Assembly (NCBI GenBank): GCA_902580225.1
Contig: CACHJU010000013.1
Coordinates: 1-54,974, forward strand
Direction of reading: 5' to 3'
Source of the DNA: an uncultured Verrucomicrobiota bacterium
GTDB lineage: Bacteria; Verrucomicrobiota; Verrucomicrobiia; Opitutales; Seribacteraceae
DNA: 54,974 bases
In this document: positions 1 through 54,974 of the stretch, piece after piece
Position numbering within the stretch: the first letter of the stretch is position 1
Layout of the letters: each line of letters starts with the position of its first letter
Translations under genes and position numbers: made by a program
Notes under the pieces: generated by a model
Told to the model about the DNA's origin: nothing
What the model saw: only the letters and a program-made list of their open reading frames with translations
The model's database searches: none

Positions 1-162
1 GCAGGAGAAATTCGTAAAGAAGTAAGCAAAAATGTTGTTCTTAAGTATTCCCCCAAATTAAAATTTGTTCGAGATTTCGGAATTGAGCGTGGAAACCGTG
101 TGATGGAAATTCTTGACGAACTTGAATCTTCGAATCCTGACCCAGACTCTGAACTAAGGTGA
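1..162 (+). CDS. rbfA: Ribosome-binding factor A, C-terminal part (cut by window start)
   Basis: The first 53 codons read in frame to a TGA at 160-162. The peptide keeps the conserved end of RbfA: a basic stretch, K-Y-S-P-K-L-K-F-V-R-D, then I-E-R-G-N-R and an acidic tail L-D-E-L-E. RbfA is a small KH-fold protein that binds the 30S subunit and helps mature the 5' end of 16S rRNA. The start lies outside the window, and rbfA usually follows infB in bacteria. Assignment rests on this C-terminal signature only. Confidence 0.8.
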   Translation, partial: AGEIRKEVSKNVVLKYSPKLKFVRDFGIERGNRVMEILDELESSNPDPDSELR

Positions 163-192
163 CTCAATCTAAACGAGACATGAGACATAAAT

Positions 193-207
193 GTGCCATA
201 TTGGCAC
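193..207. promoter_or_regulatory. Inverted repeat upstream of dnaK
   Basis: A perfect 6-bp inverted repeat (GTGCCA, TAT, TGGCAC) lies in the 156-nt gap between rbfA and the chosen dnaK start. It is not a CIRCE element (TTAGCACTC-N9-GAGTGCTAA), so HrcA control is not supported. A T7 tract follows about 13 nt later, too far for a good intrinsic terminator. It could be a repressor site or the base of a weak rbfA terminator. No convincing -35/-10 pair was seen. Confidence 0.3.
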
Positions 208-283
208 CGATAGAATGTATTTTTTTCGTAAAAGCTTTATCTTATTTTCTTAAGTAGTTTACTACCAATATTATAAGTGAATC

Positions 284-322
284 ATGAGATTGGGCATGAT
301 TGTTGCATACCTCTTTGCGTGA
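284..322 (+). other. Possible 12-codon leader ORF overlapping the dnaK start
   Basis: ATG at 284 opens a 12-codon reading frame ([12 protein letters not shown]) whose TGA stop at 320-322 overlaps the GTG of dnaK at 319-321 as GTGA. That is the geometry of translational coupling. There is no Shine-Dalgarno sequence before it, and a frame this short can occur by chance, so it is a candidate only. Confidence 0.2.
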
Positions 323-2271
323 GTAAAATAATTGGAATAGATTTAGGAACAAGTAATTCTTGTATGGCAGTTATGGAAGCGGGTGACGCGAAGGTCATTC
401 CGAATGCTGAGGGCGTTCGGACCACACCATCCATTGTTGCTTTCAGTAAAAATGGTGAACGGTTAGTTGGGCAAGCTGCTAAAAGGCAAGCGGTTACTAA
501 TCCAGAAAATACTATTTATTCAGCTAAAAGATTAATAGGGCGAAAATTCTCAGAAATCAAAGATGAAACAAGCACTCTTCCTTTCAAAGTTATCGAAGGA
601 AAAAATGGAGCTGCAGTTATTGAGTGCGAGATTGACGGGAAAACAGAAACTTTTATGCCTGAACAAATTGCATCTATGATTCTTGCCAAATTGAAGGCGG
701 ATGCCGAGGCTTATCTAGGTGAGCCTGTTACCCAAGCTGTAATAACCGTGCCGGCATACTTTAATGACGACCAAAGACGTGCCACTAAAGATGCTGGATC
801 TATTGCCGGACTAGAGGTAATGAGGATTATCAACGAGCCAACTGCTGCTTCTTTAGCGTATGGCTTGGATAAAAAAGGCGAAGAGACAATTGCAGTTTAC
901 GATTTGGGAGGCGGAACTTTTGATATCTCTGTCCTAGAAATTGCAGAAGGTGTTTTTGAAGTAAAAGCCACAAATGGAGATACTCAATTAGGCGGAGATA
1001 ATTGGGATCAAAAGATTATTGATTGGTTAATTGCGGAATTCAAAACTGACCAAGGGATAGATTTATCGGGGGATGCAATGGCTATGCAACGTTTAAAGGA
1101 AGAGGCTGAAAAAGCTAAAATGTCTCTTTCTTCTTCTCAATCCACTGATATAAATCTTCCCTTCATTACAGCTGATTCATCCGGACCTAAACATTTGAAT
1201 GTGACTCTTTCCCGATCGAAACTTGAGCAAATTTGTGACGATCTATACGCTCGTACCAAGGGTCCTTTTGAGGCTTGTCTTAAAGATTCTGGACTCAGTT
1301 TAGGGGATGTAAATAACTTGGTCCTAGTTGGCGGAATGACTCGTAGTCCCAAGATCGTTGAGTTAGCAAAAGAGCTTGGTGGAAAAGATCCCAATCAAGG
1401 TGTAAATCCGGATGAGGTTGTTGCAATTGGTGCGGCTGTTCAAGGTGCCGTTTTACAAGGTGATGTGAACGATGTTTTGTTACTCGATGTGACCCCGCTT
1501 ACTCTGGGAATCGAAACAGCAGGGGGAGTTTGCACACCAATGATTGATCGTAACACCACAATACCTACGAAGAAAGCTCAAACCTTTTCAACCGCAGCGG
1601 ACAATCAACCTGCAGTTGATATAGTTGTTTTACAGGGGGAGCGTTCTATGTCACAGGATAACAAAACCCTAGGTACTTTTAAATTGGATGGGATTGCTCC
1701 TGCAGCCCGTGGAACTCCCCAAATCGAAGTCACTTTTGATATTGATGCTAATGGAATTTTAAATGTAACCGCTAAAGATCAAGGAACAGGTAAAGATCAA
1801 AAAATTACAATTTCTGGCTCTTCTAGTATGGACGAGGCAGAGGTGGACCGTTTACGTAAAGAAGCTGAAAAATTTGCCGATCAAGATAAAGACAAAAAAG
1901 AGCAGGTGCAGATTCGTAATGAACTGGATTCTATGGTCTATCAATGTGAAAAACAACTGAATGAGATGGGAGATAAAGCAACCGAAGATCTCAAAACCAA
2001 GATTAATTCTCTGTTAACAGATACCAAGAAAGTTTTAGAGAATTCTGAATCCAGTTTAGACGAATTAAAAGCCGCGAAGGATTCCCTTCAAAAAGGATTC
2101 GAGGAACTTGGGCAAGAGGTCATGAAAAGCGGGGGAATGCCTGGAGCTGGTCCAACAAAAAACTCTGCTCCTGAATCAAGTGAAACGGAAGAAGACACTA
2201 AGAAAAAAATGGATGAAGATATCGTCGACGCAGACTTTGAAGTCGTGGACGACGAAAAAGAGAAAAGTTAA
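319..2271 (+). CDS. dnaK: Hsp70 chaperone DnaK
   Basis: ATP-dependent Hsp70 that binds exposed hydrophobic peptides with DnaJ and GrpE. The chosen GTG start gives 650 residues beginning [14 protein letters not shown], matching the usual Hsp70 N-terminus. An in-frame GTG at 277 would add 14 residues (including Cys-Cys) with no counterpart in the family. The nucleotide-binding domain shows the phosphate loops IDLGTSNS and DLGGGTFD and the V-G-G-M-T-R motif. The substrate domain follows, then a helical lid and the acidic tail [12 protein letters not shown] typical of bacterial DnaK. It stands directly before groES-groEL, forming a chaperone cluster without grpE or dnaJ nearby. Confidence 0.97.
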
Positions 2272-2356
2272 TTTTATTGGACTCAATTTTTGAATATTTC
2301 AAAATTCGTGTTCAATCCCTAAAATCTAGTATAACCTAACCCAAAACAAAAGGAAT

Positions 2357-2653
2357 ATGAGCAAACCAAAAATAACTCCGTTAGGAGATCGCGTCTTGGT
2401 CAAGCATGTCGAAGAAGACGAGCAAATCAAAGGCGGTATTATCATCCCAGACTCTGCTAAAGAAAAATCCCAAGAAGCTGAAGTAGTAGCTCTTGGCACA
2501 GGCAAGAAAGACGACGATGGCAAAAACATCGGTTTTCAAGTCAAAAAAGGGGACAAAGTACTTATAAGCAAGTACGGTGGAACTGAGGTCAAGCTTGACG
2601 ATGTTGAGTACCAACTCGTTCGTGAAGACGATATCCTCGGTATCATTGGATAA
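2357..2653 (+). CDS. groES: Co-chaperonin GroES
   Basis: The 98-residue lid of the GroEL folding chamber, normal length for the family. The sequence starts with P-L-G-D-R-V-L-V-K, has the mobile-loop region K-G-G-I-I-I-P-D around residues 26-33, and ends with the conserved [13 protein letters not shown]. An AAGGA sequence a few bases before the ATG is a reasonable ribosome-binding site, better than most in this window. groEL follows after 44 nt on the same strand, so the two are surely co-transcribed. Confidence 0.97.
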
Positions 2654-2667
2654 GTCCTCTTAGTTAA

Positions 2668-4326
<1,659 letters not shown>

Positions 4327-4353
4327 GATATAATCTTACTTCTATTTTTCATA

Positions 4354-4383
4354 GAGGCGTCCTTTTGAGGGCGCCTCTTTTTT
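4354..4383 (+). terminator. Rho-independent terminator after groEL
   Basis: A 9-bp stem (GAGGCGTCC with GGGCGCCTC, one G-T wobble) closes a 6-nt loop TTTTGA and is followed at once by six T. It sits 28 nt after the groEL stop and ends the groES-groEL unit. Confidence 0.9.
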
Positions 4384-4460
4384 ATTTGTATTCGTGAAAA
4401 AATTCATTGAGTAGATCATTTTGGGTTGGAACTCATTTTTTTAATGCTCATGCTTATTCT

Positions 4461-5681
4461 ATGAAAAAACTTTTCATTGGGTTATTTTTTCAGTTATTTT
4501 TTTGCCAAGCTTATGCCGAGAATTGGCCTCAATTTAGAGGTCCAACCGGGCAGGGGCACTCCATGGTTTTGGAACTGCCTATCAATTGGAATCAGACTGA
4601 GGGTGTTGCTTGGCAATCTGAATTATCTGGTAAGGCTTGGTCTTCCCCCATCTGTGTAAACGAACAAATATTTTTAACCAATGCATTATTCGATAAAAAA
4701 CTTTTAAAACTAGAACTCATTTCAATATCATTTGAAACTGGTGAAGTTGAGTGGAGAAAAACTTTGTTTACCTATGAAAATCAGCCCAAAATTCATAAAA
4801 AGAATAGTTATGCGAGTCCTACTCCTTTTTATGATAACGGTAAAGTTTATGTTCATTTTGGAAATCTAGGTACTGCATGTTTAGATACTAAAGGAGATTT
4901 AATTTGGAAAAGGAAACTCGAATATTCTCCAGTTCATGGTGGAGGATCGTCCCCGGTTATTTTTCAGGACCTTTTATTATTGAGTGCGGATGGTGCCGAG
5001 GAACCTTGTCTGTATGGACTCGAAAAGCAGACAGGAGAATTGAAATGGAGAGCGGTAAGAAACAGTAACGCTCGGAAGAATTTTTCTTTTTGTACCCCTC
5101 TCGTTGTTGAGGTAAATGGAGAGAATAGAATAATAAGTCCCGCAAGCGACTATGTTTTCGCTTACGATATGAGAGGGAATCAGATATGGAAATTTAATTA
5201 TCCGAACGGGTATTCAGTAGTTCCCAGACCCGTTTTCGACCAAGGAATAATTTATGTGAGTAGCGGCTATGATAGCCCTGTATTTTATGCAATTAAGGCA
5301 GGTGGAGTAGGCGATGTGACCCAAAGTCATCTTGAATGGAAAACCCGAAAAGGTGCTCCAAGGAATTCCTCTATAGTGGTTACTGATGGGCTCGTTTTTA
5401 TGGCAGCGGACAATGGAGTAGTATCCTGCTTGGATGCAAAGACGGGTAAGATTTATTGGATGGAAAGAGTAGCAAGCAGTTGTTCCCCATCTATGCTTCA
5501 TGCAGTAGGAAACATTTTTCTTTCCGATGAAAACGGAAAAACCTTTATCTTTAAAGCTCAGTCCGAATATAACTTAATAGCAACCAATGATTTGAACGAA
5601 AGAATGTTAGCCTCTCCAGTTCCCTATCAAAAATCTCTCCTTATAAGAACAGAAAAGAATTTATGGAGAATAGATCCTTGA
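4461..5681 (+). CDS. Secreted PQQ-like beta-propeller protein
   Basis: A 406-residue exported protein with the PQQ-type beta-propeller repeat (PF13360 class). The ATG at 4461 starts a signal peptide, M-K-K-L-F-I-G-L-F-F, ending near A-Y-A, followed by E-N-W-P-Q-F-R-G-P, the hallmark start of many planctomycete and verrucomicrobial propellers. An upstream in-frame TTG (4407) would place 18 polar residues before the signal peptide and is rejected. Blades show recurring patterns such as V-S-C-L-D-A-K-T-G-K-I-Y-W and L-Y-G-L-E-K-Q-T-G-E-L-K-W. The family includes scaffolds such as BamB and true quinoproteins, and no quinone-binding residues could be confirmed, so the role is open. It is convergent with lipA, 14 nt away. 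Confidence 0.85.
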   Translation: MKKLFIGLFFQLFFCQAYAENWPQFRGPTGQGHSMVLELPINWNQTEGVAWQSELSGKAWSSPICVNEQIFLTNALFDKKLLKLELISISFETGEVEWRKTLFTYENQPKIHKKNSYASPTPFYDNGKVYVHFGNLGTACLDTKGDLIWKRKLEYSPVHGGGSSPVIFQDLLLLSADGAEEPCLYGLEKQTGELKWRAVRNSNARKNFSFCTPLVVEVNGENRIISPASDYVFAYDMRGNQIWKFNYPNGYSVVPRPVFDQGIIYVSSGYDSPVFYAIKAGGVGDVTQSHLEWKTRKGAPRNSSIVVTDGLVFMAADNGVVSCLDAKTGKIYWMERVASSCSPSMLHAVGNIFLSDENGKTFIFKAQSEYNLIATNDLNERMLASPVPYQKSLLIRTEKNLWRIDP

Positions 5682-5695
5682 GGAAATTATTTAGA

Positions 5696-6568
5696 TTAAG
5701 CAGGAACTCTTTGCTCAGCGGAAAAACGGGCTGATTGCTCATCAGCGTGGTAAGAAGAGCGAACCAATGGACCAGACTCAACCACTTGAATGCCCAAATT
5801 CAGTGCTTCGCTTTTCCAATTAGCAAATTCTTCTGGTGTAGCCCATCTGTCAATAGGTGCATATTTAGGACTAGGTTGAAGATATTGTCCAAGAGTGAGA
5901 ACATCCAGTTTTATATTGGCAAGATCTTTTAATGCGGTTCTAATTTCGTCTTCTTTTTCCCCCAAGCCAAGCATGATCCCTGATTTGATCGGGAACCCCG
6001 CTTTTTTGGCATAGGAAAGAACATCAAGGCTTCTTTGGTAAGTTGCAGTTAATCTTACAGGACGCTGCAATCTTTCAACTGTTTCGAGGTTGTGATTAAA
6101 AATATTCGGTTTTGCACCAAGAACAATGTCCAAATTTTCAAATTTTCCTTTAAAATCTGGAACTAATACTTCGATCGCTGTATTCGGATTTTTGTATCGA
6201 ACAGCCCGAATAGTCGCCGCCCATACTTTTGCTCCACCATCCGGTAAGTCGTCTCGTGCGACCGAGGTAAGAACACAATGTTTAAGACCCATTTTGGATA
6301 CTGCATCTGCAACGCGAGGTGGTTCAGCAAGGTCGAGTTCAGTGGGTTTTCCAGTTTGCACAGCACAAAAAGTACAGGCTCTTGTGCATACATTTCCCAA
6401 AATCATCAAGGTCGCTGTTCCTCTAGACCAACATTCCCCCATGTTTGGACATTGAGCACTTTGACAAACTGTGTTTAGTTGATTGTCATCGACTATTTCT
6501 CTAACATTTCCGTACTCTGGACCAGATGGTAATTTAGCCCGAAGCCAAGTAGGTTTTTTTTCTTTCAC
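5696..6568 (-). CDS. lipA: Lipoyl synthase (radical SAM)
   Basis: A 290-residue enzyme that inserts two sulfur atoms into protein-bound octanoyl groups to make lipoyl cofactors. Both iron-sulfur sites are visible: the auxiliary cluster cysteines C35, C40 and C46 (C-Q-S-A-Q-C-P-N-M-G-E-C) and the radical SAM motif C61-x3-C65-x2-C68 (C-T-R-A-C-T-F-C). The C-terminal R-S-S-Y-H-A-D is the conserved end that supplies the serine ligand of the auxiliary cluster. Length and motif order are standard. No lipB or 2-oxoacid dehydrogenase gene lies nearby, though a lipoamide-dehydrogenase-like enzyme is encoded at 17 kb. Confidence 0.97.
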   Translation of the reverse strand: MKEKKPTWLRAKLPSGPEYGNVREIVDDNQLNTVCQSAQCPNMGECWSRGTATLMILGNVCTRACTFCAVQTGKPTELDLAEPPRVADAVSKMGLKHCVLTSVARDDLPDGGAKVWAATIRAVRYKNPNTAIEVLVPDFKGKFENLDIVLGAKPNIFNHNLETVERLQRPVRLTATYQRSLDVLSYAKKAGFPIKSGIMLGLGEKEDEIRTALKDLANIKLDVLTLGQYLQPSPKYAPIDRWATPEEFANWKSEALNLGIQVVESGPLVRSSYHADEQSARFSAEQRVPA

Positions 6569-6598
6569 GTCATTTAAGTATAGCCTAATTTATGTATT

Positions 6599-6901
6599 TC
6601 AGTCCAATATATTAGGAGAAATTTTAGTGGGGCCTTGATCCCCCAAAGTACGAAAATATTCACCAGAAGAATCTTTTTCATACTTGGAAAAGCCGTGATT
6701 TTTTAAATTATCAGGACAAAGGGATTTTTTTTCGTTTTCGGATGTGTGTTTTAGCGAAAGGGACGGACTTGTAAAGGCACGCTTCACCGGTTCAAAGGTC
6801 AGGGGATGCTCTGTCAGAGGAGGATCATCTATTTTCTGCTCAACTTCAAAGATTTCTTGAGGTTGTTTGCCGTTTACAACATGGTACTGGTAGATCGGCA
6901 T
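6599..6901 (-). CDS. FmdB-like small protein lacking zinc cysteines
   Basis: A 100-residue protein starting M-P-I-Y-Q-Y-H, the N-terminal signature of the FmdB/CxxC_CxxC_SSSS regulatory-protein family. The family pattern continues with F-E-V-E-Q-K-I-D-D-P-P-L-T-E, then a Val-Lys-Arg step and a Ser-rich stretch. In ordinary members two CxxC pairs bind zinc. Here the first pair is replaced by V-V-N-G and the second by H-P-L-T, so no zinc ribbon can form. The start at 6901 is preferred to one 16 codons upstream that would overlap topB. With this start it lies 7 nt after topB on the same strand and is probably co-transcribed. Function is unknown. Confidence 0.65.
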   Translation of the reverse strand: MPIYQYHVVNGKQPQEIFEVEQKIDDPPLTEHPLTFEPVKRAFTSPSLSLKHTSENEKKSLCPDNLKNHGFSKYEKDSSGEYFRTLGDQGPTKISPNILD

Positions 6902-6908
6902 GGCTTTC

Positions 6909-9365
6909 TTAGGCAGTCTTCTTTTTACGGGGTGGAAATTCAAAGCCAATGCCCCCGTTATCTTTAAGAATTAAGTTAGCATCAAAAGGACGTTTCGTTC
7001 TTCTAGAAACAAAGCCTTTTATGAGACCTGTCTTTTTCTCATTTACAAGTTTCAAAAATTCTTCAACTGGGATTTCCTTGTCGAGTAATTTTCGAGTTAT
7101 TCTAAAAGAACAGGACCCATCGTCCGAAACTTTTTTATGTTTGGTACAAACATATGAGGTTTCAGTATGTTTGACCTCATTTTCACAAACGGGACATTGA
7201 GCAATAACGGGAGCGTCCTTTATGCTTTCTTTTTCCTCCGCTTCCTGTTCCTCATTATTTTGAAAAACAAAATTAACCTTATATTCTTCATCTAATTGAA
7301 GAATAGCGGAGAATGGACGGCCGGCTTTAGAAATAAAATTGTCAAGTGGCCCGATTTTTCTGTCTTTGAGGAGAAGATCGATTTCTTGGACTGGCAGTCT
7401 GCGTCCGGCAATACTTTTGGGAATTTTAAAATCTCCTTCAATGTTTTGGTAAAATGCCAAGCCTTCAAAAAGTGGCTCATCGGTCACAGGTGAGCGAAGC
7501 GGAGTTTCTTTCAGGTTTTCCGCAGTTTCAGTGAAGCCAGTAGTTTTGGAGACAAATTCTTCAGTCAGTTGTCCAATTTCCTTCATGAACTGATCTCGGG
7601 TCCAATTTCCTTCCTCAATTAATCGTAATTTATGTTCCCATTCACCGGTCATGCTTGGACTGGTCAAAATGTCAGTCCCAGCTGCGTCAAGGAAATGAAA
7701 TAAATCTTCTGCCTTTAAATTTGGGTGAATCTGAGTTCCTTCGCGACGCATGTATTTTTCTTTAATAAGATGGTCAATGGTGGATGCACGGGTTGCAGGA
7801 GTACCTAATCCCTTTTCTTTAAGAGCTTCTGCAAGATCATCATCGTCAACATGTTTACCCGCACCTTCCATGGCAGAAAGCAGAGTTGCTTCGGTATAAC
7901 GAGCCGGTGGTTTTGTATGTTCACATTCTAAATCCGCTTTGAGAAAATCCGCCTGATTCCCATCTTCGGAAGTAAGTGCAGGAAGAGCATCTTCAGGCTG
8001 ATTATCTTTCCCGTAGATAGCCAACCATGATGGATTCACTAACACACGACCTTCTGTCCGAAACTTATGATCCCCAAGAGAACTGGTACGGGTGGTAACA
8101 TCCCATTGGGCAGGCGGGAAAAACACAGCTATAAATCGCTTGGTTATAAGGTTGTAAATCTTCCATTCATTTGCATCTAAATTAGATGGAGAGCTTGAGG
8201 TGGGAATTATGGCAAAGTGATCACTGATTTGCTGATTGTTAAAAATTTTTTTATTTTTTTCATTTACCCAGTTTGAATGGAGTGCTTTCTGAGCATGGGT
8301 AGTAAGTTCTCCCTGAACAGAGGCGAGCAAGTCTCTACAGGTGGGTGCGTAGTCTTCCGGTAATGCTTTTGAGTCAGTCCTTGGATAAGTTATTACTTTA
8401 TGTCTTTCATAAAGAGACTGGGCAATTTGTAAAGTACGACTGGCAGGGTAGGAGTGTAAGCGGTTTGCCTCTCTTTGTAGAGTAGTCAGGTCATAAAGTC
8501 TGCCCGGGCTTTGTGGTGAGCGCTTCTTAGTTTCAGTAATTTCGGCTTTCTGAACAAGTTGAATCTCTGCATGAATTTTTTCGGCTTCTTCTTTATCCCA
8601 TAAACGATCAATACGATCATGCTTGTCGTCATCGGATTTTTTAAAGTTTTGTTTCTGATAGAGTCCCTTATATTTACCTTCGGTTAATTGGAAGGTAGTG
8701 GAAATTCGATAGAAGGAACGGGGTACAAAAGCTTTGATTTCTTTTTCTCTTTTAATTACCAGGGAAAGGGTGGGGGTTTGCACCCGACCGACCGTTGAAA
8801 CCTGACGACTCATGCTTCTGGATCTTTTGAGGGTAACCGCTCGTGTACCGTTGATTCCAATTAGCCAATCAGATTCTGAGCGACATCGAGCGGCATCCTG
8901 AAGAGGCTTTAATTCCAAACCTTCTCTCATGTTAGCAAAGGCATCTTTAATAGCCTGATCTGTCATGGATAGCATCCATAATCGTTTGATCGGTAACTTG
9001 GCTTTGGCCAATTCGTAAATGTAAGTAAAAATGAGTTCACCTTCACGACCGGCATCACAAGCGTTAATCACTTCGCCAATATCTTTTCTTTTTAATTGTT
9101 TCTTGAGTTGTTGAAACTTCTTTTTTGTGTTGGTGATTGGTTTAAGATGAAATTCGGGTGGGATTATTGGAAGGTTGGTTAATTTCCATGCTTTAAGTTT
9201 TTTATCAAAGTCGTCAGGCATAAATAATTCAACCAAGTGTCCCACTGCACAGTCGATCACCCATTCTCCATTTTCATAATAGTCATCTTTTTTGGGAATC
9301 CGACCGAGAACTCGGGCTAAATCTTTGGCAACACTAGGCTTTTCAGCAATGACTAATTTTTTCAC
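6909..9365 (-). CDS. topB: DNA topoisomerase III (type IA)
   Basis: An 818-residue type IA topoisomerase that cuts and reseals single strands and resolves linked DNA. The TOPRIM domain carries E8 (V-I-A-E-K-P-S) and D104-A-G-R-E. The central domain holds the catalytic tyrosine Y327 in I-T-Y-P-R-T-D-S. The C-terminus adds two TopB-type repeats (around G-P-L-D-N-F-I-S-K and G-L-I-K-G-F-V-S-R) with a Cys-rich segment between them (C-P-V-C, then a Cys about 15 residues on). It is longer than E. coli TopB. The N-terminus M-K-K-L-V-I-A-E-K-P-S-V-A points to TopB rather than TopA. It precedes the FmdB-like gene. Confidence 0.93.
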   Translation of the reverse strand: MKKLVIAEKPSVAKDLARVLGRIPKKDDYYENGEWVIDCAVGHLVELFMPDDFDKKLKAWKLTNLPIIPPEFHLKPITNTKKKFQQLKKQLKRKDIGEVINACDAGREGELIFTYIYELAKAKLPIKRLWMLSMTDQAIKDAFANMREGLELKPLQDAARCRSESDWLIGINGTRAVTLKRSRSMSRQVSTVGRVQTPTLSLVIKREKEIKAFVPRSFYRISTTFQLTEGKYKGLYQKQNFKKSDDDKHDRIDRLWDKEEAEKIHAEIQLVQKAEITETKKRSPQSPGRLYDLTTLQREANRLHSYPASRTLQIAQSLYERHKVITYPRTDSKALPEDYAPTCRDLLASVQGELTTHAQKALHSNWVNEKNKKIFNNQQISDHFAIIPTSSSPSNLDANEWKIYNLITKRFIAVFFPPAQWDVTTRTSSLGDHKFRTEGRVLVNPSWLAIYGKDNQPEDALPALTSEDGNQADFLKADLECEHTKPPARYTEATLLSAMEGAGKHVDDDDLAEALKEKGLGTPATRASTIDHLIKEKYMRREGTQIHPNLKAEDLFHFLDAAGTDILTSPSMTGEWEHKLRLIEEGNWTRDQFMKEIGQLTEEFVSKTTGFTETAENLKETPLRSPVTDEPLFEGLAFYQNIEGDFKIPKSIAGRRLPVQEIDLLLKDRKIGPLDNFISKAGRPFSAILQLDEEYKVNFVFQNNEEQEAEEKESIKDAPVIAQCPVCENEVKHTETSYVCTKHKKVSDDGSCSFRITRKLLDKEIPVEEFLKLVNEKKTGLIKGFVSRRTKRPFDANLILKDNGGIGFEFPPRKKKTA

Positions 9366-9386
9366 TTAACAAAGTTGAGGATTAAT

Positions 9387-10472
9387 TTAGGCGGGTAAAA
9401 AAGAAGAAAGGACTTCATCCATGTTTGAGATTAGATGATTGATGGAGTCAACTGTTTCATCACCCATATTCGAAATACGGAAGGTTTTACCTTTAATTTT
9501 ACCATATCCACCATCTATGGAAATTTTTTTTTCTTCACGTAAAGTTTTTACAAATCCTCCTACATCAATATTCAAATTGTTCCGGACACAGGTCAGAGAT
9601 TTCGAGGCAAATTCTGGTTTTGGTAGCAATTCAAACCCCTTACTTTTAACCCACTGATGAACTAGTTGATTAAGGTGGTCGTGTCGCTTGTGACGATTTG
9701 GAACTCCTTCATCCATGATCTTTTTTAGTGTGTAGTTTAGAGCGTGAATGAGAGGGATAACCGGAGTGCTTGGAGTCATTCCTTTAGTGTGATTCGAACG
9801 GAACTCTAAAAAATCAAAATAATATCCTCTGCCGGCAACTTGCTCGGCACGTTGAAAAGCTCTTTCAGAAACAGAAAATAAAGCAAGACCAGGAGGCATC
9901 GCCAAAGCTTTTTGCGAGCCAGTTAAAATAACATCAATACCCCAATCGTCTTTAGGAATTGAGACCACAGAAAAAGAACTTACTGTATCTATGACAGAAA
10001 TAACATCGGGGAACTCCCTCAATACCGACATAATTTCTTTTAAAGGATTCATCATTCCACAAGAGGTTTCATTATGGACTAGAGTAACCAAATCATATTC
10101 ACCGGTTTCAAGACATGACTTAAGTTCAGCCGGGTCAATGTTTTGGCCCCACTCTACCTGCAAAGGATCAGCATTCTTTCCTGCCCGCTTTGCCACATTA
10201 AGCCATTTGTCTGAAAAAGCTCCGCACATACAGCACAAAACTTTTTTTTGACAAAGATTACGAATGGCACCTTCCATCACACCCCAGGCACTAGAAGTAG
10301 CCAAAAAGACCGGGTCTTTGGTTTCAAACAATTTTTGCAAACTTGGCTGGCATTTTTGATATAGTTCTACAAAGTCAGGACTTCTATGACCCATTACTGG
10401 AGAAGACATTGCCTGATAAGTTTCCTTGGAGACATTAACAGGACCGGGAATGTATAATTTGTAGTCAATCAT
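9387..10472 (-). CDS. Class V PLP-dependent aminotransferase
   Basis: A 361-residue aminotransferase of the alanine/serine-glyoxylate type. The start L-Y-I-P-G-P-V-N-V matches the family's P-G-P motif, M-G-H-R-S-P-D-F follows at 27-34, and the PLP lysine is K188 in G-S-Q-K-A-L-A-M-P-P-G-L. The substrate cannot be read from the sequence: alanine-glyoxylate, serine-glyoxylate or phosphoserine-type activity are all possible. It begins 2 nt after the panD stop on the same strand, so the two genes are almost certainly co-expressed. A link to beta-alanine or amino-acid supply is an inference only. Confidence 0.85.
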   Translation of the reverse strand: MIDYKLYIPGPVNVSKETYQAMSSPVMGHRSPDFVELYQKCQPSLQKLFETKDPVFLATSSAWGVMEGAIRNLCQKKVLCCMCGAFSDKWLNVAKRAGKNADPLQVEWGQNIDPAELKSCLETGEYDLVTLVHNETSCGMMNPLKEIMSVLREFPDVISVIDTVSSFSVVSIPKDDWGIDVILTGSQKALAMPPGLALFSVSERAFQRAEQVAGRGYYFDFLEFRSNHTKGMTPSTPVIPLIHALNYTLKKIMDEGVPNRHKRHDHLNQLVHQWVKSKGFELLPKPEFASKSLTCVRNNLNIDVGGFVKTLREEKKISIDGGYGKIKGKTFRISNMGDETVDSINHLISNMDEVLSSFLPA

Positions 10473-10474
10473 TT

Positions 10475-10849
10475 TTAAGCTTCGATTTGGTTGTTAATCA
10501 TTTTAAAATTAGTATTTTTATCTTCTATTATAACAAGTCTCGGTTCCCAAGCAGCGGCTTCTTCAGGGTCAAGTTGAATAAAAGTGAGGATAACGAGAAG
10601 ATCGCCGGGTTTGCCTTTGTGGGCCGCGGCTCCATTTAGAGCAATTTCTCCAGAACCAGGTGCAGCTGGTATACAATAAGTTTCAAATCTTTTACCATTA
10701 GAAATATTACCCACGAGGATTTTTTCATGATTCAGGAAGCCTGCAGCCTCCATTAAACTACGATCTATTGAAAGACTCCCAGAATAATCGGGAGACACGG
10801 ATGTTACAGTAGCACGATGAAGTTTCGATTTTAAAAGAGTGACCTGCAT
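10475..10849 (-). CDS. panD: Aspartate 1-decarboxylase (pyruvoyl enzyme)
   Basis: A 124-residue proenzyme that makes beta-alanine for pantothenate and coenzyme A. It carries L-K-S-K-L-H-R-A-T-V-T at the N-terminus and the self-cleavage site G24-S25 in Y-S-G-S-L-S-I-D, where the serine becomes the pyruvoyl group. N-G-A-A-A-H-K-G-K-P-G-D-L is the conserved C-terminal part of the active site. Length is normal. It is the first gene of a two-gene unit with the class V aminotransferase and is divergent from lpxK. No Shine-Dalgarno is evident. Confidence 0.96.
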   Translation of the reverse strand: MQVTLLKSKLHRATVTSVSPDYSGSLSIDRSLMEAAGFLNHEKILVGNISNGKRFETYCIPAAPGSGEIALNGAAAHKGKPGDLLVILTFIQLDPEEAAAWEPRLVIIEDKNTNFKMINNQIEA

Positions 10850-10912
10850 AGAAAGGAAGGTAAAAATGAAATACTCAATAAATCTTATTCGTGCTTAAAG
10901 TCAATCGATGAA

Positions 10913-10947
10913 GGGGCGATCAATCAGGAAATCCGATTGTCAGCCCC
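10913..10947. promoter_or_regulatory. Imperfect stem-loop before lpxK
   Basis: GGGGC (10913-10917) pairs with GCCCC (10943-10947), and CAATC with GATTG inside it, separated by a 3x3 internal loop and closing a 9-nt apical loop. It is the only G+C-rich element in the 125-nt panD-lpxK divergent gap and ends 27 nt before the lpxK ATG. No T tract follows. It could be an mRNA leader structure or an operator; neither is shown. Confidence 0.3.
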
Positions 10948-10974
10948 AATAAATTCTATACAAAAGAATATTTT

Positions 10975-12204
10975 ATGACAGAAAACAATGGGAAATGGCT
11001 TAAGTCGAAGTGGTCAGATTTCGAGGGTTTTGTAGAAGGAGTTATCTATGACCGAGACCTTTCTGTGTCCGCAAGACTTTTTGGACTTTTCCTTCGTCCA
11101 TTTTCATTACTTTTTTCGGGAATCGTGCGCCTTCGGCTGTTGCTCTACAGACACCGGATAATTTTAAAAAATAAACCTGTAGATTGTTTTGTTATTGTAG
11201 TAGGTAATTTAACCGTAGGTGGAACTGGGAAGACACCCGTGGTTGAAAGATTCACAAGGGAACTAATGGCGAAGGGGCGTCGGGTTGCGATTTTAAGCCG
11301 GGGTTACAAGAGTAAAGATGAAAAACCAAAGAAGAAATGGTATCAATTTTTTTCAAAACCAGATTTTCAGCTCCCCAAAATAGTAAGCGATGGCAAGGAC
11401 GTGCTTTTGGACTCTGAAGAGGCCGGAGACGAGCCTTACATGCTTGCCAAAAATTTAAAAGGAGCAATCGTGCTTGCAGACAAAGACAGGGTGAAGTCGG
11501 GTTTGTTTGCTATTGAAAAATTTAAAGTTAACACATTGATACTCGATGATGGTTTTCAATATCTGCCGATTAAGGGTCGCCTTAATTTGTTACTTGTTGA
11601 CCAAACCAACCCTTTTGGAAATCACTGTCTTCTTCCTCGTGGAATATTGAGAGAGCCTGTGAGGCATCTGTCCCGAGCATCCTATGTTTTTTTGACTAAA
11701 TCTGAAGTTGATCCAAGTTTGGATTTGCTTCAAACAATTCGAAAATATAACCCAAACGCTGAGATTATTCGCTGCGTTCATAAAGCGAGATATTTTCAGG
11801 AGGTAAATACGGAGAACACAAAGCCTTTAAGTTTTTTGTATGAGCTATATGTCGGAGTTTTTTGTGGAATTGCATCTCCTCGGGGTTTTGAAGATATAAT
11901 TCAGCGAATGTCTGGGGAAATGAGATTCAAAAAACGATTTCTTGATCATCATAGATATTCACATCAGGAATTGGATCGACTTTTTTTGCAGGCGAAAAAT
12001 GCCGGGGCTGATGTTGTAATTACAACAGAAAAAGACGCTGTACGGATACCCTCAACCTACAATCCAATTCTTCCTTTCTATTATGTCAGAATGGATATAG
12101 AAATTGTTGAAGGCTTTGACGATTTTGAGGATGCGGTTGCAGATATCTGTTTTCCAAATCGGGAAAACAGAAAATACCAACCTCTTTCTATAGATAAGAT
12201 TTAA
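10975..12204 (+). CDS. lpxK: Tetraacyldisaccharide 4'-kinase (lipid A kinase)
   Basis: A 409-residue inner-membrane-associated kinase that phosphorylates the 4' position of the lipid A disaccharide, so the cell makes lipopolysaccharide. The family's Walker A region is [13 protein letters not shown] at about 76-88, preceded by a hydrophobic membrane-binding stretch. L-S-R-G-Y-K-S-K and I-L-D-D-G-F-Q-Y are the other LpxK signatures. It is somewhat longer than the usual 320-350 residues because of an N-terminal extension and an insert after L-S-R-G-Y. It is convergent with hemE, 4 nt away. Confidence 0.93.
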
Positions 12205-12208
12205 TAAT

Positions 12209-13249
12209 TTAATCCGTGACCATTTCAGGATATTCCAATACTGTTGCAACCAGTGACTCCATGCATTCAATTTTTGCATGAGGACGAATTCCATGGCCAA
12301 GATTTAGTATGTGTCCACCGTCTCCTTCCATTTTATTTAACAATTCAAGAGTTGTTTTTTGCACTATTTCTGGATCTGTTTCCATGAGAGCAGGATCAAG
12401 ATTTCCCTGAATCGTAAATTCAGGAGGCAGAGTCTTTCTAGCAAATTCCAAATCAGTTTCATGATCAATACTGATACCTGCTACTTTACAGTTTGAGAGC
12501 AAAGATAATCGCTCACTTGGTGACTTTGCATAGAGTATAACCGGTACTGATGATGTAACCTCGGCAGTAATCTGATCGATCCATTTAAGCGACCATTCTC
12601 TAAGTTTTGAGTTCGGGCAAAGAGCATTCCAACTGTCAAAAATTTGTAAGGCATCAATTCCAGATTCAGCTTGAGACTGAACATAACCGATTAGGACTTC
12701 GGTTAATTTCTCCATTAATTTCGCAAAAGATTCAGGCGAGTTTTGGGCCCAGTTTACTGTTTTAGGGAAATCGGGAGAGGAGCCACCATCAATCATGTAG
12801 CAAGCGAGGGTCCAGGGTGAGCCACAGAACCCCAAAATTGCTTTAGATTCTCCCAATTCTTCTCTCAATCTGGTTAGGGCTTGGGTGACATAAGAGAGTT
12901 TTCCAACGGCTTCGGTGGTATTTAATTTATTAAGGCAATTTTCAGATTCCAGGCTGAAATCCATTCCAATTCCCCCTTGATCACGAAAATGATAGGGTTG
13001 TCCCATGGCCTCAGGCACAACCAAGATATCGCTGAAAATGATTGCGGCGTCCAAGGGAAACCTGCGCAATGGTTGGAGGGAAACCTCGACCGCAAGTTCG
13101 GGAGATTTAACCATTTCCACGAAATTGTGTTTTTTTCTGAGTGCCCTGTATTCAGGCAGATATCGGCCCGCCTGCCTCATTACCCAAAGGGGAGGGCGTC
13201 CCACATTTTGATTTTTTAACGCCCGTTTAATTTTTTCCCGAGAGTTCAT
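12209..13249 (-). CDS. hemE: Uroporphyrinogen decarboxylase
   Basis: A 346-residue enzyme that converts uroporphyrinogen III to coproporphyrinogen III in heme synthesis. The N-terminal signature P-P-L-W-V-M-R-Q-A-G-R-Y-L-P-E-Y contains both substrate arginines (R25, R29), and the catalytic aspartate is D74 in I-F-S-D-I-L. G-N-L-D-P and the late L-G-H-G-I also fit. Its ATG overlaps the stop of hemF by 4 nt, so the two are translationally coupled, and hemF supplies the next step of the pathway. Confidence 0.97.
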   Translation of the reverse strand: MNSREKIKRALKNQNVGRPPLWVMRQAGRYLPEYRALRKKHNFVEMVKSPELAVEVSLQPLRRFPLDAAIIFSDILVVPEAMGQPYHFRDQGGIGMDFSLESENCLNKLNTTEAVGKLSYVTQALTRLREELGESKAILGFCGSPWTLACYMIDGGSSPDFPKTVNWAQNSPESFAKLMEKLTEVLIGYVQSQAESGIDALQIFDSWNALCPNSKLREWSLKWIDQITAEVTSSVPVILYAKSPSERLSLLSNCKVAGISIDHETDLEFARKTLPPEFTIQGNLDPALMETDPEIVQKTTLELLNKMEGDGGHILNLGHGIRPHAKIECMESLVATVLEYPEMVTD

Positions 13250-14163
13250 TCGATTTCCAACCAGTCTTTGGGTTGCAGGTAATTTTTATAGAGTTTTTCT
13301 TCAGGAGAATTTTTTTTGGGTTCCCAACCATAATTCCAGATTGCTTCTGGAGGCATGGATATTAAAATCGATTCAGTTCTTCCGTTTGATTGAAGGCCAA
13401 AATGCGTACCACGATCATAAACCAAATTGAATTCAGCATATCTACCCCTTCGGTATTTTTGAAATTTTTTTTCTTCGTTTGAAAACGAAATTTTTTTTCT
13501 TCTATTTAAAATAGAAAAATATGCCTTTTGAAAAGTTTCACCGACTTTTTTCATGAATGAAAAACTATGTTCGAAACCGCCTTCACAAAAATCGTCAAAA
13601 AAAATACCTCCGACACCTCTGGTTTCATTTCGATGGGGTAGGTAAAAATATTCATCGCACCAATTTTTTAATTTTTTATACAAATTCTTTCCAAAAGGTG
13701 TACAGGCTTCAAAGGCGTGCTGATGCCATTCGATTACATCTTCATTAAATGGATAATAAGGGGTTAAATCAAATCCGCCTCCAAACCACCAGGTAAGAGG
13801 TTCATTCTTTTGTTTAGCCTCGAAATAACGAACATTTGCATGTGCCGTTGGTATGAATGGATTATCGGGATGGAAGACTACTGAAACTCCCATTCCACGA
13901 AAGTATGCACCTTCAAGTTGCGGGCGGTTTTGCGTGGCAGTTTTGGGGAGTTTTTTTCCTGACACATCCGAAAAATTTATTCCGCCTTTTTCAATCAGTT
14001 TTCCTTTTTCAAATGCCAGAGTTTTACCCCCGCCTCCCTCTTCCCTAATCCATGAATCCTGTTTACATTGAATTTCTGAATCGGTGGCTAGTAATTTGGC
14101 ATTCAGGCTTTCTTGCAAAGCCAAGAGGGATTGTTTAACTCTTTCTGCTTGGTCATCCTGCAC
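13246..14163 (-). CDS. hemF: Oxygen-dependent coproporphyrinogen III oxidase
   Basis: A 305-residue enzyme that oxidatively decarboxylates coproporphyrinogen III to protoporphyrinogen IX using O2. Family motifs are W-W-F-G-G-G-F-D-L-T-P-Y-Y, H-R-N-E-T-R-G-V-G-G-I-F-F-D-D and Y-A-E-F-N-L-V-Y-D-R-G-T near the C-terminus. Choosing HemF over the radical SAM enzyme HemN implies heme synthesis under oxic conditions, though a separate hemN elsewhere cannot be excluded. It precedes hemE with a 4-nt overlap, the reverse of pathway order. Confidence 0.97.
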   Translation of the reverse strand: MQDDQAERVKQSLLALQESLNAKLLATDSEIQCKQDSWIREEGGGGKTLAFEKGKLIEKGGINFSDVSGKKLPKTATQNRPQLEGAYFRGMGVSVVFHPDNPFIPTAHANVRYFEAKQKNEPLTWWFGGGFDLTPYYPFNEDVIEWHQHAFEACTPFGKNLYKKLKNWCDEYFYLPHRNETRGVGGIFFDDFCEGGFEHSFSFMKKVGETFQKAYFSILNRRKKISFSNEEKKFQKYRRGRYAEFNLVYDRGTHFGLQSNGRTESILISMPPEAIWNYGWEPKKNSPEEKLYKNYLQPKDWLEIE

Positions 14164-14217
14164 AGTTGGAAGAGAAATTTTAAAACGAGGAAAAATAAAG
14201 GTATAGATGAACGAAAC

Positions 14218-15342
14218 TTATTCTTCGTCCTCTTCCTCAGGATCTTTGTCCAAGTGTTCCTTGGCTCCTTCGATGTCCTCGCAGATGCCCCATTCTTCAC
14301 AACCGTCAAGATTATTCCACATCTCAGCTTCTTCTCCAGTAGCGACAATAGCTCCCCTCATTGGCAGTTTCATATCATCAATTTTTTCGGCAAATTCTCC
14401 GACTACTTCGATGGCTTCTTCACCAACTTCCTCGAGTGCAGAGACATCAATAATAAGTTTTAAGATACCCTCGTTTATTGTATTGCGTATACGATTATCC
14501 ATATTTTCTTTGATATCATTAATAACAAAAGGGGATAATTCAGGTGGCAATTTGAAGAAAAGATAGTCATCTATGAATTTAAAATATCTTGCGGATGAAT
14601 CCAAATTCATGACCTTATACATTACCGCATCCGCTTTATTAGCATTAAATGGCTTAGTTATGCAATCAGCAAAACCCGAGTTAAGGGCTTTTTTCTGTGC
14701 GGCTTCATCCCCTTGAACAATCATTCCGATCACAGGGGTATTGAGGACATTATGATTAGTTTTTAATTTTCGACGTAAATCAACTGCAGTGTCATCTACT
14801 AATGCCATACTGATTAAAATTGCTGAAAAAGATGAATTTTCACAGATTTTTAACGCACCTGCCTCATCGGGAGTGCTCTGAACAACCCACTCATTTTTGG
14901 CAAAAATGTCTGTAAGTTGTTTAACGATGTTTGGCTTGTCATCAACCACGAGGATTTTAACCACAGACTCTGTACTAGAAGAGGAATGGGTATCATTGGC
15001 AGACATTTCCTTGGAAGCCAATCGATTCATTCTGTATAGACGTCTGCCCAAGGTTCTAATCAATTTGACTGAAACCTTCGGATTTTTGGTAACAATATCT
15101 TCAATGCTTTCTTCAACATGTCTGACTTTGGAAGGAGATTTCGCTTTTATTACAGCATCTCTTTTTAAGCCCAATATTTCGCTAAGTTCGCCAAAAATTG
15201 AACCTGGTTGGTCGATTTCACTAAGGGTTTTTCCCTCTCGAACCACTTCAAGAGCACCGGACTCCAGTATACAGAAGCCTTTGCCCAGTTCACCATCGTC
15301 CAAAACAATGTCTCCTTCAGCGTATTCTTGTAATCTAATCAT
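14218..15342 (-). CDS. cNMP-binding, pseudo-receiver and STAS-like regulator
   Basis: A 374-residue cytoplasmic signalling protein with three parts. Residues 5-110 resemble a cyclic-nucleotide-binding fold (D-Q-P-G-S-I-F-G-E-L-S-E). Residues 128-245 form a response-regulator receiver with the acidic pair D134-D135 and the lysine K230 (T-K-P-F), but the phospho-acceptor aspartate is missing: the beta-3 end reads A-I-L-I-S-M-A with S178 in that place. Residues 255-365 look like a STAS/anti-anti-sigma domain (L-K-L-I-I-D-V-S-A-L), also without an obvious phospho-serine. The tail is very acidic. It stands alone, 54 nt before hemF. Output is unknown; there is no DNA-binding domain. It probably acts by protein contacts. 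Confidence 0.7.
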   Translation of the reverse strand: MIRLQEYAEGDIVLDDGELGKGFCILESGALEVVREGKTLSEIDQPGSIFGELSEILGLKRDAVIKAKSPSKVRHVEESIEDIVTKNPKVSVKLIRTLGRRLYRMNRLASKEMSANDTHSSSSTESVVKILVVDDKPNIVKQLTDIFAKNEWVVQSTPDEAGALKICENSSFSAILISMALVDDTAVDLRRKLKTNHNVLNTPVIGMIVQGDEAAQKKALNSGFADCITKPFNANKADAVMYKVMNLDSSARYFKFIDDYLFFKLPPELSPFVINDIKENMDNRIRNTINEGILKLIIDVSALEEVGEEAIEVVGEFAEKIDDMKLPMRGAIVATGEEAEMWNNLDGCEEWGICEDIEGAKEHLDKDPEEEDEE

Positions 15343-15444
15343 GTGATAAAGTAATAAACATCAACTAATACATTAAAGGTATCAAATAAATTCGTCCATC
15401 AAATATTCATGATTTTTAAAAGTTCTCACAAGATTGATGATTTA

Positions 15445-17004
15445 TCATTCTCCATCAACCTCTACATTTTTTATAATTACAGATAAATTTCCGATCATTT
15501 CCATTATCCCGAGTCCAAGCTCAGCTAAACTTTCCTGTTTAAGGGATGAGACTGAAAGAGTTATTCGGTCGGCATGAGTTCCTATTTTCCGTAACGCGGG
15601 ATCCAATCGCACCCATTTTCCCCTAAGGTGAAATTCGGTCCACATATGAAAGCCCATCACATTTTTTTTACCCTTAAAGTTCTTCATGTATGCAAGACCG
15701 GTGGCAACCCTTGTAGGTATTCCCATTGCCCGACCAAGTGCGGCCAGAAAGACCGCATGTTCAGTGCAGTCACCTTCCCTTTTTTTCGCGGTCTCAGAAG
15801 CGGAGGCAAAGCCGACTTCAAAATTTTTGTGAATCAAATAATTTTGGGTGAACGAATAAAGCTTTTCGGAAAGCTCGAGTATATTTCCAGCCCCTTTCCC
15901 GGCACTTTGGGCAAGTTGACGAATAAATGGATCATCGGAATCGATCATTACATTAGCGGTTTTGAATTCCTGACTTACTCTTAGGCTTTCTTTGCTCCTG
16001 TTGGAATTTTCACCCCATTTCTCGGCTTTGATTTCAACCATCAAACTTTTTGAGTCCACTTGGGTAATTCTTTGGTTTTCGTATTGATATATAGGTTTCG
16101 TTAGCTCGCCATTCATTAATTGGATGTTGAATCTAACGGATTTCGCATTGTGAGGAATTTCTTTGTCCAAAAATATCATTGTGCTTAGAAGAAGTTCTTT
16201 TGGCTCAGGGTTTTGAATAGCATCTATTTTCTTACATTGTTTAATTTCTATTGGAAGGCCTCCAAGTTGCATATTCGTTTTGACTGCAAAACCAGATTCA
16301 TCCAGCCAATTGAGTGTTTTAATTGTTCCAATGCTGGTTGACATGGAAATTTCTGTTTTAAAAACTTTCCTGGCCTCACCTGAAATTATGATTTCAGATT
16401 CTCCTATTGTTTTAATTATTGCTTTGGTTGGGGAAGCCATCCCAAAGTCGGCTGAATATACTTTTGTTTCGAAATGCCTGCCAATTTCCTTAAAGCGGTT
16501 TTCCCGAAGTGCGTTGATTAATCCCCAAGTCATTTTTCCATCGGGATCCAGAGGGTAACGCATTTCTTTCTCTCGAAAGAATTGTTTTTCGACTACCACA
16601 ATTTCATTTCCCTCGACCCATCCTTTTTTACTTATTGGTACGCCAGCCATTTTCATTTCTCCAGAAAAGCTTATTATTTCACCCGAAAGCAACTCCCTGG
16701 TACTTTCCATAGAATTTATTTCAATTGAAACTCCTGCCCGCTGAACAGTCATAGTAAATGTACTTTTAGATACGACCTCGCCATTTTCTAGCTTCACGGT
16801 TGAATGAGAATGACCCACTTTAGATCCACCTAGAAAAACTTCATACCATCTATCCAGTCCAACAAATGACTGATTGATTTGAGGATTTTGAGCCAAAAGG
16901 CCTTGGAAATTAATTGAACAACAAACTAAAAGAAAATGCAAAAAACTTCTTTGATTCAATTTGTGCGAAAAGAAGTGAAATAAATGATAAAATAACGGGG
17001 CCAT
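15445..17004 (-). CDS. Secreted transglutaminase-like protein
   Basis: A 519-residue exported protein with a C-terminal transglutaminase-like (papain-fold) domain. Its triad is C413 (E-G-D-C-T-E-H-A), H453 (G-F-H-M-W-T-E-F) and D468 (L-D-P-A). The start at 17004 is chosen because the longer frame (start 17076) would overlap the divergent neighbour's start. The N-terminus then contains a hydrophobic export segment ending near L-L-A-Q. Residues 40-350 are beta-rich and resemble the N-terminal region of similar verrucomicrobial and planctomycete proteins. The domain may cleave or cross-link proteins; the substrate is unknown. Confidence 0.75.
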   Translation of the reverse strand: MAPLFYHLFHFFSHKLNQRSFLHFLLVCCSINFQGLLAQNPQINQSFVGLDRWYEVFLGGSKVGHSHSTVKLENGEVVSKSTFTMTVQRAGVSIEINSMESTRELLSGEIISFSGEMKMAGVPISKKGWVEGNEIVVVEKQFFREKEMRYPLDPDGKMTWGLINALRENRFKEIGRHFETKVYSADFGMASPTKAIIKTIGESEIIISGEARKVFKTEISMSTSIGTIKTLNWLDESGFAVKTNMQLGGLPIEIKQCKKIDAIQNPEPKELLLSTMIFLDKEIPHNAKSVRFNIQLMNGELTKPIYQYENQRITQVDSKSLMVEIKAEKWGENSNRSKESLRVSQEFKTANVMIDSDDPFIRQLAQSAGKGAGNILELSEKLYSFTQNYLIHKNFEVGFASASETAKKREGDCTEHAVFLAALGRAMGIPTRVATGLAYMKNFKGKKNVMGFHMWTEFHLRGKWVRLDPALRKIGTHADRITLSVSSLKQESLAELGLGIMEMIGNLSVIIKNVEVDGE

Positions 17005-17067
17005 TAGTGATGTGATGGACAACTTGCATATCTTTCTTTTAAGTGTCGAGATAACAATATTATTAAC

Positions 17068-18471
17068 ATGGTGCAAAATTTTGATTTGATAATTTTAGGT
17101 GGAGGGAGTGCCGGTTATGCAGCAGCCCGGACTTTTCATGAATATGGTGGTTCTGTAGCTTTGGTTGACGGAGCGGATGAGTTGGGTGGTTTATGCATTT
17201 TAAGAGGCTGTATGCCATCCAAAACGCTTATTTACTCCGCAGAAATGCTTCATCTTGCTCAAAAAGGGAGCATTTTTGGATTTGTTGGAGAAACCCCGGA
17301 GGCCAACATTGAGGCTATGCATGCCCGTAAAAAGGAAGTGATTGCGGAGTTTGCAGATTACCGGAAAGAACAACTTGAAGATGGTCGGTTTTCTCTGTTT
17401 CGTCATTACGGCCAATTTGTTGATGCACAAACTGTTCGATTGGGTGATGGTACAACATTATGTGCAGATAAAATTATAATATCAACCGGTTCTCGGGTAA
17501 AAGTGCCAGATATTCCGGGATTGTCCGATGTAACCTACAAAACCAGTGATGAAGTTCTGGACTTAAAAGTGGTGCCTTCTGAATGTGTTGTTCTAGGAGG
17601 TGGAGTAGTTGCCTGTGAATTAGCTCAATTTCTTTCTCGTGTAGGGTCTCGGGTAACTCTTTTACAGAGAAGCCCGCATTTGCTTAAGGAATTTCCCAAT
17701 GAAGCTTCTCGAACATTGGAAAATGCTTTGGAACTAGAAGGGCTTGACTTACAACTCGGAGTCAATTTCAGGAGTTTTTCTCAAATCGATAAAGAAAATA
17801 TTGAGGTCCTTTATGAGCATCAGGGGCAGGAGAAAAAGATCCAAACAACCTTTTTATTTTTGGCCCTTGGGCGAGAGCCAGCAACCCAATCTTTGAACTT
17901 GGGAAATGTGGGAATTAACCTTTTGCCCAGTGGGCATGTTCAAACGAACTCCTTTCAGCAAACATCCTGTCCAGATGTATACGCAGCTGGCGACTGTGCA
18001 GGTCCTCATGAAATTGTCCATATTGCTATTAAGCAGGGCGAAACTGCTGCATTACATGCAACGGGACAAAAGGTAAGGCCGATCCAATACGATTACCTGC
18101 TCTCTGTTGTATTTACTGATCCGCAGCTTGCCATTGTTGGATTAAATCCATCCGAATTAAAGAAAAGGAAGATCGAATTTTTATCGGCATCTTTTCCTTT
18201 TGATGATCATGGAAAGTCGATTCTTATGGATGCCAAATACGGGTATGTTGCGGTTCATGCTGATAAGAAAACGGGAGTTGTTTTGGGAGCCGAATGTACG
18301 GGTAAAGACGCGGGCGAATTAATTCATTCCCTATCCATTGCGGTTGGTTTAAAAGCTACAGTTCATGATTTATTGAATGCGGATTGGTATCATCCCACTT
18401 TGTCAGAAATTTGGACTTACCCACTGGAAGATCTTGCTGAGGAAATTATACTTACCGATCAAAAAAAGTAA
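17068..18471 (+). CDS. Dihydrolipoamide dehydrogenase-like FAD disulfide oxidoreductase
   Basis: A 467-residue class I pyridine nucleotide-disulfide oxidoreductase. It has the FAD motif G-G-G-S-A-G-Y at 11-17, the redox disulfide C43-x4-C48 (G-G-L-C-I-L-R-G-C-M-P-S-K), an NAD(P) loop G-G-G-V-V-A-C and the second FAD motif Y-A-A-G-D-C-A-G. The C-terminal active-site pair is H-P-T-L-S-E. The redox motif differs from the C-L-N-V-G-C-I-P-S-K of true E3 subunits, and no 2-oxoacid dehydrogenase subunits are adjacent. A mercuric-reductase-like or uncharacterised subgroup is therefore as likely as lipoamide dehydrogenase. Its 3' end overlaps the convergent symporter gene by 13 nt. Confidence 0.8.
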   Translation: MVQNFDLIILGGGSAGYAAARTFHEYGGSVALVDGADELGGLCILRGCMPSKTLIYSAEMLHLAQKGSIFGFVGETPEANIEAMHARKKEVIAEFADYRKEQLEDGRFSLFRHYGQFVDAQTVRLGDGTTLCADKIIISTGSRVKVPDIPGLSDVTYKTSDEVLDLKVVPSECVVLGGGVVACELAQFLSRVGSRVTLLQRSPHLLKEFPNEASRTLENALELEGLDLQLGVNFRSFSQIDKENIEVLYEHQGQEKKIQTTFLFLALGREPATQSLNLGNVGINLLPSGHVQTNSFQQTSCPDVYAAGDCAGPHEIVHIAIKQGETAALHATGQKVRPIQYDYLLSVVFTDPQLAIVGLNPSELKKRKIEFLSASFPFDDHGKSILMDAKYGYVAVHADKKTGVVLGAECTGKDAGELIHSLSIAVGLKATVHDLLNADWYHPTLSEIWTYPLEDLAEEIILTDQKK

Positions 18472-20549
18472 AAAAGCATAAAAACTGCACAACCAGCCAA
18501 TCCACCTGCCCACAATCGATCTTCTTGAAAAACGGAAATCGCTTCTTCCGCGGCTTTTACTTGAGCTGAAAGGAAAAAGCAGAGGAATGTCCATATAGCA
18601 CTAATCCATGCAGCATGCACAGGCTTTATCGTTTCCAATACCACCAAGCTTGCCAGCGTTGCGTATATGAGAAGGGTAGTTGCCAGGGTTTTTCCAAAAA
18701 CAACAAATTGTTTCGAGGTGAAAATTTCAAGTCCAATCCAAGTGAGTTTTCCTTTCTCAGGATCCACCTGAGTTCTTTTACTAACAATGATGTGAACGAG
18801 AAGACTTAGAATTGCGGAGAGAAAAGCACCGTGCATGAAATTGAGCTTAGTTCCGAAAAGATCAATGAGAACTTCATTGCCCTGTGCAATCGATGCGTAC
18901 AAAGGAGGAATGCCGTAGCTGAAGAAAACTCCAGCAATAATCGCAGAAACTCCACCCGCAGCGGTTGCATTTTTCCAAAACATACCAACCATGAAGGCAA
19001 TGACAACCCCAGCAATTAGGTTTCCCTGGTGCTTGGCAACATGAAGAAAGAAGCTATCCTGAGAATTTGGATCCATAGTAAAAATGGTAAGAATTCCAGC
19101 AAAAATTATAAAAACAACAATCCAGGTTCGGCCAATTGAAATTAATTTGCGATCATCTGCCTGGGGATTGATGAATTTTTTGTATAAGTCAAAGGTCATA
19201 ATGGTGGCAGCTGAATTCATCATTGAGTCTAAGCTCGATAGAATGGCACCAATCATTCCGGCAGCAATCAAACCGACCAATCCATAACCAAGTGGCGAGA
19301 TTAATTCAGTTAGCAATTTTATAAACACTGCATCCTGAGCCACTTCAAGATTACGGTCCTTAAAAAGATAATAAGCGGCAATTCCAGTACCAATTGAAAA
19401 GAATGGAATTAGTAACTTAAAAAAACCGGCAGCTAATATACCGATTCTGGCTTCTTTGTCCGTCCTTGCGGAAAGAGCTCTTTGCACAATAAACTGATTG
19501 GTTCCCCAATAGTAAAAATGTAAAACCATGAGCCCGGTTAATACTCCGGTCCATGGAAGGGATGGGTGATTTGAAGCATTGTACAAATGGAGCCTCTCAA
19601 CCCCTTCACTGCCTAAATCTCTCGCCACGAGGTTGGCCCAACCTCCAATTTCAGGTTGAGAAAAAGTTACATATGCAACCAATAAACCAGCCAGAAGTAG
19701 GAGGACTGATTGAATGACATCCGTAATAATGACCGCCTTCAATCCGCCCAAAATAACATATGCTCCAGTAACCAAAGCCATAATCAAAATACCCAACTTG
19801 TAGTAAATAGGTTCAACATCTCCAGGTGAGAGTTCCGGGTTGTTCATATTACCTCCAATAAAGGAGACGGGTAGTGGCATATCGGGATTTAAACCATTTA
19901 TTTCTCCATTAAAACTAACTCCAGTAATTTTACCATTTTCAAGTTTGGAGGAAAGACTTTCTTTAATTTTGCCACCGATTTTGACCTTTGGTGCTGAGCC
20001 ATATTTTTCTCCGCCAAAGTTAATTTTTATATCAGTTAATTTACCATTCCTATCAACCACAGACTCTGCTACTGCTTTTCTCCCCGTGTCCCCCTGTAAA
20101 AGAAGGTTGATCGAGCGTGAACCGATGTAAAACCCAGGAACCATTTGAATGACAACCATAATGACAACCATAATCAGTGCATAACTCACCCTGCTTTTAT
20201 CATCATATCTTTTGCTTAGATAATCACTCAGAGTGTAAACATTCAGTTTCCTGTAGACGGGTAGGAAGAAATAACAGAGCATAAGCAAGCCTGCAATGGC
20301 AGTGATTTCAAAATGGCTTTGTGCGAAACCAACTGCGAAGCCCACCCCCATCATTCCAACTATATGGTTAGCTGAAACATTGGATCCAAAGATCGATCCT
20401 GCCACTCCCCACCATCTAGTACTTTTGCCAGCAAGAAAATAGTCCTCGGAGTTTTCCTCTTTCCTGCCTGACCATAATCCAAATGCCATCACGGCAAACA
20501 GGGATCCAAAGAAAATGATTAGGTCTTGTGTTGAAAGTAGGCTGTTCAT
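18459..20549 (-). CDS. Sodium:solute symporter with a periplasmic beta-repeat insert
   Basis: A 696-residue, multi-span member of the SSS (SGLT) family. Its family core appears at A-Y-V-I-L-G-G-L-K-A-V-I-I-T-D-V-I-Q (263-280), plus typical N-terminal D-Y-F-L-A-G-K-S-T-R-W-W. Ordinary members run from the preceding span straight into this motif. Here about 95 polar residues (152-247) intervene in the loop that should face the periplasm (LeuT-fold EL2). The insert contains two related halves, G-K-L-T-D-I-K-I-N-F-G-G-x-x-Y-G-S-A-P and N-G-K-I-T-G-V-S-F. The substrate is unknown, with sugars, inositol or organic acids all possible. It overlaps the convergent oxidoreductase gene by 13 nt. Confidence 0.88.
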   Translation of the reverse strand: MNSLLSTQDLIIFFGSLFAVMAFGLWSGRKEENSEDYFLAGKSTRWWGVAGSIFGSNVSANHIVGMMGVGFAVGFAQSHFEITAIAGLLMLCYFFLPVYRKLNVYTLSDYLSKRYDDKSRVSYALIMVVIMVVIQMVPGFYIGSRSINLLLQGDTGRKAVAESVVDRNGKLTDIKINFGGEKYGSAPKVKIGGKIKESLSSKLENGKITGVSFNGEINGLNPDMPLPVSFIGGNMNNPELSPGDVEPIYYKLGILIMALVTGAYVILGGLKAVIITDVIQSVLLLLAGLLVAYVTFSQPEIGGWANLVARDLGSEGVERLHLYNASNHPSLPWTGVLTGLMVLHFYYWGTNQFIVQRALSARTDKEARIGILAAGFFKLLIPFFSIGTGIAAYYLFKDRNLEVAQDAVFIKLLTELISPLGYGLVGLIAAGMIGAILSSLDSMMNSAATIMTFDLYKKFINPQADDRKLISIGRTWIVVFIIFAGILTIFTMDPNSQDSFFLHVAKHQGNLIAGVVIAFMVGMFWKNATAAGGVSAIIAGVFFSYGIPPLYASIAQGNEVLIDLFGTKLNFMHGAFLSAILSLLVHIIVSKRTQVDPEKGKLTWIGLEIFTSKQFVVFGKTLATTLLIYATLASLVVLETIKPVHAAWISAIWTFLCFFLSAQVKAAEEAISVFQEDRLWAGGLAGCAVFMLFYFF

Positions 20550-20866
20550 ACTAGAACTTACTCGAAAACTACCTTTACAGGGAAGTCAAAACTTGAAGCG
20601 ACTTTAAGAATCGTAAAATGGGTTGTGAATCGATTTTTACAGGGGCGATTTCTTAATTTCAGATTTTGTTCATTTAAGAAAGTAGCTGATATAGAAATTA
20701 TAGATCATTTTTTGAGTTCATTTTAAAAGACAAATTTAATCTTTTGTTGGGGTGAGCTTATTCTTCCTGTAATGAATTCTTCTGTCTCTGGAAAATAGAA
20801 TTATTATTCGTTAAAACTTGTTTCTTTGTTCTAGTAATCATTCGACATTTTAAGCATCATAACCCA
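20550..20866. other. Intergenic region, divergent promoters likely
   Basis: These 317 bases separate the symporter (leftward) and the leucine-rich lipoprotein (rightward). The stretch is AT-rich with no ORF, tRNA, repeat or hairpin terminator that I can see. A weak -35/-10-like pair (TTGTTC, 18 nt, TATAGA, about 20666-20695) is the best candidate for the rightward gene and is not convincing. Confidence 0.4.
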
Positions 20867-21841
20867 ATGAAAATAATCCTTGTCCTATTCTTATGTTGTT
20901 TATTTTTTTGGGGATGCGGGGGGGCGAATAATACCCTGATCCAAAATTCTGATTCAAATACCAGTCTGCAGGATGGAAATAGTTCTCCTGTAAGCGAAGG
21001 AGTTACTGATAATAATATTACCCGGGTTTCTTCCATTAAAATTGACGGTTCTTCGCAAAACAGTAATACGGAAAACATGCCCGAAATTTCTCCCTCGGTT
21101 AGTCTAGTTGATAAGATTCAGGAGATTTTATCGAAAGCAAATTCAAATTACAGGGGGCAGGGCAAATTACATGAAGAGAATGGTCAGATCATCGCGGCCG
21201 AGTTCCCTAATTGTGGATTGAAAGACTTGTCCCCCTTAAGAGGGCTGAAATTACAGGCACTGGACTTGAGTGGAAATCCGGTTCGTGAGATTAGGCATTT
21301 GCGCGGTATGCCCTTAAACCGGCTTTTTCTGGAATATACCCTAGTGGAAAGTCTAGAGGAGTTGAGGGAAGCTAATTTGGTTGAACTTCGGTTGAACGGA
21401 AGTCCGGTTCGTTCCCTTGCTGGATTGGAGGGACAACCATTGGAAAATCTTTATGCTGTAGGAACGCAGATTAATAATATATCTGCACTCGCAAATAGTA
21501 ACCTGAGACAATTGTGGCTGACCGAGTCCCCGGTTTCCGACTTTTCCCCACTCGAGGGACTCCCCTTGCTCAGCCTGACTGCTCATCGTACCCTGGTTGA
21601 GGATCTTTCCTTTGTTCGAAAATTACCAGTTATTCAACGATTACACATTGGTGAGACTTTAATTGAGGATCTTACTCCACTGCGAGGACTGAATCTGACC
21701 CGTCTTGTTTTCACACCAAGCCGAATCAAACATGGGATTGAAATAGTAAGGGGATTATCGAACTTGCGTGAAGTTGGGACGAAATTTGACGATCAGGGCA
21801 GAGATATCATGCCACCAGATGCATTTTGGGCTCAATTCTAG
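20867..21841 (+). CDS. Leucine-rich-repeat lipoprotein
   Basis: A 324-residue lipoprotein. The hydrophobic signal ends F-F-W-G-C, placing the lipidated cysteine at C17. A polar Asn/Ser-rich linker (about 18-85) leads to seven or eight LRR units of about 22 residues, with patterns such as L-K-D-L-S-P-L-R-G-L-K-L and L-E-E-L-R-E-A-N-L-V-E-L-R-L. The protein ends P-P-D-A-F-W-A-Q-F, an ending I have seen on similar PVC-phylum LRR proteins (memory, unchecked). Such repeats usually bind proteins or surface ligands. It is convergent with the metallopeptidase gene, 25 nt away. Confidence 0.8.
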   Translation: MKIILVLFLCCLFFWGCGGANNTLIQNSDSNTSLQDGNSSPVSEGVTDNNITRVSSIKIDGSSQNSNTENMPEISPSVSLVDKIQEILSKANSNYRGQGKLHEENGQIIAAEFPNCGLKDLSPLRGLKLQALDLSGNPVREIRHLRGMPLNRLFLEYTLVESLEELREANLVELRLNGSPVRSLAGLEGQPLENLYAVGTQINNISALANSNLRQLWLTESPVSDFSPLEGLPLLSLTAHRTLVEDLSFVRKLPVIQRLHIGETLIEDLTPLRGLNLTRLVFTPSRIKHGIEIVRGLSNLREVGTKFDDQGRDIMPPDAFWAQF

Positions 21842-21866
21842 CCCAGAAGCATTTTATAATATAAGA

Positions 21867-22718
21867 TTATTCGTTAAGTCCGAATTCAACAATAAGCTGA
21901 TCAACGAATTTTTTATGGTTTAATTCAGTGCAATTTTTTTTCCAATCCATTAGATAGGTTACAAAGCTCCTTTTTTTATCTGATTTATTCACATTGATAA
22001 AAGCACAGGAGCCCCAAAGGCCGGGATTTGTCTCAAAAAAAGGAAGCAGTTGGGAGGCAATCCGAACATTTCGATCTCTTTGGGTCGGTTTATTAGAGAG
22101 GAAATTTTTTTCCCGGGAATACCACTCGGCAAGAGTTTGATTTTGCGGCCAAGGAAATTTCTCCAATCGATTTTGAGCATATTTGGCAAATTCTTTACCA
22201 TATTCGGTTCGTTCTGGGAAAAGCGGCTTGGTTTTCCATTCTGTTGTCATTCTTCTAAGAGCGAAGAGGGAAGCGGTCTCACAGAGTGTTTCCTCGAACC
22301 ATAAGTTCGAACGATTCCCTTTTTTAAAACCGCATATAATATGTCCAAATTCATGGGCAAATTGAAAGGCATATTGCGACCAAAAAGTTTTTTCGGAATT
22401 TAATCTTACCAGATATTCGCCAAATTCTCCCCTACGATACAAAACAATTGGACCAGTTCGTGATCTTTCAACCCGAATCGGGCTGATTCTTTTCTGTAAT
22501 ACATGAGGCCAGATTTGTCTAACGGTAGAATTTAGAACTTTTTCGATATCTTTTGCGGAGGCACCACTCCATATATTTGGCTTAACCATAATGGCTGGAA
22601 AATTTTTCTTATCCCCGTAGGAGTATATGGTTATCGAGAACATAAAAATAATGAGATTTATTCTTATGAAACCAAAAGGAGGCAGGGTCTTTTTTGAGAA
22701 TACTTTAGAGTTCACCAT
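21867..22718 (-). CDS. Putative secreted HExxH metallopeptidase
   Basis: A 283-residue protein with an N-terminal hydrophobic segment (about 15-34) that should direct export. The zinc motif is H122-E-F-G-H126, followed by W-F-E-E-T-L-C-E at 140-147, where E143 or E147 could be the third ligand, as in gluzincins. I do not recognise the family and no close named homologue comes to mind. Activity is inferred from the motif only. It is downstream of the 1244-residue repeat protein on the same strand, 70 nt away, with a weak hairpin between them. Confidence 0.6.
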   Translation of the reverse strand: MVNSKVFSKKTLPPFGFIRINLIIFMFSITIYSYGDKKNFPAIMVKPNIWSGASAKDIEKVLNSTVRQIWPHVLQKRISPIRVERSRTGPIVLYRRGEFGEYLVRLNSEKTFWSQYAFQFAHEFGHIICGFKKGNRSNLWFEETLCETASLFALRRMTTEWKTKPLFPERTEYGKEFAKYAQNRLEKFPWPQNQTLAEWYSREKNFLSNKPTQRDRNVRIASQLLPFFETNPGLWGSCAFINVNKSDKKRSFVTYLMDWKKNCTELNHKKFVDQLIVEFGLNE

Positions 22719-22725
22719 TCAAGTT

Positions 22726-22747
22726 AAAAAGAAGTTTGGGAAAACTT
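22726..22747 (-). terminator. Weak intrinsic terminator after the repeat protein gene
   Basis: Read on the minus strand, AAGTTT pairs with AAACTT around a 4-nt loop (TCCC), followed by C and five T. The stem is only 6 bp and AT-rich, so read-through into the metallopeptidase gene is likely. Confidence 0.3.
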
Positions 22748-22788
22748 TTTTTGTCTACCAAAAAAGGGTAATGGAATCTAGGTGGAGT

Positions 22789-25700
22789 CTAAGGGGCTGG
22801 AGGTGGAGCCAAATACCTGGATTCACTGTAGTCGTAGTAAATGGGTTGCCCGTTAAAGTTTTTGAGAAAATAAAGCCAAGTTGAACTTTCAAAACGATAC
22901 AGGTAGGGCCAGACTCCATCTTCAGTCCATTGCCATCCAAATTCTTCAGTCCATAACCAGACACCTTTACTTCCATCTTCAATAACATAGCTCCATCCGA
23001 TTTCCTGATGGTAGATCCAGTCATTATCAAAGGGAAGATAAGAACCGAACCAATCGGAAGATTTCCAGCCTGCTTCCAAATCGAAATTATTTTCATCCCA
23101 TGATTGAAAATTTTGTGTCCTGAATTTTTTAATGGAACTGAAAGATTCCCCGCTTTGATTGGTAGCAAATGCCCTGTAGAAATAGCTCCTGTTAGGTTCC
23201 AGATTATCTAGAATGACCGAAAAGAACGGCTCATCTGTTCGCTCGGCTATCAATCTAGTTTCATTTATAAAATTCATAGATTCAGATACTATAAAACCGA
23301 GTTCAAAAATCGGGGAATCACCGGTGGCGAGTATCTCAGCAGAAAGAATAAAGATATCATCTTCAATAATTTCTGCACTCTCAGCTTGAACGATCGGTTG
23401 TTGAGGAATTAGTAAAACATTTTCTTTGTCTAGGTATTTCTTATTATCACCGGCAATTTCGGGATTTTCAAAATAGAGTTTATCTATTCCCAAAGTATCG
23501 GTTGAATACGCAGTTTCCCTCCAATCGAGGGCGTCTATAATAATGACATTATGAGCATCTCTCCAAAAGGCTTCAAAATGGCCGGCAAAAACAGAACCGT
23601 CCATATCAACAATAAGATTTGGAATTTCCGAATTCTCCTCGTTTTCGATGGATAAATTCCAGACTAATTCTGCCTGATATTCAGCAATGGACTTATAGAA
23701 AAAGGGATCACCCGCAATCGGATAGAAATTTGGATCATATTCCTGTGGGTCGCTGAATGGATCAAATCCGGTTGGGAGGTAGAACTGGAAGAAAATATTG
23801 TCATAACCTTTGGCCAACTCAGCCAATTCCATAGGATCAGATAGGTTGATTTGATCAATAACCGTAAAGTCAAAGGGCGGAATTGTTGGACTGGGTGGAT
23901 AGGTGGGCTCGCCGAGGATTTGAGGATGTTGGTTATAAAGGTTTTCTATGCCGAGTGTATCGTTGGAAAATGTGGTTTCGTGCCAGTTGGGGTCATCTAT
24001 AGAGTTAACATTGTGAGCATCTCTCCAAAAGGCTTCAAAATGACCAGCAAAAACAGAACCGTCCATATCAACAATAAGGTTCGGAATTTCCGAATCCTTC
24101 TCGTTTTCGATGGATATAATCCAGATTAACTCGGGTTGATCGGTAGGATAATCATATGGCACTGCATCCTGATCGAATTCAGTGAAGGGTTCGTAAAATA
24201 GAGGGTCTCCTGCAATTGGATAGAAATTTGGATCATATTCCTGTGGATTGTTGAATGGATCGAATCCGGATGGGAGGTAGGACTGGAAGAAAATATTGTC
24301 ATAATCTTTGGCTAATTCAGCCAGTTCTTTAGGATCAGAGAGGTTAATTTGATCAATAACAGTAAAATCGAAGGGCGGAATTATTGAGGTTGGAGGATAG
24401 GTGGGTTCCCCCAATATTTCGGGATGGTTTGCATACAGGGACTCAACACCAATCTCCGAAGCAGAATATTCAACCTCAAACCAATCAGGATCGATATCAA
24501 CATTTACCTGGTGAGCATCTCTCCAATAGTCGCCAAAATGGCCGATGTAAACATTTCCATTCCTATCCACAATAAAGTTGGTTTCATCTGGATTGTCATT
24601 TTCAATCGATAAAACCCAAATAATATTCTGAAATTCGGAAGGGGCGGTAAGATCAAAAGGCATTCCATTAGATTCTTCCATTCCTTGATCAAAGAAAGAA
24701 TTTTCAGGATACATAACTTGGTCAAAAGGGATACCTGTTTGGTAGCCGGTGTAATACTGGAAAAATATTTTGCTGTGATTCTTGGCTAATTCAGCAAGCT
24801 CACTTGGATTATTCAGATCAATAGTTTTGAAAATTGTGAAATCAAAGGGAAGTACATTGTGATCTGTATCAAGTAGAAAGCCGGGAGAATCAGCATACCC
24901 CGACGGATTTGGATCAATGGGGTTGGTGTCGAGTAGAAAGCCGGGAGAATCAGCATAACCTGAAGGATTTGGATCAGTGTATCCACCGTCAGGGGACTGG
25001 TATCCATTATCGGGTGTCTGGTATCCATTATCGGGTGTCTGGTAACCAGTGCCGGGGGACTGGTATCCACTGTCAGGCGTCTGGTATCCACTGCTGACCG
25101 GAGAACCGAAGGGCACACCGCCGATCTGGTTTAAAGTGTTGAAAGAAGGATCACCGCTGAGATCAAAAAGCGAGGGGTAGCTGGTAAGAATACCGTCATC
25201 CAAATTAGTGTATTGATATTGATCATCCAAGTTTCCGGTAATCCCGTCCGGACCGGGTCCAATAGAAACCACTGGTTCCATATAGAGTTGAGGGGTAGCC
25301 ATGATCGGATCATGAGTCTCGGTGAAGGCATAAAATCCGGGAGTGTAGGATTGTGAGGGTGGTGCCCCTCCCTGATAAGCAAATCCATCAATTGTTGGTG
25401 AGTCCAAGTTGTAAACTGCCAGAGGGGGAGCGTTGGTGGGCATGCCGGGAGAAACTTGTCCGCGAATAGTTGGGTTTACCAAGTAAGTTTCAACTTCGGT
25501 CATAGAGGGAAAATTACTGACCAGACTAATAGAATCATTCTCCGGGGAAAATTCATAAGGATCGTCACTAGTGCCTGGGGTTCCGTCATTTCCGTAGGAA
25601 GGACCTGCACCCATGAGGGGGTCGTAATAAGGAATAACGGGTTCAAGGGATAGGGTTCCGTTGTGATCGTGGAAGGCATAAAAATAGCCAAAAGGCAGAT

Positions 25701-26523
25701 CCGATTGTCCGGTCAAATAAAGAAGTTGTGCTGTACTCAGTTCGTAGACTTGATGGGGCGGATCGCTGACCGGAGAACCGAAGGGCACACCGCCGATCTG
25801 ATTTAAAGTGTTGAAAGAAGGATCACCGCTGAGATCAAAAAGCGAGGGGTAGCTGGTAAGAATACCGTCATCCAAATTAGTGTATTGATATTGATCATCC
25901 AAGTTTCCGGTAATCCCGTCCGGACCGGGTCCAATAGAAACCACTGGTTCCATATAGAGTTGAGGGGTAGCCATGATCGGATCATGAGTCTCGGTGAAGG
26001 CATAAAATCCGGGAGTGTAGGATTGTGAAGGTGGTGCCCCTCCCTGATAAGCAAATCCGGAAATCGTAGTTGAATCCAGGTTGTAAACTGCCAAAGGGGG
26101 AATATCCACAATATTCAGGTTAGCTTGCATGGTATTCAAGTGGGCAGTACAAAAATAGATCAAACTACCCGAAAAACCATTGGGAATGGTTACAATGAGC
26201 GATGTTCCAAGTCCATTAAGTGGGGTACCGGAAACAAGGGAGGAATTATTAACAGTATCTTCGCCCACCATAAATGGGTGTCCGGATGAAACTCCATCAT
26301 CGATGAACTGGTAAGTTTGGCCTTTGATCAGATTATAAGTAGTTATGTCAATGGTACCGCCTGTGGAATCTGTAAAGGTGTAAAAGGGAGCAGAAGGATT
26401 GCCGTTACTAACATTTATAACGGTTGATGCTTGGGTCTTTACACTTCCGAGTACGCAAAAAAAGACCGTCCAATAAAAAAACGATTTAATGGATAAGGAA
26501 ATCTTATTTAACTCTTTAGGCAT
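22789..26523 (-). CDS. Large secreted repeat protein with cupredoxin and Trp-rich C-terminus
   Basis: A 1244-residue exported protein. In order: signal peptide (1-32); cupredoxin-like domain (33-139) with possible copper ligands H82, C125, H128 and M132; three copies of an unassigned module of about 110 residues (144-253, 258-366, 368-477), each with a G-x-D-G-x-x-G-x-x-D-D loop; five heptads of G-Y-Q-x-P-x-x type (478-512); two copies of D-P-N-P-S-G-Y-A-D-S-P-G-F-L-L-D-T (517-553); three copies of a second module of about 150 residues (558-709, 716-873, 882-1024) with a G-H-F-x-x-x-W-R-D-A-H motif; an FnIII-like segment (1040-1136); and a C-terminal domain with ten Trp (1150-1238). The gene follows the 378-residue partner by 44 nt on the same strand. 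Function is unknown; cell-surface structural or adhesive roles are plausible. Confidence 0.8.
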   Translation of the reverse strand: MPKELNKISLSIKSFFYWTVFFCVLGSVKTQASTVINVSNGNPSAPFYTFTDSTGGTIDITTYNLIKGQTYQFIDDGVSSGHPFMVGEDTVNNSSLVSGTPLNGLGTSLIVTIPNGFSGSLIYFCTAHLNTMQANLNIVDIPPLAVYNLDSTTISGFAYQGGAPPSQSYTPGFYAFTETHDPIMATPQLYMEPVVSIGPGPDGITGNLDDQYQYTNLDDGILTSYPSLFDLSGDPSFNTLNQIGGVPFGSPVSDPPHQVYELSTAQLLYLTGQSDLPFGYFYAFHDHNGTLSLEPVIPYYDPLMGAGPSYGNDGTPGTSDDPYEFSPENDSISLVSNFPSMTEVETYLVNPTIRGQVSPGMPTNAPPLAVYNLDSPTIDGFAYQGGAPPSQSYTPGFYAFTETHDPIMATPQLYMEPVVSIGPGPDGITGNLDDQYQYTNLDDGILTSYPSLFDLSGDPSFNTLNQIGGVPFGSPVSSGYQTPDSGYQSPGTGYQTPDNGYQTPDNGYQSPDGGYTDPNPSGYADSPGFLLDTNPIDPNPSGYADSPGFLLDTDHNVLPFDFTIFKTIDLNNPSELAELAKNHSKIFFQYYTGYQTGIPFDQVMYPENSFFDQGMEESNGMPFDLTAPSEFQNIIWVLSIENDNPDETNFIVDRNGNVYIGHFGDYWRDAHQVNVDIDPDWFEVEYSASEIGVESLYANHPEILGEPTYPPTSIIPPFDFTVIDQINLSDPKELAELAKDYDNIFFQSYLPSGFDPFNNPQEYDPNFYPIAGDPLFYEPFTEFDQDAVPYDYPTDQPELIWIISIENEKDSEIPNLIVDMDGSVFAGHFEAFWRDAHNVNSIDDPNWHETTFSNDTLGIENLYNQHPQILGEPTYPPSPTIPPFDFTVIDQINLSDPMELAELAKGYDNIFFQFYLPTGFDPFSDPQEYDPNFYPIAGDPFFYKSIAEYQAELVWNLSIENEENSEIPNLIVDMDGSVFAGHFEAFWRDAHNVIIIDALDWRETAYSTDTLGIDKLYFENPEIAGDNKKYLDKENVLLIPQQPIVQAESAEIIEDDIFILSAEILATGDSPIFELGFIVSESMNFINETRLIAERTDEPFFSVILDNLEPNRSYFYRAFATNQSGESFSSIKKFRTQNFQSWDENNFDLEAGWKSSDWFGSYLPFDNDWIYHQEIGWSYVIEDGSKGVWLWTEEFGWQWTEDGVWPYLYRFESSTWLYFLKNFNGQPIYYDYSESRYLAPPPAP
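23452..24852 (-). repeat. Three tandem coding modules (second module family)
   Basis: Residues 558-709, 716-873 and 882-1024 of the large secreted protein align. Shared elements are P-P-F-D-F-T-V-I-D-Q-I-N-L-S-D-P, E-L-A-E-L-A-K, then V-D-M-D-G-S-V-F-A-G-H-F and F-W-R-D-A-H-N-V. Copies 2 and 3 are closest, with long identical DNA stretches 462 nt apart (for example starting at about 23552 and 24014). Copy 1 is more diverged and keeps V-D-R-N-G-N-V-Y-I-G-H-F. Confidence 0.85.
24865..24975 (-). repeat. Two 20-residue coding repeats (PSGYADSPGFLLDT)
   Basis: Residues 517-533 and 537-553 of the large secreted protein are the same 17-residue sequence, 20 residues apart. They sit between the heptads and the second module family and may be a flexible spacer. 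Confidence 0.85.
24988..25092 (-). repeat. Five 21-bp coding heptads (GYQ[ST]P)
   Basis: Residues 478-512 of the large secreted protein are five heptads: SGYQTPD, SGYQSPG, TGYQTPD, NGYQTPD, NGYQSPD. The 21-bp DNA period keeps the frame. A Pro/Gly/Tyr-rich linker or elastic segment is the simplest reading. Units this short can vary in copy number between strains. Confidence 0.9.
25093..25386 (-). repeat. 294-bp direct repeat, copy 2 (third module)
   Basis: Encodes residues 380-477 of the large secreted protein. It matches 25765-26058 at all but two of 294 bases by my reading. The offset of 672 nt (224 codons) keeps the frame. Confidence 0.95.
25765..26058 (-). repeat. 294-bp direct repeat, copy 1 (first module)
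   Basis: Encodes residues 156-253 of the large secreted protein and is nearly identical to 25093-25386. The module between them is clearly related in protein pattern but strongly diverged in DNA, which points to a recent duplication or gene conversion of the flanking copies. Confidence 0.95.
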
Positions 26524-26567
26524 GGTCTCCGAAAGCGAATTCTTGAGAAAAACTCAAGTATGCCAAT

Positions 26568-27704
26568 TTATGGAGTGTGGGTACCGACTGGCAAGATTGC
26601 GGTGGGTCTGGATGCGAACCAACTGTCGACGGAAGTCGGACTGGTGAAACCAGCTGTGACAGCGGGGTCAGCCGGGTCGGTCCAGCTTTGACTAAATGGG
26701 CCAGAATAGTAATCGTCATCCGCGTTTCCAGGAATGCCATCTGGGCCATCACCACGAATGAGAGCCCTAATTTGCCACTGGGGTCCGAATTCGAGGACAT
26801 ACACATAGGCAGGAAAGTCAGTTGAACTCCGACCTGTGCTTGTCCCGGCTAAGGCCAAATAGTTAGGATGATCGATTTGGTATACATTATAGGAGGGAGA
26901 TTGACTAACAGGAGGTTCGATAGGAGGAGGAGGGTTTGAATCTGAAGACCAATCAGCAGGATTAGTTGGTGGAAACATTCCCGTTTCCGGCATTAAGTGG
27001 CCAGGTCCGTGAAAACCACCAGGGACATTACCGGCAGTGGCCACAACACGAATTCGGGTATCAGGAAAAGAGCCAACGGGCACTTGGCCATTATCTGTGA
27101 ACCAGATGAAGGATTTTTGCATACCAGGTATAATATTAGGCCCGTGATCTGGGCCGGAAAGAGATGTGCATTTTTCCCAATGCTGACCTCCGTCTATACT
27201 AAAGAAGGCTTCCACATAGACCATACTTCCTGGAGAGGCTAAATTATCGGATAAATTATAAGTAACATTGACCGCATCACCGTTGATCGAAGTGATCACA
27301 TTAGAGACCATTGGACCGTTGGGATCATTTCCTTGAGCAGGTGGAGTTGCAAGAGTGCCACCTAATTCTTGCCAATATACATTAGTAATATCATCAAGAG
27401 GGGAAAAACCCATGGGAACGGCAACTAATGATGTGTATGAGGATGTTCCGTAAGATACCGTTGAGCCAGCTGGATATGGAGATAATGAATCCCACATAGG
27501 AGCATAGGTATCTGGCTGCAAGGTTATCGGTTGGATGGGAACAGTCGGTTCCAAGGTTATCGGTTGGATGGGAACAGTCGGTTCCAATGTTATCGGTTGG
27601 ATTGTGGGATAGGGCTCCAATACAATGCCAGGATCTTGTGCTTGGGCAGTAGTATAAAAATTTGCAACTGCAAAAAAAACAATGAAAAGAAATTTATTTT
27701 TCAT
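26568..27704 (-). CDS. Secreted protein with chitin-binding-like segment and shared module
   Basis: A 378-residue exported protein, first gene of a pair with the 1244-residue protein. In order: signal peptide (1-22, ending Q-A-Q); three Pro-rich units around P-I-Q-P-I-T-L (30-63); a segment at 66-114 resembling CBM5/12 chitin-binding domains (A-P-M-W-D, Y-P-A-G-S-T-V-S-Y, Y-W-Q-E-L); a beta-sandwich-like part (132-225) with D-G-G-Q-H-W and P-G-M-Q-K-S-F-I-W; and a C-terminal module (272-374) of the type repeated in its neighbour, with G-D-G-P-D-G-I-P-G-N-A-D-D. Carbohydrate binding is an inference from pattern. Function otherwise unknown. Confidence 0.75.
   Translation of the reverse strand: MKNKFLFIVFFAVANFYTTAQAQDPGIVLEPYPTIQPITLEPTVPIQPITLEPTVPIQPITLQPDTYAPMWDSLSPYPAGSTVSYGTSSYTSLVAVPMGFSPLDDITNVYWQELGGTLATPPAQGNDPNGPMVSNVITSINGDAVNVTYNLSDNLASPGSMVYVEAFFSIDGGQHWEKCTSLSGPDHGPNIIPGMQKSFIWFTDNGQVPVGSFPDTRIRVVATAGNVPGGFHGPGHLMPETGMFPPTNPADWSSDSNPPPPIEPPVSQSPSYNVYQIDHPNYLALAGTSTGRSSTDFPAYVYVLEFGPQWQIRALIRGDGPDGIPGNADDDYYSGPFSQSWTDPADPAVTAGFTSPTSVDSWFASRPTAILPVGTHTP
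27521..27619 (-). repeat. Three 33-bp coding repeats (11-residue PT.PIQPITL. units)
   Basis: Units at 27521-27553, 27554-27586 and 27587-27619 encode P-T-V-P-I-Q-P-I-T-L type units. The first two differ by very few bases; the third is more diverged. They form a Pro-rich stalk just after the signal peptide. Confidence 0.9.
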
Positions 27705-27859
27705 ACTAAATAGATTATTTAATTGATTGATTTCGAATATTAGCAGTTAGCAGAAAGAAAGATAAAAATACACAAAATAAAATAATTATTAAAATTTTTT
27801 TAATGCAACATGCTTGCGGTTTTTTTTCCACTGCCCATTATTGAAGGTTTATTAGACAA

Positions 27860-29131
27860 ATGAACTATAATATAAATCCCCTTATAAATCTTTTCCTTTT
27901 CAGCTTTTTATTTGTAAAAGCAAAAGCGGAAACTCTAGAGATCTGGATTAGTTCTTTTCAGGATCAAGTTTACTATGAGCAGATGGGGGAAATGTATGCG
28001 AAAAAGAAAAACAAAGACTTTACCATTAATGTAAAAGCCTATGGATTTCGCGAAATGCCAGACAAATTGGGAGTGGCAGTTCGTACAGGTCAGGGAATTC
28101 CCGATTTGGTGCAGTTGGATGAAACCTTTTTTGGGGTCTTTTTAAATGAAAATTCGCCTTTTGTAGATTTGACCAAAAGAGTAAAAAAATCCGGTTTGTT
28201 TCAGGATTTGCACCCAAGACGATTGGAAGTATTTACTTACAAGGGAAAAATTATGGGGGTTCCTCAATCTCTAAGCGCTATGGTGCTCTATTACCGAAAG
28301 GATTTATTTGAAGAATTTGACATTGACCCAAAAAGCTTAAAGACATGGGCGGATGTGGCAGAAGTAGGAGAGGAATTGCAATCCAAACATGGACAGAGAT
28401 TTATGGCGTTGGACGGTACACTTTTTGATGTACTATTAAGGCAGAAGGGAACCGATTTATTCGATGCCAAGGGTAAATTCCTCCCCGATGAAAAAAAAGC
28501 CTTATCTGTTCTCGAGGAATTTGCCGCCATGGCAGCAAATGAGGTGGCGGTCATGCCGGATCGTGGTTCTATTTTTGACCCGGTCTTTTTTAGTGGTGAT
28601 TTGGAAACTGGAGAAGTCCTTTGTGTTCCCGGTGCCGACTGGTATGGCCTTGATTTATTTCAACAGTTTGCTCCTGGGATGGAGGGTTTGTGGGGGCTTT
28701 TACCTTTACCAACCTGGCGGACTGAAGAGGGTGAACTGGGTCCGCGTACTGCAACTTTTGCTGGGCAGGGCTTGATGATTTGCAAAGGTAGTCCCAAAAA
28801 GAAACAGGCTTGGGAATTTATTGAGTTTGTGATGAAGGACAAGGAGGCCAATGCGGAGCGTTTTTTACAGGGAAATAGTTTTCCTGCTTACCGGCCATCT
28901 TGGAAAGATGAGAGATTGCTTGGTAAGCACGAATATTTTGAGCAGTCTATTGGAAAACTCCTAATTGAATTAGAGGATGAAATTCCACCTGTGATCGTAG
29001 ATCCGAGGAGACCGCAGGCTATATTTCTGATGCAGGAAAATTATTTTGGATCGGTAATGTTTGGAGCCATTTCTCCCCAGGATGCACTTAAACAATACAA
29101 GGATGCGATGCAAAACAGCGGTCCTCGATAA
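27860..29131 (+). CDS. ABC sugar transporter, substrate-binding protein
   Basis: A 423-residue periplasmic binding protein of the CUT1 (family 1 extracellular) type. A signal peptide ends K-A-K-A before E-T-L-E-I-W. Typical features are the early L-E-I-W-I-S, I-P-D-L-V-Q-L-D-E around residue 80, and Y-Y-R-K-D-L-F-E-E-F around 145-155. It is followed by two permease genes on the same strand, making a standard importer operon. The ligand cannot be read; oligosaccharides or glycerol-phosphate-like compounds are typical. Confidence 0.9.
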   Translation: MNYNINPLINLFLFSFLFVKAKAETLEIWISSFQDQVYYEQMGEMYAKKKNKDFTINVKAYGFREMPDKLGVAVRTGQGIPDLVQLDETFFGVFLNENSPFVDLTKRVKKSGLFQDLHPRRLEVFTYKGKIMGVPQSLSAMVLYYRKDLFEEFDIDPKSLKTWADVAEVGEELQSKHGQRFMALDGTLFDVLLRQKGTDLFDAKGKFLPDEKKALSVLEEFAAMAANEVAVMPDRGSIFDPVFFSGDLETGEVLCVPGADWYGLDLFQQFAPGMEGLWGLLPLPTWRTEEGELGPRTATFAGQGLMICKGSPKKKQAWEFIEFVMKDKEANAERFLQGNSFPAYRPSWKDERLLGKHEYFEQSIGKLLIELEDEIPPVIVDPRRPQAIFLMQENYFGSVMFGAISPQDALKQYKDAMQNSGPR

Positions 29132-29147
29132 ATTTTCCTAATCAATT

Positions 29148-30140
29148 TTGATTTTATCAAGGAAAGATAATTTTTCGCTTTTCGCTTTATTATTTCCTTT
29201 TTTTGCTCTTTGGGCATTTTTTTGGGTGGTGCCCTTATTTTTTAGTGCAGATTTGGCATTGCAGAATGCCTCTTTCCATCCAGATCACAGAGTTATATTG
29301 GAGACTCAATCCGAGGGACAATCTGGATTAGAAATCGATTGGTTTGCACAGAAATCTGCGGATTTCAAGGCTAAACCTTCCGTACAATATGTAGGATTGG
29401 AAAATTTCTATCGGGTGATTGGTGATGCAAAGTTTTATAAAGCCATGAAAAATACTGCAATTTATACATTTGGCTCGATTTTTATAATCCTTCCTTTGGC
29501 TTTATTATTGTCCTTAAGTTTATTCCAACTGTCCAGAATACCCAGGGGAATTCTGGTTTTTTGCCTGATGATCCCGGGGCTTGCTTTGCCGGGTGTACTA
29601 TCAACATTGTTTTATTTATTTTTTCATGGTCGGACCGGTGCCCTCAATCAGTATTTTGTCATTCCATTTGGGTTCAGACCAATAAATTGGATGATGGATC
29701 CACTTTTTATTATGCCTTCTTTAATCATACAGTCGGTTTGGAGATGGACCGGACTGGTAACTTTATTTTTTTTATGTGGTTTGGAGGCAATTCCACGCTG
29801 GCAATTTGAGGCATTGAAAATGGAGGGAGCCAGTTTCTTTTTAAAATTAAAAACAGTCTTTCTTCCCAGTCTTTGGAATCTGGCATTATTTGCGATGGTT
29901 TTTCTGGTTGTGGATGGATTTGCTTCTTTTTCCGGAGCTTATAATCTCCTGGGCGGATCAGGTGGGATTATGGATGCGGGTCTTCTTTTTGTAACTTATG
30001 TATATCAAGTTGCCTTTCCGGGTGGATCTGGTCGTTTTGATTTTCCCGGTGCTACTGCGATGAGTTTAATCGTAGTTCCCCTTACTGCATTTACACTCTT
30101 TTTAATTTTACAATGTAGAAAGATAATGATTCGAGAATGA
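29148..30140 (+). CDS. ABC sugar transporter permease (MalF/UgpA type)
   Basis: A 330-residue inner-membrane permease with about six spans and the cytoplasmic EAA-like loop F-E-A-L-K-M-E-G-A-S-F-F around residues 222-233. The only plausible in-frame start is TTG at 29148, because an in-frame TAA lies 9 nt upstream and the next Met is far inside. The loop after the first span (about 40-85) is longer than in minimal homologues, as in MalF-like proteins, and carries Y-V-G-L-E-N-F-Y. It precedes the second permease with a 4-nt ATGA overlap. Confidence 0.9.
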   Translation: MILSRKDNFSLFALLFPFFALWAFFWVVPLFFSADLALQNASFHPDHRVILETQSEGQSGLEIDWFAQKSADFKAKPSVQYVGLENFYRVIGDAKFYKAMKNTAIYTFGSIFIILPLALLLSLSLFQLSRIPRGILVFCLMIPGLALPGVLSTLFYLFFHGRTGALNQYFVIPFGFRPINWMMDPLFIMPSLIIQSVWRWTGLVTLFFLCGLEAIPRWQFEALKMEGASFFLKLKTVFLPSLWNLALFAMVFLVVDGFASFSGAYNLLGGSGGIMDAGLLFVTYVYQVAFPGGSGRFDFPGATAMSLIVVPLTAFTLFLILQCRKIMIRE

Positions 30141-30943
30141 GAAAATGGTTGGTAAGAATTTTTATAAGCGGAGTAGTTCTATTCTCCTTATATCCTTTTG
30201 TCTGGATGTTTTTATCCTCGTTTAAAACAAATCGTGAAATTTACATGCCAACTCAATTATTTCCAAAGAATTTTGATGGGCATGCATATTATGATTTATT
30301 ATCCGATCAATATATCTCCTTTATTTCCTATTTCACAAATTCAATGGTTATATCCGGTTTGCAGGCGTTCTTTGCAACTCTGGTGACCGCTATGGCAGCA
30401 TTTGTATTTGCAAAGTATAATTTTCGATTCCAAAGTCTTTTGTTTGGAGTGGCGATATTGGTGATTTTGATCCCCAAACAAACGATCGCGGTTCCTTTGT
30501 TTGATTGGATGTTATTACTTGGTCTTCAGGGGAGCCGGTGGTCAATGGTATTACCTGGTATCGCCAGTGGGTTGGGAATTGTTTTTTTTACACAATCATT
30601 CAAGCAAATTCCAAATGAATTAATCGAGTTGGCCAAAGTAGAGGGTTTTTCGTTATTTCGAACTTTTTTATTAATTATTCCTTTGTTTGTACCTGCCTTA
30701 CTTACCTATGGATTGCTCCATTTTATTCTGAGTTGGCAGGAACATTTAATTCCTCTTCTCCTATTGGATGATGAAAATATAACTTTACCCATAGCCTTGG
30801 CTAAGCTGAGGGATTCCAGTCATCGGATCCCCGAGGCCGTGGGGATGGCAGCAGCCACAATTTCTTTTATACCGATAGTGGTTTTGTTTGGATTCTTTTT
30901 TCGAAAAATGAAGACTGCTCTGGTTGATTTATCCTTGTCCTAA
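30137..30943 (+). CDS. ABC sugar transporter permease (MalG/UgpE type)
   Basis: A 268-residue permease with six hydrophobic spans. The EAA loop reads L-I-E-L-A-K-V-E-G-F-S-L-F-R-T and marks the ATPase contact. The start ATGA overlaps the previous stop, so the two permeases are translationally coupled. The 3' end overlaps the convergent ATPase gene by 15 nt. Confidence 0.93.
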   Translation: MRKWLVRIFISGVVLFSLYPFVWMFLSSFKTNREIYMPTQLFPKNFDGHAYYDLLSDQYISFISYFTNSMVISGLQAFFATLVTAMAAFVFAKYNFRFQSLLFGVAILVILIPKQTIAVPLFDWMLLLGLQGSRWSMVLPGIASGLGIVFFTQSFKQIPNELIELAKVEGFSLFRTFLLIIPLFVPALLTYGLLHFILSWQEHLIPLLLLDDENITLPIALAKLRDSSHRIPEAVGMAAATISFIPIVVLFGFFFRKMKTALVDLSLS

Positions 30944-32011
30944 GATTCTCTCTCCGGTCGAGGTATGAAACCAGTGTACCCGTTCCCAATCCGGAGTGAG
31001 GTTATGGGTTTGACCAGTCTGAAAATCATGTTTGCTGGACTTGAGAATGATTTCAGTATCCAGAAATTTAAAATAAAGAATTTGAGCATCGCCAAGATTT
31101 TCAATTCGTTTGAGCTTTGCCCTTATTGATTGAGAAGAAGAATTTGATTGAATCTGCCAATTTTCGGGCCTCACTCCCAATTCAATTTCCTTGGTCTCTG
31201 GAAGGGGTATGTCAGGAAGAGACAGGGAAAATTGTTGATTGGAAAAGTAGACAAGGTTTTCCCTATTCTCTATTTTACCTTGAAATAGATTAATGCTGGG
31301 GGAACCAAAAAATTGGGCGACAAACCGATTTATGGGATTGTTGTAAATTTCGGAGGGCGGGGCAACTTGTATAATCTTTCCTTGGTTCATTACACAAAGT
31401 CTTTGGCCAAGAGTCATGGCTTCGACCTGATCATGAGTCACGAAAAGGGTAGTTTTTTTATGCTCCTCATGCAATTGAGCGAGCTGATTACGCATTGAAT
31501 TACGGAGGTTGGCATCCAAATTACTAAGCGGTTCATCAAGCAGATGGATTCCCGGATTTCGTGCAAGAAGACGTCCAAGGGCAACCCGTTGTCTTTGACC
31601 CCCAGAGAGTTCCCCCGGTTTTTTTTGAAGAAAGTCCGCAAGGGCCAACTTTTCGGCAATAGGGGCAACTTTTTCGCGAATGATCTCTTTTTTTATTTTC
31701 CTTGCCTTAAGACTAAAGGCGATATTTTCAAAAACATTAAGGTTAGGAAAAAGAGCATAGTTTTGAAATACGAGGCCAAGATCACGATCTTTCGACGGAA
31801 TTGTAAGAGCATCTTTTCCACCAATTCGAACCATTCCGGTGGTTGGTTCTTCCAGTCCAGCTAACAGACGAAGCAGCGTGGTTTTACCACAACCTGAAGG
31901 CCCCACCAAAACCACAAATTCACCCTTTTCAATTTCGAGATTCACCCCAGTGAGAGCCCGAGTACCATCTGGGAAAGTCTTACCTAAATCTTGAAGGGAA
32001 ATTTTGGACAT
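30929..32011 (-). CDS. ABC sugar transporter ATPase (MsmK/UgpC/MalK type)
   Basis: A 360-residue ATPase for a CUT1 importer. Walker A G-P-S-G-C-G-K-T-T (37-45), Q-loop Q83, signature L-S-G-G-Q-R-Q-R (135-142), Walker B with D159-E160 and H-loop T-H-D-Q-V are all present. Residues 230-355 form the TOBE-type regulatory domain seen in MalK relatives. It runs convergent to the permeases and overlaps the second one by 15 nt at the 3' ends, so it needs its own promoter. It probably energises the adjacent importer, and it might serve others too, as MsmK does in some species. Confidence 0.93.
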   Translation of the reverse strand: MSKISLQDLGKTFPDGTRALTGVNLEIEKGEFVVLVGPSGCGKTTLLRLLAGLEEPTTGMVRIGGKDALTIPSKDRDLGLVFQNYALFPNLNVFENIAFSLKARKIKKEIIREKVAPIAEKLALADFLQKKPGELSGGQRQRVALGRLLARNPGIHLLDEPLSNLDANLRNSMRNQLAQLHEEHKKTTLFVTHDQVEAMTLGQRLCVMNQGKIIQVAPPSEIYNNPINRFVAQFFGSPSINLFQGKIENRENLVYFSNQQFSLSLPDIPLPETKEIELGVRPENWQIQSNSSSQSIRAKLKRIENLGDAQILYFKFLDTEIILKSSKHDFQTGQTHNLTPDWERVHWFHTSTGERILGQG

Positions 32012-32107
32012 TTCTAGTATCTTGAAGAAGTAATTGAAAAGGGTAAAGCAAAGAGCTCATACTTTGTCGCTTGAGGACTGACAGGTAATTTGTACATTGA
32101 AATCTAT

Positions 32108-32818
32108 ATGAAGAACAACTTCATTCAAATCCTTCTGACCGTCGGCCTCTTAGGCTTTGTCTTTTCCTGTTCTCCCGAGTCTCAGACAGGAGATCAATTC
32201 AAGGGCTTGTCGGATGTGCAGAGAGCCGAGGCATTGGTCTCGGAATGTTTACTTTGTCACAGTAACAAAGAGGCACAACGGGGACCAGTACTCAATGGGA
32301 TGGAAAACTGGTATTTATTAGATCAACTGCAGAAGTTCCGTTCCGGCGTTCGTGGAAAAATTGCTTCAAATCGTTCGGAGTATTTGATGGGCGTGGGAGC
32401 AAGAAAAATTAATAATGATTATGAACTTGCCTATGTTGCAAACTGGTTCGCAGAACAGGATCCATTACCCGCCATACGTACAATAGATGGGGATCTGAAA
32501 GAGGGAAAGAAATTCTATGAACAACGCTGTATATCCTGCCATGGAGAAAATGGTGAAGGAAATCGATTAGTGAACGCTCCTTCTTTAACCAGGCTTGAAG
32601 GCTGGTATTTTTATCAGCAAATGAAGAAGTTTCGATCCGGGGAGCGTGGTTATCATCCTCATGATGTCGGGGGACAGGCAATGGCGGCGGCCTCCAAAGA
32701 AATTTCGGACCGTAATTTACGCAATGTGGTCGCTTATTCTGTGGATAAGTTTGGACCGAAAGAGGAAATATCGAACCGGGAGCGATATGCTCCAAAAGGT
32801 TCTAGGCAACCTTTTTAA
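32108..32818 (+). CDS. Di-heme cytochrome c lipoprotein
   Basis: A 236-residue electron-transfer protein. An upstream TTG (32090) is rejected in favour of the ATG at 32108, which starts a lipoprotein signal ending F-V-F-S-C21. Two heme sites are present: C47-L-L-C50-H51 and C141-I-S-C-H145. The halves share a repeat, N-W-Y-L-L-D-Q-L-Q-K-F-R-S-G and G-W-Y-F-Y-Q-Q-M-K-K-F-R-S-G, so the gene arose by internal duplication, like cytochrome c4-type proteins. Met residues in M-G-V-G and Q-A-M-A are candidate axial ligands. It should carry electrons in the periplasm. It is convergent with murU. Confidence 0.88.
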   Translation: MKNNFIQILLTVGLLGFVFSCSPESQTGDQFKGLSDVQRAEALVSECLLCHSNKEAQRGPVLNGMENWYLLDQLQKFRSGVRGKIASNRSEYLMGVGARKINNDYELAYVANWFAEQDPLPAIRTIDGDLKEGKKFYEQRCISCHGENGEGNRLVNAPSLTRLEGWYFYQQMKKFRSGERGYHPHDVGGQAMAAASKEISDRNLRNVVAYSVDKFGPKEEISNRERYAPKGSRQPF

Positions 32819-32821
32819 ATT

Positions 32822-33490
32822 TTAAGTTCCATGTTGATTTTGGATCGCCCTGAGTCTTTCAGGAGTTCCCACATCATCCCATTCTCCCTCATATAATATA
32901 CCAGCAACTCGATTGGATGAAATTCCTTTCTTCAATCGGGGTACTATGGAAAATTTTTCCACCTTAGCTCCGTCTAGAATGGAGGGGTGATAAAGAGCAA
33001 TACCCGCGTATAAAAAGGGTGGGTTTTCAGACTCGGTGACCCGGCCGTCTTGGAGCGAGAAATCTCCGCGATTCCGCCATTCGGGCTGGGGAACCAGATA
33101 AAGAAGAGCAAGGTCATTGGGGTCGAGTGAGGTTGGAATGTTCCTGAAATCCAAATCGCACCAGACATCTCCGTTGATCAACAGAAAAGTTTCCGAGCCC
33201 AGTAGGGGAAGGGCTTTAGTCAATCCACCCCCAGTTTCAAGGGGATCCGGACCTTCATCTGAGTATTCAATCGAAAGACCCCATGTGTCACCGGTACCCA
33301 GAGCCTCGGAAATTTTGGAACCTAAATGACCAAGGTTAATCACCACATTCCGAATTCCAGTTTCGGCAATTTTTTCAAGGTGGTGAACGATAAGAGGTTT
33401 ACCTCCTACGGGTACGAGTGGTTTGGGTGTGTGATCGGTTAACGGGCGTAATCTTTTTCCGTAACCGGCGGCTAAAATCATAGCTTTCAT
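32822..33490 (-). CDS. murU: N-acetylmuramate alpha-1-phosphate uridylyltransferase
   Basis: A 222-residue nucleotidyltransferase with the sugar-nucleotide loop L-A-A-G-Y-G-K-R-L-R-P-L-T and T-P-K-P-L-V-P-V near the N-terminus, L-I-N-G-D-V-W-C-D around residue 105, and a short C-terminal E-W-D-D-V-G-T-P-E. The length, and amgK 4 nt upstream on the same strand, make MurU of the AmgK/MurU peptidoglycan recycling pathway the best reading. That route turns MurNAc into UDP-MurNAc, bypassing MurA. A mannose-1-phosphate or other sugar nucleotidyltransferase cannot be excluded. Confidence 0.82.
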   Translation of the reverse strand: MKAMILAAGYGKRLRPLTDHTPKPLVPVGGKPLIVHHLEKIAETGIRNVVINLGHLGSKISEALGTGDTWGLSIEYSDEGPDPLETGGGLTKALPLLGSETFLLINGDVWCDLDFRNIPTSLDPNDLALLYLVPQPEWRNRGDFSLQDGRVTESENPPFLYAGIALYHPSILDGAKVEKFSIVPRLKKGISSNRVAGILYEGEWDDVGTPERLRAIQNQHGT

Positions 33491-33494
33491 AAAT

Positions 33495-34469
33495 TTATTT
33501 CAATATGGTCGCTTGGTGGACCAAATTTTTTAATTCCTCCAGTTCTGGGTGACGATCCAGGACCTGATGAATGTATTCAAGTACGCGGGGCACATCTTTG
33601 ATATACTCCGGTTTTTGATCCCGTATTTTTAGACGGTGAAAAATACCCACACATTTTAAATGTCTTTGCAGTCCGGAAAAATCAAACCATCGTGTAAATT
33701 CATCCGGTTCGACCTGAGCATATTGAAGACCAGCTTCCTGAAGACTTTTTTGAAACTGTAAGACCTTAGGTACGATCCATTCCACTTTGTTATCGACATA
33801 ACAATCGCGTAACAGGGAGACCAAATCATAGGAGACAGGACCGTACATTGCTCCCTGGAAATCAATTACCCCTAATTTTCGGTCGGTGCAAAGGAGTAGG
33901 TTTCGACAATGAAAGTCCCGGTGCATAAAAGCTTTGGGGATTTGATCAATCGAATGTGTAAGTGATTCTGTAATTCTTTGGTAGTCTGATTTAGATGTGT
34001 CGGGTAGGCACCATTCCCGAAAAATTTCAAGTTCCTTGGTTTGCCAGGAAGTGTCAAAAGAGGGAAGGTTTTCCTCTGGTTTGGAGAGTGTATTTTGTAA
34101 TTTTACAATTTCGTTTATTGCCAAATTGTAGAGTTCGTCCTTGTCTTCACTGACCAATGCATCCTGAAAATGAAAATCCCCAAAATCAGAGAGGACCATA
34201 AAGCCAAGTTCTAAATCTTTTGCAAAAATTTCGGGAACATTAATACCGGATTTTTTCATCCATTCTCCAATTTGCACAAAGGGTAGGGAGGCTTCTAAGT
34301 CAGGAGGTGCATCCATTATAATATAGGAATGCCCTTGATGCTTTAGACGAAAATATCTACGAAAGCTAGCATCGGCAGAAGCTATGCTGAGTTCCCCATC
34401 TTTAAAGGATGTTTCCATCTGCAACCAATCCGCAAGTAAAGCTCTTCTATTATCCACCACCGAAATCAC
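33495..34469 (-). CDS. amgK: N-acetylmuramate/N-acetylglucosamine anomeric kinase
   Basis: A 324-residue phosphotransferase of the aminoglycoside-kinase fold. The catalytic loop H183-R-D-F-H-C-R-N190 and the metal motif I-D-F at 202-204, followed by Y-G-P-V-S-Y-D-L-V-S-L-L-R-D, match AmgK well. It phosphorylates MurNAc or GlcNAc at C1. With murU 4 nt downstream the pair supplies UDP-MurNAc by salvage. In other bacteria this bypass gives intrinsic fosfomycin resistance (established for Pseudomonas), not tested here. Confidence 0.85.
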   Translation of the reverse strand: MISVVDNRRALLADWLQMETSFKDGELSIASADASFRRYFRLKHQGHSYIIMDAPPDLEASLPFVQIGEWMKKSGINVPEIFAKDLELGFMVLSDFGDFHFQDALVSEDKDELYNLAINEIVKLQNTLSKPEENLPSFDTSWQTKELEIFREWCLPDTSKSDYQRITESLTHSIDQIPKAFMHRDFHCRNLLLCTDRKLGVIDFQGAMYGPVSYDLVSLLRDCYVDNKVEWIVPKVLQFQKSLQEAGLQYAQVEPDEFTRWFDFSGLQRHLKCVGIFHRLKIRDQKPEYIKDVPRVLEYIHQVLDRHPELEELKNLVHQATILK

Positions 34470-34550
34470 AAAATTGTTTTGTGGTACCCTAGGGATAGGG
34501 TCAAAGCAAAAATGTGTATCGTTTTTGGTGTTCCGAAGAAATTGGTTAGG

Positions 34551-36014
34551 CTAGGCAAGCAATTCGGGAATAATTTTAGGATGTTCAACACCGGTAAGAC
34601 GCTGGTCGAGACCAAGGTATTTGTAAGTGAACCGTTCATGATCAATACCCAAGGTACGAAGAACGGTGGCATTTAAGTCATTCACATGAACCGGATTTTC
34701 AACAATATTGTATGCATAATCATCTGTTTTACCATATTCAAAGCCAGCCTTGAATCCACCCCCTGCCATCCACATGGAGAAGCTCCGTCCATGGTGGTCC
34801 CGTCCATGGTTGTCTTTGGTCAATTTACCCTGAGAATAAATGGTTCGTCCAAATTCTCCACCACAAATAACTACAGTGTCCTTGAGTAACCCCCTTTGCT
34901 TGAGGTCTTTCACTAGGGCTGCAGCAGGCTGATCGACATCCTGGGTTTGTCCACGTATTTGCTTGGGCAAATTATTGTGCTGGTCCCATCCACGATGAAA
35001 GAGTTGAACAAAAGGGACACCTCGTTCGGAAAGTCGGCGGGCGATCAGACAGTTGTGGGCAAAGGTGCCTTTTTTCATCGCATCCTTGCCATATAGGTCA
35101 AGTACATGCTGAGGCTCATCCTTGAGATCCACCAGATCGGGAACACTCGTTTGCATACGGTAAGCCATTTCATACTGAGCAATACGGGCATCGATTTCCA
35201 AATCTCCCGATTCCATCTTTTTGGCTAGGTTGATCTTGGCAATTCCATCGAGCATATTACGACGCATGTCCCGGGATATACCATTGGGGTTAGACAAATA
35301 AAGCACCGGGTCTCCGGCCGAGCGAAATTTTACACCTTGGTGTTTGGAAGGTAAAAAACCACTTCCCCATAGACGGTCGTAGAGAGCCTGAGCATTTCCT
35401 TTTCCTTTAGAGATCATAACCACATATCCAGGCAGGTTTTTATTCAGACTACCCATTCCCCAGTCCAGCCATGCTCCCATTGATGGCTTTCCGGGTTGTT
35501 GCGAACCGGTGTTAATGGCAGTAATTGCAGGGTCGTGGTTAATCGCTTCGGTATGAACAGATTTTACCAAGGTAATATCGTTAGCGATAGATGCAATATT
35601 GGGAATGATTTCGCTGAACCATGAACCATTTTGGCCGTGTTTTGAAAACTCAAACATAGGAGCAACACAGGGAAAGGATGACTGTTTTGAAGTCATTCCA
35701 GTTATTCTCTGTCCATTGCGAATACTGTCTGGCAATTCAGTGCCATGGATTTCACGCATTTTGGGGTGGTAGTCGTACATATCAATATGCGACGGTCCAC
35801 CTGATAAAAATAAGTAAATAACCCTTTTTGCGGTAGGTTTAAAGTGAGGTTTTCGCAAGGTCCCGGCAAACCCATCGGATGTTTGTGTCGAGGCTGCGTT
35901 GAGGAGTGCGGGGTTTAATAAGCTTGCTGCACCCAATGCCCCGAGTCCACGGGCTCCGAGCCCGATCAGTTGTCTGCGGGTTTGTGCTAGGTGGAAATCA
36001 AATGAATTCATCAT
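34551..36014 (-). CDS. DUF1501 secreted protein (Tat signal)
   Basis: A 487-residue protein of the DUF1501 family, which belongs to the alkaline-phosphatase/sulfatase fold group. The twin-arginine motif T-R-R-Q-L-I-G-L-G lies at residues 12-20, so export should go through Tat. Typical segments are [21 protein letters not shown] and N-H-G-R-D-H-H-G-R. It starts 2 nt after the PSD1 gene on the same strand, a pairing almost diagnostic of Planctomycetes and Verrucomicrobia. The biochemical role is not established. Two tandem ATGs are possible starts. Confidence 0.93.
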
Positions 36015-36016
36015 GA

Positions 36017-39000
36017 TTATTCTCTGTTTAAGGTTTCGTCCAAATTGAGGATCATGGAGGCGAGTACTGTCCAGGTTGCGTGTTCTTGAGCAGGGATCGT
36101 AGAATCGCGTGGCGATTCACCAATTTTGAGTAATGCTTGTGCTCGTTCAGGTTCATTTTGAAAAATTGATTTTTGGTAAGAATGGGCATCCTTTAACACT
36201 TTCTTGCGAACGGAGTTGGCAGGGTGTCCGGTAGCCAATTCAAAAGCCCAGTCCAGCCGATCTGAAAAAGTCTTGGCAGAACTTTTTAGGATTCGCTGTG
36301 CAAACGCTCTTGATGCTTCCACAAATTGTTCGTCGTTCAATGTAACAAGAGCCTGCATCGGTGTATTCGTACGCTGTCTTTGGAGAGTGCAGGTTTCACG
36401 TGTGGGGGTATCGAATGCCATCAGTCCGGGGTGGGGGGCTGAGCGCTTCCAATAGGTATACATGCTTCGGCGGTAGAGATTATCTCCCTTATCCTGAACA
36501 AACCTTCGGCCTCCATTGAGAGAAACTTCATTCCAAAGTCCGGGTGGTTGGTAGGGTTTGACTCCGGGGCCTCCAAATGTCCGGTTGAGGAGCCCGCCTA
36601 TGGAAAGCGCATTGTCCCGTACAAATTCACCCATTAATCGAAAGCGAGGTGCCCGCGCATGGTAGAGATTAGTCGGGTCTTTTGCCAGGTGTTCCGGACG
36701 AGTGATGGAAGCCTGACGATAGGTGGAACTTATAACCATTTGTTTGATGGTTCGTTTTACATTCCATCCATGATCCACAAAATCTTTGGCAAGCCAGGAG
36801 AGCAGATCGGGATGAGAGGGCCAGCTTCCTTGGGATCCAAAGTCACCCGGAGTGGAGACCAAGGGGCGACCAAAAATGGTCTGCCAGTATCGGTTGACCG
36901 TAACCCGTGAGGTTAACGGATGATCTTTATCCACAAGCCACTTGGCAAGACCAAGGCGGTTTTTAGGTAAATCCTTTTTCATCGGAGGTAGAAAAGACGG
37001 AGTATCAGGCAGGATTTCTTTTGATTCATCCGGGGATGCATATTGTCCACGCATTAATACATAGGTTTTTCTCATTTTATTAGGCGGATTATCGCCCATG
37101 ATCATGGAGGTAAGCTTTTTGTTCTTTAATGTATTTAAATCCTGTCTTTTTTTGGTAACCGCGGCCAAGGTTTGTTTGTATCCTGAATCATGTCGGTTAA
37201 GGTAATAATCAATAACAAGATTTCGCTGGGCCGGGTTCAGATATTTAGGTTCCCGTTCAATGAGGGGGAGTATAGGATCAATATAACCCAGTCGATCAAT
37301 TTCTGTGGTGCTGAGTACTCGGGAGTATAGGCGAAGTTCGTCTATTTCGAGCCCATTGGTTGGGGAACCGTTAAAACGGCGGCCAATGCGAAATGCTTTT
37401 TGAGTTGAAATTGTTTTCGAGAGCGAATCATGAGTCACCTCCATTGCCTGAGTCTTTCCATTGAGGTAGACTTTCAATCCACTACCTTTCTGTTTTCCGT
37501 TATAGGTGATGGTCAAGTGGTGCCACTGGTTAACTGGAATTGGCTTTTTGGAAACTGCCTTGAGAGCATTGTCGGGGAACTCGTTCACTATGTGCATGCC
37601 AACCTTTCCACCCTCGAGCCAAATATCGTACCCACGGTGTTTTTGAGATTCATCCATTTTACTAAGGATTGCACCGGTGAAATTTTTAGGGGTTTTAATC
37701 CAGACCGACCAAGAGAACGGTTGGTTGTGTTCGAGCTTACCAATTTGGGTAGATTCAAGAAATCCGTTTTTCTCAATTTTAAATCCATTGATTGATTTCC
37801 CTAAATCCGTCTGTTTTGCTCCCCCATGGAGAACAAAAACCCTGCCTGGACTGGCGATATCTTTGGTTTTATTGCCATCAAAGGCATCAAAATTCAGTCC
37901 GGCAGTTAATCCTGAAGGTTCAGGAATAGACTGGTATGGCAGGGACATAATAACTTTGATCTCTTTAAGGGAGAGGGTTCGGTTGTAGACCCGCACCTCA
38001 TCAATTTCGGTGCCATTGACTTGAGCGGAATTGAACCGACGACCAATACGGAAAGGTTTGTCGTTTTTAATGGTGTTCGCTTTCAGTGTGTTAGTTGCAA
38101 TGATTTTTTCCTGCTTGGTTCCATCCATATAAATTTCCACGGCATTGGCATTTCTTTTACCGTTGTAGGTCACGCAAAGGTGGACCCAATTATTGGCGGG
38201 GATTGTTTTTTTGGAAACAATTTTGAGAGCATTATTGGGCCAGGCGTGAATGATGTGAGTGCCCAGTCGTCCTGCATCTAACCATAGGTCATACCCGCGG
38301 AATTTATTACCTTCATCCATTTTACTAAGGATGGCTCCTCCGAGTTTGTTTTGAGAAGTTTTAATCCATGCACTCATGGAGAAAGCTTGATTATGCTCAA
38401 AATCACCAAAGTTTGGCAATTCAGCAAAGGAATTATTTTCGATTTTGATACCTCCTGAAAATTTGGCCTGTTTGATTGCTTTCGGAGAGTGATGGAGAAT
38501 ACATGATGTCGCTCCCTTATGGCCTACTTTGGAGGTATTATTATCAAAGTTAAATCGGTCAAAGGGGAGGTGGGCGACCAAGCCCTGAGGGTGGAGTGCT
38601 TCCGGGTTTTCTTTCAATTGTTTTTTGGTTTTTTGGGTCCATTGATCAAATGATTTTAAGGATTTTTTTCGTCTGCTTTGCAGGGAAGCATTGGCCACTT
38701 CGACCGCTTTAGTTGCTTCGGATAAGAGTTTTTTCCGCTCCGGTGTAACAACCTCTAACATCGGTGCGGTGTTTCCCCGTCTGGTCTGCATTCCTGGGTC
38801 GGCATTATTGTTATAGAAAGCATAGAACTTAAAATATTCTTCCTGCGAAATGGGATCATATTTATGGTCGTGGCATTGGGCACACTCCATGGTCAGCCCC
38901 ATCCACACATTTCCTGTGGTTTTAACCCGATCGACCACATATTCCACCCGGAATTCTTCCGGGATCACTCCACCTTCATCGGTAGTTGCATGGTTACGAT

Positions 39001-39874
39001 TAAAACCTGAAGCAATTTTCTGAGCATCGGTAGCCTCGGGCAGAAGATCACCGGCCAGTTGCTCGATCGAAAATTGGTCGAAGGGCATATTGTTTTTGTA
39101 AGCATTTAGAACCCAGTCTCTCCATGGCCACATATTCCGAGGGCCATCGTCATGAAAAACGGAAGTATCTCCGTAACGGGAAGCATCCATCCAAACCAGG
39201 GTCATTCTCTCGGCATAAGCATTGGAATTCATCAGTCGATCGACTCTTTTTTCGTAAGCATTGGCGGAATGATCGAGTAGAAAATCGTTAATTTCATCGG
39301 GGGTTGGAGGTAATCCCGTAAGGTCAAAGTGAAGTCTTCTAAGCAAAGTTCTGCGATCGGCTTCCGGAGAAGGATGAAGGTCATTTTTTTTGAGAGTTTC
39401 TAATACAAAAGAATCAATCGGGTTTCGGACCCATTGCGGTATATCCGTCTTAGGTTCTTCGCTTTTGTTTATCGGAATGAATGCCCAATGACCTTCCCAT
39501 TTGGCACCCTGTTCAATCCAAGCTTTGATAGTATTGATCTCCCCCTTAGTAAGTTCCTTCTTGAATTCAGGCGGTGGCATGACCTCATCCGGGTCATCGG
39601 AAGTTATTCGGTGCCAAGCTTCGCTGTCTTCCAAATTATTTCGAACAAAGGCGGCAATTTCATCCCTTTCTCTAAATGCATCCTCTTCTAGATCAAGTCG
39701 TAATTTCGCCTTGCGCGATTTTTCCGAAGGACCATGGCAAAAAAAACATTTGCTTGAGAGAATTGGTCTGATGTCCCGATTGAATGATATTTCGACTGAA
39801 AACGCTTTGCTGAAAAACGAGGATAAGGAAATTAAGGAGAAAACGGTTATCGAACTTAAGGATTCTCTAAACAT
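36017..39874 (-). CDS. PSD1 protein: cytochrome c, DUF1549, two LamG, DUF1553
   Basis: A 1285-residue exported protein. A signal segment (1-26) is followed by a heme-binding C43-F-F-C-H47 in the PSCyt1-type N-terminal domain, and the L-R-L-D pattern after it fits. DUF1549 covers about 150-375 and contains a second C-x-x-C-H at 331-335. Two LamG/concanavalin-like domains (about 432-640 and 656-860) follow, with matching G-R-R-F-N and D-E-x-R-x-Y segments. DUF1553 fills about 985-1240 ([20 protein letters not shown]). The partner DUF1501 gene follows after 2 nt. Such proteins are suspected in polysaccharide use or electron transfer at the cell envelope; the true reaction is unknown. Confidence 0.92.
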
Positions 39875-40141
39875 AATTTAAGTGAAAATTGGATTTAGCA
39901 AAAGTCTTAGAGCTAGTTTAACAATTAGAGGGAGGATGTAATTTGATATTTGAGCAACGATAATATTAATAGTAGAAATTGTTTTAATTAGGACAAGGAG
40001 TTTCATTGTTTACGTTAAATAAATATTATTTTTATGCATTTTAGGTCATGTTTATTTGTTAATTATTTTAAATTATTAAAATCATATTTAATAAAGTACT
40101 TCGCCGGAAACAATTTTTGCCCCAAATATGTGAAGATCATT

Positions 40142-41515
40142 TCAAATCTTCGAAACCTGTGTAAATTCTAGAATTTTTAAACCTTTTTGAATGTGTTTAT
40201 TTTGATGCAAGAGTTTCCAAATGAGCTGGGAGGAATAGTTTTCGAACATCAATAAAATAAGTCCTTTATCGATGCCCAAATAGCTTTTCGCAATCCATGG
40301 CTGGTTACCCTTTGCTTTAGTTTTGTAACTGTAGGCATCATACAGTCCATATTTTCCCACCAGTCCAGGAATAGTATACATATATTTTAAGGCGGCAATG
40401 GATGCTTTCGGAGTAAAAGGAAGAAATGAAAGAGCACCGTAGGGTGCCACGGTACCATCTTCCAAGAGTTTATATCCAACCCCGATCGGATAAGAACCGT
40501 AATGTCCACTGTATCCAGTAGTGGGACTAATCGAGGCGGACATCCCCCATGAATTTTCTCCTAATCCTTTGATCCGGTGTGCATTGTCAATTGCATACTG
40601 CCGGGCGGCTAAGGCTGCGTGCCTAGAATTTGTGAACCAATCCCGACCGAGTTTATCGCGAAGGTTACTAAAATCGATAAAGGCATGAGTCCATTGGTAA
40701 GTAAAAGCTGACCCTGTTCCACAAAAGATAAAAACCTCTCCCTTGTAACTTCCTTTATAAGTTTTCATTGCGTAGTATGAATCAGCTCCGCAGGAGAAAT
40801 CTGGTTTGGGAGAACCGGCTGCGAGGATGTAGAGAAAAATATGTTCCGCATAAGCAGACCATCCGCCAAACATGCCTTCTTCTGTTATTCCAGGAGGTAC
40901 TTTATCGGGTAGATCCTCTGGATAGCAGGCTAAGTATGGATGCTTGGTTTCCGGATTAGTAAACCATTTCCAATTCATTTCCCGATACAGTTCATTGGTT
41001 AAGGTTTCGATTTCCCCTCCAAAGTATTCCCCAGCGGCCAATGCTCCTAAAAGCATGGTGCCCGCTGATGCATTGCTCAGTTCGATATTATGGGAGTCTT
41101 TCCATCCGCGTTTGCCGCTGTCCGGATCAATGAAGTGGTACCAAAAGCCGTTGATGCGTTTTAAATTCTTCAAGGATTTTAGGGTGATTAAGATTCTCTT
41201 CTTTCCTTGTTCTCGGGTGATCCATTTTCGTTCGACTCCAATAATAATTGCAGAGAAATAAAAGCCCTGTTCTTCAATTGCGATTGGGCTGTAATTATTC
41301 ATTCCCACATAATCTCCATTGGTCATACCGTAAGTCGGGCTATTTTCATCATCATTCCATTCTTCCCAAAAAAAATCAAAGCAACCGCGAAGTTCCTTTT
41401 CCATAAGCGGAGTAAGCACTCGAAGATTTTCTTGGACAGGAAAAGAGTTTCCCTGAAGTGTACTTGCAACACATGAGAAAATAATGGAGATGAAAATTTG
41501 GTTAAATTTACTCAT
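40142..41515 (-). CDS. Secreted glycoamylase-like protein
   Basis: A 457-residue exported protein of the glycoamylase-like family (PF10091), which includes GH144 endo-beta-1,2-glucanases. A signal peptide occupies about 1-22. Family-type segments include G-F-W-Y-H-F-I-D near residue 125, E-L-S-N-A-S-A-G-T near 147, Q-W-T-H-A-F-I-D-F and G-E-N-S-W-G-M-S-A-S. A role in degrading beta-glucans is likely from family knowledge, but substrate and catalytic residues were not verified. It is divergent from the small acidic protein at 41.6 kb. Confidence 0.82.
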   Translation of the reverse strand: MSKFNQIFISIIFSCVASTLQGNSFPVQENLRVLTPLMEKELRGCFDFFWEEWNDDENSPTYGMTNGDYVGMNNYSPIAIEEQGFYFSAIIIGVERKWITREQGKKRILITLKSLKNLKRINGFWYHFIDPDSGKRGWKDSHNIELSNASAGTMLLGALAAGEYFGGEIETLTNELYREMNWKWFTNPETKHPYLACYPEDLPDKVPPGITEEGMFGGWSAYAEHIFLYILAAGSPKPDFSCGADSYYAMKTYKGSYKGEVFIFCGTGSAFTYQWTHAFIDFSNLRDKLGRDWFTNSRHAALAARQYAIDNAHRIKGLGENSWGMSASISPTTGYSGHYGSYPIGVGYKLLEDGTVAPYGALSFLPFTPKASIAALKYMYTIPGLVGKYGLYDAYSYKTKAKGNQPWIAKSYLGIDKGLILLMFENYSSQLIWKLLHQNKHIQKGLKILEFTQVSKI

Positions 41516-41601
41516 TAATAAAATACAGTTTTCATTTATTATAATGCTAAAAATATGATTTCACATTGATTCAAGTCATTAATTTATACATTAGTGAGTT
41601 A

Positions 41602-42204
41602 ATGAGCGAAACTACCAAAGAAGAGGATCTGAGTAAAAAGCCTGAGGAAGACACGGAGTTATCCTTTGACGCCGTTGATTTGATGTTGGAGGGTGATCTT
41701 AAGTCTCAGATAAATTATTCGATGATTAAGGGAATAGCTATGGCTTTGGATGAAAAGTCTCAAATTTTAATTAAGGCCGAAGAATCTTTTGAACCGCAGG
41801 AAGAGGAGACTTTTGCCGAAGTAGCTTTGCCCGAAATTGAAGCAATGGGACTGGCTGTTACCGAGGGGTGCGTGGACTTCACCAAGATTCGGTTTTGGGA
41901 GGCTTGTGCAACTGCGGAAGTTGCCTGGGAAGAATCTAAAGATGCGGACGGGAATGTGGTGAGCAAGATACCTTATGGCAATCCATTGGAAAATCCAGCG
42001 GATGGGAATCGTATTCTTGCAAATTTGAAGCAAATTTCCACTTGGCTAGGAGAGGTTCATTCCTTGCACGAGAAAAATGGTATGGGTTGGGTATCCCCTT
42101 ATGGTTGTCCGGAAGACGGGCAACAAGCTTACGATAAGCGTTCCAAATCGATCAATCAATTATCCCATATCATCAATTCGATCGAGAAAAACTTTGAGGC
42201 TTAG
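41602..42204 (+). CDS. Conserved-looking acidic protein of unknown function
   Basis: A 200-residue soluble protein that I do not recognise. The ATG at 41602 gives M-S-E-T-T-K-E-E-D and is preferred over an alternative start 12 codons upstream. The first 30 residues are highly charged. The rest is predicted mainly helical, with W-L-G-E-V-H-S-L-H and G-M-G-W-V-S-P-Y-G-C-P-E near the C-terminus. No signal peptide or membrane segment. It is convergent with alr, 9 nt away. Confidence 0.6.
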   Translation: MSETTKEEDLSKKPEEDTELSFDAVDLMLEGDLKSQINYSMIKGIAMALDEKSQILIKAEESFEPQEEETFAEVALPEIEAMGLAVTEGCVDFTKIRFWEACATAEVAWEESKDADGNVVSKIPYGNPLENPADGNRILANLKQISTWLGEVHSLHEKNGMGWVSPYGCPEDGQQAYDKRSKSINQLSHIINSIEKNFEA

Positions 42205-42213
42205 GAATTTTCT

Positions 42214-43344
42214 TTATTCCCTTTTCGTTGAATAAATTCGTGGAACTCGTTTAGTAATGGAACAAAGCAGTTCCCAAGGAATGGTTTGTGCCTGAGTCGC
42301 AAGTTCAGTCAGTAGAATTTCTCTTTTCTCCTGTCTGCCTATTAGCGTCACAGTTTGTCCCAGTTCGATGCCATCAGGAGCATCCGTCAAATCAATCAGG
42401 GTTTGATCCATGGTTACCCGCCCAACCAGTGGGTAGGGTTGTCCATTAATTAAGCCAAAAGCATGATTTCCAGAGGCGAGTGGAATCGCATCCCCATATC
42501 CGGCACTTATAATTCCGATACTGGAATCTTTTTTTAGAGTAAATTGTCTACCGTAGCTCAAGCTGGTTCCTTTTGGTAGTTTTTTAATCATTGCCAGTCT
42601 GGAGTGGAAGGAAAGGACAGGTTCAACGGGTAAATCAGCTAAAATACTTCCTTGAGGGGGAGACACACCAAATTGAAGAAGACCAATACGAACTGCATTG
42701 AAAATTGCCTTTCGGTCGAAGGATCGGAGGGAAGAAGAATTATCGGCGTGTACCCAAAATTCCGGTTCATTGTGAATTTGAGTATTTTTGAGTACAGTGA
42801 GGAAATGGCTTCTTTGCTGTTCCGTATATTCAATATCGCTGGGCTGGGCAAAATGAGTGAGTGCACCACAGAGTTTAATTTCAGGGCACTTTTTAATTTC
42901 ATTGATGAGTTCAGGTGCATCTTCCCACCAAATTCCATACCTGCCCATTCCTGAATCAATCTTTAAATGAGTAGAAATTCTTATTTGATATTTTTGTGAG
43001 AGTGCCTTTAGCCGATCCAGTTCAATGTGAGAAGACAAAGTAGGAATCAGGTCTAGTTCAACTAAGGCTTCATTCTCCTCTTCTAAAAGGGGACCTAAAA
43101 TAAGAATAGGCCAACCAGAACCCATTTCCCTTATGACCGAAGCCTCTTTTACATTTGCCACTGCAAATAGATCAACTCCACTTTGCATAAGTCTTGCCGC
43201 AGTGGGTAAAATTCCATGCCCATATGCATCTGCCTTGACTACAGATATGTAGCGAACATGTGAGGGAAGGGAATCTTTGATTAGTCTGAGATTTCTTTCC
43301 AATGCGGCTAAATTAATTTCGGCCCAATTTCGTTCCACCATCAT
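42214..43344 (-). CDS. alr: Alanine racemase
   Basis: A 376-residue PLP enzyme that makes D-alanine for peptidoglycan. The PLP lysine is K37 in V-V-K-A-D-A-Y-G-H-G, R135 in G-M-G-R-Y-G is the usual active-site arginine, and Y264 in L-S-Y-G-R is the opposite catalytic base. Near the C-terminus, D-Q-T-L-I-D-L-T-D is typical. It is the last gene of the run kinase-rpoN-tsaB-alr, 13 nt after tsaB. Two tandem ATGs are possible starts. Confidence 0.96.
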   Translation of the reverse strand: MMVERNWAEINLAALERNLRLIKDSLPSHVRYISVVKADAYGHGILPTAARLMQSGVDLFAVANVKEASVIREMGSGWPILILGPLLEEENEALVELDLIPTLSSHIELDRLKALSQKYQIRISTHLKIDSGMGRYGIWWEDAPELINEIKKCPEIKLCGALTHFAQPSDIEYTEQQRSHFLTVLKNTQIHNEPEFWVHADNSSSLRSFDRKAIFNAVRIGLLQFGVSPPQGSILADLPVEPVLSFHSRLAMIKKLPKGTSLSYGRQFTLKKDSSIGIISAGYGDAIPLASGNHAFGLINGQPYPLVGRVTMDQTLIDLTDAPDGIELGQTVTLIGRQEKREILLTELATQAQTIPWELLCSITKRVPRIYSTKRE

Positions 43345-43357
43345 TTATCTGATCATT

Positions 43358-44020
43358 CTACTGCGAGGAAAGAAATTTTATTTGCGGATTCCATTTTTTA
43401 AATTCGGGTGGACGCGGTGAATAAATCTTCAACTCATTGACTGGTTCGGAAATGGAAAGTAAATCCTGCAGTCCTGATATTTTCTTCAAATCGTATTCTA
43501 TGATTTTTTCTGATTCTATAGAGGGAAATTTAGTGCGGGAATCTTTAAGGTGCATTGAGTCGGGAAACTGTTTGAGTGCTTCTTCGCTTTCAAAAATCTC
43601 TTTTTTCCCGATAGGTTTTTGGTTCGGGGAGGACCGTACCAGTCTCCAACCCATTCGAAAAGGGGCTTGTAGGAAAGGGGGAGGTTTATCGCTCATTTTA
43701 CATGCGAGATCCAATGCATTGTAGGAAAAAAGTTTGAGTTCATTCTTTCTAACCCATTGAAGAGTTTTGGCAAAAGCCAAGGCAAGGCGAAGACCAAGGG
43801 TTGAACCTGGACCGGCACAAAAAAATAATCCATCCACTGTACGGAGATTAATGTCTAATTGATCAACGCATTGAAAAAGGCCATCCATTGCCTGTTTTTC
43901 GGAAATACATAATTCATTCCAATTATTTTTATTGGGAATGCCAATCTGGATTACAGTAGAGGATACATCAATTACCAAAGGATGGAAGGATTCGAGTTTT
44001 AGGTTATCCACTCCCATCAA
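43358..44020 (-). CDS. tsaB: tRNA threonylcarbamoyladenosine protein TsaB
   Basis: A 220-residue, rather diverged TsaB. The N-terminus L-V-I-D-V-S-S-T and the motif F-F-C-A-G-P-G-S-T-L-G-L-R-L-A-L-A are the family signature (G-P-G-S-x-T-G-L-R in most). TsaB is the dimerisation partner of TsaD in adding threonylcarbamoyl to A37 of ANN-decoding tRNAs. The gene lies between rpoN and alr with 21- and 13-nt gaps, so it is part of one operon. Confidence 0.85.
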   Translation of the reverse strand: MMGVDNLKLESFHPLVIDVSSTVIQIGIPNKNNWNELCISEKQAMDGLFQCVDQLDINLRTVDGLFFCAGPGSTLGLRLALAFAKTLQWVRKNELKLFSYNALDLACKMSDKPPPFLQAPFRMGWRLVRSSPNQKPIGKKEIFESEEALKQFPDSMHLKDSRTKFPSIESEKIIEYDLKKISGLQDLLSISEPVNELKIYSPRPPEFKKWNPQIKFLSSQ

Positions 44021-44041
44021 ATTAAGGCAAGCAATAGAACA

Positions 44042-45583
44042 CTAATACCTGCGCCGAAGGTTGGTCGGAGAAATGCCCAGTTCCTCACGATATTTCGCCA
44101 CGGTTCGACGGGCGAGTTTAATATCTTTTTCGGCAAGTAAATCTACAATTTTTCGATCGCTTAGAGGCTTAGTGGGGTCCTCCTGCTCGATAATATTTCC
44201 TATAATTTCCTTTACACTAGTGTTGGAAACGGAGTCTCCGTCTTTGCTCGAGTATCCAGGGGTGAAAAAATATTTTAAGGGAAAAGTCCCGTGAGGAGTT
44301 CTCAGGAATTTATTAGCAATGGCTCGTGAAACAGTGGTTTCATGAACTTCAATTGAGTCAGCCACTTCAGACATTGTCATGGGACGAAGTTTTGAGGATC
44401 CTTCTTCAAAAAAACCAGTCTGTCGTTCAATAATTTTCCGGGTGATTCGTTCGATGGTGTTTTGCCTCTGATCAATAGAACTAATAAGAAATTTACCAGC
44501 TCTCATTTGATTTCGAACATATTCCTTCTCCTTGCTTGATAGGACACCTTTGGCGATTAACTCTTTGTAAGTGCGGTTTATTTTAAGCCTAGGAATAAAA
44601 TCATTATTAAGACTGATAGTCCATTCATTACCAACCTTTTCAACTGTTGCATCGGCTGAAATTGATTGGTTATTGTCTTCTGAAAAACGTTTTCCTGGGG
44701 AGGGGTCAAGTTCACTTATTTTTTCTATTGCTTCGTGAATGACTTCATTGGGTTGGGAAAGTTTTCGAGAAAGTTCAGGTACCCGCCTTCGGACCAAAAG
44801 AGGGAAATAATCCCGGACGATTTTATACTGATCCGTACTTTCCCAACCTCGTGCATCCATTTGCCTTAATAGGCAATCCTGTAGATCAATCGAGGCAATT
44901 CCAATTGGTTCAAAAGTTTGAATTGTTGCCAAAGCCTCCTGCAGGTCAGCAAGGGACATAAAAGAAATTAAAGATATATCGGATAAGTTAGAATTGAGAA
45001 AGCCATTTTCATCAAGACTTCCAATAAGATACTCAGCTGCATTGCGAACCTCTTCTTTTATCTCAGTTAATTTTAATTGCTCGAGAAGGTGTTCCTGAAG
45101 AGATATTTCAGAGGTCAAAGAATCGAAGAAAAACTTTCTTTTGTCTTGAGCGTCGGTGTTTCCAAGTTTAGCTTCACCGTCAAATTCATTTTCATAATGT
45201 TCTCTTAAATCCTCCTCCATTTCTTTGAGGATGGCAAATTCATCGGAGAAGTCCATATCCTGAATATCGTCCATTGAATCTGAATCTTTGTCAGTTTCAG
45301 ATTCTTTAGCCTCTGTTTCGCCAGAGTTTTCTTCGGGGAAGTCCTCGTTTTTTTCGCTTTCAATTTCATCAGGTGAAGGTTCGGTCTCCTCCGAATCGAG
45401 ACTTTCATCATTATTGCCAAGTTCCTCGAGCAGTGGATTGGTTTGGAGTTCTTCTAAAATGGCAGATCTAAGTTCTAAGGCAGGAACTTGAAGTATTTTA
45501 AGAGATTGTCTTAATTGAGGTGCAAGTACAAGATTCTGTGTTTGTTTTTGAACCTGCCTTAGGCCTTGTGACTGCATAGCCAT
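44042..45583 (-). CDS. rpoN: RNA polymerase sigma-54 factor
   Basis: A 513-residue sigma-54. Region I is Gln/Leu-rich (L-R-Q-S-L-K-I-L-Q and L-Q-T-N-P-L-L-E-E-L), followed by a long acidic region II (about 55-125). The core-binding and helix-turn-helix regions are present. The RpoN box A-R-R-T-V-A-K-Y-R-E lies near the C-terminus. It directs transcription from -24/-12 promoters with AAA+ activators; none is encoded here. It follows the Ser/Thr kinase gene by 18 nt on the same strand. Confidence 0.97.
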   Translation of the reverse strand: MAMQSQGLRQVQKQTQNLVLAPQLRQSLKILQVPALELRSAILEELQTNPLLEELGNNDESLDSEETEPSPDEIESEKNEDFPEENSGETEAKESETDKDSDSMDDIQDMDFSDEFAILKEMEEDLREHYENEFDGEAKLGNTDAQDKRKFFFDSLTSEISLQEHLLEQLKLTEIKEEVRNAAEYLIGSLDENGFLNSNLSDISLISFMSLADLQEALATIQTFEPIGIASIDLQDCLLRQMDARGWESTDQYKIVRDYFPLLVRRRVPELSRKLSQPNEVIHEAIEKISELDPSPGKRFSEDNNQSISADATVEKVGNEWTISLNNDFIPRLKINRTYKELIAKGVLSSKEKEYVRNQMRAGKFLISSIDQRQNTIERITRKIIERQTGFFEEGSSKLRPMTMSEVADSIEVHETTVSRAIANKFLRTPHGTFPLKYFFTPGYSSKDGDSVSNTSVKEIIGNIIEQEDPTKPLSDRKIVDLLAEKDIKLARRTVAKYREELGISPTNLRRRY

Positions 45584-45601
45584 AACTGAAAAAATTAGAA
45601 A

Positions 45602-46582
45602 TTAATATTCGGCAAAACCAGTCTCCCCGCGATGCCACCTTAGAGCAGCATTTTCACCATCATCCCCAAAAACATCGTATATATATGCTGCAAGTTTTTC
45701 ATTTGTTGGACCATATCCATCGCCATAGATAAAACTTTCCAACTCGGTGAGCATTTCTTCGGATGATTGATAACGTTCTTCTCGTGCTCGCTTTAAGGAT
45801 GTTTGGAGAATCTTATCAAGTGGTTCGTCAATATCAGGTCGTATGTCGCTGAAGTTAGGGATTTTCATTTCGAGGATGTTGCGAATGGTATCTTCTGGTT
45901 CATAAGCTTCGAAGAGGTTGTATCCAAGCAGAAGTTCTGACATTACAATACCACAACAAAACAAATCAGCCCGATGATCAGTCACTTCACAACGGGCTTG
46001 CTCGGGAGAGAGGTACTCATCTTTTCCCGCAATAACATCGCCTTCTTTATTATACATTAAATCGAGGGCTTTCGCTATGCCGAAGTCAGTGAGTTTAACA
46101 TCGCCTTCCTTAGCAATCATAATATTTTTCGGATTTACATCACGGTGCACAATGCCAAGTAATCTTCCCTGATAATCTTTTTTTCGATGTGCATAGCCCA
46201 GACCCCGGCAAATTCTAGAAACTATAAAAACTGCAAGATCCGCTGGTATGTATTGTTCGGTTTCCACATGACGGTCTAAAAATTCTTCTAAGTTCCAACC
46301 AGTAACAAATTCCATGGTCATGAAATATTGCTCCCCAATTTTACCCAAATGATAAGTCTGAACAATATTGGTGTGGATCAGGTCAGCAACCAATTTGGCT
46401 TCCCCGATAAAATTATTTCTGAACTCTTCAATTGCCGAATATTCTTCCCTGATAAGCTTGATAGCTACAATTTTTCGGAAGCCACCAATCCCCTTTTGCG
46501 TGGCTTCGTAAACTAGTCCCATACCGCCTTCGGCAATTTTTCGGGTTAGTTCGTAATGTACTTCGTTAAATATGTGTTTCAT
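45602..46582 (-). CDS. Hanks-type Ser/Thr protein kinase (soluble)
   Basis: A 326-residue bacterial eukaryote-like kinase. Key residues: Gly-rich loop [10 protein letters not shown]42 (V-A-I-K), E61, catalytic H146-R-D148 with N153, and D166-F-G. The activation segment ends D-E-Y-L-S-P-E-Q. There is no transmembrane segment or PASTA domain, so it should act in the cytoplasm. It is the first gene of the operon with rpoN, tsaB and alr. Kinase control of sigma-54 or of the other products is possible but only inferred. Confidence 0.93.
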
Positions 46583-46729
46583 TTATGCCAATAGGTTAAC
46601 TCCTATCTTTTATCAGGCATTTTATCAAGGAAATTGTGATCCATTTGAGAGTTAATTGTGTGTTTGGCATACTTTACGCTGCAATTTGGTTTAATTGACA
46701 ATTTGTCTGGTTTTATTATTGTGAAAACT

Positions 46730-47044
46730 ATGATTTCTTTGACCCTTGAAGCTGCTAAACAAATTGAAAAAATGTCTTCGGATTCCGATTCAGATAACAT
46801 ACTTCGAATTTTTATAGAACCCGGTGGTTGTTCGGGTTTTGAATACGGAATGTCAATGGACAAACCCCGTGAAACTGACCAACTCGGCGAAAGTCAAGGA
46901 GTCCGATTCGCGGTTGATGGTGAGAGCTTAGAGTATTTGTCCGGTACAGAAATTCATTTTGATGATGGATTGACTGGAAAGGGTTTCGAGATCCGAAATC
47001 CAAATGCCCAATCCACTTGCGGATGCGGAAAATCCTTCAGTTGA
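46730..47044 (+). CDS. Iron-sulfur cluster assembly protein (IscA/ErpA/HesB family)
   Basis: A 104-residue A-type carrier that delivers Fe-S clusters to target proteins. The three ligand cysteines are C34 (G-G-C-S-G-F), C97 and C99 (S-T-C-G-C-G-K-S-F). The ATG at 46730 is chosen over a start 24 codons upstream whose extra residues have no family counterpart; a GTG at 46721 is also possible. Whether it is IscA, ErpA or SufA cannot be decided, and no isc or suf genes are adjacent. It overlaps the next gene by 4 nt if that gene starts at TTG 47041. Confidence 0.88.
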   Translation: MISLTLEAAKQIEKMSSDSDSDNILRIFIEPGGCSGFEYGMSMDKPRETDQLGESQGVRFAVDGESLEYLSGTEIHFDDGLTGKGFEIRNPNAQSTCGCGKSFS

Positions 47045-47895
47045 TAAAATACATCTTTAAATTCTTCATCATTTTTGTATTTTCCTCTCCGATTTTCTTA
47101 TGTATGGGTATGAAAAAGTTTGGTCCTATTCAAATGGAATTAGTGACCGAACAAAAGGGAATTATACCGGGTGAAGAATTTTGGATTGGATGGAGAATAG
47201 TGAGGCAAGAAGGGTGGCACACCTATTGGAAGCACCCTGGAGATGTTGGGGTTGCTCCTTCAATAGAATGGGAATTACCTCATGGTTTTCTAATTGGTGA
47301 GCTTTTATATTGTTTACCCGAGAAAGTAAAAATGGGCAGCATCCGAGCAAATGGTCATTGTGGAGAAACTCTTTTTTTGGCAAAAGCCCAGGCACCTCAA
47401 AATTTGAAGGTTGGAAACTTCATATCCATCGAGGCTAAAGCATCATGGCTTGCCTGTTCCCGTAAGTGTTTACCGGGATTTGGCAATTTGAACCTTGAAC
47501 TTGAGATCGTGCAAGAAAAAGTTTTTGATGCTTCTTTAAATAAAAGGTTTGAAGAGTTTAGGAAGTTGATTCCAAAATCTTTGGGTGATCACTGGAAAGC
47601 TTCTGCTTTAGAACGCGGTCGTTACATTGAACTGAGCTTAGAAAATGAAGTTCATGGAGTTAAAAAAGGGCAGAATCGTACGGTTTTCTTTTGTACGAAC
47701 CGATTAATCCGATCCGATGGCATCCAATTTTATAGTCTTGAGCAAGACACGATCAAATTACGATTGGAGCGTTCGGATTGGGCTGATAAAGATGAAAAAT
47801 TTTTGAGCGGACTAGTTTACAGGGAAGGTGGATGGGGTGGGGAAGTTGAAGGCGAATATTTTTCGATTCGAGTACCTTTGGTTCCTACTGAATAA
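47041..47895 (+). CDS. Stand-alone DsbD N-terminal-like secreted protein
   Basis: A 284-residue exported protein similar to the N-terminal (DsbD-alpha / ScsB-like) domain of thiol-disulfide interchange proteins. The start is TTG at 47041, giving TTGA overlap with the previous stop and a signal segment I-K-Y-I-F-K-F-F-I-I. An ATG at 47017 would overlap iscA by 28 nt. Signature segments are F-W-I-G-W-R-I, G-W-H-T-Y-W-K-H-P-G-D-V-G and W-L-A-C-S-R-K-C-L-P-G. The Cys pair C-x3-C may be redox-active. There is no membrane domain, so it would need a separate electron donor. Confidence 0.7.
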   Translation: MIKYIFKFFIIFVFSSPIFLCMGMKKFGPIQMELVTEQKGIIPGEEFWIGWRIVRQEGWHTYWKHPGDVGVAPSIEWELPHGFLIGELLYCLPEKVKMGSIRANGHCGETLFLAKAQAPQNLKVGNFISIEAKASWLACSRKCLPGFGNLNLELEIVQEKVFDASLNKRFEEFRKLIPKSLGDHWKASALERGRYIELSLENEVHGVKKGQNRTVFFCTNRLIRSDGIQFYSLEQDTIKLRLERSDWADKDEKFLSGLVYREGGWGGEVEGEYFSIRVPLVPTE

Positions 47896-47899
47896 ATAG

Positions 47900-47927
47900 A
47901 ATTTTCTTAGAGAAAATTATATTTTTT
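47900..47927 (+). terminator. Weak terminator after the DsbD-like gene
   Basis: AATTTTCT pairs perfectly with AGAAAATT around a TAG loop, followed after three bases by six T. The stem is almost all A-T, so stability is low. It lies 4 nt after the stop codon, where a terminator for the two-gene unit is expected. Confidence 0.4.
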
Positions 47928-48029
47928 GTCCGAAATTAGAGAGTAAATGCAAAACTATTTCAAATAAAAGCAAAATCTTTTATATTTTTTTATAATTGAA
48001 AAAATTTCAAATTAAACAACTTTAAGTGA

Positions 48030-48569
48030 ATGACATCAAAAGCTAAAACTTTCTTACCCCTACTATTTATATCTTTTTTTCCACAGGTTATTCCACAGTT
48101 ATTAGGGCAGGATTTACCTGGGAATTCTTTGCCGGGGGCATCAACTGTAAATTCAATCCCTGAATCTAGCGATATTCCAGTTGAACCTGAAAAACAAAAG
48201 ATGGATCCGGTTATGGTCAAAGAATTGAAGGATGTTGTAAAAACCAACATTTTTGCAGTTTCGAAGAGGAATATAAATATGGCTTTGAGTACTATACATC
48301 CCGAATCTCCGACCATGGAAAGTTCCAAAGATATGATGACCTACATATTTGCCCGACTCCAGTTGAAATATACAATTCAGCAATTAGAGGTAAAAGAAAT
48401 TGATGGAGATGAAGCCAAGGTAGAAGTTCTTCAGGTTACCCAAAAACTTTCGGGTAATGCTGCATTTCGTGATAACCGAGTCAAGATGTTGCACACTATG
48501 AAAAGAGACGGGAAAAAGTGGAAGATGTACAGTTCCGAAGCCCTGTTAATTGAATATCTAAAATACTAA
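48030..48569 (+). CDS. Secreted protein of unknown function, NTF2-like region
   Basis: A 179-residue exported protein. A signal segment (about 1-27, F-L-P-L-L-F-I-S-F-F, then L-L-G-Q) leads to a Pro/Ser-rich stretch (28-58) and a compact alpha/beta part. That part starts with V-K-T-N-I-F-A-V-S-K-R-N-I and continues with beta strands ending W-K-M-Y-S-S-E-A. The pattern resembles NTF2/SnoaL-like folds, but I do not recognise the family. It is convergent with argS, 19 nt away. Confidence 0.65.
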   Translation: MTSKAKTFLPLLFISFFPQVIPQLLGQDLPGNSLPGASTVNSIPESSDIPVEPEKQKMDPVMVKELKDVVKTNIFAVSKRNINMALSTIHPESPTMESSKDMMTYIFARLQLKYTIQQLEVKEIDGDEAKVEVLQVTQKLSGNAAFRDNRVKMLHTMKRDGKKWKMYSSEALLIEYLKY

Positions 48570-48588
48570 AGCTTTGCTCAAGGTGATC

Positions 48589-50370
48589 TTACATCTCCTG
48601 CAATGTTTCAATGCCCAAGATATCAAGCCCGATTTCTAAAACGCATAAAGTTCGGGCACAAAGAATGAGCCTGAGAAATTTAATTTCATTTTCTTCAACC
48701 ACGACTTTATTTTGGCTGTAAAAAGAACTGAACTCTGTTGTCAATTCGTACAGATAGGTGCCTAAAAAATGAGGCTTTAATTCCTTGATGGTTTGCTTGA
48801 TTGCCCCAGAAAAAAACAGAAGTTTACGAGCTAACTTTTTTTCCGAATCTGAAGTTGGGGGATAATCAGAAATTCGAATTTCATTTGGTTTTAAACCAAC
48901 TTTTCGAAAAATACTATGAATACGGGCGACAGCATATTGCAAATATGGACCGGTGTTTCCTTGCATTGCTAACAATTTTTCCCAAGAAAAAACATAGTCA
49001 AGGGTGCGATCTTGAGATAAATCTGCATAGCGAATCGCTCCAAGGCCAATTATTTTTGCTCTCCGAGAAACTTCCGAGTTTTCGAGATCAGGGTTTTTCT
49101 CAACTACCAATGCTTTTGCCCGTTCTATGGATTCGTTTAATAAGTCGATTAATTTTATTGGTTCCCCGTCGCGGGTTTTAATAGCTTTATTATCCTCACC
49201 TAAAATGGTTCCAAACCAAACATGCTTCAAGATTGGGCAAATATTTTTTTCTTTCGAAAACCATTTTTGTACGGTCATGAAGAGCTGTTCAAAATGATCT
49301 CTTTGTCTACCGTCAGTAACATAAATAATTTGTTCGGATTGCCATTCTTTTCTTCGATATTCAACCGTCGCTAAATCTGTGGATGCATAATTGCTGGCAC
49401 CATCCGATTTTCGAATGATAAAAGGCTGTTTAGAAAATCTCTTGTGTTCTGGATGGAAGACTACTAAAGCACCTGCGTTTTCAACGCATATTTGGTGATG
49501 AAGAAGTTTTTCGTAAACCGGTTCAACTTTGTTTTTATAAAAACTTTCCCCCAAGGAATAATCGAATTGTACTCCGAGCATTTTGTAGATACCAAGAAAA
49601 GAATCCATGCTGATATCTTTAATTTTTTGCCAAAGAGCAAGGTTTTCTGGATTCCCATTTTGTAGCTTCACTAATTCCTCTCTTGCCTGAACCAATTTGT
49701 TTTCATCGTCTTTGACCCAACCATTTCCCATGCGGTAAAGATTTTCCAACTTGGTGATGGGATCAGTGCCTAAGTCTTCCAGCGAAATGTTCTCCTTTTT
49801 GATTGCGAATAAAAGAATTCCGAATTGGGTTCCCCAGTCCCCCAAATGATTATCCCTGATTACTTCATGACCAATAAAACTGAACAGTCGAGCTAGGCTT
49901 TCTCCAATGATCGTGGACCGGATGTGCCCTACATGCATTTGTTTAGCCGTATTTGGAGAAGAGAAATCAACCACTATTTTCTGAGGTTTTTTTACTTCAG
50001 CAGCATTTCGAAAAGACTCGGCATTCTTAAACTTTTCAATCCATTTTTTAAAAAATAATGGACTTAATTTAAAGTTGATGAAACCAGGGCCGGCAATACT
50101 GGTTTCCCAAAAGTCAGAATGGGGTAGAAGGCCGATAAGTTTTTGGGCAAGGTCACGGGGATTGAGTCCAGCTTTTTTTGCAAAGGGTAAAATTCCATTT
50201 GCTTGGAAGTCTCCAAATCTCTCATCCGCTGGTCGGACTTGTGGTTCAAAAGATGCTCCGAAAGCATCATTTTCTAAAGTAATTTCTCGTAGGATGCGAT
50301 CAATTGATACGCTTGGATCAAATTCAATAAACATGGAGCGATATCCAAGCATATTGACGGAAAGGGTCAA
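48589..50370 (-). CDS. argS: Arginyl-tRNA synthetase
   Basis: A 593-residue class I aminoacyl-tRNA synthetase. The HIGH motif is H146-V-G-H149 in A-K-Q-M-H-V-G-H-I-R-S-T. The KMSKS position carries K-T-R-D-G-E-P-I-K, as usual for ArgRS. The N-terminal add-on domain (R-F-G-D-F-Q) and C-terminal anticodon-binding domain are complete. The true start may be the internal Met at residue 13 (50334), since the first 12 residues look unlike the family. It is divergent from the nucleoside phosphorylase homologue. Confidence 0.97.
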   Translation of the reverse strand: MTLSVNMLGYRSMFIEFDPSVSIDRILREITLENDAFGASFEPQVRPADERFGDFQANGILPFAKKAGLNPRDLAQKLIGLLPHSDFWETSIAGPGFINFKLSPLFFKKWIEKFKNAESFRNAAEVKKPQKIVVDFSSPNTAKQMHVGHIRSTIIGESLARLFSFIGHEVIRDNHLGDWGTQFGILLFAIKKENISLEDLGTDPITKLENLYRMGNGWVKDDENKLVQAREELVKLQNGNPENLALWQKIKDISMDSFLGIYKMLGVQFDYSLGESFYKNKVEPVYEKLLHHQICVENAGALVVFHPEHKRFSKQPFIIRKSDGASNYASTDLATVEYRRKEWQSEQIIYVTDGRQRDHFEQLFMTVQKWFSKEKNICPILKHVWFGTILGEDNKAIKTRDGEPIKLIDLLNESIERAKALVVEKNPDLENSEVSRRAKIIGLGAIRYADLSQDRTLDYVFSWEKLLAMQGNTGPYLQYAVARIHSIFRKVGLKPNEIRISDYPPTSDSEKKLARKLLFFSGAIKQTIKELKPHFLGTYLYELTTEFSSFYSQNKVVVEENEIKFLRLILCARTLCVLEIGLDILGIETLQEM

Positions 50371-50470
50371 GTACCACTTGGAATAAAAGGCTCGACATAT
50401 TTGAACTAATTACCTATATAAATTTTTTTGCCTTTTCTTTACACCCCAACACCGAACAAGGATAATAACC

Positions 50471-51799
50471 ATGGCTAAAGCATTAAACTCCAGAAATAGT
50501 ACTCCATCCTTTTCATACTTGATTGAGAAAAAAAGAGATGGCGGAGAATTCACCGATGATGAAATTCGTTTTCTTGTTGATTCAATTTTAGATGAGGAGA
50601 TGCCTGAGTATCAACAGGCAGCTTGGGTGATGGCTGTTTATTTTCAAGGTATGTCTGCTCAGGAAACCGCTTTTTTTGCTGAAGAGATGATGCTTTCCGG
50701 TGAAGTGATTGAAATGACAGATGTTTCCCGTCCTAAAATTGAAAAATATTCAACGGGTGGGGTGGGAGATAAAACAACTTTGGTTCTTGGACCTTTGGCC
50801 GCAGCTGCGGGCGTAGCAATGCCACTGATGAATGGAGATGATGAAGAATTTCTTACATCCAATATCGAAAAACTGGCAGCTATACCCAAAATTGACACCA
50901 AGATTGATCTTGAAGATTTTGCAACCCAAGTTCGAAAAGTAGGTTGCTCTTTTGCAGATCGTAACAATGAAATTTCTCCTGTTGAGGAAATTCTTTATCA
51001 ATTACGGCAAAATATTGGAGCGATTCCTTCGATCCCATTCATAACCGCAGGCACACTTAGTCGCAAACTTGCAGCTGGTGCAGAGGGAGTGGTTGTCGAT
51101 GTGAAATGGGGAAAAGGATCTTTCATCAAAACCGCGGATGACGCCAAGCAACTTGCCCGCTCTCTTACTCGGGTTGGAAGAACTTTAAAGAGAAGGTGTG
51201 TAGCATTGGTTACCGATGTGAATCAACCCCTTGGATCATGCGTGGGAGCATCTTTGGAATTGAAAGAAGCGATTGAACTGCTTAAAGGCGAAGGACCAGA
51301 AGATTTGCAGGATTTGGTCATGAAATTAGGGATGGAAATTGTTCGTCTCGCTGGTGTTGCCGGCTCCACGCTTTCGGCAAAACAAACTGTTCGTAAACAT
51401 TTAGAAGATGGCACCGCCCTTCAAAAATTTAAGGATGTCATTGAATATCAGGGAGGAGATGTAAAAGTAATCGATGATCCTGAAAAACTCCCCCAAGCCA
51501 AGCACACCAAGAAATTACCTGCCCCCAAGCGTGGATATGTTCACACCATTGATGCAGGTCAACTTGCCCGAGGCGTTCAAATTCTTGCCCATGGTGATGG
51601 AAAGAAATTTGATCCAGCTGCTGGAGTCGCAGAGCTTTGCAAAGTCGGCACTCAAATGAAACAGGGAGAACCCTTGATGATCATTCATTACAATGATGAG
51701 AAACGCCTAAGTTTGGCCATGGAGTATTTTAAGGCTGCCTATCGTCTTGCTCCAAAACGTCCAAACCCCGCACCACTTGTTGTCGAGCGGGTTGCCTAG
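50471..51799 (+). CDS. Divergent thymidine/pyrimidine-nucleoside phosphorylase homologue
   Basis: A 442-residue protein with the complete fold of the nucleoside phosphorylase II family: helical N-terminus, central K92-Y-S-T-G-G-V-G-D-K, and V-V-V-D-V-K-W-G-K-G-S-F-I-K. Family enzymes cleave thymidine or uridine with phosphate. Several catalytic positions are changed. The K-H-S-T-G-G histidine is Y93. The loop G-R-G-L-G-H-T-G-G-T-L-D-K-L-E is replaced by N-G-D-D-E-E-F-L-T-S-N-I-E-K-L. The pyrimidine site keeps R179 and K199, but the usual serine before M-S-K-K is Gly194. Activity may differ from that of DeoA/Pdp. An ATG with AAGGA upstream fits the start. Confidence 0.85.
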   Translation: MAKALNSRNSTPSFSYLIEKKRDGGEFTDDEIRFLVDSILDEEMPEYQQAAWVMAVYFQGMSAQETAFFAEEMMLSGEVIEMTDVSRPKIEKYSTGGVGDKTTLVLGPLAAAAGVAMPLMNGDDEEFLTSNIEKLAAIPKIDTKIDLEDFATQVRKVGCSFADRNNEISPVEEILYQLRQNIGAIPSIPFITAGTLSRKLAAGAEGVVVDVKWGKGSFIKTADDAKQLARSLTRVGRTLKRRCVALVTDVNQPLGSCVGASLELKEAIELLKGEGPEDLQDLVMKLGMEIVRLAGVAGSTLSAKQTVRKHLEDGTALQKFKDVIEYQGGDVKVIDDPEKLPQAKHTKKLPAPKRGYVHTIDAGQLARGVQILAHGDGKKFDPAAGVAELCKVGTQMKQGEPLMIIHYNDEKRLSLAMEYFKAAYRLAPKRPNPAPLVVERVA

Positions 51800-51851
51800 T
51801 AAATTAGTAAAATTTACAAGGTGTTTTTTTTCGCAGAGGCTTCCTTTTTAT

Positions 51852-52412
51852 TTAATTCACCCGACCCAGATATGATCGGTCGCTCGTACTTATTTTGATT
51901 ACATCGTCTTTTTTAATAAACAATGGAACCTGGATTGTAATACCGGAGGAAATGGTAACTGGTTTGAGAACATTCCCCGCGGTGTCACCTCTCAAGGCTT
52001 CAGGTGCTTCGATTACTTTTGCTTCAACTGAAGCGGGTAATTCAAGCCGAATGGCATCCCCATCAACAAGCAAAATATCGTAAGTGTTTCCTTCCACAAG
52101 AAAATAGTCATCTTCTCCAATCACCTCGCTTAGTAAAACTGTATCTTCATAAGTCTCGAGGTCCATGAAGTGATGGCCTTCAGTATCCTTGTAGCTAAAT
52201 TCGAGCTTCTGTGTGGTAGTGTGCATAAATTCAACATTATCTGTCGATCTAAATTTGGTAGTGGTTGTGGAACCACTTTGTAGGTTTCGTAATGTAGTTT
52301 GGACAAACCCAGCCTGCCGACCTTGTGTACGATGCTGCATTTCTAATACGAGGTGGGGGGCTCCTTGGTAGTCCATTACTCTGCCTTTGCGAATATCTGT
52401 TGGAGATGCCAT
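51852..52412 (-). CDS. efp: Elongation factor P (Arg-tipped loop)
   Basis: A 186-residue EF-P, which helps ribosomes pass polyproline stretches. The start at 52412 (M-A-S-P-T-D-I-R-K-G) is chosen; the upstream frame adds 23 residues not found in the family. Three beta-barrel domains are complete. The tip of domain I reads H-R-T-Q-G-R32-Q-A-G-F-V-Q, with arginine at the position rhamnosylated by EarP in Pseudomonas, rather than the lysine used by EpmA. No EarP or Epm gene is in the window. Confidence 0.95.
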   Translation of the reverse strand: MASPTDIRKGRVMDYQGAPHLVLEMQHRTQGRQAGFVQTTLRNLQSGSTTTTKFRSTDNVEFMHTTTQKLEFSYKDTEGHHFMDLETYEDTVLLSEVIGEDDYFLVEGNTYDILLVDGDAIRLELPASVEAKVIEAPEALRGDTAGNVLKPVTISSGITIQVPLFIKKDDVIKISTSDRSYLGRVN

Positions 52413-52509
52413 GTTAATTACTTTTTCTTGTGGTTTTGTGTAAAGAGTAACATGGGTAATAGAATACCAACTCAATGCCAACCTTATGTTTATAGAATAT
52501 TAAATTTTC

Positions 52510-53295
52510 ATGAATTCAATAAATTCCACCATCGAACTGATTTCCTGGAATGTAAATGGACTTCGTGCGTGTCGCAAAAAGACCTTTGATTCTTTTGTTG
52601 ACGAGAAAAGCCCTGATCTTCTCTGCCTGCAGGAAGTCAAATTAAACGATCAGGTAATCCCGAAAGATGAATTTGGCTATTCTTTTCGACATTATCATTT
52701 GGCGGATAAAAAAGGGTATTCGGGTACCGCAATATTTTCCAAAACTGAACCTCTTTCGGTTAGGGAGGATTTGCCTGATGAAAAACACAATGGTGAAGGC
52801 CGGGTAATCACCTTTGAGTTTGACGGTTTTTATTTAGTCAATGTGTATGTGCCAAATTCCAAGGGAAACCTTTCTCGTTTGCCCTACCGCTATGATTCCT
52901 GGGATCCAGACCTAAAGAATTATTTGATTGAACTTCGCGATTCTAAATCTGTTATTCTATGTGGAGATTTAAATGTTGCCCACCAAGAAATTGATCTCGC
53001 TAATCCGAAAACAAATCGGATGAGTGCCGGGTTTACAGACAAAGAAAGAGAAGGTCTCTCCAATCTATTAGCGGAAGGATTTATTGATACCTATAGACAT
53101 CTTTATCCGGAAAAAACCGGAGCGTATTCCTGGTGGTCTTACCGGGCAGGAGCAAGGGCTCGAAATGTGGGATGGCGGATTGATTACTTTTTGGTCTCGG
53201 ATGATCTAGCAACCTCGATTCGGGGTGCCAGTATACATTCCGAAGTGGAAGGTTCCGATCATTGCCCGGTAGGTCTTTCCTTAAATCGTGCCTAA
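52510..53295 (+). CDS. xth: Exodeoxyribonuclease III / AP endonuclease
   Basis: A 261-residue metal-dependent nuclease for base-excision repair that incises at abasic sites. Family motifs: I-S-W-N-V-N-G-L-R-A near the N-terminus, L-C-L-Q-E-V-K with the metal-binding glutamate, G-D-L-N-V-A-H-Q-E-I-D and the late G-S-D-H-C-P-V-G. Length is normal. It is followed by ribD with an overlap or a 1-nt gap, depending on the ribD start. Confidence 0.96.
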   Translation: MNSINSTIELISWNVNGLRACRKKTFDSFVDEKSPDLLCLQEVKLNDQVIPKDEFGYSFRHYHLADKKGYSGTAIFSKTEPLSVREDLPDEKHNGEGRVITFEFDGFYLVNVYVPNSKGNLSRLPYRYDSWDPDLKNYLIELRDSKSVILCGDLNVAHQEIDLANPKTNRMSAGFTDKEREGLSNLLAEGFIDTYRHLYPEKTGAYSWWSYRAGARARNVGWRIDYFLVSDDLATSIRGASIHSEVEGSDHCPVGLSLNRA

Positions 53296-53296
53296 A

Positions 53297-54394
53297 ATGA
53301 AAAACATTAATAAGCTTTGGGAACGGGTTCTGACAATAGCCCGAAAAGGATGGGGGAAGACCCATCCCAATCCTATGGTCGGGGCTCTAATTGTAGAAGA
53401 TGACGAGGTGGTAGCGGAAGGATATCATAAAAGGGCAGGCGGTGGACATGCAGAGACCGAGGCCCTCAATGCCCTAGGACGAAAACCGCAAAAAAGTGCC
53501 GTTCTTCTCGTTAGTCTTGAGCCCTGTTCGACTCATGGTCAGACTCCTCCCTGTACGGGAGCGATTCTTCAATCAGGAATTAAAAGAGTCTTGGTCGGAT
53601 GTCTTGATCCGAATCCCGAGCATTCCGGGCGAGGGTTGAAAATTTTGGAAAATGCCGGTATTGAAATCACGCTTGCTCCAAAAGATTTTCAGGCCCGTTT
53701 CAGGCGTTTAAATTTAATTTTCAACCATCAAATGACTACAAGTGAGCCTTTAGTGGCACTTAAGATAGCCGAGACTGCCAATGGAATGGTTGCCGAACGG
53801 TCGGGGCATCCAAGTGTTGTAACTGAAGCCGAAGCACGGGCTGATATGATGACTTGGCGGCGGCTTTTTCAGGCAATTTGTGTGGGTTCGGGTACGGTGC
53901 TTGCTGACGATCCATCCTTGACCGCCCGAACTGAGCAGGAGACTTGGAGCCCAGTTCGCCTTGTGCTTGATTCCACCCTTGCCACCCTAGCCAGTGAGGT
54001 GACTTTACGAAAACTTTATTCTGATTGCTTTGTGAATCATACGCTTATTCTGACTACCACCGGTCTGCAAAACCCACAACGAGCTAAAAGAGCTAAGGAA
54101 CTAGGCATTCAACTGGTTGAGGGGGCATCTGGTCCCAATGGGCGAATACTTCCAGAATCCCTGCGTTCGATCCTAAAAAAACTAGAATTAAACTCTGTTT
54201 ATTGTGAGGGAGGACCCACACTTGCAAAGTCTCTTTTAGAAGCTGGTGAAATTGATTATCTTTTTCGCTATCGATCACCGAGAGTATTTGATCAACCTGA
54301 TGCTCTAGCGGCACCGAATCTGGATCAGTACAAAATTAAGGATCCAGTTCAAAATTTTTTCGCAGAAGACCAGCTAACTCACGGATTTTTATGA
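53297..54394 (+). CDS. ribD: Bifunctional riboflavin biosynthesis deaminase/reductase
   Basis: A 365-residue enzyme for the second and third steps of riboflavin synthesis. The N-terminal deaminase half has the zinc motif H-A-E (residues 51-53), P-C-S-T-H (Cys 77) and P-P-C-T-G-A-I (Cys 86). The reductase half follows from about 145, with L-K-I-A-E-T and the late E-G-G-P-T-L-A-K. The ATG at 53297 is preferred over a GTG at 53288 that would overlap xth by 8 nt. The stop overlaps the next ATG as ATGA. Confidence 0.95.
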   Translation: MKNINKLWERVLTIARKGWGKTHPNPMVGALIVEDDEVVAEGYHKRAGGGHAETEALNALGRKPQKSAVLLVSLEPCSTHGQTPPCTGAILQSGIKRVLVGCLDPNPEHSGRGLKILENAGIEITLAPKDFQARFRRLNLIFNHQMTTSEPLVALKIAETANGMVAERSGHPSVVTEAEARADMMTWRRLFQAICVGSGTVLADDPSLTARTEQETWSPVRLVLDSTLATLASEVTLRKLYSDCFVNHTLILTTTGLQNPQRAKRAKELGIQLVEGASGPNGRILPESLRSILKKLELNSVYCEGGPTLAKSLLEAGEIDYLFRYRSPRVFDQPDALAAPNLDQYKIKDPVQNFFAEDQLTHGFL

Positions 54395-54974
54395 AAACTA
54401 TCTACTTAGCTTCGGGTAATTCCCACAAACTTAACGAGCTCCAAGTTGCCCTTGATCAGGTCGGACTTTCGGTCCGCGTATCCGGGCCGGAGCAAATAGG
54501 TGGTATGCCTGATGTGGAGGAGACTGGTTCGACTTTTGAGGCCAATGCCTTGCTAAAAGCAAATGGCCTTTGGAAGGTTGGGCCCAGGGATGACTGGTTT
54601 CTTGCTGATGATAGTGGAATTGAAATTGACGCATTGGGTGGCAGGCCTGGAATTATTTCAGCCAGGTATGCAGGTGAGGATTGCGATGATGAAGCTAATA
54701 ACGAAAAAGTGATCAAGGAGATGAAAGAAGTTCCGAATCCTGAGCGAACTTGTCGCTTCCGTTGTGTTCTTGCTCTAGTTGGCCAAGGCTTGGAGGAAAC
54801 TTTTGATGGAGCCTGCGAGGGATTTTTGCTTAGGGAAAAAATAGGATCTGGAGGATTTGGATACGATCCTCTTTTTCTTCCCCATGAGAGCAAATCAACT
54901 TTTGCCGAAATTTCTCTTGCTGAGAAATCAAAAATTAGCCATCGGGCCCATGCACTTTCTAAGTTAATTGATTG
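54391..54974 (+). CDS. rdgB: XTP/dITP diphosphatase (RdgB/HAM1), cut by window end
   Basis: At least 194 codons of a non-canonical purine NTP pyrophosphatase that removes dITP and XTP from the nucleotide pool. It starts M-K-T-I-Y-L-A-S-G-N-S-H-K-L-N-E-L and carries L-A-D-D-S-G-I-E-I-D-A-L and G-G-F-G-Y-D-P-L-F. Only the last residue or two and the stop seem missing. Its ATGA overlap with ribD shows translational coupling. Confidence 0.95.
   Translation, partial: MKTIYLASGNSHKLNELQVALDQVGLSVRVSGPEQIGGMPDVEETGSTFEANALLKANGLWKVGPRDDWFLADDSGIEIDALGGRPGIISARYAGEDCDDEANNEKVIKEMKEVPNPERTCRFRCVLALVGQGLEETFDGACEGFLLREKIGSGGFGYDPLFLPHESKSTFAEISLAEKSKISHRAHALSKLID

Follow-up and report, generated by a model that had tools for sequence, protein, structure and literature searches.

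Rickettsia palindromic elements are short palindromic repeats that insert in-frame into conserved genes. Another class of dispersed coding sequence, the PARCELs, comprises 25-residue amphipathic repeats with dyad-symmetric DNA and occurs both in disparate bacteria and in microbial eukaryotes. On a smaller scale, PERCAL is a motif of 11 residues whose definition comes from animal-type heme peroxidase domains of bacteria and which is known also from a pseudopilin; according to the source paper (PMC3396595), calcium binding was measured on a peptide with the PERCAL consensus (bound at 33-79 µM) and on a peroxidase domain, and antiparallel beta strands flank the loop in the pseudopilin structure.

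The window analysed here (the whole stretch of 54,974 nucleotides, from a MAG that is 66.6% complete) carries two genes on the minus strand, whose products each have a signal peptide (read by eye). These are a 1244-aa secreted mosaic protein (P0001, 22789..26523) and, upstream of it across a gap of 44 nt, a 378-aa secreted protein (P0002, 26568..27704). The two genes likely form a co-transcribed operon, and P0002 homologues adjoin the same neighbour gene, in an identical two-gene layout, in genomes G001 and G005. Contigs end less than 5 kb from the neighbour gene on the operon side in 19 of 21 genomes and on the opposite side in 2 of 21. The only match of P0001 in Pfam was sub-threshold (residues 1098-1136). 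Its cupredoxin-like N-terminal domain (residues 33-140; 26104..26427, minus strand), recognised by eye from a His...Cys-x2-His-x3-Met pattern, had no Pfam match and was seen again in large proteins of congeners. Genomes of the genus carry many copies each of the C-terminal tail domain (residues 1145-1240; 22804..23091, minus strand), a possible sorting or anchoring domain; of its 28 matches in the fetched loci, 23 lie no more than 20 aa from the stop.

Four segments of these two proteins had been aligned by eye in the first-pass annotation, and for every pair of them the real local-alignment score was reached by 0 or 1 of 1000 shuffles. Three lie in P0001, i.e. copy 1 (residues 144-253; 25765..26094), copy 2 (258-366; 25426..25752) and copy 3 (368-477; 25093..25422), and the fourth, a probable copy, in P0002 (272-374; 26583..26891), all on the minus strand. 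The loop form G-x-D-G-x-x-G-x-x-D-D was confirmed in all four: it occurs four times in the whole window, once per segment, and in none of 2000 shuffles of each protein. It had been likened to acidic calcium-binding loops and indeed matches PERCAL (PMC3396595); the consensus G-x-D-G-x-x-[GN]-[TN]-x-D-D is matched exactly by GPDGITGNLDD in copies 1 (25894..25926) and 3 (25222..25254), GNDGTPGTSDD in copy 2 (25561..25593) and GPDGIPGNADD in copy 4 (26715..26747), all on the minus strand, and nowhere else in the six frames of the window. The best PDB sequence match to the blended module loop was the loop of pseudopilin 3g20 (E 0.036). In the model of copy 2, the motif (residues 55-65) is placed between strands E34-42 and E67-69, in a block with a pLDDT of 55-74. 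The window copies would be expected to bind calcium through their loops.

Some proteins of the genus, identified by eye as flagellins and beta-helix proteins, have PERCAL and no module, and therefore the loop is neither part of the module core nor diagnostic of the module. Of the weak matches of the first profile, which were inspected individually, those to such loops alone (in what by eye are flagellins, beta-helix proteins and one FGE-like protein) were not counted as modules; these were L016 in G008, L015 and L021 in G019, L027 in G001 (C14), L014 in G016 (C1) and L020 in G021 (C68). Locus L022 (G016, C2), with a match outside the loop and no visible module, was excluded as well, and L013 (G021, C42), in a module-bearing protein, was retained.

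Profiles built from relatives identified the window copies as the loop-bearing form of a module of ~85 residues. Searches with such profiles revealed a genus-restricted distribution, with matches in 17 of the 27 genus genomes versus 2 of 387 in a sample of the phylum, absences being uncertain as many of the genomes are incomplete MAGs. The two phylum matches were the MAG itself and a weak one in G358 (E 0.0045) that spanned half of the profile and was judged to be due to chance; the phylum match L135 was not used as a module among the 41 distinct stretches, and partial or near-duplicate copies were omitted from alignments A4 and A6. Among the genomes searched, nearly all occurrences of the module fall in a single genus of marine Opitutales, whose genome records are presumably of ocean origin, judging by their names. 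One protein, in G007, contains six modules; no plasmid match to it was found, nor any phage match to the 1244-aa protein.

For the loop-free core, AlphaFold2 predicted a compact beta-alpha-beta4-alpha fold (pLDDT 93.1, pTM 0.79), and the prediction for copy 2 was weaker (pLDDT 78.8). With two models, Foldseek, which is able to overlook small domains, returned no PDB fold match at E <= 0.001 (best E 2.7 and 0.66). No Pfam family matched more than 2 of 32 module copies, and no NCBIfam or PHROGs family more than 1 of 30; the strong Pfam match named beforehand as counter-evidence was thus not found. Literature searches in an open-licence library listed no paper describing the module in its title or shown abstract. 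The module is previously unnamed and has no consistent family model or matching solved fold in the libraries searched. Hence the earlier statement that no named domain could be assigned holds for the module, and fails for its loop, which is PERCAL.

The reading that we favour, with a probability of roughly 0.62, is that the module is an envelope-facing binding or spacer domain which spread by domain insertion and is calcium-stabilised in the operon of the window. It is possible, if rather doubtful, that the module is more specifically a lectin or carbohydrate-binding domain, directing to algal polysaccharide the secreted proteins, flagellum and transporter that carry it. The Opitutales setting is in keeping with this, as are the nearly invariant Trp in the module core and a sub-threshold CBM_5_12 match elsewhere in a module-bearing flagellin-like protein (5.2e-5, 23.6 bits versus a cut-off of 26.2). 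However, a single conserved Trp is weak evidence, and the module itself shows neither a consistent CBM or lectin match nor a significant match in the PDB.

The favoured reading, insertion of an envelope-facing domain, draws on its other hosts. The first-pass annotation had suggested that the module may be a building block of a surface system, and it proved not to be confined there: in congeners it is also inserted in a flagellin-like (FlgL-type) protein, a sodium:alanine symporter and an FGE-sulfatase-like protein (Pfam matches to Flagellin_N, 6.5e-7, Na_Ala_symp, 7.2e-128, and FGE-sulfatase, 2.9e-46), and in a fourth host it stands beside RCC1 repeats (Pfam). At the symporter site, read in 21 of 22 loci (G016 missing), 5 of 21 species have the module and 16 merely three residues. 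Ten records cover the flagellin-like site, of which five have a clear module, one a weak module in a longer insert, three another insert, and one is nearly empty. The last (L206) shows two weak part-matches ~200-330 residues in (whole-sequence E 7.6e-6); it may hold degenerate module copies elsewhere and not be a clean negative. Thirteen of 20 FGE-like loci were read, and the 11 records spanning the site comprise five with the module, five with another insert and one that is short.

From these sites a bolder account can be drawn, which we consider unlikely, in which the module is a portable envelope-facing tag placed in tolerant loops of the flagellar protein, the symporter, the FGE-like lipoprotein and giant adhesins, binds one shared partner (some surface polymer or scaffold) in each, and has been repeatedly inserted and precisely lost at the same sites, in competition with other inserts. 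Still less probable is a selfish coding element, functionless in its hosts, that inserts in-frame like Rickettsia palindromic elements or PARCELs. Such an element would fit three unrelated conserved hosts with orthologues lacking the module at that site, as well as the patchy occurrence of the module on the symporter tree, where one clade was rejected (p-AU 0.0007). Against it, copies from each host type group together in the module tree (SH-aLRT 77, 72 and 99, two of the three being weak), and among the 41 distinct stretches the closest pair from separate genes of a single genome is 38% identical over 73 residues (a maximum that leaves out a three-residue alignment and a pair of overlapping loci from the same gene). 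The insertions into these hosts are therefore old and not ongoing. Moreover, neither a dyad nor a target duplication could be seen by eye at the symporter junctions, and purifying selection acts on the inserts in the two measurable pairs, dN/dS inside the module being ~0.21-0.22 in these unsaturated host pairs. The insertions were probably made by ordinary recombination.

As regards the window copies themselves, copies 1 and 3 stem from a recent duplication, with identity at 319 of 330 nt (98% over 300 nt in another comparison), and thus the four copies represent three independent sequences. Profiles that already contained the copies gave E-values of 5.5e-19 (copy 1), 5.5e-16 (copy 2) and 7.7e-16 (copy 4). 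With the loop masked and a profile of loop-free relatives only, copies 1 and 2 scored 12.9 and 25.5 bits, which none of 1000 shuffles reached in either case, and copy 4 scored a marginal 3.4 bits (3 of 1000); of the three closest relatives of copy 4, likewise masked, one was marginal (3 of 1000), one failed (32 of 1000) and one gave no score. In hhalign comparisons with the loop-free family, the copy-1 type reached 86% probability (E 4.8e-6), the copy-2 type 18% (E 0.0014) and copy 4 1.0%, its score of 14.0 standing against a maximum of 13.5 in 60 column shuffles. That the similarity amounts to the PERCAL loop plus convergent secreted-protein sequence, with no common domain, agrees with the loops found alone and with the masked scores of copy 4 and its relatives, but is very unlikely given the masked and hhalign matches of copies 1 and 2 and the confident fold of the loop-free core, though less so for copy 4. 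Copies 1-3 are one module, and copy 4 is a probable member on the basis of its loop, layout, neighbouring gene and the profiles containing it. The positions of the four segments and their similarity beyond chance were thus borne out, with membership firm for three, and the claim that the module occurs in both genes of the apparent operon stands for the P0001 gene and is probable for the P0002 gene.

In the favoured reading, the module would be a domain of ~85 residues with beta-alpha-beta4-alpha topology, apparently always extracytoplasmic, which moved among unrelated genes of the genus through in-frame insertion as a domain, along with tandem duplication on a local scale. The 11-residue PERCAL loop would occupy the place of a short turn in loop-free relatives and, since it lies within each module copy, every loop-bearing copy would bind one calcium ion and become rigid. 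The operon products would then most likely be a pair of secreted, surface-associated mosaic proteins of the adhesin or particle-binding type, with the module acting as a calcium-stabilised binding or spacer unit and recombination altering its copy number. Both the location of the module proteins on the surface and the adhesive or binding role of the module are presumed.

When a folded domain has been inserted in-frame into conserved proteins, the evidence usually comes from comparing distant families. Within this one genus, the same sites in symporter, flagellin-like and FGE-like proteins exist in versions that have the module, lack it or hold a different insert, and therefore the insertion step becomes datable and testable. 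That flagellar, transporter and surface proteins all contain the module suggests a common extracellular partner in these marine bacteria.

Among the known systems, the type II secretion pseudopilin GspG (PDB 3g20), a pilin-type protein, is matched in the loop only. This loop, SPGPDGVPNTEDD, coordinates calcium according to PMC3396595. The window copies resemble PERCAL as described in that paper (PMC3396595) in having the exact consensus in all four and a short loop set in a host domain, and differ from it in that PERCAL is known there from heme peroxidase domains and the pseudopilin, whereas here it lies within an unrelated module. With Rickettsia palindromic elements the module shares in-frame insertion into conserved genes, but its inserts are older, folded and, in the pairs measured, under purifying selection. 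PARCELs are similar in that a repeat coding sequence is scattered among ORFs, many of them membrane-targeted, in variable copy number; in contrast, the module is a folded domain of ~85 residues occurring in almost a single genus.

The two minus-strand genes studied here, which encode proteins of 1244 (22789-26523) and 378 (26568-27704) amino acids, are spaced 44 nt apart, and each product begins, by eye, with a putative signal peptide. They lie in a genome of 66.6% completeness, of which the window is one entire contig. The four segments claimed in the first-pass annotation are present, at residues 144-253, 258-366 and 368-477 of the 1244-aa protein (copies 1-3) and 272-374 of the 378-aa protein (copy 4), and every segment pair gave a local-alignment score that at most 1 of its 1000 shuffles equalled. 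Copies 1 and 3 (319 of 330 nt identical) are a recent duplicate. The strict PERCAL motif was matched in 4/4 segments, with no fifth match in the six frames of the window.

A profile built from the four copies retrieved relatives at the same gene position in two congeners (G001 and G005), and versions of this module of about 85 residues without the loop were seen at the same locus of other congeners; one protein of G007 carries six loop-free modules, the last of them truncated where the contig stops. With a profile of 13 loop-free copies, copies 1 and 2 scored 10.9 and 21.7 bits, which none of 1000 shuffles reached, and copy 4 scored 4.4 bits, which 2 of 1000 did. With a 29-row profile and masked loops, the scores were 12.9 and 25.5 bits (0 of 1000 shuffles each) and 3.4 bits (3 of 1000), and loop-bearing relatives in G001, G005 and G021 ranged from 0 to 32 of 1000, one being without a score. 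Profile-profile probabilities were 86% (copy-1 type), 18% (copy-2 type) and 1% (copy-4 type), each type scoring above all 60 column shuffles, the last by a narrow margin. Based on these shuffle and profile-profile results, copies 1-3 can be assigned to the module family, and copy 4 is only a probable member. The view that the module corresponds to no named domain was upheld, as no library family occurred in more than 2 of 32 copies (Pfam) or 1 of 30 copies (other family libraries).

The module was also found inserted in proteins outside the surface locus. These are: a protein about 1090-1115 aa long, judged from its ends to be FlgL-type, whose N-terminal domain matches the flagellin family Flagellin_N of Pfam; a sodium:alanine symporter (in its N-terminal, apparently extracytoplasmic part); and an FGE-sulfatase-like protein that begins, by eye, like a lipoprotein and whose Pfam domain the module interrupts. 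In another protein it adjoins RCC1 repeats. Between FWxIPG and PLxVxWLL, the symporter has 89-94 residues in 5 of the 21 species read and 3 residues in the other 16. The five modules (profile E from 1.5e-15, for a copy included in the profile, to 3.4e-4) form one group in the module tree (SH-aLRT 77), while a single clade of their five hosts is rejected on the symporter tree (p-AU 0.0007), a pattern compatible with a single origin followed by repeated precise loss, or with transfer. Among 10 named records of the flagellin-like protein, the site holds a clear module in five, a weak one inside a longer insert in one, another insert in three (L203-L205) and nearly no residues in one (L206). Two weak half-module matches in reversed order (tail half 221-251, head half 268-327) were noticed at residues of about 200-330 of L206, perhaps degenerate copies at another site. 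The FGE-like site, in 11 spanning proteins, holds the module in five, a different insert of 101-117 residues in five (L146, L147, L150, L152, L155) and 16 residues in one, which may be a paralogue (41% identity). Given these different inserts, the module-holding loops of both proteins look like general insertion slots. In the window's own genome, the FGE-like module (G000:C18:5756-7417; L141, L163) is split by a further insertion of about 150 residues; its halves matched at 5.7e-4 and 1.2e-4 singly and at 7.1e-9 joined, so that domains are nested three deep in this protein.

AlphaFold2 modelled window copy 2 with pLDDT 78.8 and the flagellin-like protein's copy with pLDDT 93.1 and pTM 0.79, the latter with a predicted fold of beta, alpha, four strands and alpha. 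Foldseek returned nothing at E <= 0.001 for either model against PDB, or for copy 2 against viral models. Inside the module, dN and dS were 0.276 and 1.282 (symporter pair) and 0.074 and 0.357 (FGE-like pair), dS being saturated in three of the five pairs compared. Module dN exceeded host dN in all five pairs, clearly in four of them and slightly in the other; thus, the module is under constraint, yet a weaker one than that on its hosts.

A 19-row profile (E <= 0.01) matched the module in 17/27 genomes of the genus; of 387 genomes sampled from the phylum, two gave a match, namely the window's own and one with a weak partial match (E 0.0045). Named relatives, reached via the flagellin-like protein, are Verrucomicrobia, Opitutia and Opitutales MAGs and other assemblies (e.g. 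TMED44, ARS1007 and AH-709-J17), presumably marine, going by their names. On the other side of the locus lies a plus-strand gene (27860-29131) whose product was judged by eye to be an ABC solute-binding protein; it was found in 21/27 genus genomes at E <= 1e-50. The region facing it varies, by eye, among the 20 other genomes: the two-gene layout of the window (G001, G005), cupredoxin-like starts with the module (G002, G003, G007, G012) or cut before its position (G020, G022), Fn3-like and FGE-like first genes (G004, G008, G013, G017, G019), pentapeptide-repeat starts (G021, reaching a cut-off module, and G039) and a two-module gene (G010). Neither window gene occurs in the available 1.2 kb of G006, and the contigs of G009, G018 and G023 are too short for classification. 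A contig end lies within 5 kb of the solute-binding gene in 19/21 genomes on the module side, against 2/21 on the opposite side, an indirect sign of gene variability, since repeat-rich, variable genes break assemblies. A weak IrrE/M78-type peptidase-like gene (21867-22718, minus strand; Pfam E 0.0027, below cut-off) also lies in the window, and a similar gene adjoins the locus in G006 and G010 (by eye).

Further elements of the 1244-aa protein, all on the minus strand, include a cupredoxin-like N-terminal domain (26104-26427, by eye). In this domain, most of the congener proteins read by eye have a His and Cys-x2-His-x2/3-Met set (lost in L119), which suggests that these large surface proteins bind a copper ion. 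The Trp-rich C-terminal tail domain (residues 1145-1240; 22804-23091) has no match in Pfam, recurs in many copies per genome throughout the genus and ends within 20 aa of the stop in 23 of 28 matches in the fetched loci, its usual place being the very C-terminus; it has the look of a domain for sorting or anchoring. Three repeats of about 155-165 residues (PFDFTxIDxIxL...WRDAH; about 23404-24867) have resembling stretches in congener loci L041 and L107, and GYQTPD-type heptapeptides (21-nt tandem repeats; 24961-25092) are also abundant in another large own-genome protein (contig C66). Most likely, the module would be a small domain exposed outside the cytoplasm and used for binding or as a spacer, each copy in this operon being, by prediction, calcium-stabilised by its PERCAL loop, and the two secreted proteins would work as a surface-associated pair whose length changes by recombination.

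The loop G-x-D-G-x-x-G-x-x-D-D had been likened to calcium-binding loops, and this holds for its type; it is, in addition, already named, being PERCAL (PMC3396595). Proteins of the same genus that were classed by eye as flagellins and beta-helix proteins carry it too, and it is therefore a separate, portable element, distinct from the module. According to the source paper, the consensus (G-x-D-G-x-x-[GN]-[TN]-x-D-D) was derived from segments inserted into animal-type peroxidase domains of bacteria, a consensus peptide binds calcium at 33-79 uM, and the loop binds nothing in four structures with a looser form of the motif (PMC3396595). The top PDB sequence match to the blended module loop, found independently, was pseudopilin 3g20 (E 0.036), the PERCAL loop of which, according to that paper, coordinates calcium (PMC3396595).
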